Shown: positions 1-34,018 of the stretch, piece by piece | How the letters are laid out: each line of letters opens with the position of its first letter | Position numbering within the stretch: position 1 is the stretch's first letter | From: a virus | Reading direction: 5' to 3' (one strand) | Virus record (IMG/VR): IMGVR_UViG_3300013285_000045 | Location: 1-34,018 of that record | DNA: 34,018 nucleotides | Program-made: the position numbers and the translations under genes | Notes under the pieces: model-generated | The model's input: only the letters and a program-made list of their open reading frames with translations | The model's database searches: none | What the model was told of the DNA's origin: nothing

Positions 1-1046
1 CTGCCGCCTGTGCCGGTGGACGAAGTGCCGAGGTTGACGTTAAATGAGCCGGATGTTCCACCGTTGGATTGGGAGCCTGTTGTAAAGTTAAACGAACCTG
101 TGGTTCCCGACGCTAAAGAAGATGAACCAGTAGAAAAACTTTGATTTCCAGAATTGCCCGTCGAACCGTTACCGGTGCCAAAACTAAAATTTCCGCTTCC
201 AATTCCGGAACCGCTGCCAATAGTAAAACCGCCACTACTTCCAGAAGAACCTGCCCCACTTATAAATTGAAACACACCGCCAGTTGTTCCTGCACCGCTT
301 CTAATAACAGCGCTACCTCCTGATGCAGATATTGCTGCGCCACCTACCAAAATTAATGACCCCCCAATTCCCGTGGATGGGGCAAGTGCAGTTCCACCGT
401 TAATGTTTACTGCTCCGCCATTGTTTGCGTCTTGCGATGCTGCACCAGTGATATTTAGTGTTGCTGGAGCAGTCCCTGCCCCTGGAGCAAACGGGGTGAC
501 AGTCAATCCGCCAGACGGGCTGGTCAGCGTTCCAATCGTCAGGGTGTTGGTGCCAACTGTGTAAGCAAAATTGGAGTTGGCTCCAAACGCACCAGCGTTG
601 TTGTATTGAATCTGAGTGTTGGAGCCAGCAGGTGCAGTTGCTGGCGGCGTTGCAAACGTGCCGTCTGCTCTCAGGAAGTTAGCTGTGCCGCCGCCTGATG
701 CGGGAACAACACCTTGGTTGGTGCTGGTAAAGGTGTCCAGATACTTGGCCGGGGCGGTGCAGAAGACGTCTTGAACGCCAGATGCAAAGTTGACAAGACT
801 GTTGCTGTTGCTACTTGCAAGGACAGTTGATCTAGTCAGCGTGTTGGCCGTACCGTTATACGTTCCGGTTCCAACTTCCCAACTGTTTCCCAATTGATCA
901 GCAATACAGTAGGCAACAACGGTGCTTCCTGATCCAAACGCATTCAAGAACGTTTGGTAACCCGTAGACGCTGATCCAGGCAACGTAACCGTGCCAGATC
1001 CTGGTGATGTCACCGATTGCTTGACTCGATCTGCGTACAAAGCCAT
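1..1046 (-). CDS. Tail fibre-like protein, 3' end cut by window
   Basis: I translated this frame by hand. It opens with ATG at 1046 and has no stop down to base 1, so at least 348 codons are present and the C-terminus is missing. The N-terminal ~100 residues (starting MALYADRVKQSV, with ANTLTRSTVLASSNSNS) resemble the attachment domain of many phage fibre or minor virion proteins. Around residue 125-135 is the phrase FLRADGTFATPP, common in phage fibres. The rest is low-complexity Gly/Ser/Thr repeats such as GSGSGIGSGNFSFGTG, typical of a fibrous beta-structured shaft. The start codon directly abuts the TAA of the endolysin gene (TAAATG), so translation is probably coupled. Expected role: part of the adsorption apparatus. 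The receptor-binding tip would lie outside the window. Family assignment is by pattern only. Confidence 0.75.
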   Translation of the reverse strand, partial: MALYADRVKQSVTSPGSGTVTLPGSASTGYQTFLNAFGSGSTVVAYCIADQLGNSWEVGTGTYNGTANTLTRSTVLASSNSNSLVNFASGVQDVFCTAPAKYLDTFTSTNQGVVPASGGGTANFLRADGTFATPPATAPAGSNTQIQYNNAGAFGANSNFAYTVGTNTLTIGTLTSPSGGLTVTPFAPGAGTAPATLNITGAASQDANNGGAVNINGGTALAPSTGIGGSLILVGGAAISASGGSAVIRSGAGTTGGVFQFISGAGSSGSSGGFTIGSGSGIGSGNFSFGTGNGSTGNSGNQSFSTGSSSLASGTTGSFNFTTGSQSNGGTSGSFNVNLGTSSTGTGG

Positions 1047-1565
1047 TTATTTTGCCCTAGACATTTCTATGGAAGAAATTTGCACTTCATGCACTCTGCG
1101 CTCCCATCCTTTGCCAAACGTAGGCCAAGTGGACAGTCCACGCAAGAATTCCAAGCGCGTCTCACAAAACTTGTTGATGATGTTTTTTGAATCAGTCAGA
1201 CGGACAAGGTTGAGAGTTTGCTCACCGATGCCCCCATCTACCTTTGCCCCAACAGTCTGCTGCAACCACTTACCAGCCCTGTACACGCCGCTGTTAACCG
1301 CAGCATCGAGGACGCAGTAGTCAACCCCGCTCGGAAGCCTGTCGCCTTTAATCTGGTCCCAGTACATATCTTTATAGAGCGGATTCACTTGTGCTGCGGT
1401 GAGTGCTTTCATTTCAATTTCTGATGAAGGCCGTCCAACCCAGTCCTCCCAGACTGATTGCGTGACGCCAAGGTTGGTAGCGCCACCTGGATCAGACGGG
1501 TGGTTGACGAACCCACCCTCGTGCTTAAGAAGGTGCGCCAAACAAGCGTCAAAGTTTTCAATCAT
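1047..1565 (-). CDS. Endolysin, GH108-type muramidase
   Basis: 172 aa. The N-terminus carries LLKHEGGFVNHPSDPGG followed by ATNLGVTQ, the hallmark of glycoside hydrolase family 108 (N-acetylmuramidase), with the catalytic Glu expected at residue 16 in HEGG. The second half (about 100-172) fits the peptidoglycan-binding part that usually follows. No signal peptide is visible, so release to the periplasm would need a holin, consistent with the membrane-protein genes directly upstream. It overlaps the preceding small membrane-protein gene by 4 nt (ATGA) and its stop touches the start of the fibre gene. Length is normal for the family. Role: cleaves peptidoglycan glycan strands at the end of infection. 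Confidence 0.92.
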   Translation of the reverse strand: MIENFDACLAHLLKHEGGFVNHPSDPGGATNLGVTQSVWEDWVGRPSSEIEMKALTAAQVNPLYKDMYWDQIKGDRLPSGVDYCVLDAAVNSGVYRAGKWLQQTVGAKVDGGIGEQTLNLVRLTDSKNIINKFCETRLEFLRGLSTWPTFGKGWERRVHEVQISSIEMSRAK

Positions 1566-1777
1566 TTGTTTGTCTCCTCGCGGCCAATCTTGATCCCAGC
1601 AATCGTCCCGACAAAAGCCCCTGTAATCATATTAAATGCGGGTTCCATGATCTTGAAAATGGCGGCGTTGTCGACGCGCACGTCAAAGAAAGCATACAGG
1701 CATACCCCTGCGGTAGACAGCAGCACCACCGACAAAGAGACGCAACAAATGATTGTGACCTGATCGCTGACCTTCAT
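1562..1777 (-). CDS. Small membrane protein, holin-like
   Basis: 71 aa with two hydrophobic segments (about residues 8-30 and 43-62) and a short charged C-terminus (KIGREETNK). It sits between the 3-TM holin and the endolysin, overlapping both by 4 nt. Size, topology and place suggest a second holin, an antiholin or another lysis helper; the sequence alone does not decide. No signal-anchor-release motif was identified with certainty. The call as a real gene is supported by the double ATGA overlaps. Confidence 0.7.
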   Translation of the reverse strand: MKVSDQVTIICCVSLSVVLLSTAGVCLYAFFDVRVDNAAIFKIMEPAFNMITGAFVGTIAGIKIGREETNK

Positions 1778-2259
1778 TTCTTTAGCAACTCCGCTTTGTC
1801 CTTACTACCGACTGATGATCCAAACCAAAAATTGAGAAGCGTGGCAATCACCGTTCCCAGAATGAACCCAAGAATCGTGTCTGCAAACCTGACGTTTTTA
1901 TCTGGAATTACGCTGAATGTGATAAAGCCAATATAGATAGTGGCAACAAATGACCAGAAGGCGGTCAGGTACATCGGGAACCGTTTGGAGAATATATCTG
2001 ACTGCTGGAGAGCAACCTTCTGCATATCACGAGCATCAGCGGTGTTGGCGTAGTCAGCCTTGATCTTCTCCAGATCAATTTGAGCCAGCTTCAGCGCGGC
2101 TTCGGGATCTGCCCTGACTGCCTGCGTTATCGCTTCAACCGTGTCGGCGACACCCAACTTGTCAGCAATAGCCGATACAGCAACACCACCCAAGGGGCCA
2201 GCAACAATAGTTGCGAGAGCAGGGGCAATGTTGCCAAGCAGTCGGAGCAGTTCATTCAT
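1774..2259 (-). CDS. Holin, 3-TM gene-transfer-release type
   Basis: 161 aa. It has an N-terminal hydrophobic stretch (about 8-35), a charged middle with the ADARDMQKVALQ segment, then two clear membrane helices (about 96-116 and 126-148) ending in a Lys/Glu tail. This arrangement matches the family of three-TM holins first described for gene-transfer-agent release (as I recall it, Pfam Holin 3TM/GTA). Role: forms the inner-membrane lesion that lets the endolysin reach the wall. It overlaps the next gene (1562-1777) by ATGA and overlaps the upstream 77-aa gene by 4 nt, forming a compact lysis cassette. Confidence 0.8.
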   Translation of the reverse strand: MNELLRLLGNIAPALATIVAGPLGGVAVSAIADKLGVADTVEAITQAVRADPEAALKLAQIDLEKIKADYANTADARDMQKVALQQSDIFSKRFPMYLTAFWSFVATIYIGFITFSVIPDKNVRFADTILGFILGTVIATLLNFWFGSSVGSKDKAELLKK

Positions 2260-2489
2260 TTGTCTACCTTGTTGTCCATACGGTCAAATATCTTGCCGAG
2301 CATTTCTTTGATTTCGTATATGTCTCGGCGGTAGTCCTCTTTCATCACATAACCGTGCGGCAGCTCCTCTCGCAGTTTTGCCAAATCGGCCTTCAATTCT
2401 TTGACCGCATTCCACAGCTCGCGGGCAAACCAGCCGAGCACGGCAGACGCTGCACCAAACGCAAGGTTGATGAGGTTCTGAGAATCCAT
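2256..2489 (-). CDS. Small phage protein with N-terminal membrane segment
   Basis: 77 aa. A hydrophobic N-terminus (residues 5-21) is followed by a long charged helical region (KELKADLAKLREELP, then YRRDIYEIKEMLGKIFDRMD) likely to form a coiled coil. Similar proteins recur in lysis modules of related phages. The topology, one membrane anchor plus a helical ectodomain, resembles an inner-membrane spanin subunit, but no partner lipoprotein was recognised, so spanin is only a possibility. It overlaps the holin gene by 4 nt. Confidence 0.7.
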   Translation of the reverse strand: MDSQNLINLAFGAASAVLGWFARELWNAVKELKADLAKLREELPHGYVMKEDYRRDIYEIKEMLGKIFDRMDNKVDK

Positions 2490-2492
2490 TCG

Positions 2493-2786
2493 TTACCTCA
2501 ATTCAAAAAACAATGCCGCGCCGGTCACCCAAGCGATGGGCAGCGCGAGGTTCCAAAAAGCGTTGTGGACGTTCCAGACGCTGGGCCGCAGCGCATCCCA
2601 CCACCGCAACTTGGCGCGATCACCGCCGCCGAACTGCGCAATCCAGCGGTACTCGGCCTGCGCTTGTTCTCTGCCGATGAACAGCGCAGCGCATACCGCC
2701 GCGCCAGCCCACCAGCTGCCGGTAAGCCCTCCGATGACTGCTTGCAGCACGATGGAGATCAGGAGGTGCTCTAGGTTGTCAGCCAC
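2493..2786 (-). CDS. Small membrane protein of lysis region
   Basis: 97 aa. Hydrophobic segments lie around residues 6-38 and 73-95, separated by a soluble loop with FIGREQAQAEYRW and the WWDALRPS region. I recall this loop phrase from phage proteins next to holins, function unknown. It starts inside the end of the upstream 61-aa gene (8 nt overlap) and ends 3 nt before the next start. It is probably part of the lysis operon; it could be an accessory holin or superinfection protein. Confidence 0.72.
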   Translation of the reverse strand: MADNLEHLLISIVLQAVIGGLTGSWWAGAAVCAALFIGREQAQAEYRWIAQFGGGDRAKLRWWDALRPSVWNVHNAFWNLALPIAWVTGAALFFELR

Positions 2787-2964
2787 GAAATATCTCTGCT
2801 GCGGTCAACTGAACTTTTACGCCAGACACAAATTCCGACATAGAACCCGGAAAATTGGTCTGTGCAATTACTTCCAAAAGAAATTTGCGAACATCTTCGT
2901 GCGGAAGAAGACAAGTGACAGGTGTCTTTTGTTGATGTTCCATCATGAGTTCTGATGCGGTCAT
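2779..2964 (-). CDS. Small hypothetical protein after tailspike gene
   Basis: 61 aa if it starts at the ATG at 2964, which lies 2 nt after the TAA of the tailspike-like gene; a longer in-frame reading from 3030 would run back into that gene and is less likely. The protein (MTASELMMEHQQ, then LPHEDVRKFLLEVIAQTNF) is soluble and helical with no motif I recognise. It overlaps the next gene by 8 nt. Tight spacing on both sides supports it as real. Confidence 0.6.
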   Translation of the reverse strand: MTASELMMEHQQKTPVTCLLPHEDVRKFLLEVIAQTNFPGSMSEFVSGVKVQLTAAEIFRG

Positions 2965-2966
2965 GG

Positions 2967-4379
2967 TTAGGCTCCGTAATATCCAAGTTGTTTCATGTAC
3001 GCGATGATTTGGGCAATGGTTTGCGAACATTGCACTAGCGTTGCCGTCGCGCCGGGGAAGTTGGTGATGACTGAGTTGCCCGTTGGTGTGCCCCAGCCAG
3101 TCAATTGAGCAACAGGCGTAGCACCGTAAACACTAAACAGCGTGCCGGTATGCTTAAAGGTGGTGGTGGCATTGAACGTCACAGCAGAAATCACAACAGA
3201 CGAGCCCACCTGCAAACTTGGAGAACCACCAGCCGCAATAACAATTGCAGATGCGCCTGACGAATACGATATGTAATCGCCATTGAATACGGTAGTTCGG
3301 TAATCTGCGTTTAACGTTCCAGAGGCGGTGGCAACGTTATTAAAATAAATACGTTGCCCACTTTTTAAACTAATAGCAGCTAAATTTGCTCCAAAATCAG
3401 TTGTAGACATTGCAAAATCAATGCCAGTAACCCATTTACCCGTCGCTGAAATAAGCGCATCGCAAGACGCCGAGCCTATGTTTTGCGCTCTGTAACCATT
3501 CCATATTGCGGACTTTGCGCCCGTGGCATTGGTTCGGTTGAAGTTGTTAACAATGCCTATACACCCAACGTCATAACCATAATCGCTGGCAACGGTTTCG
3601 TAAATGTTGAGATATACCCCATCTGCTCCAGCATTCATGTCTCCAGCAAACAAAGACACGGCAGGGTTTGCAAGGAAAGTAGTTGACCCCGCTTTAGTGC
3701 CAGTTACAAATCCCGTGGCGTTGTAAGCCATCGCATCGCCTTGGCCGTAGTTATCAACTTTGGTGCGATAAGCACAAACAGCAGTTCTTCCTATGTTGCT
3801 ATTTGTGTTTTGATTCCAGCCGCTGGTGTTATATAAATAAGTGTAGTGAGGATATATTTCTGGGGTGTATTTATATCCTGTTGTTGGCTGTCCTGCTGTT
3901 AATGTCCCAGAAATACTATGTTCAACCGGAAACTGACATTTTGTCAAATCACCATTAAACGCCGTAAGTATTGATCCTTCATTGCCTGTCGATGATGGCG
4001 GAGCATTAGGCGACGACAAAAACGGCGCTCGAAGGTTCCCAGCGGAATCTTTAATTTGACCTATTCCCCAGAACTTTCCTCGAATAGCATTTTGAGCCAA
4101 CGTTGTTAAATAGGTACCTTGCGGCAAATACGCACGGCTGGTGGCTGTTTGTACGTTGGTAATTGCCGTTGTGTCGTCTGCTACTCCGTTACCAACCGCA
4201 CCAAAATCTTGAGGCGTAATTTGTTGTTGCAACTTTGCCTGAACAGTCGTGCCGGTGGCACCAGTTCCCGTTGGCGTGTAAGAAATGTTGTTAGATGCGC
4301 CGACAGCAGCAAAGTTGGAATCCAACTGAGACAACGGCAACGATCCAGACGCAGTAGCAAAGGTGTAGGGGACAGTCAT
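2967..4379 (-). CDS. Tailspike/tail fibre with pectate-lyase-like start
   Basis: 470 aa. Residues 1-25 (MTVPYTFATASGSLPLSQLD) look like a virion-attachment leader seen on many phage fibres. At about 56-73 is PQDFGAVGNGVADDTTAI, the typical entry of a right-handed beta-helix (pectate-lyase-3 type) domain found in tailspikes. The central part is rich in Gly, Asn, Thr and aromatic residues, as in beta-helix or receptor-binding modules. The C-terminus (TGWGTPTG, later IAQIIAYMKQLGYYGA) resembles the terminal helix common in phage fibre proteins. Its ATG overlaps the stop of the upstream gene (TGATG). Likely role: receptor binding, possibly with depolymerase activity; no catalytic residues could be assigned. 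Confidence 0.8.
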   Translation of the reverse strand: MTVPYTFATASGSLPLSQLDSNFAAVGASNNISYTPTGTGATGTTVQAKLQQQITPQDFGAVGNGVADDTTAITNVQTATSRAYLPQGTYLTTLAQNAIRGKFWGIGQIKDSAGNLRAPFLSSPNAPPSSTGNEGSILTAFNGDLTKCQFPVEHSISGTLTAGQPTTGYKYTPEIYPHYTYLYNTSGWNQNTNSNIGRTAVCAYRTKVDNYGQGDAMAYNATGFVTGTKAGSTTFLANPAVSLFAGDMNAGADGVYLNIYETVASDYGYDVGCIGIVNNFNRTNATGAKSAIWNGYRAQNIGSASCDALISATGKWVTGIDFAMSTTDFGANLAAISLKSGQRIYFNNVATASGTLNADYRTTVFNGDYISYSSGASAIVIAAGGSPSLQVGSSVVISAVTFNATTTFKHTGTLFSVYGATPVAQLTGWGTPTGNSVITNFPGATATLVQCSQTIAQIIAYMKQLGYYGA

Positions 4380-6604
4380 CAGAACCTCACTCTTAATTCG
4401 TGTTCAAACTCAAACGTGTTGAAAACCAGACCTGGGGCTGTTGTTGTTACAGTCAGACCCAAATACTTTCCGTATTGTTGGGCGTCTGACTTGTACAAGT
4501 AATAGTTTCCACCCAATGTCCAAATCACCGTTTGACTGCTGTTGTTGATCCAACTTACCGCAAGTCCAGAATTGTTGATCCACGTTGCATTGTTTGCCAA
4601 CGTGATTGCTGGACTAGATGATGTTTCAGAATCAACGGTTGCCGTAATGACATTCCCGCCATTTTGACTGACTTCAATGCCAAACTTCAATGCTTGCTTA
4701 GTGCGGATGTTGTCGCCCATAGGCAGCAGGGCCGTACGGATGGTGCTGGCAATCGCAAGGGTTGAGCTGCTGTACATCTTGTACAAACCCAAACCTATGT
4801 TGGAATACAGATTGATCACGCCCGACAACGGCACAGAAGTAACGTAAGAAACATTGCCTTGAGAAGTGATAAACCACTTTTTCTCAAAAAACACTGCCTG
4901 TATTTTTCTTGCAGACGACAAAGGGTCGTTGTAAGTGAAACTAAATACCGCGCAGAGGAGGTTGTTTACCAAGGCCTGACCACCAGACACGGGTTGCGTA
5001 AAATCTATGTATGGGAAGATTCCATCCAACTGATCGCTGATCTTGCTGGTGGTTGATCCTACAAGCGCGTAGATGCCGTAGTCATTCAAGAACAGCACAG
5101 ATCGGAAATACGGAAAGATTGCGTAGATGCGCTTTGTTCCGATGCTCGCGCTGATGTTGCTGTTGGTGAACAACGTTGTGCCTGTGGTGTCAACTCGAAC
5201 ATCGCTGAACACGTTGATGCTGTCGTCACCAAACACATACAAAAAGTTGTTGGCAGACAGGATGGCTTTAATGTTGCCGTGCAGAGTTGAATCTGTCAGC
5301 ACCAACGCACCCGCAGACACGCTTGTAAAGTCGCTGTACGTTCCTGCCGCGCTGTAGTAGACCGTTCGTCCTGCTGCCACCCACACTCGGCCTGAGAACG
5401 TTGCTACGTCAACAATCTGGTCTAGATTGACAACCGCTGTGGCTGTAGCGTTGACAGTTGCACCACCACCTGTGATTGCAACAGTAGGAGTTGATGTATA
5501 GCCAGTTCCTGCGTTTGTCATCACAACTTGCGTGACGATGTTGCCGGAAATAATGGCTGTTGCGGCTGCGTTGGCTCCACCACCACCAGCAAACGACACT
5601 ACGGTGTTGGCGGAATTGGTGTAGCCAGCACCTCCGTTTGTTACCAGCACGGTAACTGTGCCTGTTTTGAAGGTGGCAAGCTGGGCTATTGCTGCCGCGC
5701 CAGACCCACCGCCACCTGAAAACGTAATGGTGGGCGCAGCGTTGTATCCCGATCCGGCGTTGGTGATGGAAACAAAATTGATGCCTCCAGAACTGATCAC
5801 AGACGTAACGCTTGCTCCGCTACCAGCTCCGTTGTTGGTAACAGTCACGGCCGGGGCTGATGTGTACCCAGACCCAGAATTCACAATCACAATCTGTGTG
5901 ATGACTCCACCTGTCGTGACGGCATAGCCAGTTGCGCTCACTCCACCAACCGTTTGTGATGCGCCAAACGTTACCGTTGGAGGGGTGGTGTAACCCGTGC
6001 CTCCGTTGGCAATTTTGGTGTCAATCACCTTGCCTGTTCCAACGTTGACTGTACACACAGCGGTTGCTTGCACTCCACCCGCAACAGGAGCAGAAATGGT
6101 TACCGTTGGCGCAAACAAATAACCGCCGCCAGCGTTGGTGATGCCTATGGTTCCAACCGAACCAATCGTTACCAAATTTGCAGAGTCCCAAGTGTACAGA
6201 CCTTTGTCTGGATCACCGATCATCACTCGCTCGTTCTTGTACTGAGCGGTGCTGACGCCACTACTGGAAAACGTGCCGCTGACTGCTACGTTTGCTTTGG
6301 TGTTGTTGGAAACGTTGAAGTACTCCATCCTGCCATCTGCTTCCGCAGCAAGGATGTAATCACTAACGTTGATGTTGGTGGAAGTGAGAACGGTAACGGT
6401 GTTCCCAAACGACACGGCATTCCCAACGCTGTCCGTTACGGAAACATAGTTTGGAACCGTTTTGATGTTGCCTGGCCCAATCGGCATGACGTTTTCCAGC
6501 CATGCAAACTCCTCTTCACCAATCGCCGTCCTGTTGGACTTGGTGTTTATGCCCTTAAAGTTCTTAATGACGGCATAAGACTTTTTTTGCTCAGTCGCCG
6601 CCAT
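4379..6604 (-). CDS. Tail/stabilisation-like structural protein with repeats
   Basis: 741 aa. The N-terminus (VIKNFKGINTKSNRTAIGEEEF, split here: VIKNFKGINTK / RTAIGEEEFAWLENVMPIG) resembles podovirus tail-hub or head-completion proteins of the P22 gp10 kind as I recall them. Residues ~155-392 hold six copies of a ~41-residue GxGY repeat, annotated separately. The remainder (from ~393, DQIVDVATFSGRVWVAAGRTVYYS) alternates short beta-strand-like blocks, suggesting a propeller-like fold interrupted by the repeat block. It follows the adaptor gene by 2 nt and overlaps the tailspike-like gene by 1 nt. Role inferred: part of the short tail tube or tail hub that carries the fibres. Confidence 0.7.
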   Translation of the reverse strand: MAATEQKKSYAVIKNFKGINTKSNRTAIGEEEFAWLENVMPIGPGNIKTVPNYVSVTDSVGNAVSFGNTVTVLTSTNINVSDYILAAEADGRMEYFNVSNNTKANVAVSGTFSSSGVSTAQYKNERVMIGDPDKGLYTWDSANLVTIGSVGTIGITNAGGGYLFAPTVTISAPVAGGVQATAVCTVNVGTGKVIDTKIANGGTGYTTPPTVTFGASQTVGGVSATGYAVTTGGVITQIVIVNSGSGYTSAPAVTVTNNGAGSGASVTSVISSGGINFVSITNAGSGYNAAPTITFSGGGGSGAAAIAQLATFKTGTVTVLVTNGGAGYTNSANTVVSFAGGGGANAAATAIISGNIVTQVVMTNAGTGYTSTPTVAITGGGATVNATATAVVNLDQIVDVATFSGRVWVAAGRTVYYSAAGTYSDFTSVSAGALVLTDSTLHGNIKAILSANNFLYVFGDDSINVFSDVRVDTTGTTLFTNSNISASIGTKRIYAIFPYFRSVLFLNDYGIYALVGSTTSKISDQLDGIFPYIDFTQPVSGGQALVNNLLCAVFSFTYNDPLSSARKIQAVFFEKKWFITSQGNVSYVTSVPLSGVINLYSNIGLGLYKMYSSSTLAIASTIRTALLPMGDNIRTKQALKFGIEVSQNGGNVITATVDSETSSSPAITLANNATWINNSGLAVSWINNSSQTVIWTLGGNYYLYKSDAQQYGKYLGLTVTTTAPGLVFNTFEFEHELRVRF
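5429..6142 (-). repeat. Six GxGYxxxPxV protein repeats
   Basis: Within the 741-aa protein, the pattern [IVM]xNxGxGY followed by xxxPTVT recurs with its Tyr at residues 162, 205, 247, 287, 328 and 369, a spacing of 43, 42, 40, 41 and 41. Examples are ITNAGGGYLFAPTVTI, IANGGTGYTTPPTVTF and MTNAGTGYTSTPTVAI. The copies are diverged, so this is an old internal duplication or a modular insertion. Confidence 0.85.
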
Positions 6605-6606
6605 GA

Positions 6607-7455
6607 TCAGTAGGTGTTGGAGTAGGTGTCAGGAATGCGTCTGGTAAACACAGACGTCAGCACAGATTGAACTTGCTTGACGTACTCTTGCTTGTAGATC
6701 TCTGCCTCGCCATAACTCTGCTCCTTGTACTTTGCCTTGTATGCGGCGTAAAACGCTACAGGCGTGGTGTACGGATCATTGATCTGATCGGTGGTGACTG
6801 GAGATGAAAGCGTGAGCGCAGCAGGAAGAACAACTGTATCTAGCTCAATCACATACGGTTGATCTGGAATAGGGCCAACGTAGATTTGCTGTTGACCAAA
6901 CATAGAAAAACACACCGGACGCTGTACATTGTTTTGCCAATAACGCAGTTGAGCGTTGAACTGGCTCCACGGCAAATAGCGCAAAGGGATGCGACTGTTT
7001 GTCCAGTACAGATTGATGTTGATGATGTCTAGCGTAGAGATGCCGCTAGGCAAAGAAGAAAAGGGAATGACCTCACAGGGCCCGTAGTAAAGAAGGGTTG
7101 CCGTACCGTCAGAAAACGCTGTGCTTGGCGGGTAGAGGTTGATGCCATTGCCAGGATACGGTGGCGCAGACGTTCCGGTGGTTCCACTTACCGTTACTTG
7201 GTAAATGTAGATGCCAGAAAACACATACGTTCCCGCTGTGACTGCTGTGCTGGCAGACCATTGCGTAGCTGCCGTATTGTTGGGTGTTAGAGGCGTGTAG
7301 CTTACCTGTATGGTACGCAGACACCCCGTATCCCTGACGACACGCTCCCGCGCATCGTTGATGTTGTCCGTTAACTCTGAATCAGTCCAGAAATTAGCGT
7401 TTGCATCATGCAACAGCCTTCTGACTTCGGTGATGTACGACGAAAGCGTTGCCAT
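6607..7455 (-). CDS. Head-tail adaptor-like protein
   Basis: 282 aa. The N-terminus (SSYITEVRRLLHDANANFWTD, split: EVRRLLHDANANFW / ELTDNINDARERVVRDTG) matches the helical start of podovirus adaptor proteins (P22 gp4/SU10 adaptor type as I recall). A beta-rich middle with YIYQVTVSGTTGTSAP may be an inserted domain, and the C-terminal helix (YKAKYKEQSYGEAEIYKQEYVKQ) is typical of adaptors docking on the portal. It lies directly upstream of the stabilisation-like gene, separated by 2 nt. No gene for a tail tube polymer follows, which supports a short-tailed particle. Confidence 0.7.
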   Translation of the reverse strand: MATLSSYITEVRRLLHDANANFWTDSELTDNINDARERVVRDTGCLRTIQVSYTPLTPNNTAATQWSASTAVTAGTYVFSGIYIYQVTVSGTTGTSAPPYPGNGINLYPPSTAFSDGTATLLYYGPCEVIPFSSLPSGISTLDIININLYWTNSRIPLRYLPWSQFNAQLRYWQNNVQRPVCFSMFGQQQIYVGPIPDQPYVIELDTVVLPAALTLSSPVTTDQINDPYTTPVAFYAAYKAKYKEQSYGEAEIYKQEYVKQVQSVLTSVFTRRIPDTYSNTY

Positions 7456-7473
7456 TTCTGTCCCATGATTACA

Positions 7474-7815
7474 TCACGCAGCAGAGGCTTTTCTCCCTGA
7501 CGCCTTTTGAACGTACAGGGGTACTACACCACCCACCGAGGCTACTAAGCGAGTCTCTTCTGGAGGCTGATTGCTGATCTTGATTTTAGCAAGACGCTCA
7601 AGCCCCACAGGAACATCCGAGTTGTATTTGATCCATCCCAACCTGATTAGCGTTGGAACCTTGTCTTCAGAGAAATGACCAAACATCAAGTCAGCCATTT
7701 CTCTAGAGACTTTTACAGTCCTGTTGGGTACAAACGTAAACTCTTCACCCCTAAACTCAATGGTTAAGGGCGAAGAGTCTTTGTTAACGGCCCACAGGCT
7801 TGTGTCTTGCGTCAC
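7474..7815 (-). CDS. Hypothetical structural-region protein
   Basis: 113 aa, soluble. Residues 15-50 (SPLTIEFRGEEFTFVPNRTVKV) look beta-stranded and are followed by a helical segment (MADLMFGHFSEDKV). It overlaps the preceding 138-aa gene by 4 nt and sits between capsid-surface-like genes and the adaptor. Position suggests a minor head or head-completion protein. I do not recognise a family. Confidence 0.6.
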   Translation of the reverse strand: MTQDTSLWAVNKDSSPLTIEFRGEEFTFVPNRTVKVSREMADLMFGHFSEDKVPTLIRLGWIKYNSDVPVGLERLAKIKISNQPPEETRLVASVGGVVPLYVQKASGRKASAA

Positions 7816-8228
7816 AGCGTAACTACGTCAGCGTACACAGCAAGTTGGCAACTCTGAGGAATACTGGTAGCGGTATTCACCTTCACAAACAATGCTTGCG
7901 CGGTGAATGAGCTAGTTGCCGCTGCGGTTGCCAGACCAACATCTTGCCAAGTAGTGTTGGCAACGTTCATGCTCGAAAGCACCACGTTGTTTGTCAAGGC
8001 ATTGCTAGTGTTGCCGTCATTGCTTGTAAGAATGATGACGTTGGCAGTCGCAATGTTTGCGCTAGGCAAGCTGGCAGTCACCCGACGAACAATGTAGTTG
8101 GTAGCACCCGAAATCGGAAGCGTAGCAACAGCATTACCTGTGGCCCCCAAAGGAACCATTACGTTAATGACCACACCGTAGCTGCCAATAGCGTTTGGAT
8201 AACGTGACCCAATTGCATTTGCGTTCAT
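7812..8228 (-). CDS. Small virion protein, decoration- or fibre-like
   Basis: 138 aa. Almost entirely beta-prone and rich in Ala, Asn, Thr and Val (TLPISGATNYIVRRVTASLPSA split: TLPISGATNYIVRRV / TASLPSANIATANV). Style and composition resemble the 118-aa protein at 25279-25635 and the 126-aa protein upstream, all short, Thr/Asn-rich and without charged clusters. Placement two genes after the major capsid protein suggests a capsid decoration or head fibre component. Function is inferred from context only. Start chosen at ATG 8228 after an AAGGAG site. Confidence 0.6.
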   Translation of the reverse strand: MNANAIGSRYPNAIGSYGVVINVMVPLGATGNAVATLPISGATNYIVRRVTASLPSANIATANVIILTSNDGNTSNALTNNVVLSSMNVANTTWQDVGLATAAATSSFTAQALFVKVNTATSIPQSCQLAVYADVVTL

Positions 8229-8241
8229 GTTTTCTCCTTAA

Positions 8242-8622
8242 TTAGGAGGTAAACGTTGAGTTAACAGCACTGCCTTCGTTCAGACCGTACAGAGTCACGC
8301 TTGTTGCTGCAAGACCAGCAGCACCGTTTGCGCGGAGATTCCAACCGTCCGAAATGATTACGCCAGCAGTAATGTTGCCCAGATACGTTGTCCAAGCGTT
8401 GGCGTTGGTTGAGTTGTTGAAGTTGTTAATTTCAATGCTCACGTTGGCTTGGCCTGGAAACATGTAAATCCCTACAGGGATAAACTGCGCTCCAAGGTTG
8501 GTCACGTTCATGGTCGTGGCATTTCCCTGACCTACGTTGGCAACAGTAACAACTTGTACAAATGCGCCAGCGGTCTTAGCGTTGGCATTTGCAAGAAGGA
8601 TCTTATTTGCACTAAGTGACAT
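8242..8622 (-). CDS. Small virion protein next to major capsid
   Basis: 126 aa. Beta-prone with many Asn/Ala/Gly (NKILLANANAKTAGAFVQVV, then WTTYLGNITAGVIISDGWNL). It starts 12 nt after the capsid gene stop. Genes of this size and composition directly after the capsid gene often encode decoration proteins, so a capsid-surface role is likely but not shown. No specific motif is recognised. Confidence 0.6.
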   Translation of the reverse strand: MSLSANKILLANANAKTAGAFVQVVTVANVGQGNATTMNVTNLGAQFIPVGIYMFPGQANVSIEINNFNNSTNANAWTTYLGNITAGVIISDGWNLRANGAAGLAATSVTLYGLNEGSAVNSTFTS

Positions 8623-8633
8623 TTAGTTGCTCC

Positions 8634-9656
8634 TTAGATCGACAGGTAGTTGAAGCCAGTAATCTTGGTCATGGCGCGAGGCTTGACGCTAGCCAACTCC
8701 GCGATCATCAAGACTGCACCGACGTAACCAATCTGCCAGTTTGGAAGAGTGGACTCAAAACCAGTAAACACAAAACTACCCTGTTCATGGATGTACAGCG
8801 ACAGGTAGTTGCTGTTGATCAGGTACATCGTACCTTCTGGGCAATACGGATCTGCGTAGATTGGAATGCCGCCAACCATCAAGGCACGGAAGCCCGACTG
8901 TGGGCCGTCTGGATCGTTGTCAAATCCAATTCCCTTGCCTGGGCTAATGACGTACTGTTCTTGACCAACAAAGTCTTGAGCCAGCGCAGTCCAAGTACCA
9001 AAACCGCATATACCAAAACTTGGCATCTCAGCACCGTTCTTGACCGTACCAGAAATGTACTGAAGAACGTTCTGACGGGTTGGGTTGACGCCACCAGCGG
9101 CATAGACCTTTGAGCGCCACCAAGTGTTCTGACTGGTTGAGCGGGTAATACCAGCGTATGTACCAGTACCCGTACCGTCGTCAATAGCGGCAGGAAGACC
9201 GATAAACTGTTGGGTGTTGGTTGTGTTGTTGTACAACGCAGTTGCCATAGCGTCCATCATGACGTTAGTGGCATCGTTCATACGCGCTTCGATCAGCGGA
9301 ATGATTGCTGCGTCTTGCTGTGCTGCGCCTTCCATCCCAAGGAACGGAACAGGAGCAATCATCAGCTTCAAGTTGAATTCAGCGTTAGTCACACCCTGCT
9401 GAACGCTCGGTTGAGCGAACGAGCCGGAGTAGTCCGACCATTGAGCGTTGACAAACTGCGTACCTTGAACAGGAGCAGTAACGGAAGAAACACCACCGGA
9501 TGCGGTTTGACTGTTAGCAATCAGGGACGCAAGAAGTGGGGTCGAGTTGTAGATCTGTACGACCAGCTTCGGGATAAAAGCACGGCGAGTGACGTAAGTC
9601 AGTTCGTTGTACTGGTTTGTTCCTGATGCCGGAAGAATACCGCCGCCAATAGGCAT
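8634..9656 (-). CDS. Major capsid protein
   Basis: 340 aa. Location after the scaffold-like gene and before two small beta-rich proteins, together with its features, fits an HK97-fold capsid subunit: an N-terminal arm (TYVTRRAFIPKLVVQIYNST), a long helix region (IPLIEARMNDATNVMMDAMAT, about 122-142, likely the spine helix), an internal loop, and a C-terminal beta region (GFRALMVGGIPIYADPYCPEG split at Ala). The SD GGAG lies 6 nt before ATG 9656. No cleavable N-terminal delta domain is evident. The HK97-fold assignment is inference from length, order and secondary-structure pattern. Confidence 0.82.
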   Translation of the reverse strand: MPIGGGILPASGTNQYNELTYVTRRAFIPKLVVQIYNSTPLLASLIANSQTASGGVSSVTAPVQGTQFVNAQWSDYSGSFAQPSVQQGVTNAEFNLKLMIAPVPFLGMEGAAQQDAAIIPLIEARMNDATNVMMDAMATALYNNTTNTQQFIGLPAAIDDGTGTGTYAGITRSTSQNTWWRSKVYAAGGVNPTRQNVLQYISGTVKNGAEMPSFGICGFGTWTALAQDFVGQEQYVISPGKGIGFDNDPDGPQSGFRALMVGGIPIYADPYCPEGTMYLINSNYLSLYIHEQGSFVFTGFESTLPNWQIGYVGAVLMIAELASVKPRAMTKITGFNYLSI

Positions 9657-9686
9657 AATTATCTCCGAATGTTAAAAATAAGCCTC

Positions 9687-10217
9687 TTACAGACCAATGG
9701 GCCGCGTAGGTTTACGCAGATCATTTAGTGCCTTGAAAGCCTCATTCCGCGCAGCGACTTGAGGATTCTTCCAATACTCTTTCAAGTTGAACGAATTCAA
9801 CGGTGACGGGTTGTACCCCGTAGGAGTAGGAGTTGCAGACTGCTTCATCCACTTGTGGTATTCAGCAGCAGTCTCATGATTGGTAATTCCCTTGTCCAGC
9901 ATGATCTTCTCCACAGCATGAACGTCTTCGTCATCACTCACAAGATTCTTCTTGCGAAGATCCATTCGACGACGTTCCAACTCGTCCATAGCTTCGCGCT
10001 TTTGGAGCTTGGCTTCTAACTCTTGAACCCGCGCCTCGTTCCGCTCAGAAGCAGATGACATGCGATCTTCCATGTCAATTTCTGGAATCGTCAAACCAGG
10101 GTGGATCCGTTTGGTGAGTTGCAAAATCTCACGGCGGGTTTCTGGGTTCTCAAGAAGTTGCTGGTACAAAGCCGCCACTTCGTTGACGGCATCAGGGGAA
10201 TGGTTTTCGAGCGACAT
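9687..10217 (-). CDS. Scaffolding-like protein
   Basis: 176 aa. Highly charged and helical: residues 50-100 (MSSASERNEARVQELEAKLQ, followed by KREAMDELERRRMDLRKKN) form a predicted coiled coil. The C-terminus (NEAFKALNDLRKPTRPIGL) is basic, as capsid-binding tails of scaffolds usually are. It lies 30 nt upstream of the capsid gene, the usual place for a scaffold. SD GAGG is present before ATG 10217. Confidence 0.7.
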   Translation of the reverse strand: MSLENHSPDAVNEVAALYQQLLENPETRREILQLTKRIHPGLTIPEIDMEDRMSSASERNEARVQELEAKLQKREAMDELERRRMDLRKKNLVSDDEDVHAVEKIMLDKGITNHETAAEYHKWMKQSATPTPTGYNPSPLNSFNLKEYWKNPQVAARNEAFKALNDLRKPTRPIGL

Positions 10218-10235
10218 GTTAGCCTCAGTTCGCTG

Positions 10236-10427
10236 TTAGATAACTTTACGACCGTCGCCAGGTTTGGCAAGTTGGACGTATGACGATTGCTTGCCTTGGT
10301 GAGTACGAGCAGACGACAAGCCACCAAACTCCGCATAACGTGGAGTATTGATGACCTGACCATTTTGCTGTTTGTTGTCAGTAGGCTTGCGGGGCGAACT
10401 TGCGCCACGGGGTTTGAAGAGATCCAT
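10236..10427 (-). CDS. Small basic hypothetical protein
   Basis: 63 aa, rich in Lys, Arg, Gln and Pro, probably disordered (MDLFKPRGASSPRKPTDNKQ). AAGGA stands 7 nt before ATG 10427. It lies between the Met-rich 148-aa gene and the scaffold-like gene. Function unknown; the charge suggests binding to DNA or to acidic virion proteins. Confidence 0.55.
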   Translation of the reverse strand: MDLFKPRGASSPRKPTDNKQQNGQVINTPRYAEFGGLSSARTHQGKQSSYVQLAKPGDGRKVI

Positions 10428-10436
10428 GTCTATTCC

Positions 10437-10883
10437 TTATTGAGGTGGAGGCATACCGCCCTGTTGGGGCATACCTGGAATTGGGGCTTGTGACATAGCC
10501 CTCATCTCTGGCGATGCGCCGCCAGCTTGCGGCAACGACTGCATCATCTGAAGAATCTCAGACTGCTGCAATTCATTTGTCTTTCCCTTGCGGGGGCCAA
10601 TCATGCGGTTAAGGCCTTGAATGGTTGGCATCAACTTGTCTGCTTCCGGCCCCAACGCTGGCATAGCTTGTTCGATCAAATCCAAGGCCATGCTCAAATT
10701 GATCATTGCCCCTTCCCGAGAACCCATTGTTGGCTCTGGAGTGGACATTGGTGACGACATGGGAGGCGTACCGGATTCCGACATTGCCATTGATCCAGCT
10801 TCGCCTGGAGCAGGAATTGATCCACCAGCAGAGCCTTGACCCTGCTTCATCATTTCCATCAACTTGTCGGGAGGAACACTCAT
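10437..10883 (-). CDS. Met/Pro-rich head-region protein
   Basis: 148 aa. Unusually rich in Met, Pro, Gly, Ser and Gln with disordered ends (EMMKQGQGSAGGSIPAPGEA at the start, PIPGMPQQGGMPPPQ at the end) around a helical core (INLSMALDLIEQAMPALGPEAD split before GPEAD). It is located between portal and scaffold-like genes. Proteins of this type occur in short-tailed phages near the portal. It may help assembly, but no activity can be assigned. SD AGGTGA precedes ATG 10883. Confidence 0.62.
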   Translation of the reverse strand: MSVPPDKLMEMMKQGQGSAGGSIPAPGEAGSMAMSESGTPPMSSPMSTPEPTMGSREGAMINLSMALDLIEQAMPALGPEADKLMPTIQGLNRMIGPRKGKTNELQQSEILQMMQSLPQAGGASPEMRAMSQAPIPGMPQQGGMPPPQ

Positions 10884-10930
10884 TCGTCACCTGTATTTTA
10901 TGGAGGGCATTACCCCGCCCTACCAAAGGG

Positions 10931-10946
10931 AATCCCGTTAGGGATT
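10931..10946 (-). other. Perfect 6-bp hairpin at micro-ORF stop
   Basis: AATCCC-GTTA-GGGATT (plus strand) is a perfect inverted repeat overlapping the TAA of the 13-codon ORF at 10945-10986. No T-run follows on the minus strand, so a classical terminator is unlikely. It could pause transcription or protect an mRNA end between the portal and capsid parts of the operon. Confidence 0.4.
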
Positions 10947-10986
10947 ACTTGCGGGACTTGCGGCCCTTGCGTGCTTTGCGTGCCAT
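10945..10986 (-). CDS. 13-residue Arg/Lys micro-protein
   Basis: ATG at 10986 encodes MARKARKGRKSRK followed by TAA. The protein has eight Lys/Arg in 13 residues. A very good Shine-Dalgarno, AAGGAG, lies 8 nt upstream (AAGGAGTAGCTATCATG). The ORF is in a gap between the 53-aa ORF and the 148-aa gene and has the direction of its neighbours. Whether the product accumulates, for example as a DNA-charge-neutralising or arginine-rich RNA-binding peptide, cannot be told from sequence; a leader-peptide role is the alternative. Confidence 0.5.
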   Translation of the reverse strand: MARKARKGRKSRK

Positions 10987-11041
10987 GATAGCTACTCCTT
11001 GCAGGCGGCCACTTTTGATGAGAGCAGCCAGACTCTGGCTC

Positions 11042-11203
11042 TTAACCCCTAGATTTCTCTCGGCGATTTCGAGTTGTTGAGGTTGTATAACTATTTTGGC
11101 GGTATGTCAAGGATGGCATGGTTTTTGCACTATCCAGTTGTCTTGCTGTTACTCTTGGTTGATCGCCTGATTTAGTAGTAATCTTTGGTGAGGAGGATTG
11201 CAT
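11042..11203 (-). CDS. Small ORF between portal and micro-ORF
   Basis: 53 aa, ATG at 11203, 3 nt after the portal stop, with AAGGA just upstream (AAGGATAAGGTATG). The product is polar, Ser/Thr/Arg-rich and probably disordered (starting MQSSSPKITTKSGDQPRV and ending RNRREKSRG). No family is recognised. Spacing and ribosome site favour a real gene in the late operon, although it could be a translated spacer. A sigma70-like promoter lies inside it. Confidence 0.5.
   Translation of the reverse strand: MQSSSPKITTKSGDQPRVTARQLDSAKTMPSLTYRQNSYTTSTTRNRREKSRG
11082..11110 (-). promoter_or_regulatory. Possible internal promoter before head genes
   Basis: On the minus strand TTGACA (11110-11105) is followed after 17 nt by TACAAC (11087-11082), or after 15 nt by TATACA. 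The -35 is perfect; the -10 is weak. It would drive the micro-ORF, Met-rich, scaffold-like and capsid genes separately from the portal, giving extra capsid expression. Read by eye only. Confidence 0.35.
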
Positions 11204-11206
11204 ACC

Positions 11207-12841
11207 TTATCCTTGCGGTGGTGGCTCTGGAGATGGAGCAGACTTTGCTCCTGCGGCTTGTTGCGCGGCTTTCATCTTTTCTTGCTTTTCTTCCATGCGC
11301 TTGAGCTTTTCTTTCAAGTGCTGCTTCATGGGTGGCTCGATCAAGTCAATCAAAGATTCCTTGTCAATTGCTTGGGCCTTGAACAATTCAAACGCCATTT
11401 GCCGCAAATCTTCCATGAAGATTGGACTATTAGAGTGGGCGTCGACCTTGACGTTGTAGTCGCGGGTAAATTGTTCTGGAATAAACTTGTTGCCGTTTTT
11501 GTCTTTGAAGTGCGTTGCATCGTACCGCTGCATGAGTTTCAAATACAGAGTTGCCATCTTGCTCAGACTGTCTTCAATCACAAGAGCGCGGCGTTTGGCG
11601 CGGCTTGACCCCAACCGTGCAAGTTGGCTGGCATGACCGCTAGACCGGACTCCAGCCTCACCTTTACCCTGCAACACGTTCACAATGCCCGACGCCTCTT
11701 CAAACATGGCATCAATCTGAGCAATCTCTTTGAAGAGATCTGGAGGCATCTGCGGGGCTAACTTCTCAACTTTCATGTTGGGCATATCACTAGCCAACAA
11801 ACCACCCGCACGGTTCAGCGCAAAGTTCTTTTCATCCAAAATGCCCGTAAAACCGCTGAGTGCGGTAGGTGGATTTACTTGCTTTGACAGCAAATCCATG
11901 ATCTGAACAATTCGTTGGTTTCTTAGCTGCTGAAGGTAAACCAGACGCTGAACTTCTGACTGTCCCCAAAAGTAATCGTACAGAGGTGCTGGACAGACCT
12001 GAACAAACGGGCACTCACCTTTCAAGAACATTTTCTCGCCAGGTCGGTCATAGACCACAACAAAAGGTTCTGCAATGGTGACGACTTGATAGTCCTCAGT
12101 CTCATCGTTCCACACCCAGAGTTCAGTCATCTCTACGGTGTCTTCCGCAACCTCGGCTTTGTAGTTCATCTGACCGTTCAGATCCAGATTCACATTGCCG
12201 TAAATGGTTGGTTTAACCGCTGACATCACGATGCGCTGCAAACCGTTAGAAACTTCTGTGCGCTCATGCACCATGCTGCCTACACGCTTGACAATCTCTT
12301 CTCGCTTGGGATGAGAGTACAAGCGACTGTAAAGTTCTGACTTGGTGATGTAGTAGCTGTGAGTGATTGCCTCTTGCCGATCCATCCCAGGTGTATCTTC
12401 ACGCAATACACCAATACATGCCGGCTCCACCATGTACGGATGGATGCCTCGATTAACCACCAACTTGACAAACGAGCTGTTGTAGCAAAGCGACCAAGCA
12501 ACAGCCTGACCAAACACTTGACTGGCATTTGAATTAAGCCACTCATCGTTCAACGCGCGAGTCAGAGTAGGAACCTTGTCCTGCTCTTGTTCGTGAACCT
12601 CCGCACCCAGATCAATCGTGAATCTGGTTGTCTCTGCGCTGTAGAGGAAGCTGCACAGTTGATCTATGTGCGGAAAGATCTTGTTGTACAGGGCTGGAGC
12701 CTCATCCGGCCCGTTGCCAAACAAATACCAACTCCTGAGCGTTGAGCAGTCTGCTTTCCTGCGCTCCTTGGAAACGTTGCACTTTCCTATTAGATCAAAA
12801 TAGAAAGCTTCTCTTTCTTCTGGAGCGTCTGGAATTCTCAT
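11207..12841 (-). CDS. Portal protein
   Basis: 544 aa, a normal length for a podovirus-like portal. It lies downstream of the terminase and upstream of scaffold and capsid genes. The middle contains the hinge and stem-like pattern PAPLYDYFWGQSEVQRLVYL followed by RNQRIVQIMDLLSKQ, typical of portals. The C-terminal part is helical and charged, and the last ~25 residues are Ala/Pro/Gly-rich and disordered. Portals form the 12-subunit ring at the capsid vertex through which DNA is packaged and ejected. Its ATG overlaps the stop of the upstream zinc-motif gene (ATGA). Confidence 0.85.
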   Translation of the reverse strand: MRIPDAPEEREAFYFDLIGKCNVSKERRKADCSTLRSWYLFGNGPDEAPALYNKIFPHIDQLCSFLYSAETTRFTIDLGAEVHEQEQDKVPTLTRALNDEWLNSNASQVFGQAVAWSLCYNSSFVKLVVNRGIHPYMVEPACIGVLREDTPGMDRQEAITHSYYITKSELYSRLYSHPKREEIVKRVGSMVHERTEVSNGLQRIVMSAVKPTIYGNVNLDLNGQMNYKAEVAEDTVEMTELWVWNDETEDYQVVTIAEPFVVVYDRPGEKMFLKGECPFVQVCPAPLYDYFWGQSEVQRLVYLQQLRNQRIVQIMDLLSKQVNPPTALSGFTGILDEKNFALNRAGGLLASDMPNMKVEKLAPQMPPDLFKEIAQIDAMFEEASGIVNVLQGKGEAGVRSSGHASQLARLGSSRAKRRALVIEDSLSKMATLYLKLMQRYDATHFKDKNGNKFIPEQFTRDYNVKVDAHSNSPIFMEDLRQMAFELFKAQAIDKESLIDLIEPPMKQHLKEKLKRMEEKQEKMKAAQQAAGAKSAPSPEPPPQG

Positions 12842-13302
12842 GGCTGTATTTTCAAGTTTTCATGGTCTTGCATGACGCTTGACGGTCTTGGGCCTGTCAA
12901 GTTTCCTGCGTCTTTGGGATTGATGCCTACCGATTCTCCGGCAACAGACCGGAATGCGCCACCTTTGAGGATGTGCGGCATCGAGAATGGCCCCTGCTGA
13001 CCCCAGATTGCGGCATTACCTGGCCTGTGTTCCGGCTCCGGTGGAGGAGTCGGAGAGTTGTTTCTCGCAATGTACCCCGTCTGATGCTCCCCCGCTGCCG
13101 TCGATTTGACGTTGTTCATCTGGTAGTCGCTGGCAAGGTTTTGGAGGGAAACGTCTGCCTTCTTGGTTGAATCCGACTTCATCCCCACAGGCTGTAAAAA
13201 AACGACCGACAATTCGCCTTCGCAATGTTTCATTGGGCATTTTGGCTCCCAAGCCTCAAATATTCCGTGCTTCGTGCAATGGTAGTCTTTCAACACAGCC
13301 AT
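12838..13302 (-). CDS. Zinc-motif phage protein of unknown function
   Basis: 154 aa. The first 30 residues (DYHCTKHGIFEAWEPKCPMK, then HCEG) hold Cys9, His12, Cys22, His26 and Cys27, a likely zinc-ribbon or knuckle. The rest is Pro/Gly/Asn-rich and probably disordered. AAGGA precedes ATG 13302, and the stop overlaps the portal start. The position between an HTH-like protein and the portal suggests a packaging or head-assembly helper; that is inference. Confidence 0.6.
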   Translation of the reverse strand: MAVLKDYHCTKHGIFEAWEPKCPMKHCEGELSVVFLQPVGMKSDSTKKADVSLQNLASDYQMNNVKSTAAGEHQTGYIARNNSPTPPPEPEHRPGNAAIWGQQGPFSMPHILKGGAFRSVAGESVGINPKDAGNLTGPRPSSVMQDHENLKIQP

Positions 13303-13306
13303 GTGA

Positions 13307-13696
13307 TTATCCTTTCAGAGCCTCATCTAGGGTAGGGGAACTGTAGTCATGTCTATTTTTAGGGCCAATCTGTACATGAAAGGCTCCACCTGTATAGACA
13401 ACCCCCATATGTTTTACATATGGAGGAATCGGTTCTTTCCGGTAGTCACCGTACAGTCTGCCTGTGTTTGTACGCATGGTGCGAATGTTTCCCCTCTTCC
13501 ACTCTGCGTAGCCCCTGTTCACCCGTATCTGCACCCACTCACTTAGCGGACGGGTTTCTTGGATGAAGACCTTGGTCAACGTGTCTTTGCACATTCCGCA
13601 GATCTCGGCAAAACACTCCAGACTGATACCTCGATCAAGGTCTTGAATAAATCGGCGCATTTCTACGCGCAGCTGGGCTTTAGACAGGGGTTGCAT
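13307..13696 (-). CDS. HTH-like DNA-binding protein
   Basis: 129 aa. Residues ~25-62 (ISLECFAEICGMCKDTLTKV, then FIQETRPLSEWVQIRV) read like a helix-turn-helix with a following support helix. The C-terminal half carries a basic patch (RRGNIRTM-like: YAEWKRGNIRTMRTNTGR) and aromatic residues. It starts inside the end of the methyltransferase gene (17 nt overlap). Being near the large terminase it may be the small terminase subunit, but that assignment is not supported by a motif; a late-gene regulator is the alternative. Confidence 0.55.
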   Translation of the reverse strand: MQPLSKAQLRVEMRRFIQDLDRGISLECFAEICGMCKDTLTKVFIQETRPLSEWVQIRVNRGYAEWKRGNIRTMRTNTGRLYGDYRKEPIPPYVKHMGVVYTGGAFHVQIGPKNRHDYSSPTLDEALKG

Positions 13697-14309
13697 TTTT
13701 TGTCACCATAAAGCACAGATTGGTTTCTGGGATCTTGTTGCCGTCTATGGTCAATTCAAGAACCATTGAATCACAAGAGTCCACACTAAAGCCCGCCTTC
13801 TTCAGCAACGCGCTCCACATGTTGGGAGTCAGGATGGAATAGTGATTAGGGTTGAACTCATGCCCTCTGGGGCAATCAGGAGCGGGGACTTCCATGTACA
13901 TTCTGCCGCCGTCTTTCAGCACCCTGTTGAACTCGAGCAAGGTGAAGTAAGGAAAAGGTGAGTGTTCGATTGCGTGTCTGCACCAGATAAACGTGATCAT
14001 TTCGTCTGGAATTGCAAGATCCGTCATGTCTGACTTCATCACGCAATGACCCTTGTTGTTGCAAGCCTCCGCATCCTCTAGAGACAACGTGACCCCCACC
14101 ACGTTGGGATGGCCCTTGGCTTTGATGGTGTCCAAAAACGTTCCTTGACCGCAACCAATGTCCAAAATCATTGCGTCTATAGGCAAAGGTGGGAAGTACT
14201 TATCCACCATCTGCGGAATCAACTGAGTGTGGAAGTTGCCCTCTTCCGGTTCAGCATAGACCGTTGACTGAGCCTCTTCCCAGTAGTGTTGAATCTTTTC
14301 CATGTTCAT
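13680..14309 (-). CDS. Class I SAM-dependent methyltransferase
   Basis: 209 aa. Motif I is clear at residues 48-57 (ILDIGCGQGT), binding S-adenosylmethionine. A later acidic motif sits in SDMTDLAIPDEMITFIWC, and the RHAIEHSPFPYFTLLEFNRV region with LKDGGRMYMEVP is typical of UbiE/Methyltransf_11-like enzymes. The substrate is unknown. There are no DNA-methylase signatures (no DPPY or PCQ), so a small molecule, sugar or protein is more likely. It overlaps both terminase and HTH-like genes by a few nt, so it is embedded in the packaging operon. Confidence 0.8.
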   Translation of the reverse strand: MNMEKIQHYWEEAQSTVYAEPEEGNFHTQLIPQMVDKYFPPLPIDAMILDIGCGQGTFLDTIKAKGHPNVVGVTLSLEDAEACNNKGHCVMKSDMTDLAIPDEMITFIWCRHAIEHSPFPYFTLLEFNRVLKDGGRMYMEVPAPDCPRGHEFNPNHYSILTPNMWSALLKKAGFSVDSCDSMVLELTIDGNKIPETNLCFMVTKNATPV

Positions 14310-16069
14310 GAAAACATTCCTATGTTTTTAAGATAGTTACTCACATTCTTACCCACAGCCAATTGTTCTGGAGTGAAGTCCTCTTGCTTCTTGCTCAGAT
14401 CTCGGCTGATCCCCTGCGCTATAAGCCTTGGCTGCACTTGCTCTGCGTAAGCCACACAAGCCAGCGCAGAGGCAATCACACGGTCATCCTTGCCCCGTCC
14501 CGCAGCCTGAATGCTTCCCCCGTCACGAACAATTCCCTTCATCTCTTCCAGAAGATCCATGCTGTACACGCCCATCATCTGACGCTCGAAGTAATCCTTC
14601 ATGTAGTTCAGCATCCGCTCTTTAGTGGACTGGGTTGTGAGGTAACCGATTGAGTTGGAGATCCCACCCATCGTGTCGTTACGCCTCCAGATGTAGTTGG
14701 ACATGCTGCCCAGTACATCCATCAACCCCTGACCCATCTTGCCGCCCATGCTGACTGCCAGACGCTTGAGATTACGGATCTCGTTGATCACCGCCTGACC
14801 TGGCCCATTTACCTCAAGGTTCAACGTAGAGTTCTTGTACGCCCCCGCAAGGTGGGCAATCACCCAAGCAAACTGATAAGTGTTGAGTTCTGAGGTAGCA
14901 AACTCTGCAACCTGATCCAACCCATCCGCATACACCCTGTAGACCTGGATGCAAAACCTGTCTGCCCAATCGCTACTGCCATACGCCGGATCAGCGCCAA
15001 TCACATAGTGAGCCGTGTCTATAGGTTGCTCCCACACCCTTAACGTAGCCATCCTCTCCGTTGACTTGATCACCTCGGTGTCTTGAAAGAGTTGACCAAA
15101 CGCATAGCGATACATCTCTGGAGACAGACGCTTTGCCGCCTTTGCCGCATCCGTACACCTGGCGTTGGAAAAGAAGCTGCTGCCCGTCATCACGAACGCA
15201 TAGTCCTCTGTAGGCGGGAACTCCTGATACATCAGAGCATCGTCCTTGATCCCCTCCAACATCTTCCAACGCCACCACGCTATCTGTCTGGAATTGATCT
15301 CCACGCCGTACAGCTTCTTAATCTCCTTGACCCACTCCTTTTCCTCCACCGCAAGCTTGCCGTCCCAGTACGTCTTGTACACAGGCCCATCAGGATCGGC
15401 AGCGTAGAACTCATTCCTCCACCACCCGCAGAAGATAGCCTTCTGAGTCTTCGCACGCTTGGCTGTGGTGTACATGTCGTGAAACATGTTGTAACCCCGC
15501 GCTGTACTTTCAAAGATGTACATCCGATCAGGGTTGGTTTCAGCCAGAGAAGCTAAGAGTGAAGCCAGTCCCTCTTCATCACCCCAACTGGATGTCTCTG
15601 TGCCATGAAGGTAAGTGATCGCCTTTCCCCGCCCCAGCGAGCCTTTGCTCCTGAGTCCAGCCACTTGATAAAACAGTCTGCTTCTGTTCTTGAGAGAAAG
15701 TTGATTGCGGTTGTGTGCAATAAGCGGTATTTTGTATTCTTTGGGCAATCCATCCATATACATGCTCAGAGTTGATCTGAACATGTCCTTGTTCTCATCC
15801 GTATCCGTAACCAACGTCCCCTGCAACCCAGGGTTTATGAAATGCCAGTAAAGGTCTAGAGCAAGTGAAATGGTAGTAACACCCAACTGCCTACCCTTGA
15901 GAATCACAAAGAAGTGCTTGTCTTCTTCCAAACCCTTGGCAATCTCAGACATCACATATGTCTGCGTCCCCAGAAGATTGTCCATCTTCCGCAAACCCTG
16001 CTCTTTAGTCTCAATCTTCAGTTGCTTACAAAAGGCATAGAACTGCTGTAGGTCAAAAGCCTTATTCAT
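14306..16069 (-). CDS. terL: Terminase large subunit
   Basis: 587 aa. The ATPase half has a variant Walker A at residues 58-66 (KGRQLGVTT) and a following acidic Walker B/coupling region near 151-165 (ITYLHGTETSSWGD). The RNase-H-like nuclease half shows the three expected acidic positions: Asp360 in VIGADPAYG, Glu419 in LNLEVNGPGQ and Asp528/529 in GRGKDDRVIAS. Role: cuts concatemeric DNA and pumps it into the prohead through the portal. It overlaps neighbours by 4 nt on each side. The large ATPase plus nuclease layout and full length indicate an intact gene. Confidence 0.93.
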   Translation of the reverse strand: MNKAFDLQQFYAFCKQLKIETKEQGLRKMDNLLGTQTYVMSEIAKGLEEDKHFFVILKGRQLGVTTISLALDLYWHFINPGLQGTLVTDTDENKDMFRSTLSMYMDGLPKEYKIPLIAHNRNQLSLKNRSRLFYQVAGLRSKGSLGRGKAITYLHGTETSSWGDEEGLASLLASLAETNPDRMYIFESTARGYNMFHDMYTTAKRAKTQKAIFCGWWRNEFYAADPDGPVYKTYWDGKLAVEEKEWVKEIKKLYGVEINSRQIAWWRWKMLEGIKDDALMYQEFPPTEDYAFVMTGSSFFSNARCTDAAKAAKRLSPEMYRYAFGQLFQDTEVIKSTERMATLRVWEQPIDTAHYVIGADPAYGSSDWADRFCIQVYRVYADGLDQVAEFATSELNTYQFAWVIAHLAGAYKNSTLNLEVNGPGQAVINEIRNLKRLAVSMGGKMGQGLMDVLGSMSNYIWRRNDTMGGISNSIGYLTTQSTKERMLNYMKDYFERQMMGVYSMDLLEEMKGIVRDGGSIQAAGRGKDDRVIASALACVAYAEQVQPRLIAQGISRDLSKKQEDFTPEQLAVGKNVSNYLKNIGMFS

Positions 16070-16509
16070 TTTTTCTTTTGAGCAGATTCTTCATCAAACA
16101 CTATCTCACCCTTAGGTGACACAAGCTTGTTACCAGACCAGATTGGAGCATTTTCAGTTGCCCATTTTGATTCCCTACTAAACGATTGATGGTAAGGAGT
16201 CTTGAAGGTGTCTGGATAGTGAAGTTTGTTGTCTACAGCATTGACAGAAGCATTTCCAGCTTTGCCTTGCATCAATGATTGGTAGTAACCCCTCATGTCG
16301 TAATCGGGATATTTATCAGACGGATTAAATGGAACTTTGTTTGCATTCAACCATGCAGAAAACGCTTGCTCTTGATCTGGAGGAAGCTGCGTCATCTCTT
16401 GCTGCCAATTAGGATTTGCATAAGCAAGATTTCGTTTTAACAAATCTTCCCTCATTTTTTGGTAACGCTGTTGCGCTATCAACTGCATGATCTCTTCTTT
16501 AGAAGCCAT
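16066..16509 (-). CDS. Conserved terminase-adjacent phage protein
   Basis: 147 aa from the ATG at 16509, chosen because AAGGAG lies 6 nt before it; a reading from 16578 is longer but has no ribosome site. The C-terminal part (YPDTFKTPYHQSFSRESKWA, then GNKLVSPKGEIVFDEE) is a phrase I recall from many phage proteins encoded next to terminases; function unknown. The middle YPDYDMRGYYQSLMQGKA is part of the same family. The stop overlaps the terminase start (ATGA). Confidence 0.72.
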   Translation of the reverse strand: MASKEEIMQLIAQQRYQKMREDLLKRNLAYANPNWQQEMTQLPPDQEQAFSAWLNANKVPFNPSDKYPDYDMRGYYQSLMQGKAGNASVNAVDNKLHYPDTFKTPYHQSFSRESKWATENAPIWSGNKLVSPKGEIVFDEESAQKKK

Positions 16510-16741
16510 TACCATCTCCTTCCAGTTTCCATTCAGCAATCCCCCTGCAAGCCTCTTTATTCCTCGCACAAGCCACAAGTTCTTCGTAGCCTATCTCCGA
16601 GTACTCTTTCTTCCATCTCTTTGCTAGAGCGATCTTCTTGCGCTTATCGCCCTTACAGGCCAGCGCAAGCCTCATCTCCGCGCGGAACCTTCGCCTAGTC
16701 TCTAAAAGTTGGTTAGGCCACTCTCCAGGTTCTGACAACAT
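16499..16741 (-). CDS. Small helical, basic protein
   Basis: 80 aa from ATG 16741 (GAGG nearby); an in-frame reading from 16801 would overlap the upstream gene more. The product is helical and basic (MLSEPGEWPNQLLETRRRFR, then KGDKRKKIALAKRWKKEYSE). It overlaps both neighbours by 11-29 nt. No family is recognised; a DNA- or nucleoprotein-binding role would fit the charge. Confidence 0.5.
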   Translation of the reverse strand: MLSEPGEWPNQLLETRRRFRAEMRLALACKGDKRKKIALAKRWKKEYSEIGYEELVACARNKEACRGIAEWKLEGDGNGF

Positions 16742-16931
16742 CACCCTCAGTCTTTGCAGAAAACTTACAACCCAACCTCTTACCCGCACGGCTGTTGGCA
16801 TTCATCACATTCTGCTTCCACTCTCTAGGCACAACAAAACTATCCCCAACATCCATCTCCGTATGCGGATAACGCAAAGACGCTCTCAGCTTGGGAATAG
16901 GCTTGTCCTTCTCTAACACTACTGTCTGCAT
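16713..16931 (-). CDS. Conserved small phage protein
   Basis: 72 aa from the ATG at 16931, set 6 nt behind AAGGAG. The pattern LRASLRYPHTEMDVGDSFVV followed by NANSRAGKRLGCKFSAKTEG and a final RTWRVA resembles a widespread small phage protein I recall without a known function. It looks like a compact alpha/beta fold with a basic patch. It is the first gene of the leftward late block. Confidence 0.68.
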   Translation of the reverse strand: MQTVVLEKDKPIPKLRASLRYPHTEMDVGDSFVVPREWKQNVMNANSRAGKRLGCKFSAKTEGDVVRTWRVA

Positions 16932-16953
16932 ACACATCTCCTTCTGTACGCAG

Positions 16954-16962
16954 ACTATACAT
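16954..16962 (-). promoter_or_regulatory. Possible late promoter -10 (ATGTATAGT)
   Basis: The minus strand reads ATGTATAGT 23 nt before the first late start codon. TATAGT is a good -10 hexamer, but no TTGACA-like -35 is at 16-18 nt; instead an A-rich tract is upstream. The same 9-mer is the -10 of the promoter at 19986-20015. Confidence 0.35.
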
Positions 16963-17147
16963 TAGGAAATACGTTTTTCTTTTGGGGGGAAGACTGTGGG
17001 GTCGCACGTACACAAGCCCCCTCATTCCCACCGCACGCACCAGTCGGCGCAGCACCCGTCGGCATCGTCCAGCCCGACCATCGCGGCCGTCTGCCGCACA
17101 CATGGCACGGCACGGCACGACACACACGCATATATATATGGCACGCA

Positions 17148-17174
17148 GGGGGACAGGGGGACAGGGCAGGGGGG
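17148..17174 (+). other. G-quadruplex motif
   Basis: Four G-runs on the plus strand with short loops: G5-ACA-G5-ACA-G3-CA-G6. This satisfies the standard G3+N1-7 rule. A second G-rich stretch (G5-T-G4-A-G3-T-GG) at 17198-17214 nearly meets it. Formation in vivo is not shown. Confidence 0.6.
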
Positions 17175-17223
17175 CTAGAGCCCCTATCTCTACCAATGGG
17201 GGTGGGGAGGGTGGCTACCACCC
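17171..17223. other. Two GC-rich hairpins beside the G-runs
   Basis: GGGGC-TAGA-GCCCC with flanking pairs at 17171-17184, and GGGTGG-CTA-CCACCC at 17209-17223. Neither has a T-run, so they are not typical terminators. They share bases with the G-quadruplex stretches, so alternative structures compete. Confidence 0.5.
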
Positions 17224-17320
17224 CCGAGCTGGCCTAGGCTGCCCTAGATGAGTCTATAGACTACACCACCTAACACAGACAATAGACCTAGTCTTTATCT
17301 AGTGTAACCATAGTCTAAGC

Positions 17321-17366
17321 GTCCGGCAATCGTCCGTACGGAATTCGTACGCTAGTCCGGAAATCG
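17321..17366 (+). repeat. Direct repeat GTCCGG[C/A]AATCG
   Basis: GTCCGGCAATCG (17321-17332) and GTCCGGAAATCG (17355-17366) differ at one base. The second copy forms the left arm and loop of the terminator hairpin; the first could compete for its right arm (CGGAC), as in attenuators. A GTCCGTACGGA palindrome-like segment lies between them. Confidence 0.45.
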
Positions 17367-17377
17367 GACTGTTTTTT
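17354..17377 (+). terminator. Rho-independent terminator without upstream gene
   Basis: AGTCCG-GAAAT-CGGACT followed by G and six T (17372-17377) is a textbook hairpin plus U-tract on the plus strand. No plus-strand gene precedes it, so it either ends a short untranslated RNA or attenuates the early transcript. Confidence 0.65.
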
Positions 17378-17438
17378 AGTCTATGTATATAGTCTATGCT
17401 GGGCAAGCGTGCTGGCACGGTAAGTGCTTGGATAGTTG

Positions 17439-17454
17439 GGTGCAATGTTGCACC
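17439..17454. promoter_or_regulatory. Dyad before first early gene
   Basis: GGTGCAA-TG-TTGCACC is a 7+2+7 perfect dyad 18 nt before the ATG at 17472, just ahead of the AAGGA ribosome site. It may be a protein operator; the 2-nt spacer is too short for a simple RNA loop. Confidence 0.5.
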
Positions 17455-17471
17455 GATCAGAAGGATTGACC

Positions 17472-17666
17472 ATGTACCAAATTACCGCCATCTGTTACGG
17501 TTCCGAGTATGCCTATGCCGAGGGGGAGACCTTTGCCTATGCTTTAGACGAACTGGCGGAGGATGTCGCACGATCCTCCATCTATCCTGCCCGCGACGCC
17601 ACGCTGACTTGGATCGATCCGGCCGGCAATCGTTTCGAAGCCCCGGCGAGTCGTTTTTTCCGCTAA
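17472..17666 (+). CDS. First early gene, small hypothetical protein
   Basis: 64 aa from ATG 17472, preceded by AAGGA at 7 nt; the in-frame ATG at 17436 has no such site. The product is acidic with aromatic residues (MYQITAICYGSEYAYAEGET, then ALDELAEDVARSS) and probably folds as a small alpha/beta unit. No family is recognised. Immediate-early position after the control region suggests host takeover or regulation. Confidence 0.6.
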   Translation: MYQITAICYGSEYAYAEGETFAYALDELAEDVARSSIYPARDATLTWIDPAGNRFEAPASRFFR

Positions 17667-17672
17667 ACATCA

Positions 17673-17692
17673 ACCCCCCCTCAATGGGGGGT
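17673..17692 (+). other. C7/G6 hairpin between early genes
   Basis: ACCCCCC-CTCAAT-GGGGGGT forms a 7-bp stem 6 nt after the first early stop. Only ATTAATT follows, so termination would be weak. It lies 20 nt before the next start and may modulate it. Confidence 0.45.
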
Positions 17693-17711
17693 ATTAATTG
17701 GAGAATAAAGA

Positions 17712-17873
17712 ATGACATTCTTTCGCAGCCTTGACCGAGCCATTGACGTCCGCAACCAGAATGCCGACGGTGATCCGGATTGGCACTATGTTGTCATCCA
17801 GACGGCAAACAAAATCCCGACCTGGGTTATTGAAATCCGCGATGAAGATGGAATCTTGATGGGATGTCTTTAA
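17712..17873 (+). CDS. Small early protein
   Basis: 53 aa found by manual reading: ATG 17712, GGAG 8 nt upstream, TAA 17871-17873. The product (MTFFRSLDRAIDVRNQNADG, then HYVVIQTANKIPTWVIEI and a GILMGCL end) is soluble and looks like a compact beta/alpha fold. No family is recognised. It ends 1 nt before the next gene start (TAATATG), so the two are coupled. Confidence 0.6.
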   Translation: MTFFRSLDRAIDVRNQNADGDPDWHYVVIQTANKIPTWVIEIRDEDGILMGCL

Positions 17874-17874
17874 T

Positions 17875-18054
17875 ATGATCAACGACACCACGCGCAAGCA
17901 CCCGCGAACGTTGGATGAGGCGTACCCATTCGGGCCACGCTACGGGTGCGCCGTAGAGGCTTACAGGCCCGTCAGTCGATGGTACGACTACGCACTAGCC
18001 ATCATGATCGGCCTGGTGCTGGCTGCACTCATGTTTTTTTGGCTGTCTTATTGA
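17875..18054 (+). CDS. Single-pass membrane protein
   Basis: 59 aa found by manual reading, ATG 17875 to TGA 18052-18054. Residues 1-38 are soluble (TRKHPRTLDEAYPFGPRYGC) and residues 40-58 are a clear membrane helix (YALAIMIGLVLAALMFFWL). I recall similar short proteins beginning with a KHPRTL-like phrase in betaproteobacterial phages. Role unknown; possibly an early membrane factor. The hairpin-rich region begins 7 nt after its stop. Confidence 0.65.
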   Translation: MINDTTRKHPRTLDEAYPFGPRYGCAVEAYRPVSRWYDYALAIMIGLVLAALMFFWLSY

Positions 18055-18060
18055 CAAGAT

Positions 18061-18174
18061 CACGGTGACGGCTCCACAATCGAGCCGTTGCCGTGGAAAG
18101 CACCAATCGACCCTAGTCTCATGCATCCGCCCTTGTGAAAGGGTTTCCACCGGATGCAGCAGACTGGGGTTTTT
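18061..18174 (+). ncRNA. Two strong hairpins and T-tract (terminator or RNA)
   Basis: Hairpin 1: CACGGTGACGGCTC (18061-18074) pairs with GAGCCGTTGCCGTG (18082-18095), 14 bp including two G-U pairs, 7-nt loop. Hairpin 2: CCCTAGTCT (18111-18119) with AGACTGGGG (18161-18169), then GCATCCG (18123-18129) with CGGATGC (18151-18157), then CCCTT (18130-18134) with AAGGG (18139-18143) closing on a GTGA tetraloop. TTTTT follows at 18170-18174. At minimum this is an efficient terminator for the first three early genes; the elaborate shape also suits a small stable RNA. No known RNA family is recognised. Confidence 0.6.
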
Positions 18175-18196
18175 CGTTTCTCTCCACGCGCACCCG

Positions 18197-18421
18197 CTCA
18201 CGTGTCGGTCACCATACGGCAGGCGTGAGGGACATCCGGTACTGTGGGAAAGCTCTGAGACACCGGACAGGCTGGCGAAGCTAGCGGCCTGGGGCGAACG
18301 GCTCGCGGGCATGTGCGGCTCCGTCCAGCATGTAGAAGGCTAGTCCTCTTTACCTGAGGAGGGCTAGGCTTTGCTCACCATCCAGCATAGGTGATAAGGG
18401 AATAGATGTAAGGGACTAGCC
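18197..18421 (+). other. Hairpin-rich non-coding stretch before the methylase
   Basis: Four further local stems: CTCACG/CGTGAG with inner TGTCG/CGGCA (18197-18229); TCCGGT/ACCGGA (18235-18267); CAG-GCTGGC-GAA-GCTAGC-GGC-CTG (18268-18291); and CTAG-TCCTC/GAGGA-GGG-CTAG (18340-18367). The last competes with a perfect 9-bp long-range pairing, GGCTAGTCC (18338-18346) with GGACTAGCC (18413-18421). No ribosome site and no protein-like frame were found. It could be a structured RNA or the leader of the methylase mRNA. Confidence 0.45.
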
Positions 18422-18447
18422 CAGTTAGCCCTCCCATATCATTTTCA

Positions 18448-18474
18448 AACCATAGACGTATATGGTTATCCACA
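18448..18474. promoter_or_regulatory. Dyad overlapping a consensus DnaA box
   Basis: AACCATA-GACGTA-TATGGTT (18448-18467) is a perfect 7-bp inverted repeat. Its right arm overlaps TTATCCACA (18466-18474), identical to the bacterial DnaA-box consensus. It lies 22 nt before the methylase GTG. A replication or regulatory role is possible; a single box can occur by chance. Confidence 0.4.
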
Positions 18475-18484
18475 CAATTGTCAA
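18457..18484 (-). promoter_or_regulatory. Possible antisense promoter
   Basis: The minus strand reads TTGACA (18484-18479), 16 nt, then TATACG (18462-18457). A transcript from here would run leftward, antisense to the hairpin-rich region. The -10 matches only four of six consensus positions. Confidence 0.25.
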
Positions 18485-18495
18485 CAGGGGAAAAA

Positions 18496-19326
18496 GTGAA
18501 TGAGTTACATCTATTCGCGGGCGCTGGTGGAGGCATCCTCGGCGGGCAATTACTCGGACACCGATGTGTCTGTGCCGTTGAGTGGGATTCCTACGCGCAA
18601 TCCGTGCTTGTGGCACGACAAAACGATGGATGTTTCCCGCCTTTTCCGATTTGGGATGACGTGCAAACCTTTGACGGAAAACCTTGGCGCGGAATTGTTG
18701 ACATCGTGGCTGGCGGGTTTCCATGCCAGGACATCAGCGTGGCTGGAAAAGGCGCAGGAATCACCGGAGAGCGTAGCGGAATGTGGAAGCACATGGCGCG
18801 CATCGTTGGCGAGGTTCGACCCCGATTCGTGTTCGTGGAAAACAGCCCAGCAATCATTACTCGAGGACTCGGAGTTGTCCTCGGTGACTTGGCCGCGCTC
18901 GGGTATGACTGTCGCTGGACAGTGCTGGGAGCTGCCGATGTTGGGGCGCCGCACCAGAGAGACAGAATTTGGATTCTTGCCCACTCCCGTAGCAATGGAT
19001 GCAGGCTCGGGAAGATTCAATACGTCAATCGGCGGGACGCCGCGCCCGACGCTGGCATTGATGGCGAGGAAGCAACTTTGGCCGACACCGCAGGCGAGGG
19101 ATTATCGCAACGGGGACAAACCGGACAGCCTCAGAGCGATACGCAAACGCCAGCAGGGATGGTCGCCAAATTTGAACGATCTGGTGATGTGGCCGACGCC
19201 AACGGCTCAGGACGCCAAGAACAACGGCTCAGCATCGCAGATGAACAGGAATTCACTGCCGCTAAACGCAGCAGTTGGTGGGCAGTTGAACCCCAACTGG
19301 GTAGAAAAGTTGATGGGCTGGCCTGA
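18496..19326 (+). CDS. Cytosine-C5 DNA methyltransferase, C-terminus lost
   Basis: 276 aa from GTG 18496, preceded by AGGGG at 5 nt. Motif I is HLFAGAGGG (residues 5-13). Motif IV with the catalytic Cys is GGFPCQDIS (Cys77). Motif VI is VENSP (114-118). Motif VIII is HQRDRIWILA (153-162). After that the variable region has ADT-like repeats and WWAVEPQLGRKVDGLA, then stops at TGA 19324-19326, exactly where family members continue into motifs IX-X. A motif X segment (IGNGQVP) is found ~480 bp downstream in another frame, beyond an HNH gene. Role: methylates host-like cytosine sites in phage DNA to evade restriction. Without motif X it may be inactive unless the downstream part is joined. Confidence 0.85.
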   Translation: MNELHLFAGAGGGILGGQLLGHRCVCAVEWDSYAQSVLVARQNDGCFPPFPIWDDVQTFDGKPWRGIVDIVAGGFPCQDISVAGKGAGITGERSGMWKHMARIVGEVRPRFVFVENSPAIITRGLGVVLGDLAALGYDCRWTVLGAADVGAPHQRDRIWILAHSRSNGCRLGKIQYVNRRDAAPDAGIDGEEATLADTAGEGLSQRGQTGQPQSDTQTPAGMVAKFERSGDVADANGSGRQEQRLSIADEQEFTAAKRSSWWAVEPQLGRKVDGLA

Positions 19327-19900
19327 CGATTGGACATCAATGCAACCCATAAGCCATGTTAAAATGTGCTTTTGGCTTATGGGCATGCACAATGGAACGG
19401 AAACCGGAAGAAGCGAAGTTCTGCGAATCTTGCGGAACGGAGATGCTGCGCAAGAGATTCAACGGGAGATTGGAAGACCTGTCGGTGTTCATGAAGCGGC
19501 GCTTCTGCTCGCTGAGTTGTGCGAACACGCGAACCGACCTGACGAAGCACGGGTATTCATGGCGTGCGCGAAAGCACTTGGCGAAGAAATGCGAGGCGTG
19601 TGGCTACGCGAGGGCACTACAGGCGCACCACATCGACCAGGACAAGACGCACAACGAGCCGGAGAACATCCAGACGCTATGCAAACACTGTCACGACTTC
19701 TGGCACACCACGGGCAAGCGTATTGGCAGGACGGTCGCTGGGAGGATGCCACGCCTCGAGTGGCTCATGGGGTGGCCCATCGGTCACACCGACTTAAGTG
19801 TATTGGCAACGGACAAGTCCCCCTCTGTGCCGCAACAGCATGGAGATTGTTAATTGATGACCTACGCGCAAGCCCGACGCATCCTCAATGCCGCCCGTGA
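18500..19900 (+). CDS. Overlapping PTP-repeat protein in methylase +1 frame
   Basis: 466 codons from ATG 18500, 4 nt after the methylase GTG, open through the entire methylase gene and beyond. The first ~280 residues resemble a recurrent phage protein I recall, starting MSYIYSRALVEA and containing SCSWKTAQQSLLEDSE, VTWPRSGM, three PTP motifs (FLPTPVAMDA, LWPTPQARDY, MWPTPTAQDA) and LNPNWVEKLMGWP. Past ~residue 285 the frame crosses the HNH gene out of frame and then encodes the methylase motif X (RLKCIGNGQVP, AATAWRLL). The conserved phrases mirror conserved methylase motifs one base off, so this may be a real overprinted gene or a conserved shadow; sequence alone does not decide. Confidence 0.45.
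   Translation: MSYIYSRALVEASSAGNYSDTDVSVPLSGIPTRNPCLWHDKTMDVSRLFRFGMTCKPLTENLGAELLTSWLAGFHARTSAWLEKAQESPESVAECGSTWRASLARFDPDSCSWKTAQQSLLEDSELSSVTWPRSGMTVAGQCWELPMLGRRTRETEFGFLPTPVAMDAGSGRFNTSIGGTPRPTLALMARKQLWPTPQARDYRNGDKPDSLRAIRKRQQGWSPNLNDLVMWPTPTAQDAKNNGSASQMNRNSLPLNAAVGGQLNPNWVEKLMGWPDDWTSMQPISHVKMCFWLMGMHNGTETGRSEVLRILRNGDAAQEIQREIGRPVGVHEAALLLAELCEHANRPDEARVFMACAKALGEEMRGVWLREGTTGAPHRPGQDAQRAGEHPDAMQTLSRLLAHHGQAYWQDGRWEDATPRVAHGVAHRSHRLKCIGNGQVPLCAATAWRLLIDDLRASPTHPQCRP
19346..19383 (+). other. 11-bp inverted repeat at left edge of HNH insert
   Basis: CCCATAAGCCA (19346-19356) and TGGCTTATGGG (19373-19383) are perfectly complementary around a 16-nt loop that contains TAAAAT and an AAA/TTT pair. 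The ATG of the HNH gene follows 8 nt later. It could control HNH translation or mark the insertion end. Confidence 0.6.
19392..19853 (+). CDS. HNH homing-type endonuclease inserted in methylase
   Basis: 153 aa from ATG 19392; an in-frame ATG at 19356 lies inside the inverted repeat. An N-terminal Cys cluster (FCESCG, RRFCSLSC) is followed by the HNH core KKCEACGYARALQAHHIDQD and NIQTLCKHCHDFWH, with Cys67, Cys70, Cys97 and Cys100 as zinc ligands and His79-His80 in the active site. After ~residue 118 the sequence changes to RLEWLMGWPIGHTDLS, which is the C-terminus expected of the PTP-repeat frame, so the HNH ORF is fused to displaced host-gene sequence. No clear ribosome site is present. Typical role: cleaves alleles lacking the insertion to spread itself. 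Confidence 0.82.
   Translation: MERKPEEAKFCESCGTEMLRKRFNGRLEDLSVFMKRRFCSLSCANTRTDLTKHGYSWRARKHLAKKCEACGYARALQAHHIDQDKTHNEPENIQTLCKHCHDFWHTTGKRIGRTVAGRMPRLEWLMGWPIGHTDLSVLATDKSPSVPQQHGDC
19760..19900 (+). pseudogene. Displaced methylase C-terminal fragment (motif X)
   Basis: In the frame starting at 19760 the DNA encodes VAHGVAHRSHRLK, then CIGNGQVP and AATAWRLLIDD, the standard end of Dcm-type enzymes. The methylase ORF upstream ends with VDGLA-stop, homologous to the VAHGVA start of this fragment. The offset between equivalent ATG/GGG bases (19313 and 19767) is 454 nt, that is 3n+1. It could be expressed only through the overlapping 466-codon frame, by frameshift, bypass or RNA joining. Confidence 0.65.
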
Positions 19901-20042
19901 GGGTCAGGATGTCTCCATTCGTTCCATCACCTTCGCGTTGATCGAGTCCGGAGACATTGACGCGAAAAAAAGATCACCAGACTACTTGACTCATCATCTA
20001 ATCACTATGTATAGTGATGGCTCCTGCAACCAACCGGAGTAA
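19857..20042 (+). CDS. Small early hypothetical protein
   Basis: 61 aa from ATG 19857, 3 nt after the HNH stop and overlapping the end of the 466-codon frame. The product starts MTYAQARRILNAAREGQDVS and has an ITFALIESGDIDAKKR segment, helical and soluble. I recall no function. A sigma70-like promoter for downstream genes lies within its 3' end. Confidence 0.58.
   Translation: MTYAQARRILNAAREGQDVSIRSITFALIESGDIDAKKRSPDYLTHHLITMYSDGSCNQPE
19986..20015 (+). promoter_or_regulatory. Sigma70-like promoter for recombination genes
   Basis: TTGACT (19986-19991), 18-nt spacer, then TATAGT (20010-20015) preceded by TG. The dyad TCACTAT-GT-ATAGTGA (20002-20017) covers the -10, so a repressor could act here. 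The next gene starts at 20046. Confidence 0.5.
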
Positions 20043-20045
20043 AAA

Positions 20046-20273
20046 ATGAGACTGTGCATCGACTGTCGGCATCACAAGCATGATGCCGCTAACCCCGAGT
20101 ACGACAGGTGTGGCAACCCTGACGTTCGTGTGATTGATCTTGTGAGAGGGCAACACTCCATGCCTTACGCAAAGATCACCCGAATGCAAACGCAGCCATG
20201 CGGCCCATCTGGATCGTTATTCGACTACGACCCAGGTTCTTCACCAGTCATTGAGGAGGATTTCTATGTCTGA
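20046..20273 (+). CDS. Cys-rich small phage protein
   Basis: 75 aa, ATG 20046 with CCGGAG upstream. The start LCIDCRHHKHD and later Cys residues (DRCGNP, TQPCGPSG) give four to five Cys plus His that could bind zinc. I recall similar proteins (a CRDC-type start and a CGPxGxLF end) in many early regions; function unknown. It overlaps the exonuclease gene by 8 nt. Confidence 0.68.
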   Translation: MRLCIDCRHHKHDAANPEYDRCGNPDVRVIDLVRGQHSMPYAKITRMQTQPCGPSGSLFDYDPGSSPVIEEDFYV

Positions 20274-21153
20274 TTTCAGCCCAGAAGTCCGTAACTCCGC
20301 CTGGTGGAGTTCAGACAGTCGCAAAGCCGCCAACGGCAAGGCATCAGAATCGATCCTGACAAAGCTTGGAATGATGCCCATTCCAGACTTGAGCGGCATC
20401 GAGGCCGTGCAGATGGGTCACGTTATGGAACCCGTGATTCTTGAACTGGCTGCGAAGAAGCTGGGTTGCGAAGTTAAGAAGATTGACCATGCCATGTCGC
20501 ACCCGAAAGAACTGTGGCTGAAGTCTCATTTCGACGGGGTGACCCCGATGAACGAGCTTGTTGAGGCTAAAAATTACAACGCCAGCGTCAGGCACAAGTT
20601 CGACGCCGATACGGGGATGATGCCCCCCGCTGATCTGGCCCAATGCGTCCACGAAGCTACTGTGTTCGGAACGGATACCGTTTATCTAGCCGTCTTGTTC
20701 GGAGGCCAGGAGTTCGTGATGATCAAGGTGAACGTCACCGAACAGATGAAAGAAAGCCACATAAAAGATATGGCGGTTCACTGGGCAAAGGTTGTGAATA
20801 AGACCATACCAGACCCCTCATCTGTTGAAGAGGCTAGGCTGATATTCCCGGCTGCTCAGACGGGACTCAAAGTGGCTACAAACAAGTCGGAACGGTATTG
20901 CCAAGATCTCAAAGCAATTAAGCACCAGATCAAGCTGCTGGAAAGTCAGGAAGAGATCCTCCAGACTGCCTTGATGACAGAAATGGGTGACGCAGAAAGT
21001 CTTGTTGATGTTGGAGGTTCTGCGCTCGTGACTTGGAAGAATGCAAAGTCCAGTATGCGGTTTGACTCTAAGTTGTTCGAGCAGACGATGCCGGACACTT
21101 ATAAGAAGTTTGTCTACGAGGTTCCAGGATCGCGCAGGTTTTTGGTGAAGTAA
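20266..21153 (+). CDS. YqaJ/lambda-exonuclease-like recombination nuclease
   Basis: 295 aa from ATG 20266 with GAGGAGG upstream; an ATG-less extension to 20251 is rejected. The PD-(D/E)XK layout is visible: Glu55 in MGHVMEPVI, Asp90 in SHFDGV, Glu100-x-Lys102 in LVEAKNYN, then a Gln in DLAQCVHEA. The C-terminal third (about 200-260) is a coiled coil. Role: resects double-stranded ends 5' to 3' and hands the strand to the annealing protein encoded two genes downstream. The pairing of this nuclease with a RecT-like gene is a classic phage recombination module. Confidence 0.82.
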   Translation: MSDFSPEVRNSAWWSSDSRKAANGKASESILTKLGMMPIPDLSGIEAVQMGHVMEPVILELAAKKLGCEVKKIDHAMSHPKELWLKSHFDGVTPMNELVEAKNYNASVRHKFDADTGMMPPADLAQCVHEATVFGTDTVYLAVLFGGQEFVMIKVNVTEQMKESHIKDMAVHWAKVVNKTIPDPSSVEEARLIFPAAQTGLKVATNKSERYCQDLKAIKHQIKLLESQEEILQTALMTEMGDAESLVDVGGSALVTWKNAKSSMRFDSKLFEQTMPDTYKKFVYEVPGSRRFLVK

Positions 21154-21166
21154 AAAAGGAGCAAAA

Positions 21167-21343
21167 GTGAAGATTGTTTATTCATTACAAGATGTGAAGA
21201 ATCTGCTGCGTCTGGCGGCAGATGAAGATCATCATCTGATATTTGAAAAGGTAGAGATGAGCGGGTACGGTCAAAATATTGAGTTTACTCTTTCGGTTCT
21301 TGAAAACCATAAGGAGGACGAAGATGGATCAGCACCCACTTAA
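21167..21343 (+). CDS. Small ORF in recombination operon
   Basis: 58 aa found by manual reading, GTG 21167 with AAGGAG at 5 nt, TAA 21341-21343. The product (MKIVYSLQDVKNLLRLAADE, then EKVEMSGYGQNIEFTLSVLE) is acidic and helical-beta. It overlaps the next gene by 20 nt. No family is recognised. Confidence 0.6.
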   Translation: MKIVYSLQDVKNLLRLAADEDHHLIFEKVEMSGYGQNIEFTLSVLENHKEDEDGSAPT

Positions 21344-21551
21344 GTTCGCTTTTCAGAAGTGTTTTTTTCTGCGCGGGGTGACGTATCTTCCGCACTACGT
21401 CAAAGACGTGTTTGTCGGGCCTGGCTGGTCACACAAGACCGGATCAGGCGACAACGTAACGTATCACCCCAACATTTATACCGAGCAGCGTCTTATTGAC
21501 GCTGGTGCGGAACGGTCAGAAATGTATCTTTGGGAGAGAAAGCATGGCTAA
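21324..21551 (+). CDS. Small hypothetical protein before RecT
   Basis: 75 aa from ATG 21324 with AAGGAGG at 7 nt; a start at 21279 lies inside the previous gene and lacks a site. The product is rich in aromatic and basic residues (FAFQKCFFLRGVTYLPHYVK). It overlaps the RecT-like gene by 8 nt. Function unknown. Confidence 0.58.
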   Translation: MDQHPLKFAFQKCFFLRGVTYLPHYVKDVFVGPGWSHKTGSGDNVTYHPNIYTEQRLIDAGAERSEMYLWERKHG

Positions 21552-22383
21552 TGAACTTGTTCCTTTCGGCGACATTGAGCGCATGGCTGTTGCTGTTGCT
21601 AAGAGTGGCCTTTTTGGCATCAAGACCGCAGAGCAGGGTGTCGCCCTGATGTTGATTGCACAGGCTGAAGGTCTTCATCCGGCGATTGCTGCGCGTGATT
21701 ACCATGTGATCCAAGGTCGTCCTGCGTTGAAAGCAGATGCGATGCTTGCGCGATTTCAGAGCGCAGGAGGTAGGGTGAACTGGGTGAGCTACACCGACGA
21801 TGAGGTGACGGGGAAGTTCTCTCACCCACAAGGCGGCGAGGTCAGCATCAGTTGGACGATCGATATGGCTAAAAATGCTGGTTTGGCTGGCAAGGACAAT
21901 TGGAAGAATTTTCCACGCGCCATGCTACGCGCACGGTGCATCTCAGAGGGAATCCGCACAGTGTTCCCAGGCTGCGTTGTCGGCACTTACACGCCGGAAG
22001 AGGTGCAGGACTTTGACACTTCCCACAAACCCCATCAGAAGGATATGGGTCCAGTCGAGGTAGTGATTGAGTCCACCAACAATCAAGAAGGTGCGCTGCC
22101 GCTGTTTGTGCCAGGCGCAGAAGAGGCGTATGCGGCCTACTCAAACAAAGGAGAGTGGATGGAAGCCTACCTGAACATGGTTGGCAAGATCTGCGCGGCT
22201 CAGAAGCTGAATTCTCTTCAGAAGCGCGAGAAGGTGCAGGGACTTTGGGACATAAACAAAGAGTTTCTGGACTCACTTACAAGCCTCGAGAAAACTCGCA
22301 TGAGGGCTGCAATCGTTGAACTGGGGGGTACGGCAGAGGTAAAGCCAGAAGCCGCCCCAGACGAAGCAGCAGCACCGTTTTGA
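21544..22383 (+). CDS. recT: RecT-family single-strand annealing protein
   Basis: 279 aa from ATG 21544. The conserved core is visible: ALMLIAQAEGLHPAIAARDY, QGRPALKADAMLARFQ, then KNFPRAMLRARCISEGIRTV and VVGTYTPEEVQDF. These blocks match the RecT family as I know it. The C-terminus (after ~200) is divergent, ending Ala/Pro/Glu-rich. Role: anneals complementary single strands made by the upstream nuclease, for recombination and concatemer formation. Confidence 0.85.
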   Translation: MANELVPFGDIERMAVAVAKSGLFGIKTAEQGVALMLIAQAEGLHPAIAARDYHVIQGRPALKADAMLARFQSAGGRVNWVSYTDDEVTGKFSHPQGGEVSISWTIDMAKNAGLAGKDNWKNFPRAMLRARCISEGIRTVFPGCVVGTYTPEEVQDFDTSHKPHQKDMGPVEVVIESTNNQEGALPLFVPGAEEAYAAYSNKGEWMEAYLNMVGKICAAQKLNSLQKREKVQGLWDINKEFLDSLTSLEKTRMRAAIVELGGTAEVKPEAAPDEAAAPF

Positions 22384-22446
22384 GGCGGCATGGTTTCCCT
22401 CAAGGACTGCCTCCCCACTTATTTCAACAGGAACAAGAAAGAAGAT

Positions 22447-22779
22447 ATGGATAACAACCCGCACCGACCCCTCGCAGGAACAGGCGTTGCCTTCTGGGAA
22501 CACAAAGAATCCCGCAAGTCACCGCAAGGGCCAGACTTCAAAGGCCAGATCCTCCTCGAGATGGACTACAAGGCCGGCGAGACTCTCAAATTCGCCGCAT
22601 GGCAAAAGGACACGAAGTTGGGTGTTCCTCTTCTCAGCATCAAGGAAGACAACTGGGCTAAGAAGAAGAGGGCAGAAATGGATCAGCCTCGGGAAGTGCA
22701 GCGCGGATATAACGCGCCAGCAAGGAAGACCAATCCTTACAAGAATCATGATGATGACAATGACGTACCTTTTAACTAG
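22447..22779 (+). CDS. SSB-like protein with acidic tail
   Basis: 110 aa from ATG 22447; a start at 22390 is also possible but the MDNNPHRPLAGTG beginning fits relatives I recall. The body (GQILLEMDYKAGETLKFAAW, then WQKDTKLGVPLLSIKED) looks like an OB-like beta unit, and the tail is DDDNDVPFN, echoing the acidic tip of bacterial SSB that recruits partners. Located right after RecT. Role inferred: binds single-stranded DNA during recombination or replication. Confidence 0.6.
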   Translation: MDNNPHRPLAGTGVAFWEHKESRKSPQGPDFKGQILLEMDYKAGETLKFAAWQKDTKLGVPLLSIKEDNWAKKKRAEMDQPREVQRGYNAPARKTNPYKNHDDDNDVPFN

Positions 22780-22787
22780 AACGGGCC

Positions 22788-22793
22788 TATAAT
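22788..22793 (+). promoter_or_regulatory. Perfect TATAAT before second HNH gene
   Basis: TATAAT stands 28 nt before the HNH start at 22822. No good -35 is at 16-18 nt. The first HNH gene has TAAAAT at 19360-19365, 26 nt before its start. Confidence 0.4.
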
Positions 22794-22821
22794 GGTTGCA
22801 TCATCAGCACAGGGGTGCAGC

Positions 22822-23256
22822 ATGGTTCGTTCTAAAGAGTGTTTTAAGTGCAAGTCCGTCCTGCCATTAGATGAGTTTTACAAACACTCAATGATGGGGG
22901 ATGGACATCTAAACAAGTGCAAAACTTGTACAAAAAATGATGTTTCCAAACATCGAAAATTAAATTTAGAAAAAATTAGGGCTTATGACAGAGATCGAGG
23001 AAAACTAACCAACCGAATTTCTTTGAATATTGAAGTCACTCGCGCATGGAGAGCCGCAGATAAACGAAGAGCAGTAGCTCATAGTTCTGTTTCAAGGGCC
23101 ATAAAAGCTGGAATTCTATATAAATCGCCATGCGTTAAATGTGGAAATGAGAAAAGCTTGGCTCACCATGAAGACTATGACAAGCCTTTAGATGTAATGT
23201 GGCTATGCCAGCCATGCCACAAACAACGTCACAAAGAATTGAAAGAAGAGTTCTGA
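22822..23256 (+). CDS. Free-standing HNH endonuclease
   Basis: 144 aa from ATG 22822 with GGGGTG upstream. An N-terminal zinc finger (CFKCKSVLPLDEFYK, then CKTC: Cys7, Cys10, Cys33, Cys36) precedes a basic helical linker and the HNH core PCVKCGNEKSLAHHEDYDKP with WLCQPCHKQRH (Cys104, Cys107, His115-116, Cys129, Cys132). Codons are more A/T-rich than in the neighbours, a sign of separate origin. It lies between SSB-like and small early genes without visibly breaking one. Role: likely homing endonuclease. Confidence 0.85.
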   Translation: MVRSKECFKCKSVLPLDEFYKHSMMGDGHLNKCKTCTKNDVSKHRKLNLEKIRAYDRDRGKLTNRISLNIEVTRAWRAADKRRAVAHSSVSRAIKAGILYKSPCVKCGNEKSLAHHEDYDKPLDVMWLCQPCHKQRHKELKEEF

Positions 23257-23456
23257 TGCTTAACTACAAGGACTCCGCAGGGGTCGCCAGGTTCTTGTTG
23301 CAACTTCGCAGTAATTGCATGGACAAGTTTGCTGACGATGAACTGGAAAAGACGGGGCAGGGATACGTTCTGACAAAACCTATCCCTTCCAACATCCGCA
23401 GCGATTACGTTGCACTAGCGGAACACATCCGCAAACACAGCAGGGTGAAAGAATGA
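23256..23456 (+). CDS. Small early hypothetical protein
   Basis: 66 aa from ATG 23256, which overlaps the HNH stop (TGATG). The product (MLNYKDSAGVARFLLQLRSN, then YVALAEHIRKHSRVKE) is helical. It overlaps the following gene by 4 nt. No family is recognised. Confidence 0.55.
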   Translation: MLNYKDSAGVARFLLQLRSNCMDKFADDELEKTGQGYVLTKPIPSNIRSDYVALAEHIRKHSRVKE

Positions 23457-23917
23457 ATGACCTACGCAAAGCAGAGAGTTTGTTGCTGTTGGCTTCGAAG
23501 TACGAGACCGAATTTCACAAGAGCCGCAAAGAAAGCCCGTTTAGCGGTCCTACCTATGCCATCACCGCCCTCCGCGATGCCCTCGCGCAGCCTGAGCCAT
23601 TTAACCCTGACTGGGATCGCGTCGAGGCTTTGGAGGAATCGCTGCGGGAGCATATGGCCGAGATTCAGCGACTCAAAGCCCTCGCGGGGCCGAATGAGTC
23701 ATTTTGCGACTTGCACTGCACTTGGCATAACCATCACCCTGACTGTGCCCTCGCGCAGCCTGATCAGCCATCCCCACCCCAGCGCAAGCCGCTGACGGAT
23801 GCGCAGATCGCAAAAATACTAGATTGTGAGCGCATGAAATGGGCAACATCTCCGCCTACATATGAATTTTCGCTGGCCTTCGCCCGTGCCATTGAGAAGG
23901 CGCATGGAATTGAGTGA
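23453..23917 (+). CDS. Modular early protein with ALAQP linkers
   Basis: 154 aa. A helical N-terminus, then two linkers DALAQPEPF and CALAQPDQP encoded by an identical 17-bp DNA segment (23579-23595 and 23747-23763), a Cys/His patch between them (CDLHCTWHNHHPDC, a possible metal site), and an end of the type PLTDAQIAKILDCE with LAFARAIEKAHGIE. I recall such modular proteins from betaproteobacterial phages; function unknown. The repeated linker implies domain shuffling. Confidence 0.62.
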   Translation: MNDLRKAESLLLLASKYETEFHKSRKESPFSGPTYAITALRDALAQPEPFNPDWDRVEALEESLREHMAEIQRLKALAGPNESFCDLHCTWHNHHPDCALAQPDQPSPPQRKPLTDAQIAKILDCERMKWATSPPTYEFSLAFARAIEKAHGIE

Positions 23918-23945
23918 GTTCAGGTAAATTATCTCCACACCATAA

Positions 23946-24254
23946 ATGACACCTACACAGAGAAGTCTTGTCTACTTGCGTGAGCAGGGTTATTTGTGCG
24001 AGGTTGTGGAAAAGTGGAATAGTTTCACAAAGACCCGTAAAGACCTCTGGGGATGGTGCGACATCCTTGCTATCCGCGAGAACGAGATCCTGGCTGTACA
24101 GGTCACCGCTACTGGCGTCTCATCCCGTATAAAGAAAATGATGGAGTCAGATACCCTGCCTATCGTCCGCAAGGCAGGAGTGAGGATTGAAGTTCACGGT
24201 TGGCGCAAGAACGTGAAAGGACGCTACGTTATGAGAATCGAGGATCTGTCGTGA
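23946..24254 (+). CDS. Small restriction-fold nuclease-like protein
   Basis: 102 aa. The pattern VVEKWNSFTKTRKDLWGWCDILAI (split: VVEKWNSFTKTRKD / LWGWCDILAI) followed by EILAVQVT resembles compact PD-(D/E)XK resolvase or VRR-NUC folds: Asp39 would be catalytic, but the usual E-x-K is Q-x-T (52-54), so activity is uncertain. The ending VHGWRKNVKGRYVMRI is common in phage relatives I recall. No strong ribosome site is seen. It may act on recombination intermediates. Confidence 0.55.
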   Translation: MTPTQRSLVYLREQGYLCEVVEKWNSFTKTRKDLWGWCDILAIRENEILAVQVTATGVSSRIKKMMESDTLPIVRKAGVRIEVHGWRKNVKGRYVMRIEDLS

Positions 24255-25033
24255 GCAAAAAGAAAGTAACTGCACCCGCAGAAGAAAAGAAGAGGCCGCA
24301 CATCCTTGTATGCACACCAATGTACGGTGGGCAATGCACAGGGTTCTACACACAAGCCTTGTTGCAACTGGCTATTCTGTGCAAGGACAGGGGCGTGGAG
24401 ATGTCTTACTGCGCCATGTTCAACGAAAGCCTGGTGCAAAGGGCTAGGAATGGTCTGGCTAACAAGTTCATGTCTCGTGATGACTGCACTCACTTGATGT
24501 GGATTGACGCAGACATCTGGTTCAGGCCGGAAGACATTCTCCAGATGATCGCCGCAGAGGTTGACGTCATCTGCGGCATCTATCCTAAAAAAGAGATCAA
24601 CTGGAACTCTGTAGACAAGTTCTTGAAAGAAGGCGTGCCTGTAGATCAGATCAAGCACTACACAGGCAGCTTCGTTGTCAACCTCAAGGATAATGAGATG
24701 AACAAGACTGTGCCTGTGAATGAACCGTTCGAGATTTGGAACGGTGGTACAGGTTTCATGCTGGTCAAGAAAGATGTATTCTTGAAGCTCAAGCCTGTGG
24801 TGAAGTCTTACGTCAATGACGTCATAGACTCCAGAGCTGGCGCAATACCAGATCGCATCTACGAGTACTTTCCCGTTTTTATTGAACCAGAGTCAGAGCG
24901 ACTGCTGTCTGAAGACTACGCTTTTTGCAAAATCTGCCGCGAGAACGGCATTCAAATTTGGGCAGCACCGTGGGCAAGACTTGGACACCTGGGAAGCTAT
25001 CTTTTCGAAGGCAACCTAATTCCAACGCCTTAA
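24251..25033 (+). CDS. Glycosyltransferase, GT-A-like
   Basis: 260 aa from GTG 24251, overlapping the previous stop (GTGA) with GAGGA 7 nt before. The nucleotide-sugar site is visible as HLMWIDADIWF with the DxD at residues 86-88. Other family blocks are ILVCTPMYGGQCTGFYTQAL, MSYCAMFNESLVQRARN, ICGIYPKKEINW and WNGGTGFMLVKKDVF. Very similar phage enzymes are known to me as putative glycosyltransferases. Possible targets: modified phage DNA bases, or host surface sugars. No hydroxymethylating gene was found in this window, so the DNA option is open. Confidence 0.78.
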   Translation: MSKKKVTAPAEEKKRPHILVCTPMYGGQCTGFYTQALLQLAILCKDRGVEMSYCAMFNESLVQRARNGLANKFMSRDDCTHLMWIDADIWFRPEDILQMIAAEVDVICGIYPKKEINWNSVDKFLKEGVPVDQIKHYTGSFVVNLKDNEMNKTVPVNEPFEIWNGGTGFMLVKKDVFLKLKPVVKSYVNDVIDSRAGAIPDRIYEYFPVFIEPESERLLSEDYAFCKICRENGIQIWAAPWARLGHLGSYLFEGNLIPTP

Positions 25034-25221
25034 AATGCCCCGAGTGCGGCGCTTGGCATCGAGTAGTGGAAACAAGAGGCCAGAGAAGGCGTAGAGAGTG
25101 CGCTAACGGGCATAGGTTCTGGACTACAGAACAGATCGAACGGGGCGTTACTTTTAGCCAACACGCACCGCGCCTAGTAGATGTAGGTGCGTCTGGCGAT
25201 GAGAGCTTGCCCCGTAAGTAG
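24970..25221 (+). CDS. Zinc-ribbon protein (NrdR-like knuckle), start unclear
   Basis: The recognisable part is LKCPECGAWHRVVETRGQRR with RRECANGHRFWTTEQIERG: Cys23, Cys26, Cys44 and His48 if GTG 24970 is used, giving 83 aa. Relatives usually start right at M-K-C-P; here that position is TTA AAA TGC, with no ATG in frame anywhere near. GTG 24970 and TTG 24925 both lie inside the glycosyltransferase gene. Reinitiation, a rare start, or a -1 frameshift from the glycosyltransferase are alternatives. Role possibly nucleic-acid binding. Confidence 0.5.
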   Translation: MGKTWTPGKLSFRRQPNSNALKCPECGAWHRVVETRGQRRRRECANGHRFWTTEQIERGVTFSQHAPRLVDVGASGDESLPRK

Positions 25222-25235
25222 TCACGGCTCTCATC
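25198..25235. terminator. 9-bp inverted repeat at convergent junction
   Basis: GATGAGAGC (25198-25206) and GCTCTCATC (25227-25235) are perfectly complementary with a 20-nt loop, right where plus- and minus-strand blocks meet. No T-run is present, so a factor-dependent or structural end is more likely than a classical terminator. Confidence 0.4.
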
Positions 25236-25242
25236 CTCCTTA

Positions 25243-25286
25243 CTGCGTGGTGGGCGCAGAATCTACTTTCCCACCAACTTACGCAG
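25243..25286. terminator. Second convergent-junction hairpin
   Basis: CTGCGT-GGTGGG pairs with CCCACC and ACGCAG across a 15-nt loop with a 5-nt asymmetric bulge (AACTT). It overlaps the stop codon of the minus-strand 118-aa gene. Together with the repeat at 25198-25235 it may block read-through in both directions. Confidence 0.4.
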
Positions 25287-25635
25287 AAATGCCGCCTTCA
25301 CCAGGGGTGATATACACGTTGCCAGTAGATGCGGAAATCAAGGATACGGTCAACGATGGAGTTGACGTAGCAACTTGCGGAACTGAACTGACCGTCGTCG
25401 CATTTCCCCTAATTACCATTCCGTAGCTTGGGGTTCCTGCAACAGGAATCACGGCTGGTACAGCAGTCAAGTTGGACTGATAAAACGATGCGTAGGCATC
25501 ATTCGCCGTGCCATTATGCAGCCTGATCTGGCTGCAAGGTGAATCTGCCGTGATGGTGACTGCGTTGGCAACGTTCGCAGTCAGCGCAACAAGCACAGTC
25601 TTGCCCATAGGCTGAAATGCAATGTTATTAGCCAT
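25279..25635 (-). CDS. Small beta-rich virion protein
   Basis: 118 aa. Thr/Ala/Val-rich with few charges (VLVALTANVANAVTITADSP, later YITPGEGGISA). Composition matches the proteins at 7812-8228 and 8242-8622, so a capsid-surface or fibre role is likely. It is the last gene of the leftward right-hand block and its ATG overlaps the previous stop (TGATG). Confidence 0.6.
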   Translation of the reverse strand: MANNIAFQPMGKTVLVALTANVANAVTITADSPCSQIRLHNGTANDAYASFYQSNLTAVPAVIPVAGTPSYGMVIRGNATTVSSVPQVATSTPSLTVSLISASTGNVYITPGEGGISA

Positions 25636-25820
25636 CAGTACACCTTCTGCTCTTTGCCAGGAGTGGTCGGAGACTCCTTGCGGCTATAAGCGTTGTTAGG
25701 CTTTGCCTTGAATGACCACACCGTCTGGTTGCGGCCTACAGGCGTAGCTTTGCTTACGTTGCCGTGGCAGTCTGCTACGGGCTTGACGTATTCACACGTT
25801 GGTTTCAGATGATGAGTCAT
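25635..25820 (-). CDS. Small basic hypothetical protein
   Basis: 61 aa from ATG 25820, with AAGGAG 8 nt upstream; a longer reading to 25868 lacks a site. The product (MTHHLKPTCEYVKPVADCHG, then KAKPNNAYSRKESPTTPG) is basic and probably disordered. It overlaps the end of the upstream membrane-protein gene by 29 nt. Function unknown. Confidence 0.55.
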   Translation of the reverse strand: MTHHLKPTCEYVKPVADCHGNVSKATPVGRNQTVWSFKAKPNNAYSRKESPTTPGKEQKVY

Positions 25821-26013
25821 GTTTTTTCTCCTTGGGAACTCTTGCAACAAGATACGCGAAAAGAACAAAGATTGCTAGTGTGGCGATCCTCTCCCAAGAT
25901 GGCCCCCACATAGACCAGCAGCTAAGTCCACATGCCATGCACAAAGACATAACCGAAATCAAACGGTCTGAGATGACGGAAAACGCGAGTCGGATGATTT
26001 TCAAGGGATCCAT
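25792..26013 (-). CDS. Small two-helix membrane protein
   Basis: 73 aa. Two hydrophobic helices (about 15-36, with MSLCMACGLSCWSMW, and 42-58, LAIFVLFAYLVA) followed by a charged tail (RVPKEKKHDSSSETNV). I recall close relatives starting MDPxKIIRxAFxVISDR in phages. It could be a holin-like or virion membrane factor; no specific evidence. Confidence 0.62.
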   Translation of the reverse strand: MDPLKIIRLAFSVISDRLISVMSLCMACGLSCWSMWGPSWERIATLAIFVLFAYLVARVPKEKKHDSSSETNV

Positions 26014-26051
26014 AGTCTCTTTATAGCCTCAATTAATGGGCTTTCATCATA

Positions 26052-26273
26052 TCACTTGTCATCATCATCATCATCGTCTTTGCCGCCAAAGAAACCAGTT
26101 CCCCATCCGGCATCGTCATCTTTCATCTTCAAAGCTTCAAGCTTCAACGCCCTGTCGATCACTTTCATTTTGTCTGTGATCGTGGCCTCTGGGTCAGCCA
26201 TGATCTGCGCCATCAACTTGTTGATAGCCTTCTCAAGGTCTGGATTGATGCCCTTTTGCTTTTTGGTGGTCAT
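26052..26273 (-). CDS. Small protein with poly-Asp tail
   Basis: 73 aa. A helical core (DLEKAINKLMAQIMADPEAT, then ITDKMKVIDRALKLEALKMK) ends in GKDDDDDDDK. Relatives in other phages have an acidic end too. It directly follows two strongly basic small genes and overlaps one by 4 nt (ATGA), so the acidic tail may contact a basic partner. Confidence 0.65.
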   Translation of the reverse strand: MTTKKQKGINPDLEKAINKLMAQIMADPEATITDKMKVIDRALKLEALKMKDDDAGWGTGFFGGKDDDDDDDK

Positions 26274-26425
26274 CGACGATTCTTACGCTTGGCTGTCTTT
26301 GCAGACTTGCGAAATGCAGACGCTGTAGGCGCACCTGATGAGCCAGGCTTACGCATACGCTCACCGCTTCCAGCAGCTATACGCTGACGCTTGCGGTGTA
26401 TGTTGGAGTACAGGCCGTCTTTCAT
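26270..26425 (-). CDS. Basic 51-aa phage protein
   Basis: Found by manual reading: ATG 26425 to TGA 26270-26272. The product MKDGLYSNIHRKRQRIAAGS, then GERMRKPGSSGAPTASAFRK and a KTAKRKNRR end, is a conserved type I recall from many phages. About a third of residues are Lys or Arg, suggesting nucleic-acid or virion binding. Overlaps: TAATG with the gene before, ATGA with the gene after. Confidence 0.72.
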   Translation of the reverse strand: MKDGLYSNIHRKRQRIAAGSGERMRKPGSSGAPTASAFRKSAKTAKRKNRR

Positions 26426-26589
26426 TACCGTGAATACGCGCGTTTAGGATTGCTGGGAGCCTTCTTACGGGAATCTTCTTTAGCCATCTTGCGTTGGGCA
26501 CGTTGGGCGTCTCGAGATCCGCGCAATTTGTTCTCACCACCCTCACGGGCAGAACATTGGATTTGAGACTTGCTCATTTTTGTTGCCAT
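26425..26589 (-). CDS. Basic 54-aa protein
   Basis: Found by manual reading: ATG 26589, 2 nt after the stop of the 713-aa gene, to TAA 26425-26427. The product (MATKMSKSQIQCSAREGGEN, then RDAQRAQRKMAKEDSRKK) is Lys/Arg-rich. AAGAG lies 6 nt before the start. Function unknown; it is coupled to the 51-aa basic gene by TAATG. Confidence 0.65.
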   Translation of the reverse strand: MATKMSKSQIQCSAREGGENKLRGSRDAQRAQRKMAKEDSRKKAPSNPKRAYSR

Positions 26590-26591
26590 GA

Positions 26592-28733
26592 TTACTCTTC
26601 TTTAAGTAAGTAACGTTTTGCACCATAACCAAGCACCCCATATCCTAGTGATGCGCTGATTGCTTGATAAATTAGCTTTTGAGCTTTTGCCTTGTCTTCA
26701 AGACTTGAACTCAACTTTTTAGCTTCAACCAACATTGAATTTCTTGTGGCTTCATCAATAACGCCCAAGTTTTTCAAATTTTCCGCCGTGGATTTGACTG
26801 CTGCTTCAACTTCTTGTGGCTTGCTTGCCCTGTCCAAATTGGACTGAAGCTCCATCATTGCATCTTTGGCTTTGATAGATTGTGCCTGTTGAGTTTGGAA
26901 CCTAGCTTGTGGAGGGATTGGCTTTTCTTTGGCATTTTTTACACGCTGAAGAAAATCCTTTGGGCTCTCAACCGTTCCCAATACTTTTTCAAGTCTTGAA
27001 GACGCTTTTTTTGCCAAATCTTCTACTTCTGGAACTTTGCTTAACGATGCTTCTGCGGTTTCTTTAACTTTCGCAACAGACTCCATTGGAGCCTTGAGTT
27101 CGCTAAAAACTCTAAGAAATCCTTCATTGTTTTTGATAAATTTTGAGACCTCTTTGGAAGACATGCTTTCCATTTGAGTCCGAAAATATCCTTTTATCGC
27201 ATCAACAACTTCTGGCTTTTTGCCGCCGGTTAACGCAAGCAAACGTTCCGCTCGTTCTTGAGATCCATCAAGGTAGTACTTTGCTGTTGCAGCTTTATCG
27301 GCTGAAAACAACACTTCTTGTTCAGCAAGTAGATCTGCTTCTGTCAATGCCCCACCACGGCCAGCCGTAGCTTTTTCAATAGGAGCGGACAACTGTCTGT
27401 ATTTTGAAAGGTACTCCCCAACCCTTGGTTCGTATTGTTTCATTGCCTCAGAAAGCATTTTTGCAACTGCTTGCCTACGGCTACCATCTAATGCCGCAAA
27501 CCCGGACTCTTCAGCCAATTTTCTGTCAGTAAGCATTCGCCGCATAAATTCGGCTTGCTCTAACGTGATTGGTTGGGTTTTTGTTGTTTTAGGAGCTATT
27601 TGCCTTCCGCCAGACAACAATAATTGAGCCGGACTAGAGGCTTTTGCAATTTCCGACCTCATCTCTGCCGCATTAAGAGGAACTTCTTCTCCCCTCAACG
27701 ATTGAAGCCTGGCCCTTAATTGGCTCTTGAATGGCTCCGTTGTTCCTTCAATTTGCCGTTCAAGCGTGTTAATTGCCTCATCAAAGATTGGTTTGCTTTG
27801 TGGGTTTGTAGAAATAAAGTCGCCAGCCGATTCTCTGGGCTTTGCTTCTGCAAAAGCTGGATCTTTAATTTTTGTAATCGCTTCTTCAGTCCGAGTTGCT
27901 GCTGCAGATTGAATATTTGATCTACCTACTGGCTGAATGATTGCACCAACATCTTCTGGCAACACTCCAGATTTGGGATGAAATGCGTTTAATGCCGAGG
28001 TTATTTTGCCGTGAGCTTGGTCAGCAACTTGTTTTGCTTTTTGAATAGCAGCGCCCAATCGCTCACGAACACCTGTACGTTCTGCAATTTGGGGTACTTT
28101 TGAAGCATCTGTAGGTTGGACTCGACCAGCGGCAACGTCAGGAGAACGTTCCATTTCCCTTAGCACTCGTTCGCTTTCGGAAATCTTGCTTAGTTCTTCA
28201 GCAATCTTGGGAGTCAACATTCTTGTTGTTTTTTCCCGTAATGCTGATGCCAGATCTTTGATGCCTACTCCTCTGGCTTTCCCCAACAGTTCGGCAGCAG
28301 TTTTGTACGCTGGCTTGACTAGTGGCGCTCCACCAGCAACCAAAGGCACAACAGTTCCACCAACCAAAGAAGCTATAGGGTACTGTTTGCGTTCTTCTGC
28401 GCGTTGTTCTGGGCTAAACCCAAAGAACTCTTTCACTCCAGCGGGAACAAGTTTTCCAGCTTGTTCTTGAAGGTTTTTGCCTCCCATGTAGCCCAACGCA
28501 CCACCAGCAAGTCCACCGCCAATCACGCCTGGAAGCCCTAACGGAGCGCCCATTTCTGCACCCATAGCAGCGCCAGGTGCAATACCAGCAAGACCACCCG
28601 CCTCTTCACCCAAAGACTTCACGGCGGCACGATATGCGCCTTGCCCTGAGAATGGTTCAGAAGAAATTGGTTTTGCTGTTGATGGATCAAATCCACCAGA
28701 AACCGGTTTTGCGGTAGATGGGTCAAAAGCCAT
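26592..28733 (-). CDS. Putative internal virion/ejection protein
   Basis: 713 aa. Begins with a tandem repeat FDPSTAKPVSGG / FDPSTAKPISSE, followed by a Gly/Ala-rich membrane-active-looking segment (about 45-86, with GVIGGGLAGGALGYMGG). The long middle is charged and helical with coiled-coil stretches, and the C-terminus has a hydrophobic helix (YQAISASLGYGVLGYGAKRY). Large Ala/Gly and coiled-coil proteins in a row of three to four are typical of podovirus ejection proteins that form a channel through the host envelope. No lytic transglycosylase motif is seen. Assignment is by architecture and place. Confidence 0.6.
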   Translation of the reverse strand: MAFDPSTAKPVSGGFDPSTAKPISSEPFSGQGAYRAAVKSLGEEAGGLAGIAPGAAMGAEMGAPLGLPGVIGGGLAGGALGYMGGKNLQEQAGKLVPAGVKEFFGFSPEQRAEERKQYPIASLVGGTVVPLVAGGAPLVKPAYKTAAELLGKARGVGIKDLASALREKTTRMLTPKIAEELSKISESERVLREMERSPDVAAGRVQPTDASKVPQIAERTGVRERLGAAIQKAKQVADQAHGKITSALNAFHPKSGVLPEDVGAIIQPVGRSNIQSAAATRTEEAITKIKDPAFAEAKPRESAGDFISTNPQSKPIFDEAINTLERQIEGTTEPFKSQLRARLQSLRGEEVPLNAAEMRSEIAKASSPAQLLLSGGRQIAPKTTKTQPITLEQAEFMRRMLTDRKLAEESGFAALDGSRRQAVAKMLSEAMKQYEPRVGEYLSKYRQLSAPIEKATAGRGGALTEADLLAEQEVLFSADKAATAKYYLDGSQERAERLLALTGGKKPEVVDAIKGYFRTQMESMSSKEVSKFIKNNEGFLRVFSELKAPMESVAKVKETAEASLSKVPEVEDLAKKASSRLEKVLGTVESPKDFLQRVKNAKEKPIPPQARFQTQQAQSIKAKDAMMELQSNLDRASKPQEVEAAVKSTAENLKNLGVIDEATRNSMLVEAKKLSSSLEDKAKAQKLIYQAISASLGYGVLGYGAKRYLLKEE

Positions 28734-30337
28734 TACTTCACCTCAACCCAACGACCATTACGAACTACGGCTTTGTTTCCTTTCGCGTCGGCATGTACGA
28801 GTTCGTTTGGCAATGCATCTTGTTTTTCAGAAACAGATGGATTAACGACTGATGAAGCACGTTCTGTTGGTGTCTTTTGCTCTTCGAGATACGGGGTATA
28901 TGGCACTTGAGCCGACAATGTTTTAATGTCTTGCGGCTTCAAACCGTAATCGTGCAAAGTTGAATACAAATCTTGACGACGATCATCTAAAAGTGCATTG
29001 AAAGCTGGGCCGGTGTAGTTTGTTGGGTCAAGAACAGGGCCAACTTGTTTCATCATTTGAACGGTGACCCGTTGCCCACCAGTGGCAGCTCGCTCAATAG
29101 CATAGGCAGACAGCATTGCTTTTTTCAAGAACAAGGTAGTCTTGTCTGTTCCCGTCAAAATTTGATTCGTAGCGGAAGTGGCGTCCGTTGACTCAGGCAA
29201 CGAACTCAACTTTTCAAAGAATGAAGCCGCTTTTGCTTTCAATCCTTTAGTAACTTCTGGATCTTGCAGATCGCGTTGAAGTCCCTCAATCGTTCTAATG
29301 CCTTGCACGCTAGATTGAACAACCGCAGCATCTTTTGTTGGCAAGTCTAATCCGGTTGCTTCTCGAATTACTGAAGAAATGCCACCTGTTGCGCTAGTCC
29401 CCGCCCTTCCTTTAGCGCCAAGTTTTGTTGTTCCAACACGCTCTGTTCCATCCGGCATTACATAAACGCCATATCCTTCTGGAGTCACGCCAACAATTTT
29501 CAAAGTTGTTTTTGGCTCTCGCAAACCAGCAACTAGCCTTGCTTGTTCTATCCTGTCTTCTCGTCTTTGTTTTTCAAGATCGTACTTGGCAAGTGTTTCT
29601 TCTGCCTTTTTTGCAGACGCTTTTGCCAGTTCTAGCGTAGATGCAAGGCCGCGCTGTCTGGCGTGTTGAGCCATGAAGTCAGCACCCTCTTTGGCAAACA
29701 ATGCCTGCGCCTCGTAATACGCTTCTTCCTTGTCTGTGGCAGCAAGTTTGGTGATGCGCTCCAGTTGCTTGGATAGAGTCTGACTCTTGCGAACAAGATT
29801 GTTCAGCCCGTCTTCAAACTTCTGCTTTTGTTCTTTGTAGCGGTTGAGATCACCCGCTCGAATGCCTTCCATCATGCCGTTCATTCCAGCCAACGTGATG
29901 GTTGCCGGAACCTTTCCACCCGTACCAATCATGTGTCCCATGATCGTTGTGGCAGCGGCAAGGGCTAGGTTTTCACCAATGCTGCGCTCTGTAGGATGGA
30001 ACTGCTCCTTAGCAATAGACAGTTCTGTTTCCTGCAATTGTTTGTAGGGATCAGATCCGGTAATGGATGATCGCTCTTGTCGAATAAGTTCAGCTTTCTT
30101 TGCAGCATCTTCACCCTGCTGCTGAACTTTGAACATCTCCTGATCGTTTTTGTACTGAGCGTCTTCGCCAACCAACTTGGCAACGTTTTCTCTGGCAGAG
30201 TCACGCTCTTGTTCCAGCTTTGTGCCTAAATTTTGTTTGGGTTGTGGAGAATCAGCAGAAGGCGCAGCAGCAGCTGCCCTGACGGCTTTATCCACAGGAT
30301 TGACGTTCAGCGCGGAAATGAGTGCGGCAGTAGCCAT
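28733..30337 (-). CDS. Putative internal virion protein, coiled coil
   Basis: 534 aa. Mostly charged and helical: coiled-coil stretches at about 35-120 and 165-275 (for example QKFEDGLNNLVRKSQTLSKQ and KKAEETLAKYDLEKQRREDR) flank a short hydrophobic Gly-rich part (LALAAATTIMGHMIGTGGKV, ~125-145). The C-terminal half is partly disordered. Its stop overlaps the 713-aa gene start by 1 nt, so the two are made together. Role inferred: ejection or internal core protein. Confidence 0.58.
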   Translation of the reverse strand: MATAALISALNVNPVDKAVRAAAAAPSADSPQPKQNLGTKLEQERDSARENVAKLVGEDAQYKNDQEMFKVQQQGEDAAKKAELIRQERSSITGSDPYKQLQETELSIAKEQFHPTERSIGENLALAAATTIMGHMIGTGGKVPATITLAGMNGMMEGIRAGDLNRYKEQKQKFEDGLNNLVRKSQTLSKQLERITKLAATDKEEAYYEAQALFAKEGADFMAQHARQRGLASTLELAKASAKKAEETLAKYDLEKQRREDRIEQARLVAGLREPKTTLKIVGVTPEGYGVYVMPDGTERVGTTKLGAKGRAGTSATGGISSVIREATGLDLPTKDAAVVQSSVQGIRTIEGLQRDLQDPEVTKGLKAKAASFFEKLSSLPESTDATSATNQILTGTDKTTLFLKKAMLSAYAIERAATGGQRVTVQMMKQVGPVLDPTNYTGPAFNALLDDRRQDLYSTLHDYGLKPQDIKTLSAQVPYTPYLEEQKTPTERASSVVNPSVSEKQDALPNELVHADAKGNKAVVRNGRWVEVK

Positions 30338-30339
30338 AT

Positions 30340-31422
30340 TTACCCCTGTACAGGTTGTGTGCCTGGGAGCATGTTGTAGAACAGATTAGACATCAACTTC
30401 TGAGTCTGTGCCGCCACATCCTTGTTGCTCAACACACCCGCTTGGATTGCCGCCATCAAGTACTTGTCACCCATAGCCATCTCTTGCAATGAATTTTGAT
30501 AGTTCTGCTGAACCATGTTTGTTTGCATTTCTACGAGCCTGTTTTGAGCTTGCTGTGCGCCTACGCCGCCCAGTCTGTCTGACCCTTGCGCCACTCTTGC
30601 TTTTGCCGCATTCATCTGCTGGAGTTGGCCTGGAGTGAGATCTCCCTGCGTAGATCGAGCAAGTCCTGCCTCTCCGCGCTGAATGTACGGTTGCCCTATT
30701 TGCCGAATAGGTTGCACTACATTCTGCTGAGTTTCCTGAGCCGCACGCTGCACAGCCTTGCCTTGCTGACGGGCTTGCAACAACTGAGGAAGGCTTCTTA
30801 CCAGCGCTTCTGGCAAGTTTCCTACAGCGTTAGGAATTCCTCCCACAAGCCTGTCAATTCCTTGTGAGCCAGCATTTAATATCTGCTGTAGAAAATTAGG
30901 GTCTTGAACAGTCGGTGTTGGCGCGACCTGTCCAAAGTTAATACCTTGACCCTGTGGCGCACCGCCCATGGTCATGCCTTGCCCTTGAGGCGCATTGCCA
31001 AACCGAAATCCTTGTCCCGTTGCATCTTGCTCTCCTGATGGAGCATTTGCAATTGAGTAATCGGTAGTGGTGGGGCTGTTATACGATGACGTCAAACCAT
31101 AAGCATTTGGTTGACCTCCCGACCCAGCCGAGTAGTCAGAATACTGTTCTGTTTGAGGTGAAGCATCTTCATGCCCAAGACCAAATCCACCAAAGTTCTG
31201 CAACTCATCAGGACTGGCATAGGAGTAATCATTTCCGTAAGCGTAAGACGGGATGCCTGTGTCTGCGTGTAAATGTCCGCTGCCACCATGATCTCGCAAC
31301 ATTTGCGCTTCTTCATCATTGATGTAAGCCAGATGCTCTCCCGCAGGAGCTTTTGCTTTTAGCAATGACGCAATTTGCCGGACGTTGGTGTTCATCCCAA
31401 GCAGTTGTTGAAGATCAGCCAT
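30340..31422 (-). CDS. Putative internal virion protein with GQG motifs
   Basis: 360 aa. N-terminal helical domain (LQQLLGMNTNVRQIASLLKA), a Gly/Ser/Tyr/Asn-rich disordered middle with GQGFRFGNAPQGQG and QGMTMGGAPQGQGINFG, then Gln/Ala-rich helices (LQARQQGKAVQRAAQETQQN). The DYSIANAPSG and GQGxRFG phrases recur in the 453-aa neighbour, suggesting a shared assembly motif. Starts 1 nt after the upstream stop. Confidence 0.55.
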   Translation of the reverse strand: MADLQQLLGMNTNVRQIASLLKAKAPAGEHLAYINDEEAQMLRDHGGSGHLHADTGIPSYAYGNDYSYASPDELQNFGGFGLGHEDASPQTEQYSDYSAGSGGQPNAYGLTSSYNSPTTTDYSIANAPSGEQDATGQGFRFGNAPQGQGMTMGGAPQGQGINFGQVAPTPTVQDPNFLQQILNAGSQGIDRLVGGIPNAVGNLPEALVRSLPQLLQARQQGKAVQRAAQETQQNVVQPIRQIGQPYIQRGEAGLARSTQGDLTPGQLQQMNAAKARVAQGSDRLGGVGAQQAQNRLVEMQTNMVQQNYQNSLQEMAMGDKYLMAAIQAGVLSNKDVAAQTQKLMSNLFYNMLPGTQPVQG

Positions 31423-31423
31423 G

Positions 31424-32785
31424 TCAAACTCCTAATGCGTCTTTAAGACGTAAAGATGCCTCGTTCCATACATTTTTTCGAGGATTGCCTGTTGCTTCCG
31501 TAGATACGTCGCCTGGGTTGTAACCACCCAATCCCTGAGTAGCAACAGTAGTAACAGGACTTACCGCCGCTCTTCCGTACTGAACGGATGGCTCGGTTGG
31601 CCCCAAATACCTTGTTGAATTGCCTTGCTGTTGAGCGGTTCTTGCTGGCCCAGATGTGGTTCTGTCTGGAGCAAGCGCGTAGTTCAACCCTGCACCAATA
31701 ACGCCTCGAGCCAAACTGTCAGCAGTCCTCCCCAAACCTTGTGACGTTCCGTATCTAGGCTGAGAAGCAGAGGGTTGATCAAACATCAATCCTGTCTGAA
31801 ATGCACCAGCATCAAAATTGAGTCCTTGACCCGATGGTGAGCCACCAAATCTCAAACCCTCGCCTTGATTCATGTTTGATGCGAGGCTGTAGTCTGCTTG
31901 ACCTGGCGTGTAAGCATTTCCACTAGGAGTGACTTTAAGACCACCGCCAGCACCGCTGGTAGTCAATCCTGGCGTTGATGTCAGGTCTTTGTAACCCTGA
32001 TACCCCAAATCTCCCAAGCCAGCAGCAGCACCGCCCCTAACTGCGCCTTGAAAGATGTTTTGTCCCCGTATGGCTGCGTTTGTAGCCCCTGACGCTGCAC
32101 CACCTACAGCAGATCCACCAGCTTGACCTAATGCACCGCCAACTGCCCCTTTTGCCAACTGTCCTGCTTGACCACCCAAATACGCAGCCCCGCCGCTTTT
32201 TAAGATGTCGCCAATTTTTCCACCTTGAGCAGCAGTCAACGCGCTGGCAATTGCCGCTTGCCCGATTGGCCCAACACCAGGAATAAAATAGGCTGCAATC
32301 GGAGCCGCCTTGAGCAAAAACCCGCCAAATCCTCCAGGAGCGTTGCTCTTCCACTCAGGAGCAAACACGGGCACACCGTTAGGGCCGCGATGAGCGTAGT
32401 AGTCGGTTCTGCCTTCACCAGCAGCTTCCCAACCAATCTGAGCCTTGCCTTTAGCGTCAACCTTGTTGTCTTTGTACCAAGGAACAATCTGTCCCGTGGT
32501 TTTGTTGATCATGTTCTTGCCATCAGGCGTGTAACCAAGATCGTTCAAATCACGAACGCCTTTGTCGTACAAGATCTTTGCCATCTTGCCTTGATGGAAA
32601 GCCGCATCCATATTGCCTTTCCAACTAAAACCGTACTGCTGGGCTTGCGCTCCCAGTTGTTGCGACAGTTTGGCAATTCCTTGATCGTAGACTTGCTTGG
32701 AAGCAATTTGTTGCTGCAATTGTTGGCGCAACTGTGGCGGAAATAGGGCTAGTGCCGCCTCCATGTTTCTCATGTCAAGAGCCAT
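31424..32785 (-). CDS. Putative internal virion protein, Gly-rich
   Basis: 453 aa. A Gln-rich helical N-terminus (PQLRQQLQQQIASKQVYDQG), a middle domain with YAHRGPNGVPVFAPEWK, a long Gly/Ala membrane-active-looking segment (~155-250: FLLKAAPIAAYFIPGVGPIG, GGALGQAGGSAVGGAASG), and a disordered C-terminus with GEGLRFGGSPSGQGLNF. Fits an ejection protein by composition and by its place in the row of four. Function is inferred. Confidence 0.55.
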   Translation of the reverse strand: MALDMRNMEAALALFPPQLRQQLQQQIASKQVYDQGIAKLSQQLGAQAQQYGFSWKGNMDAAFHQGKMAKILYDKGVRDLNDLGYTPDGKNMINKTTGQIVPWYKDNKVDAKGKAQIGWEAAGEGRTDYYAHRGPNGVPVFAPEWKSNAPGGFGGFLLKAAPIAAYFIPGVGPIGQAAIASALTAAQGGKIGDILKSGGAAYLGGQAGQLAKGAVGGALGQAGGSAVGGAASGATNAAIRGQNIFQGAVRGGAAAGLGDLGYQGYKDLTSTPGLTTSGAGGGLKVTPSGNAYTPGQADYSLASNMNQGEGLRFGGSPSGQGLNFDAGAFQTGLMFDQPSASQPRYGTSQGLGRTADSLARGVIGAGLNYALAPDRTTSGPARTAQQQGNSTRYLGPTEPSVQYGRAAVSPVTTVATQGLGGYNPGDVSTEATGNPRKNVWNEASLRLKDALGV

Positions 32786-32792
32786 AAGATCC

Positions 32793-33251
32793 TCATTGCG
32801 TTACAAGAGCGTTTTCAATCTGGCGGTGAATAGACTCGTGCGAACTGAGCCAATTATAAAAATCATCTTCTACCCGCCAATCGCTATCCAACAAGTTGAA
32901 CGGATTGTCTAAACCTAGTTGAGATGCCAACCGTTGATGGATCTCGTTGTGAACAAACAGCCAATCATCAAGGTTGCTGGGGTCTGCATCAGCTATTGGG
33001 TACAAAGGCGTGGCTATGCCCTTGCCTGCCAACATCTCATAAAACACCTGATGCTGCCTAGCATTTTCGTACAAAAACGTTTGCAAACCATCAACGTCAC
33101 CAAACTTGACGTAAGCAAGAGCGTCAAAGTCAAACGATGATTTGTCTGCATACGAACCAGTAATGTTGGAAGAAGGTTGAGCTGGCGCAACTGCCGCAAC
33201 ACTCGGAAGACCCGAGATTGGAAGGCTAGAGATTGGGCCAAATCCAAGCAT
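32793..33251 (-). CDS. Conserved phage protein of unknown function
   Basis: 152 aa. The start MLGFGPISSLPISGLP and the regions DDWLFVHNEIHQRLASQLGL, NLLDSDWRVEDDFYNWLSSH and EIHRQIE-like end (ESIHRQIENAL) match a recurrent phage protein I recall located before ejection-protein genes. The two D/N-x-WL-x(3-4)-H-x(2)-IH units look like an internal duplication (about 94-106 and 132-143). Function unknown, probably virion-related. Confidence 0.65.
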   Translation of the reverse strand: MLGFGPISSLPISGLPSVAAVAPAQPSSNITGSYADKSSFDFDALAYVKFGDVDGLQTFLYENARQHQVFYEMLAGKGIATPLYPIADADPSNLDDWLFVHNEIHQRLASQLGLDNPFNLLDSDWRVEDDFYNWLSSHESIHRQIENALVTQ

Positions 33252-33253
33252 GA

Positions 33254-33514
33254 TTACTTACACTTCCACCGCGACAGCGCAGCTGCCTTGCGAGTAGGCT
33301 TGCCGTCCTTGTCTTTCATAGGACCAGGCATTCCGCTCATCCTCGCGCAGAACGAATCTTTCCGCGCCCCGCCTTGTGGCTGCGGTGCCTTAAGGTTGGA
33401 GCCGGTCGCATTGTTGTATTTCTCTCTGCCCTTGGCGGTCAAGCCCGCACCCTTAGATACGGGAAGTTTTTCGCCTCTACCAATGGCTAAGGATGGGGTC
33501 TTCTTCTTAGGCAT
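33254..33514 (-). CDS. Basic small phage protein
   Basis: 86 aa. The block GAGLTAKGREKYNNATGSNL with KAPQPQGG, SFCARMSGMPGPMKD and a final RWKCK is a widespread small phage protein in my memory, function unknown. Strongly basic, with Cys residues that might bind metal. It lies 2 nt before the next gene and 3 nt after the DUF4376-like stop. Confidence 0.72.
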   Translation of the reverse strand: MPKKKTPSLAIGRGEKLPVSKGAGLTAKGREKYNNATGSNLKAPQPQGGARKDSFCARMSGMPGPMKDKDGKPTRKAAALSRWKCK

Positions 33515-33517
33515 ATA

Positions 33518-34018
33518 TCACCAATTGATAAGGTCAAGTTCTTCAGCCGTCGTGGCAGCGCCAATCTGTGCCACCAGCCCCGCTTCCTTTTGATAGAGCG
33601 GAATCACTTGGGCAGCAATCTCCAGCGCGATCTTTTCCAACTGCGCCAGCGTGTAGATTGAATAGACGCCGTCTGCTGTCTTGTATCCACACTCTGCTGG
33701 TTGCCCTGCTGCTGCTGCCAACTGGGTCACTTGGATGCAGATGCTCAGTTTGTTTTTGTCCGACTCCGTTGAACCAAACACCCCAAGGCTCGTGGTCTTG
33801 TCGGCGTACATCTCTATGTTCTTAGCCGCTGAGATTTCCAACTGCTTTTTGGCTTTGGCGGCATCAAGGTCAGTCAGCACCACATCAGCAGCAATGGTGC
33901 CGCCAAACAATGGGCAGGTTGAGTCCGACACCAGCGCAAGTTCAGCCTTTGCCACAAGGCCAGTTTGTGGCGTTAGTGCCACTTGATAACTGCTAAAGTG
34001 TGCAGTTTCTCCATTATC
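33518..34018 (-). CDS. DUF4376-like fibre/assembly protein, 5' end cut
   Basis: Open from the window edge (34018) to the stop at 33518, 166 codons visible; a GTG at 33982 exists, but the frame stays open upstream of it (DNGETAHFSSYQ), so the real start is probably outside. The blocks LDAAKAKKQLEISAAKNIEM and VIPLYQKEAGLVAQIGAATT with the ELDLINW end match the DUF4376 domain seen in tail-fibre assembly or fibre C-terminal proteins as I recall it. Role inferred: fibre chaperone or fibre end. Confidence 0.68.
   Translation of the reverse strand, partial: DNGETAHFSSYQVALTPQTGLVAKAELALVSDSTCPLFGGTIAADVVLTDLDAAKAKKQLEISAAKNIEMYADKTTSLGVFGSTESDKNKLSICIQVTQLAAAAGQPAECGYKTADGVYSIYTLAQLEKIALEIAAQVIPLYQKEAGLVAQIGAATTAEELDLINW

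Follow-up and report, generated by a model that had tools for sequence, protein, structure and literature searches.

Overlapping +1 reading frames at a phage locus probably encode the two halves of one C5-cytosine methyltransferase

The phage methylase locus described here very probably encodes a single C5-cytosine methyltransferase as two proteins, translated from overlapping reading frames in a +1 relationship. Judged by motif content, the first protein (alpha, frame A) would be responsible for SAM binding and catalysis through motifs I–VIII and, in relatives without an insertion, would also provide motif X. The second protein (beta, frame B), whose ATG lies 4 nt past the alpha start, would contribute the TRD and motif IX and dock on alpha, thereby forming the DNA-binding cleft. 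Ribosomes probably initiate at both neighboring codons. A mobile HNH gene appears to have been inserted at motif IX. The translation of both proteins, the assembly of the heterodimer, and its methylation activity are predicted from the sequence, whereas the protein-level selection acting on both frames is observed.

The window, namely the whole stretch of DNA analyzed, is one strand of the IMG/VR record IMGVR_UViG_3300013285_000045 (positions 1 to 34,018; 34,018 nucleotides), a virus record with phage terminase and portal genes. The methylase locus, shown in pieces covering 18,496 to 19,900, adjoins RecE/RecT-like genes and comprises three ORFs (alpha, frame B, and HNH) in three frames within 1.4 kb. 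Its features are as follows.

18486..18491, + strand: Shine-Dalgarno-like AGGGGA, for GTG 18496 and/or ATG 18500 (sequence; relatives)
18496..19326, + strand: alpha frame (frame A), putative catalytic subunit of the C5-cytosine methyltransferase, motifs I–VIII (PF00145, phrog_363, HhaI)
18500..19336, + strand: beta frame proper, with the N-terminal part over motifs I–VIII, the TRD zone with PTP repeats, and motif IX (phrog_1008; selection tests)
18500..19900, + strand: entire present frame-B ORF, comprising beta, the out-of-frame HNH insert, and motif X (ORF listing)
18973..19285, + strand: TRD zone, with frame B encoding three [LW]PTPxAxD repeats and frame A acting as a shadow (substitution rates.260/.070/.069 at alpha positions 1/2/3)
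19286..19336, + strand: motif IX in frame B, LNPNWVEKLMGWPDDWT (similarity to the in-frame motif IX of single-frame Dcms)
19325..19778, + strand: HNH-bearing insert, about 454 nt (1 mod 3), with boundaries deduced from uninserted relatives
19347..19383, + strand: hairpin CCCATAAGCC...GGCTTATGGG at the insert start (fold z = -2.87)
19356..19853, + strand: HNH endonuclease ORF in the third frame, alternative start ATG 19392 (PF01844, phrog_1271)
19781..19900, + strand: C-terminal end of the methylase with motif X (IGNGQVP), at present read in frame B (sequence)

The alpha frame extends from GTG 18496 to a stop at 19326. The preliminary description had assigned motifs I, IV, VI, and VIII of a methylase to this frame, and the assignment is borne out by a PF00145 match at 1.3e-34 over motifs I–VIII. 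Alpha also matches phrog_363, as well as HhaI over motifs I–VIII at 6e-19, and the SAM-binding and catalytic motifs I, IV (PCQ), VI (EN), and VIII are all present. The TRD and motifs IX and X do not share a chain with motifs I–VIII: motif IX lies in frame B, as does the motif X of the window (RSHRLKCIGNGQVP, 19781–19822). Motif X has been lost from frame A here, and therefore the window's own enzyme may be impaired; the HNH insert may have altered it. Frame B is +1 relative to frame A and runs from ATG 18500 to a stop at 19900. Its coordinates, openness, and length of 466 codons stand as previously described, but the ORF is a composite of the PTP protein as far as motif IX (about 19336), the HNH insert (about 19325–19778), and motif X. 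It is plausible that one ribosome site is common to GTG 18496 and ATG 18500. Among relatives with the alpha start codon directly at this place, an SD-like word is found at a suitable spacing from the beta ATG in 121 of 138, against a background of 14%.

The first ~280 residues of frame B had been regarded as a recurring phage protein, and this is confirmed by a match to phrog_1008 at 2.3e-37; the conserved phrases quoted earlier also lie where they had been placed. The window beta and all 82 of the 82 aligned betas match phrog_1008. The C-terminal block of beta, LNPxWVEWLMGWPxGW, is of the motif IX type and is absent from frame A. Residues 262–290 of the beta query align with motif IX in Dcms read from a single frame, such as the enzyme of locus L011, and in ordinary enzymes of this kind LTPLECERLMGWPDDW is followed by motif X in the same frame. 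ShiLan gp70, an actinophage Dcm, and Fitzgerald gp4 each combine motifs I–VIII, LLPTPxAxD repeats, an IX-like block, and motif X within a single polypeptide. Both proteins match the two families, with gp70 aligning to phrog_363 over residues 1–385 and to phrog_1008 over residues 196–388 (2e-61). In one relative, L076, alpha stops after motif VIII, and frame B carries the TRD, motif IX, and motif X. Owing to the motif IX match, these single-chain proteins, and the L076 layout, beta is best read as a specificity subunit. Instead of being an unrelated phage protein, the PTP protein is thus most likely the methylase's own subunit, bearing the TRD and motif IX; the TRD boundary in the window is a prediction. 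A genuine beta protein could alternatively act outside the methylase, for example as a regulator, an inhibitor, or a counter-defense protein, and its N-terminal part indeed has neither a recognized fold nor a Pfam match reaching the curated cut-off. We consider this role very improbable, as the order and place of the TRD and motif IX are those of single-frame Dcms and the IX-like block of the overlap family is found in beta, not in alpha. A PADLOC search with beta gave no match, and the beta profile retrieved chance hits only from PDB sequences, with no solved structure matched. The AlphaFold model of beta alone has a mean pLDDT of 57, which is too weak for the TRD fold or docking. A frame-joined alpha–beta chain (P0005) was modeled with a good core and a TRD zone below 50, and a PDB fold search with it retrieved methyltransferase folds such as HhaI, HaeIII, and DNMT1, with no evidence for the TRD.

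Relatives were collected in two sets. The first was drawn with the PTP protein as the query. Loci L008–L023, found in this way, contain no overlapping pair, and their match runs through motif IX; in the four that were read (L008, L009, L011, and L023), motifs IX and X occupy a single frame. The second set of 160 loci was obtained by applying an alpha profile, A1, to bacterial genomes and viral contigs, so that loci were not picked for having frame B open. A1 was built from the alphas of loci first found via beta, and therefore the results for this set, including the 144/144 below, hold for this alpha subfamily, not for all Dcms. Among the 159 placed alpha-selected loci, alpha reaches motif X in 132, beta is open through the strict motif IX pattern in 130 (the remainder being partly pattern misses, as in L089, or contig-edge cases), and the two ends are a median of 8 nt apart. 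The beta ATG lies exactly 4 nt inside the alpha start position in 161 of 173 loci. Well over a hundred phages and bacteria retain this two-frame reading; a distant search of E. coli DNA returned four genomes only.

The test of openness was performed on the alpha-selected loci and replaced an earlier version in which loci had been chosen by beta. Frame B over motifs I–VIII is open in all 144 of 144 evaluable loci. In 72 representatives (<85% identity), it contains 0 stops versus 182.6 expected under synonymous permutation, with 6.0 open loci expected; this test and the codon-position test below count related sequences as independent. The third frame, serving as a control, contains 604 stops against 458 expected, and general stop avoidance is therefore not the cause of the open frame B. 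Substitution rates at alpha positions 1/2/3, from 57 non-overlapping close pairs, are.099/.046/.222 in motifs I–VIII,.260/.070/.069 in the TRD zone, and.160/.061/.133 around motifs IX–X. Since alpha position 1 corresponds to beta position 3 and the rates are reversed, the coding behavior passes from frame A to frame B at motif VIII. In the TRD zone, the methylase frame is the shadow, and around motifs IX–X both frames are constrained. The window shows the same codon-position tendency against its nearest relatives.

Constraint is also evident at individual synonymous sites. In the alignment, the alpha codons for V113 (GTG, 100%; pooled 24%), A132 (GCC, 100%; 19%), and G135 (GGG, 99%; 16%) are fixed, even though each of these amino acids has four codons available, and they spell conserved beta residues, namely the W of SSWKT and the P and G of LPRWG. 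The first alpha Asn is AAT in 159/159, creating the beta ATG, and the Asn of ENSP is AAC in 156/163. Beta still opens with M[STA]WLISxAL in loci L154, L167, L169, and L180, where the alpha N-terminus over it is different. The fixed codons and this retained start indicate that the N-terminal part of beta is selected as a protein, beyond mere openness, and both frames are under protein-level selection. The preliminary description had left two alternatives, a true overprinted gene pair or conserved shadows of methylases, in which methylase residues and codon usage force frame B open and the database proteins are spurious. Much of the beta N-terminal similarity does follow alpha conservation, with alpha being 84–91% and beta 62–68% identical to the nearest relatives. 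Nevertheless, the shadow reading is contradicted by the absence of +1-frame stops among methylase relatives (0 in 144 loci) and the strong constraint at methylase synonymous sites (the V113, A132, and G135 codons), the two checks that the description had proposed. It also conflicts with the synonymous permutation, the reversal of codon-position rates across the TRD zone, the loci with a stop in alpha beyond motif VIII but an intact beta (L076, L098, L103, and L116), and the occurrence of the same domain in-frame elsewhere, and we regard it as exceedingly improbable. The overprinted pair is strongly supported by the openness, codon-position, and synonymous-constraint results. What that description missed is the probable identity of the PTP protein as TRD plus motif IX, the shadow status of the methylase frame in the TRD zone, and the rearrangement of the 3' third by the HNH gene.

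Programmed +1 frameshifting near motif VIII would yield one chain with motifs I–VIII, the TRD, and motif IX, and beta would not arise from its own ATG. One-frame versions do occur naturally, in L175 and L185 through an indel and in ShiLan gp70 in full, and the frame change sits at the border between motif VIII and the TRD. However, frameshifting needs no open frame B upstream of this border, yet that region has 0 stops in 144 loci and a fixed ATG. The codons for beta W113 and P132 are synonymously constrained, the start motif is kept independently of alpha, and motif X would still require unshifted alpha. Frameshifting is accordingly judged unlikely, and two separately initiated proteins remain the preferred reading. 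In the frameshifted alleles L175:1667-2473 and L185:3004-3810, motifs I–VIII are joined to TRD–IX by the indel, with motif X in another frame; frame exchanges of a related kind follow the same Gly-rich stretch in L159 and L179. In L033:1497-2196, L202:1435-2112, and L206:1408-2112, the alphas differ after motif IV and lack ENSP, while the frame-B ending is similar (LHTPTTKAN...WLMG[FW]P), which suggests recombination inside the overlap. In L005:1776-1795, alpha starts further upstream, and AAGGAG stands 7 nt before the beta ATG within alpha codons, as if it were a ribosome site for beta; an SD-like word is present in only 5 of 16 such loci.

The HNH ORF of the window matches PF01844 (7e-5) and phrog_1271 (6e-11), and the former beta end, now displaced, forms its C-terminus. 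Positions 19356–19853 are double-coding for HNH and frame B. The insertion would have shifted the downstream frame, so that motif X is now joined to beta through the out-of-frame HNH region. A third-frame HNH gene at motif IX, with motif X landing in frame B, is found in eight loci (the window, L001–L004, L161, L170, and L122), which are partly related and thus do not represent eight independent events. Frame B is stop-free through the insert in all eight, with 2.9–7.8 stops expected in each (permutation P below 0.001 to 0.023). Other HNH types occupy the same site in L161/L170 and in L122. The distribution of the insert is patchy, and the HNH gene presumably spreads by homing. A group I intron was rejected as an account of the insert, as positions 18300–20100 have no Rfam match at E<=1. 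A perfect 10-bp inverted repeat near the HNH ORF start, CCCATAAGCC/GGCTTATGGG at 19347–19383, folds better than shuffled sequences (z -2.87) and possibly controls HNH translation.

In a class-level sample, phrog_1008 was matched at E <= 1e-6 in 13 of 369 genomes, one of which was the genome used as the centre. As to whether PTP homologs always overlap a Dcm frame, a Dcm-type ORF coincides with the match in 11 of the 12 other, newly drawn genomes (recognized by pattern in 8 and by eye in 3); L215 was unreadable. Where both frames were read (L207–L214, L219, and L220), the Dcm-type ORF is offset by -1 from the PTP frame. The alphas of L207, L210, L211, and L220 form a divergent group with GEQ replacing EN, and their +1 frame likewise contains PTP repeats and an IX-like block. 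Dcms outside the subfamily (L198, L200, L201, and L205) contain 12–16 stops in the +1 frame. In the more distant relatives L197, L199, and L031, upstream closure of frame B means that beta has to begin within alpha; the near-complete overlap is therefore one form of a wider arrangement. L031:1225-1929 is an overlapping-frame locus of Paenibacillus phage Arcticfreeze (MH431932.1). Some deposited P. larvae phage genomes have both frames annotated as nested 'DNA cytosine methyltransferase' genes, and in several phages the annotation covers only one of the two.

On balance, we lean towards the broader proposal that many phage and bacterial Dcm-like enzymes filed as single ORFs are obligate heterodimers, with a specificity subunit overprinted from nearly the same start. 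If this is true, such pairs would be among the commonest long same-strand overlaps in prokaryotes. Because only one ORF of a strongly overlapping pair usually survives gene calling, half of the enzyme would be dropped or mislabeled, and functional work with alpha alone may report inactive methylases. Suspected annotation ghosts would become a testable specificity subunit. The locus also offers overprinting studies a long stretch of double-coding DNA, conserved in many phyla, in which coding responsibility changes frame at a domain boundary, and HNH insertions with an open host frame provide natural experiments on subunit rearrangement.

A full-text literature search, with most subscription journals outside its scope, found no description of the arrangement as a widespread one. 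The annotation of phrog_1008, 'DNA methyltransferase', is silent on the overlap, the subunit role, and motif IX. Judged by the described motif layout, M.EcoHK31I appears to be the nearest described precedent. Its beta subunit was reportedly found by Lee et al. in 1995 to be read from a different frame within the alpha gene. This natural two-polypeptide C5-methyltransferase (YGGCCR) has motifs I–VIII and X on the large subunit and motif IX on the small one (PMC3404938). Similarly, motif IX here lies on a second frame inside the alpha gene (130/159 by the strict pattern), and motif X is retained in alpha in 132/159 relatives, although not in the window with its HNH insert. In contrast to M.EcoHK31I, the overlap spans nearly the whole alpha gene, with starts usually 4 nt apart, and the TRD is selected in the beta frame, whereas it is predicted in the large subunit of M.EcoHK31I. 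The two-subunit M.AquI (CYCGRG) has motifs I–VIII on the large subunit and, being split after motif VIII, the distal TRD and motifs IX and X on the small subunit (PMC3404938). The window and L076 resemble it in motif layout, with large I–VIII and small TRD–IX–X parts at a predicted TRD boundary, but here the I–VIII region is double-coding and beta runs back across it. ShiLan gp70 and Gordonia Fitzgerald gp4 share the PTP-repeat TRD zone and the IX-like region, but in one continuous chain. Out-of-frame HNH insertions of the ShiLan type in phage methylases lie in the third frame at a conserved-residue site, with an open host frame and no intron found (PMC11855218). The HNH gene of the window is likewise in the third frame, with a stop-free host frame and no known self-splicing intron. 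It differs in that the frame it entered shares its DNA with a second methylase frame, and the insertion moves motif X from one putative subunit to the other.

Follow-up and report, generated by a model that had tools for sequence, protein, structure and literature searches.

Organization of the methyltransferase locus

The window analyzed here, a stretch of 34,018 bases from the IMG/VR virus record IMGVR_UViG_3300013285_000045, carries two overlapping genes for a C5-cytosine methyltransferase (C5-MTase), which we call alpha and beta, and an HNH endonuclease gene nested within beta. The features of the locus are listed below, each with the evidence used to call it.

18496..19326, plus strand: alpha, C5-cytosine methyltransferase polypeptide with motifs I-VIII only (PF00145, phrog_363, M.HhaI)
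18500..19900, plus strand: beta-linker-X, 466-aa open reading frame (ORF) shifted +1 relative to alpha (ORF reading, phrog_1008)
18974..19285, plus strand: target-recognition-like region (TRD) of beta, with PTP repeats (Paenibacillus phage similarity)
19286..19324, plus strand: putative motif IX in the beta frame (LNPNWVEKLMGWP), left copy of a duplicated segment (conservation among mode-B relatives, defined below)
19325..19756, plus strand: linker, the beta-frame translation of the insertion joining IX to X (stop-free frame)
19346..19383, plus strand: hairpin directly 5' of the probable HNH start (CCCATAAGCCA...TGGCTTATGGG) (pairing conservation)
19392..19853, plus strand: HNH endonuclease gene, read in a frame alternate to the linker; its longest ORF spans 19356-19853 (Pfam, phrog_1271)
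19757..19900, plus strand: motif X segment (RVAHGVAHRSHRLKCIGNGQVPLCAATAWRLL) in the beta frame (pN/pS)
19764..19853, plus strand: right copy of the duplicated segment, left over from the former 3' end of beta (LMGWPIGHTDLS...) and read in the HNH frame (decay)

Alpha matches Pfam PF00145 (6e-34) and phrog_363 (1e-60), and its match to M.HhaI (2e-18) spans motifs I-VIII. As the initial annotation had read it, the frame stops after VDGLA at TGA 19324-19326. The beta ATG at 18500 lies 4 nt 3' of the presumed alpha start, GTG 18496, which was assigned from the twin-start pattern GTGAATG (18496-18502); the same 4-base spacing is found in 111 of 143 distinct relatives. Twin starts 4 nt apart could allow two overlapping proteins to be made from one ribosome binding region. 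Directly 5' of the gene pair, positions 18195-18310 match the Rfam family RF02932 (Betaproteobacteria-1 sRNA, 85.7 bits), which hints at a host among the Betaproteobacteria and agrees with a related locus on a Burkholderiales MAG (L290).

Beta is the ORF that had been named PTP and described as ending at LMGWPDDWT. We find instead that it crosses the HNH gene without a stop and runs on into motif X. Residues 65-318 match phrog_1008 ('DNA methyltransferase', 2e-37), and its middle part shares 40% identity with Paenibacillus phage cytosine methyltransferase ORFs, one of them annotated as BsuM subunit YdiP. The pattern L-N-P..W-V-E..M-G (LNPxWVExLMGWP) is invariant in beta of the mode-B relatives. 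That this segment is motif IX is suggested by precedent and by a profile search, in which it weakly matched (E 0.52) a stretch resembling motif IX in a DNA methyltransferase. The full beta-X alignment, used as a profile against the PDB, gave no relevant match, leaving beta without a solved relative, and Foldseek returned no match to a model of the TRD-IX-linker-X part at E<=0.001. As AlphaFold modeled this part at a pLDDT of 45, with the linker helices alone at 70-80, we make no structural claim.

A 3n+1 insertion separates motif X from alpha

The arrangement before insertion can be read from uninterrupted relatives. In about 100 distinct loci of this kind, the distance from the LNP codons of motif IX to GNGQVP is exactly 65 nt and motif X lies in the alpha frame. 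Among 100 distinct uninterrupted loci, alpha is open in 99 and beta is open from motif IV to IX in 99, while the third frame contains 8.3 stops on average. Judged from these sequences, the ancestral partition is motifs I-VIII and X on alpha and motif IX on beta, like that of M.EcoHK31I. One uninterrupted locus (L081) is an exception to the open alpha frame, with an alpha stop between motifs VIII and IX and motif X still in the alpha frame.

In the window, the same distance is 519 nt, yielding an insert of 454 nt (3x151+1) and confirming the offset first proposed from this one sequence. Motif X (VAHGVAHR...IGNGQVP...AATAWRLL) is found about 450 nt past the alpha stop, beyond the HNH gene and shifted by one frame as had been noticed, so that it is out of the alpha frame and in that of beta. 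The analysis likewise supports the proposal that a single 3n+1 HNH insertion accounts for both displacements, that of motif X from alpha and that of the old beta tail. Motifs I-VIII are thereby left on alpha and IX-X on beta, with the assignment of motif IX following the weak profile match.

The reported repetition of the LMGWP/VDGLA segment is also borne out: LMGWP occurs at 19310 in the beta frame and again 454 nt on, at 19764, in the HNH frame. The left copy is diverged (EKLMGWPDDWT compared with the usual EWLMGWPxGWT), and the match to the empty site picks up again at the right border, at TCGAGTGGCTCATGGGG. Because the left copy differs and homology resumes on the right, about 35 bases are present twice, as two diverged copies. 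The old beta tail had been described as fused to the HNH C-terminus. This holds for the window, where the TAG that ends the HNH gene in most relatives is replaced by TGG (19761-19763). Elsewhere in the main clade it holds only for L001/L218, and it does not extend to most relatives.

The linker frame is kept open

The beta frame of the linker has no stop in any of the 37 embedded loci with a window-type HNH gene (family 1), whereas the third frame has 162. Free-standing relatives of the window HNH gene carry 1-20 stops each in the equivalent frame. A linker stop is created wherever AA, AG or GA follows an HNH codon with T in third position. All 448 NNY codons at such risky positions in the 37 loci have C as their third base and not one has T, compared with 748 C and 686 T elsewhere; in a second HNH family, described below, risky codons number 224 with C and 2 with T. 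When synonymous codons are permuted, a locus is expected to have 2.5-8 linker stops on average. With no stop in this second frame of the HNH gene, beta reads straight into motif X.

The amino acid sequence of the linker itself looks like a tolerated spacer without clear constraint. Its pN/pS is 1.22, near the 1.28 of the third frame, with 0.21 for the HNH frame, and a permutation test showed modest extra amino acid conservation, partly shared by the third frame. We therefore rejected the linker as a functional domain; matches to TPR were also set aside as below the cut-off. Motif X, by comparison, has a pN/pS of 0.39 in rearranged and 0.38 in uninterrupted loci. The frame of the old beta tail has decayed, with a total of 21 stops in 21 rearranged loci but a single one in 40 uninterrupted loci.

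These observations bear on two alternative readings. In one, the methyltransferase is inactivated and decaying, and the linker is open by accident or is kept open only for the HNH gene. Alpha does lack motif X, and activity of the enzyme is something that we infer. However, the expected linker stops are missing from all 37 loci, motif X is conserved at the rate of uninterrupted loci, and loci that have lost the HNH gene retain beta-X. Methylation may have been lost in single loci, which would then be decaying relics, but the conserved motif X argues against this overall, and we regard general decay as improbable. In the other, translation would begin inside the linker and yield motif X as a small polypeptide of its own. 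ATG codons do occur in the linker frame and the mobE and mobA insertions of T4-type phages yield separate polypeptides (PMC2988022). Yet stops are avoided along the full length of the linker, more than an internal start would call for, and this reading appears slightly less probable still.

Recurrence, a second HNH family and scars

An alignment-based scan recovered the window-type HNH from about 40 viral loci, and also from two MAG contigs of bacteria (Burkholderiales, Spirochaetes); as loci are partly related, these and the following counts do not equal independent events. Wherever motif X was found in HNH-bearing family-1 loci, it lies within an open ORF. Two modes can be distinguished. In mode A the insert is 3n long and motif X is in the alpha ORF, as shown for 14 of 16 loci, the remaining 2 having no recognisable motif IV. 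In mode B the insert is 3n+1 long and motif X is in the beta ORF, which applies to 21 family-1 loci including the window; in all 20 other main-family mode-B loci, beta is open through HNH into X. The HNH tree requires the mode to switch at least 4 times, with well-supported branches forcing 2 of these switches.

Searching with the beta-X segment of one HNH-less locus (L202) uncovered a second, unrelated HNH family at the same site, whose zinc-ribbon-like cysteine set is C-terminal rather than N-terminal as in the window family. Each of its 13 loci has a 3n+1 insert that places motif X in the frame of beta, and 12 have a stop-free beta-X ORF. The single beta-linker stop of the remaining locus (L376/L302) could be a sequencing error or a recent inactivation.

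Four further loci have no HNH gene and carry a 3n+1 scar (L202, 361 nt; L309, 217 nt; L385, 175 nt; L311, 139 nt) with the beta-X ORF kept. Alpha stops 241-433 nt before motif IX in the first three, while in L311 the alpha end is not assessable. Altogether, the beta-joined loci comprise the window, 20 family-1 loci, L296, 13 second-family loci and these 4 scars, and all inserts computed are 3n+1. No insert, whether in the beta-joined (3n+1) or the alpha-joined (3n) loci, leaves motif X in the third frame. In one further case (L220/L006), an indel after motif IV fuses the alpha and beta frames so that IV and X share one ORF, which is either an assembly error or a real fusion.

The initial annotation had proposed that joining of products by bypass, frameshifting or splicing would restore both original proteins. 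Programmed +1 frameshifting or bypass would join alpha to the linker and X in a single-chain methyltransferase. The X frame is indeed the +1 frame of alpha, the alpha/beta overlap reaches the alpha stop, and GCC TGA and CCC-C are present in the window. Against this, the context of the alpha stop varies between loci (GCC TGA, GCC TAA, GGT TGA, GAT TGA, ACT TAA, CCA TGA), alpha stops 100-433 nt before motif IX in L232, several second-family loci and three scars, and we saw no slip motif common to the loci, while beta is already continuous with X. As the alpha stop has neither a conserved place nor a conserved context, we disfavour frameshifting and consider it highly unlikely; translational bypass of the T4 gene 60 type is likewise unsupported, with motif X in a continuous ORF and no conserved take-off context. 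What the loci show instead is that X joins beta, and that the rearranged organization persists where the HNH gene is absent, an observation that the initial annotation itself had named as one that would refute its proposal. A self-splicing intron or intein-like element, whose removal would restore alpha-X and the beta tail, is the least credible reading: although group I introns typically harbor nested endonucleases, positions 18400-20100 gave no Rfam match at E<=1, group I introns included, almost all loci have a host frame that is open across the insert, and the old beta tail is stop-rich in rearranged loci while alpha decays upstream in several.

The HNH gene as a putative homing element

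The HNH ORF matches Pfam HNH (7e-5) and phrog_1271 (6e-11) and has a conserved set of Cys, His and Asn residues. Because several relatives carry stops between the two candidate ATGs, the gene probably starts at ATG 19392. In the hairpin directly upstream, 92% of pair cells are kept across 15 distinct sequences, compared with 24-50% when the pairing is slid, and two pairs show compensatory changes, although covariation is only modest. In T4-type endonuclease genes, hairpins hide the ribosome binding site of the endonuclease (PMC2988022). No sigma-70 promoter match was found near the HNH gene in the window. By eye, near-consensus sigma-70 sites are visible inside the insertion, upstream of HNH, in two relatives (L016, TTGACA-17-TATATT; L017, TTGACC-18-TATTAT).

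Within the main clade, identity to the window is 77-94% for HNH and 41-77% for the methyltransferase, and the nearest methyltransferases (up to 86%) have no HNH gene. A patchily distributed HNH gene that is less diverged than its host fits homing, and the conserved residues together with the low pN/pS are suggestive of a homing endonuclease cleaving the empty allele. Directly 3' of the locus, a recombination module (20251-22383) adjoins the mobile element, consisting of a RecE-like/YqaJ exonuclease (phrog_434) and an ORF that looks RecT-like by eye from its translation.

Proposed mechanism

We consider it very probable that the HNH insertion moved motif X to beta, giving an enzyme made of alpha (I-VIII) and beta (TRD-IX-linker-X) with no joining of products. 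A homing-type HNH element would have inserted into the overlapping gene pair at the motif-IX segment of beta, the cut site in the uninterrupted allele being predicted near GTCGAGTGGCTCATGGGG. Given a 3n+1 insert, motif X would fall into the beta frame, and a stop-free alternate frame of HNH would let beta be translated through. The HNH protein would be expressed from its own nested ORF, probably from the internal start preceded by the hairpin. That alpha and beta then assemble into an active methylating enzyme is what we infer from the knowledge that natural and artificial splits of C5-MTases complement (PMC3404938). Further, HNH elements likely act as recurrent frame switches: through at least two unrelated families, motif X would have passed from alpha to beta independently, and the new partition would outlive the element.

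If so, a selfish gene can invade the catalytic region of an enzyme without breaking it, its second reading frame serving as a spacer, and a domain can pass between two overlapping genes. With overlaps that succeed one another, first alpha/beta and then HNH/beta, the loci replicate a single evolutionary step dozens of times in nature, and some of them have since lost the element. They also carry a warning for annotation, as standard pipelines may miss the HNH gene, beta or motif X, or call a frameshift.

Comparison with known systems

Two characterized enzymes frame the proposed change in partition. M.EcoHK31I consists of a larger polypeptide with motifs I-VIII and X and a smaller one with IX (PMC3404938); it corresponds to the uninterrupted relatives and differs from the window, where X is in beta. 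M.AquI is divided into I-VIII and IX-X (PMC3404938) and equals the window in motif partition, which is known here at the level of sequence. In the window, however, beta overlaps the greater part of alpha, and it was an HNH insertion that brought the partition about.

Insertion of an HNH gene into a host gene is also seen for mobE in Aeh1 nrdA and mobA in T4 gene 60, where the host products work in pieces and hairpins sequester the ribosome binding site of the endonuclease (PMC2988022). Those elements split the host gene into separate ORFs, whereas the HNH gene of the window is nested in a continuous one.

The closest parallel is the ShiLan domain of a mycobacteriophage methylase, an in-frame insertion that hides an HNH gene in another of its frames (Genes 2025, PMC11855218), together with Pacc40 (PMC9957025). 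As in the window, the HNH gene occupies an alternate frame of an insertion that is open in the methylase frame, the distribution is patchy and there is no intron or intein signature. The window HNH itself has no mycobacteriophage match at 1e-5. The ShiLan and Pacc40 insertions are in frame with the methylase and involve no change of partner. In contrast, the insertion of the window is 3n+1, not in frame with alpha and open in the overlapping beta ORF, to whose product X passes. We found no description of an alpha-to-beta transfer of motif X in the searchable literature, outside which subscription journals mostly lie. Hidden HNH genes in phage methylases are known (ShiLan, 2025), and the transfer of motif X is, provisionally, new. 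Mode A is of the ShiLan kind, while mode B differs in that the domain passes to an overlapping second gene.
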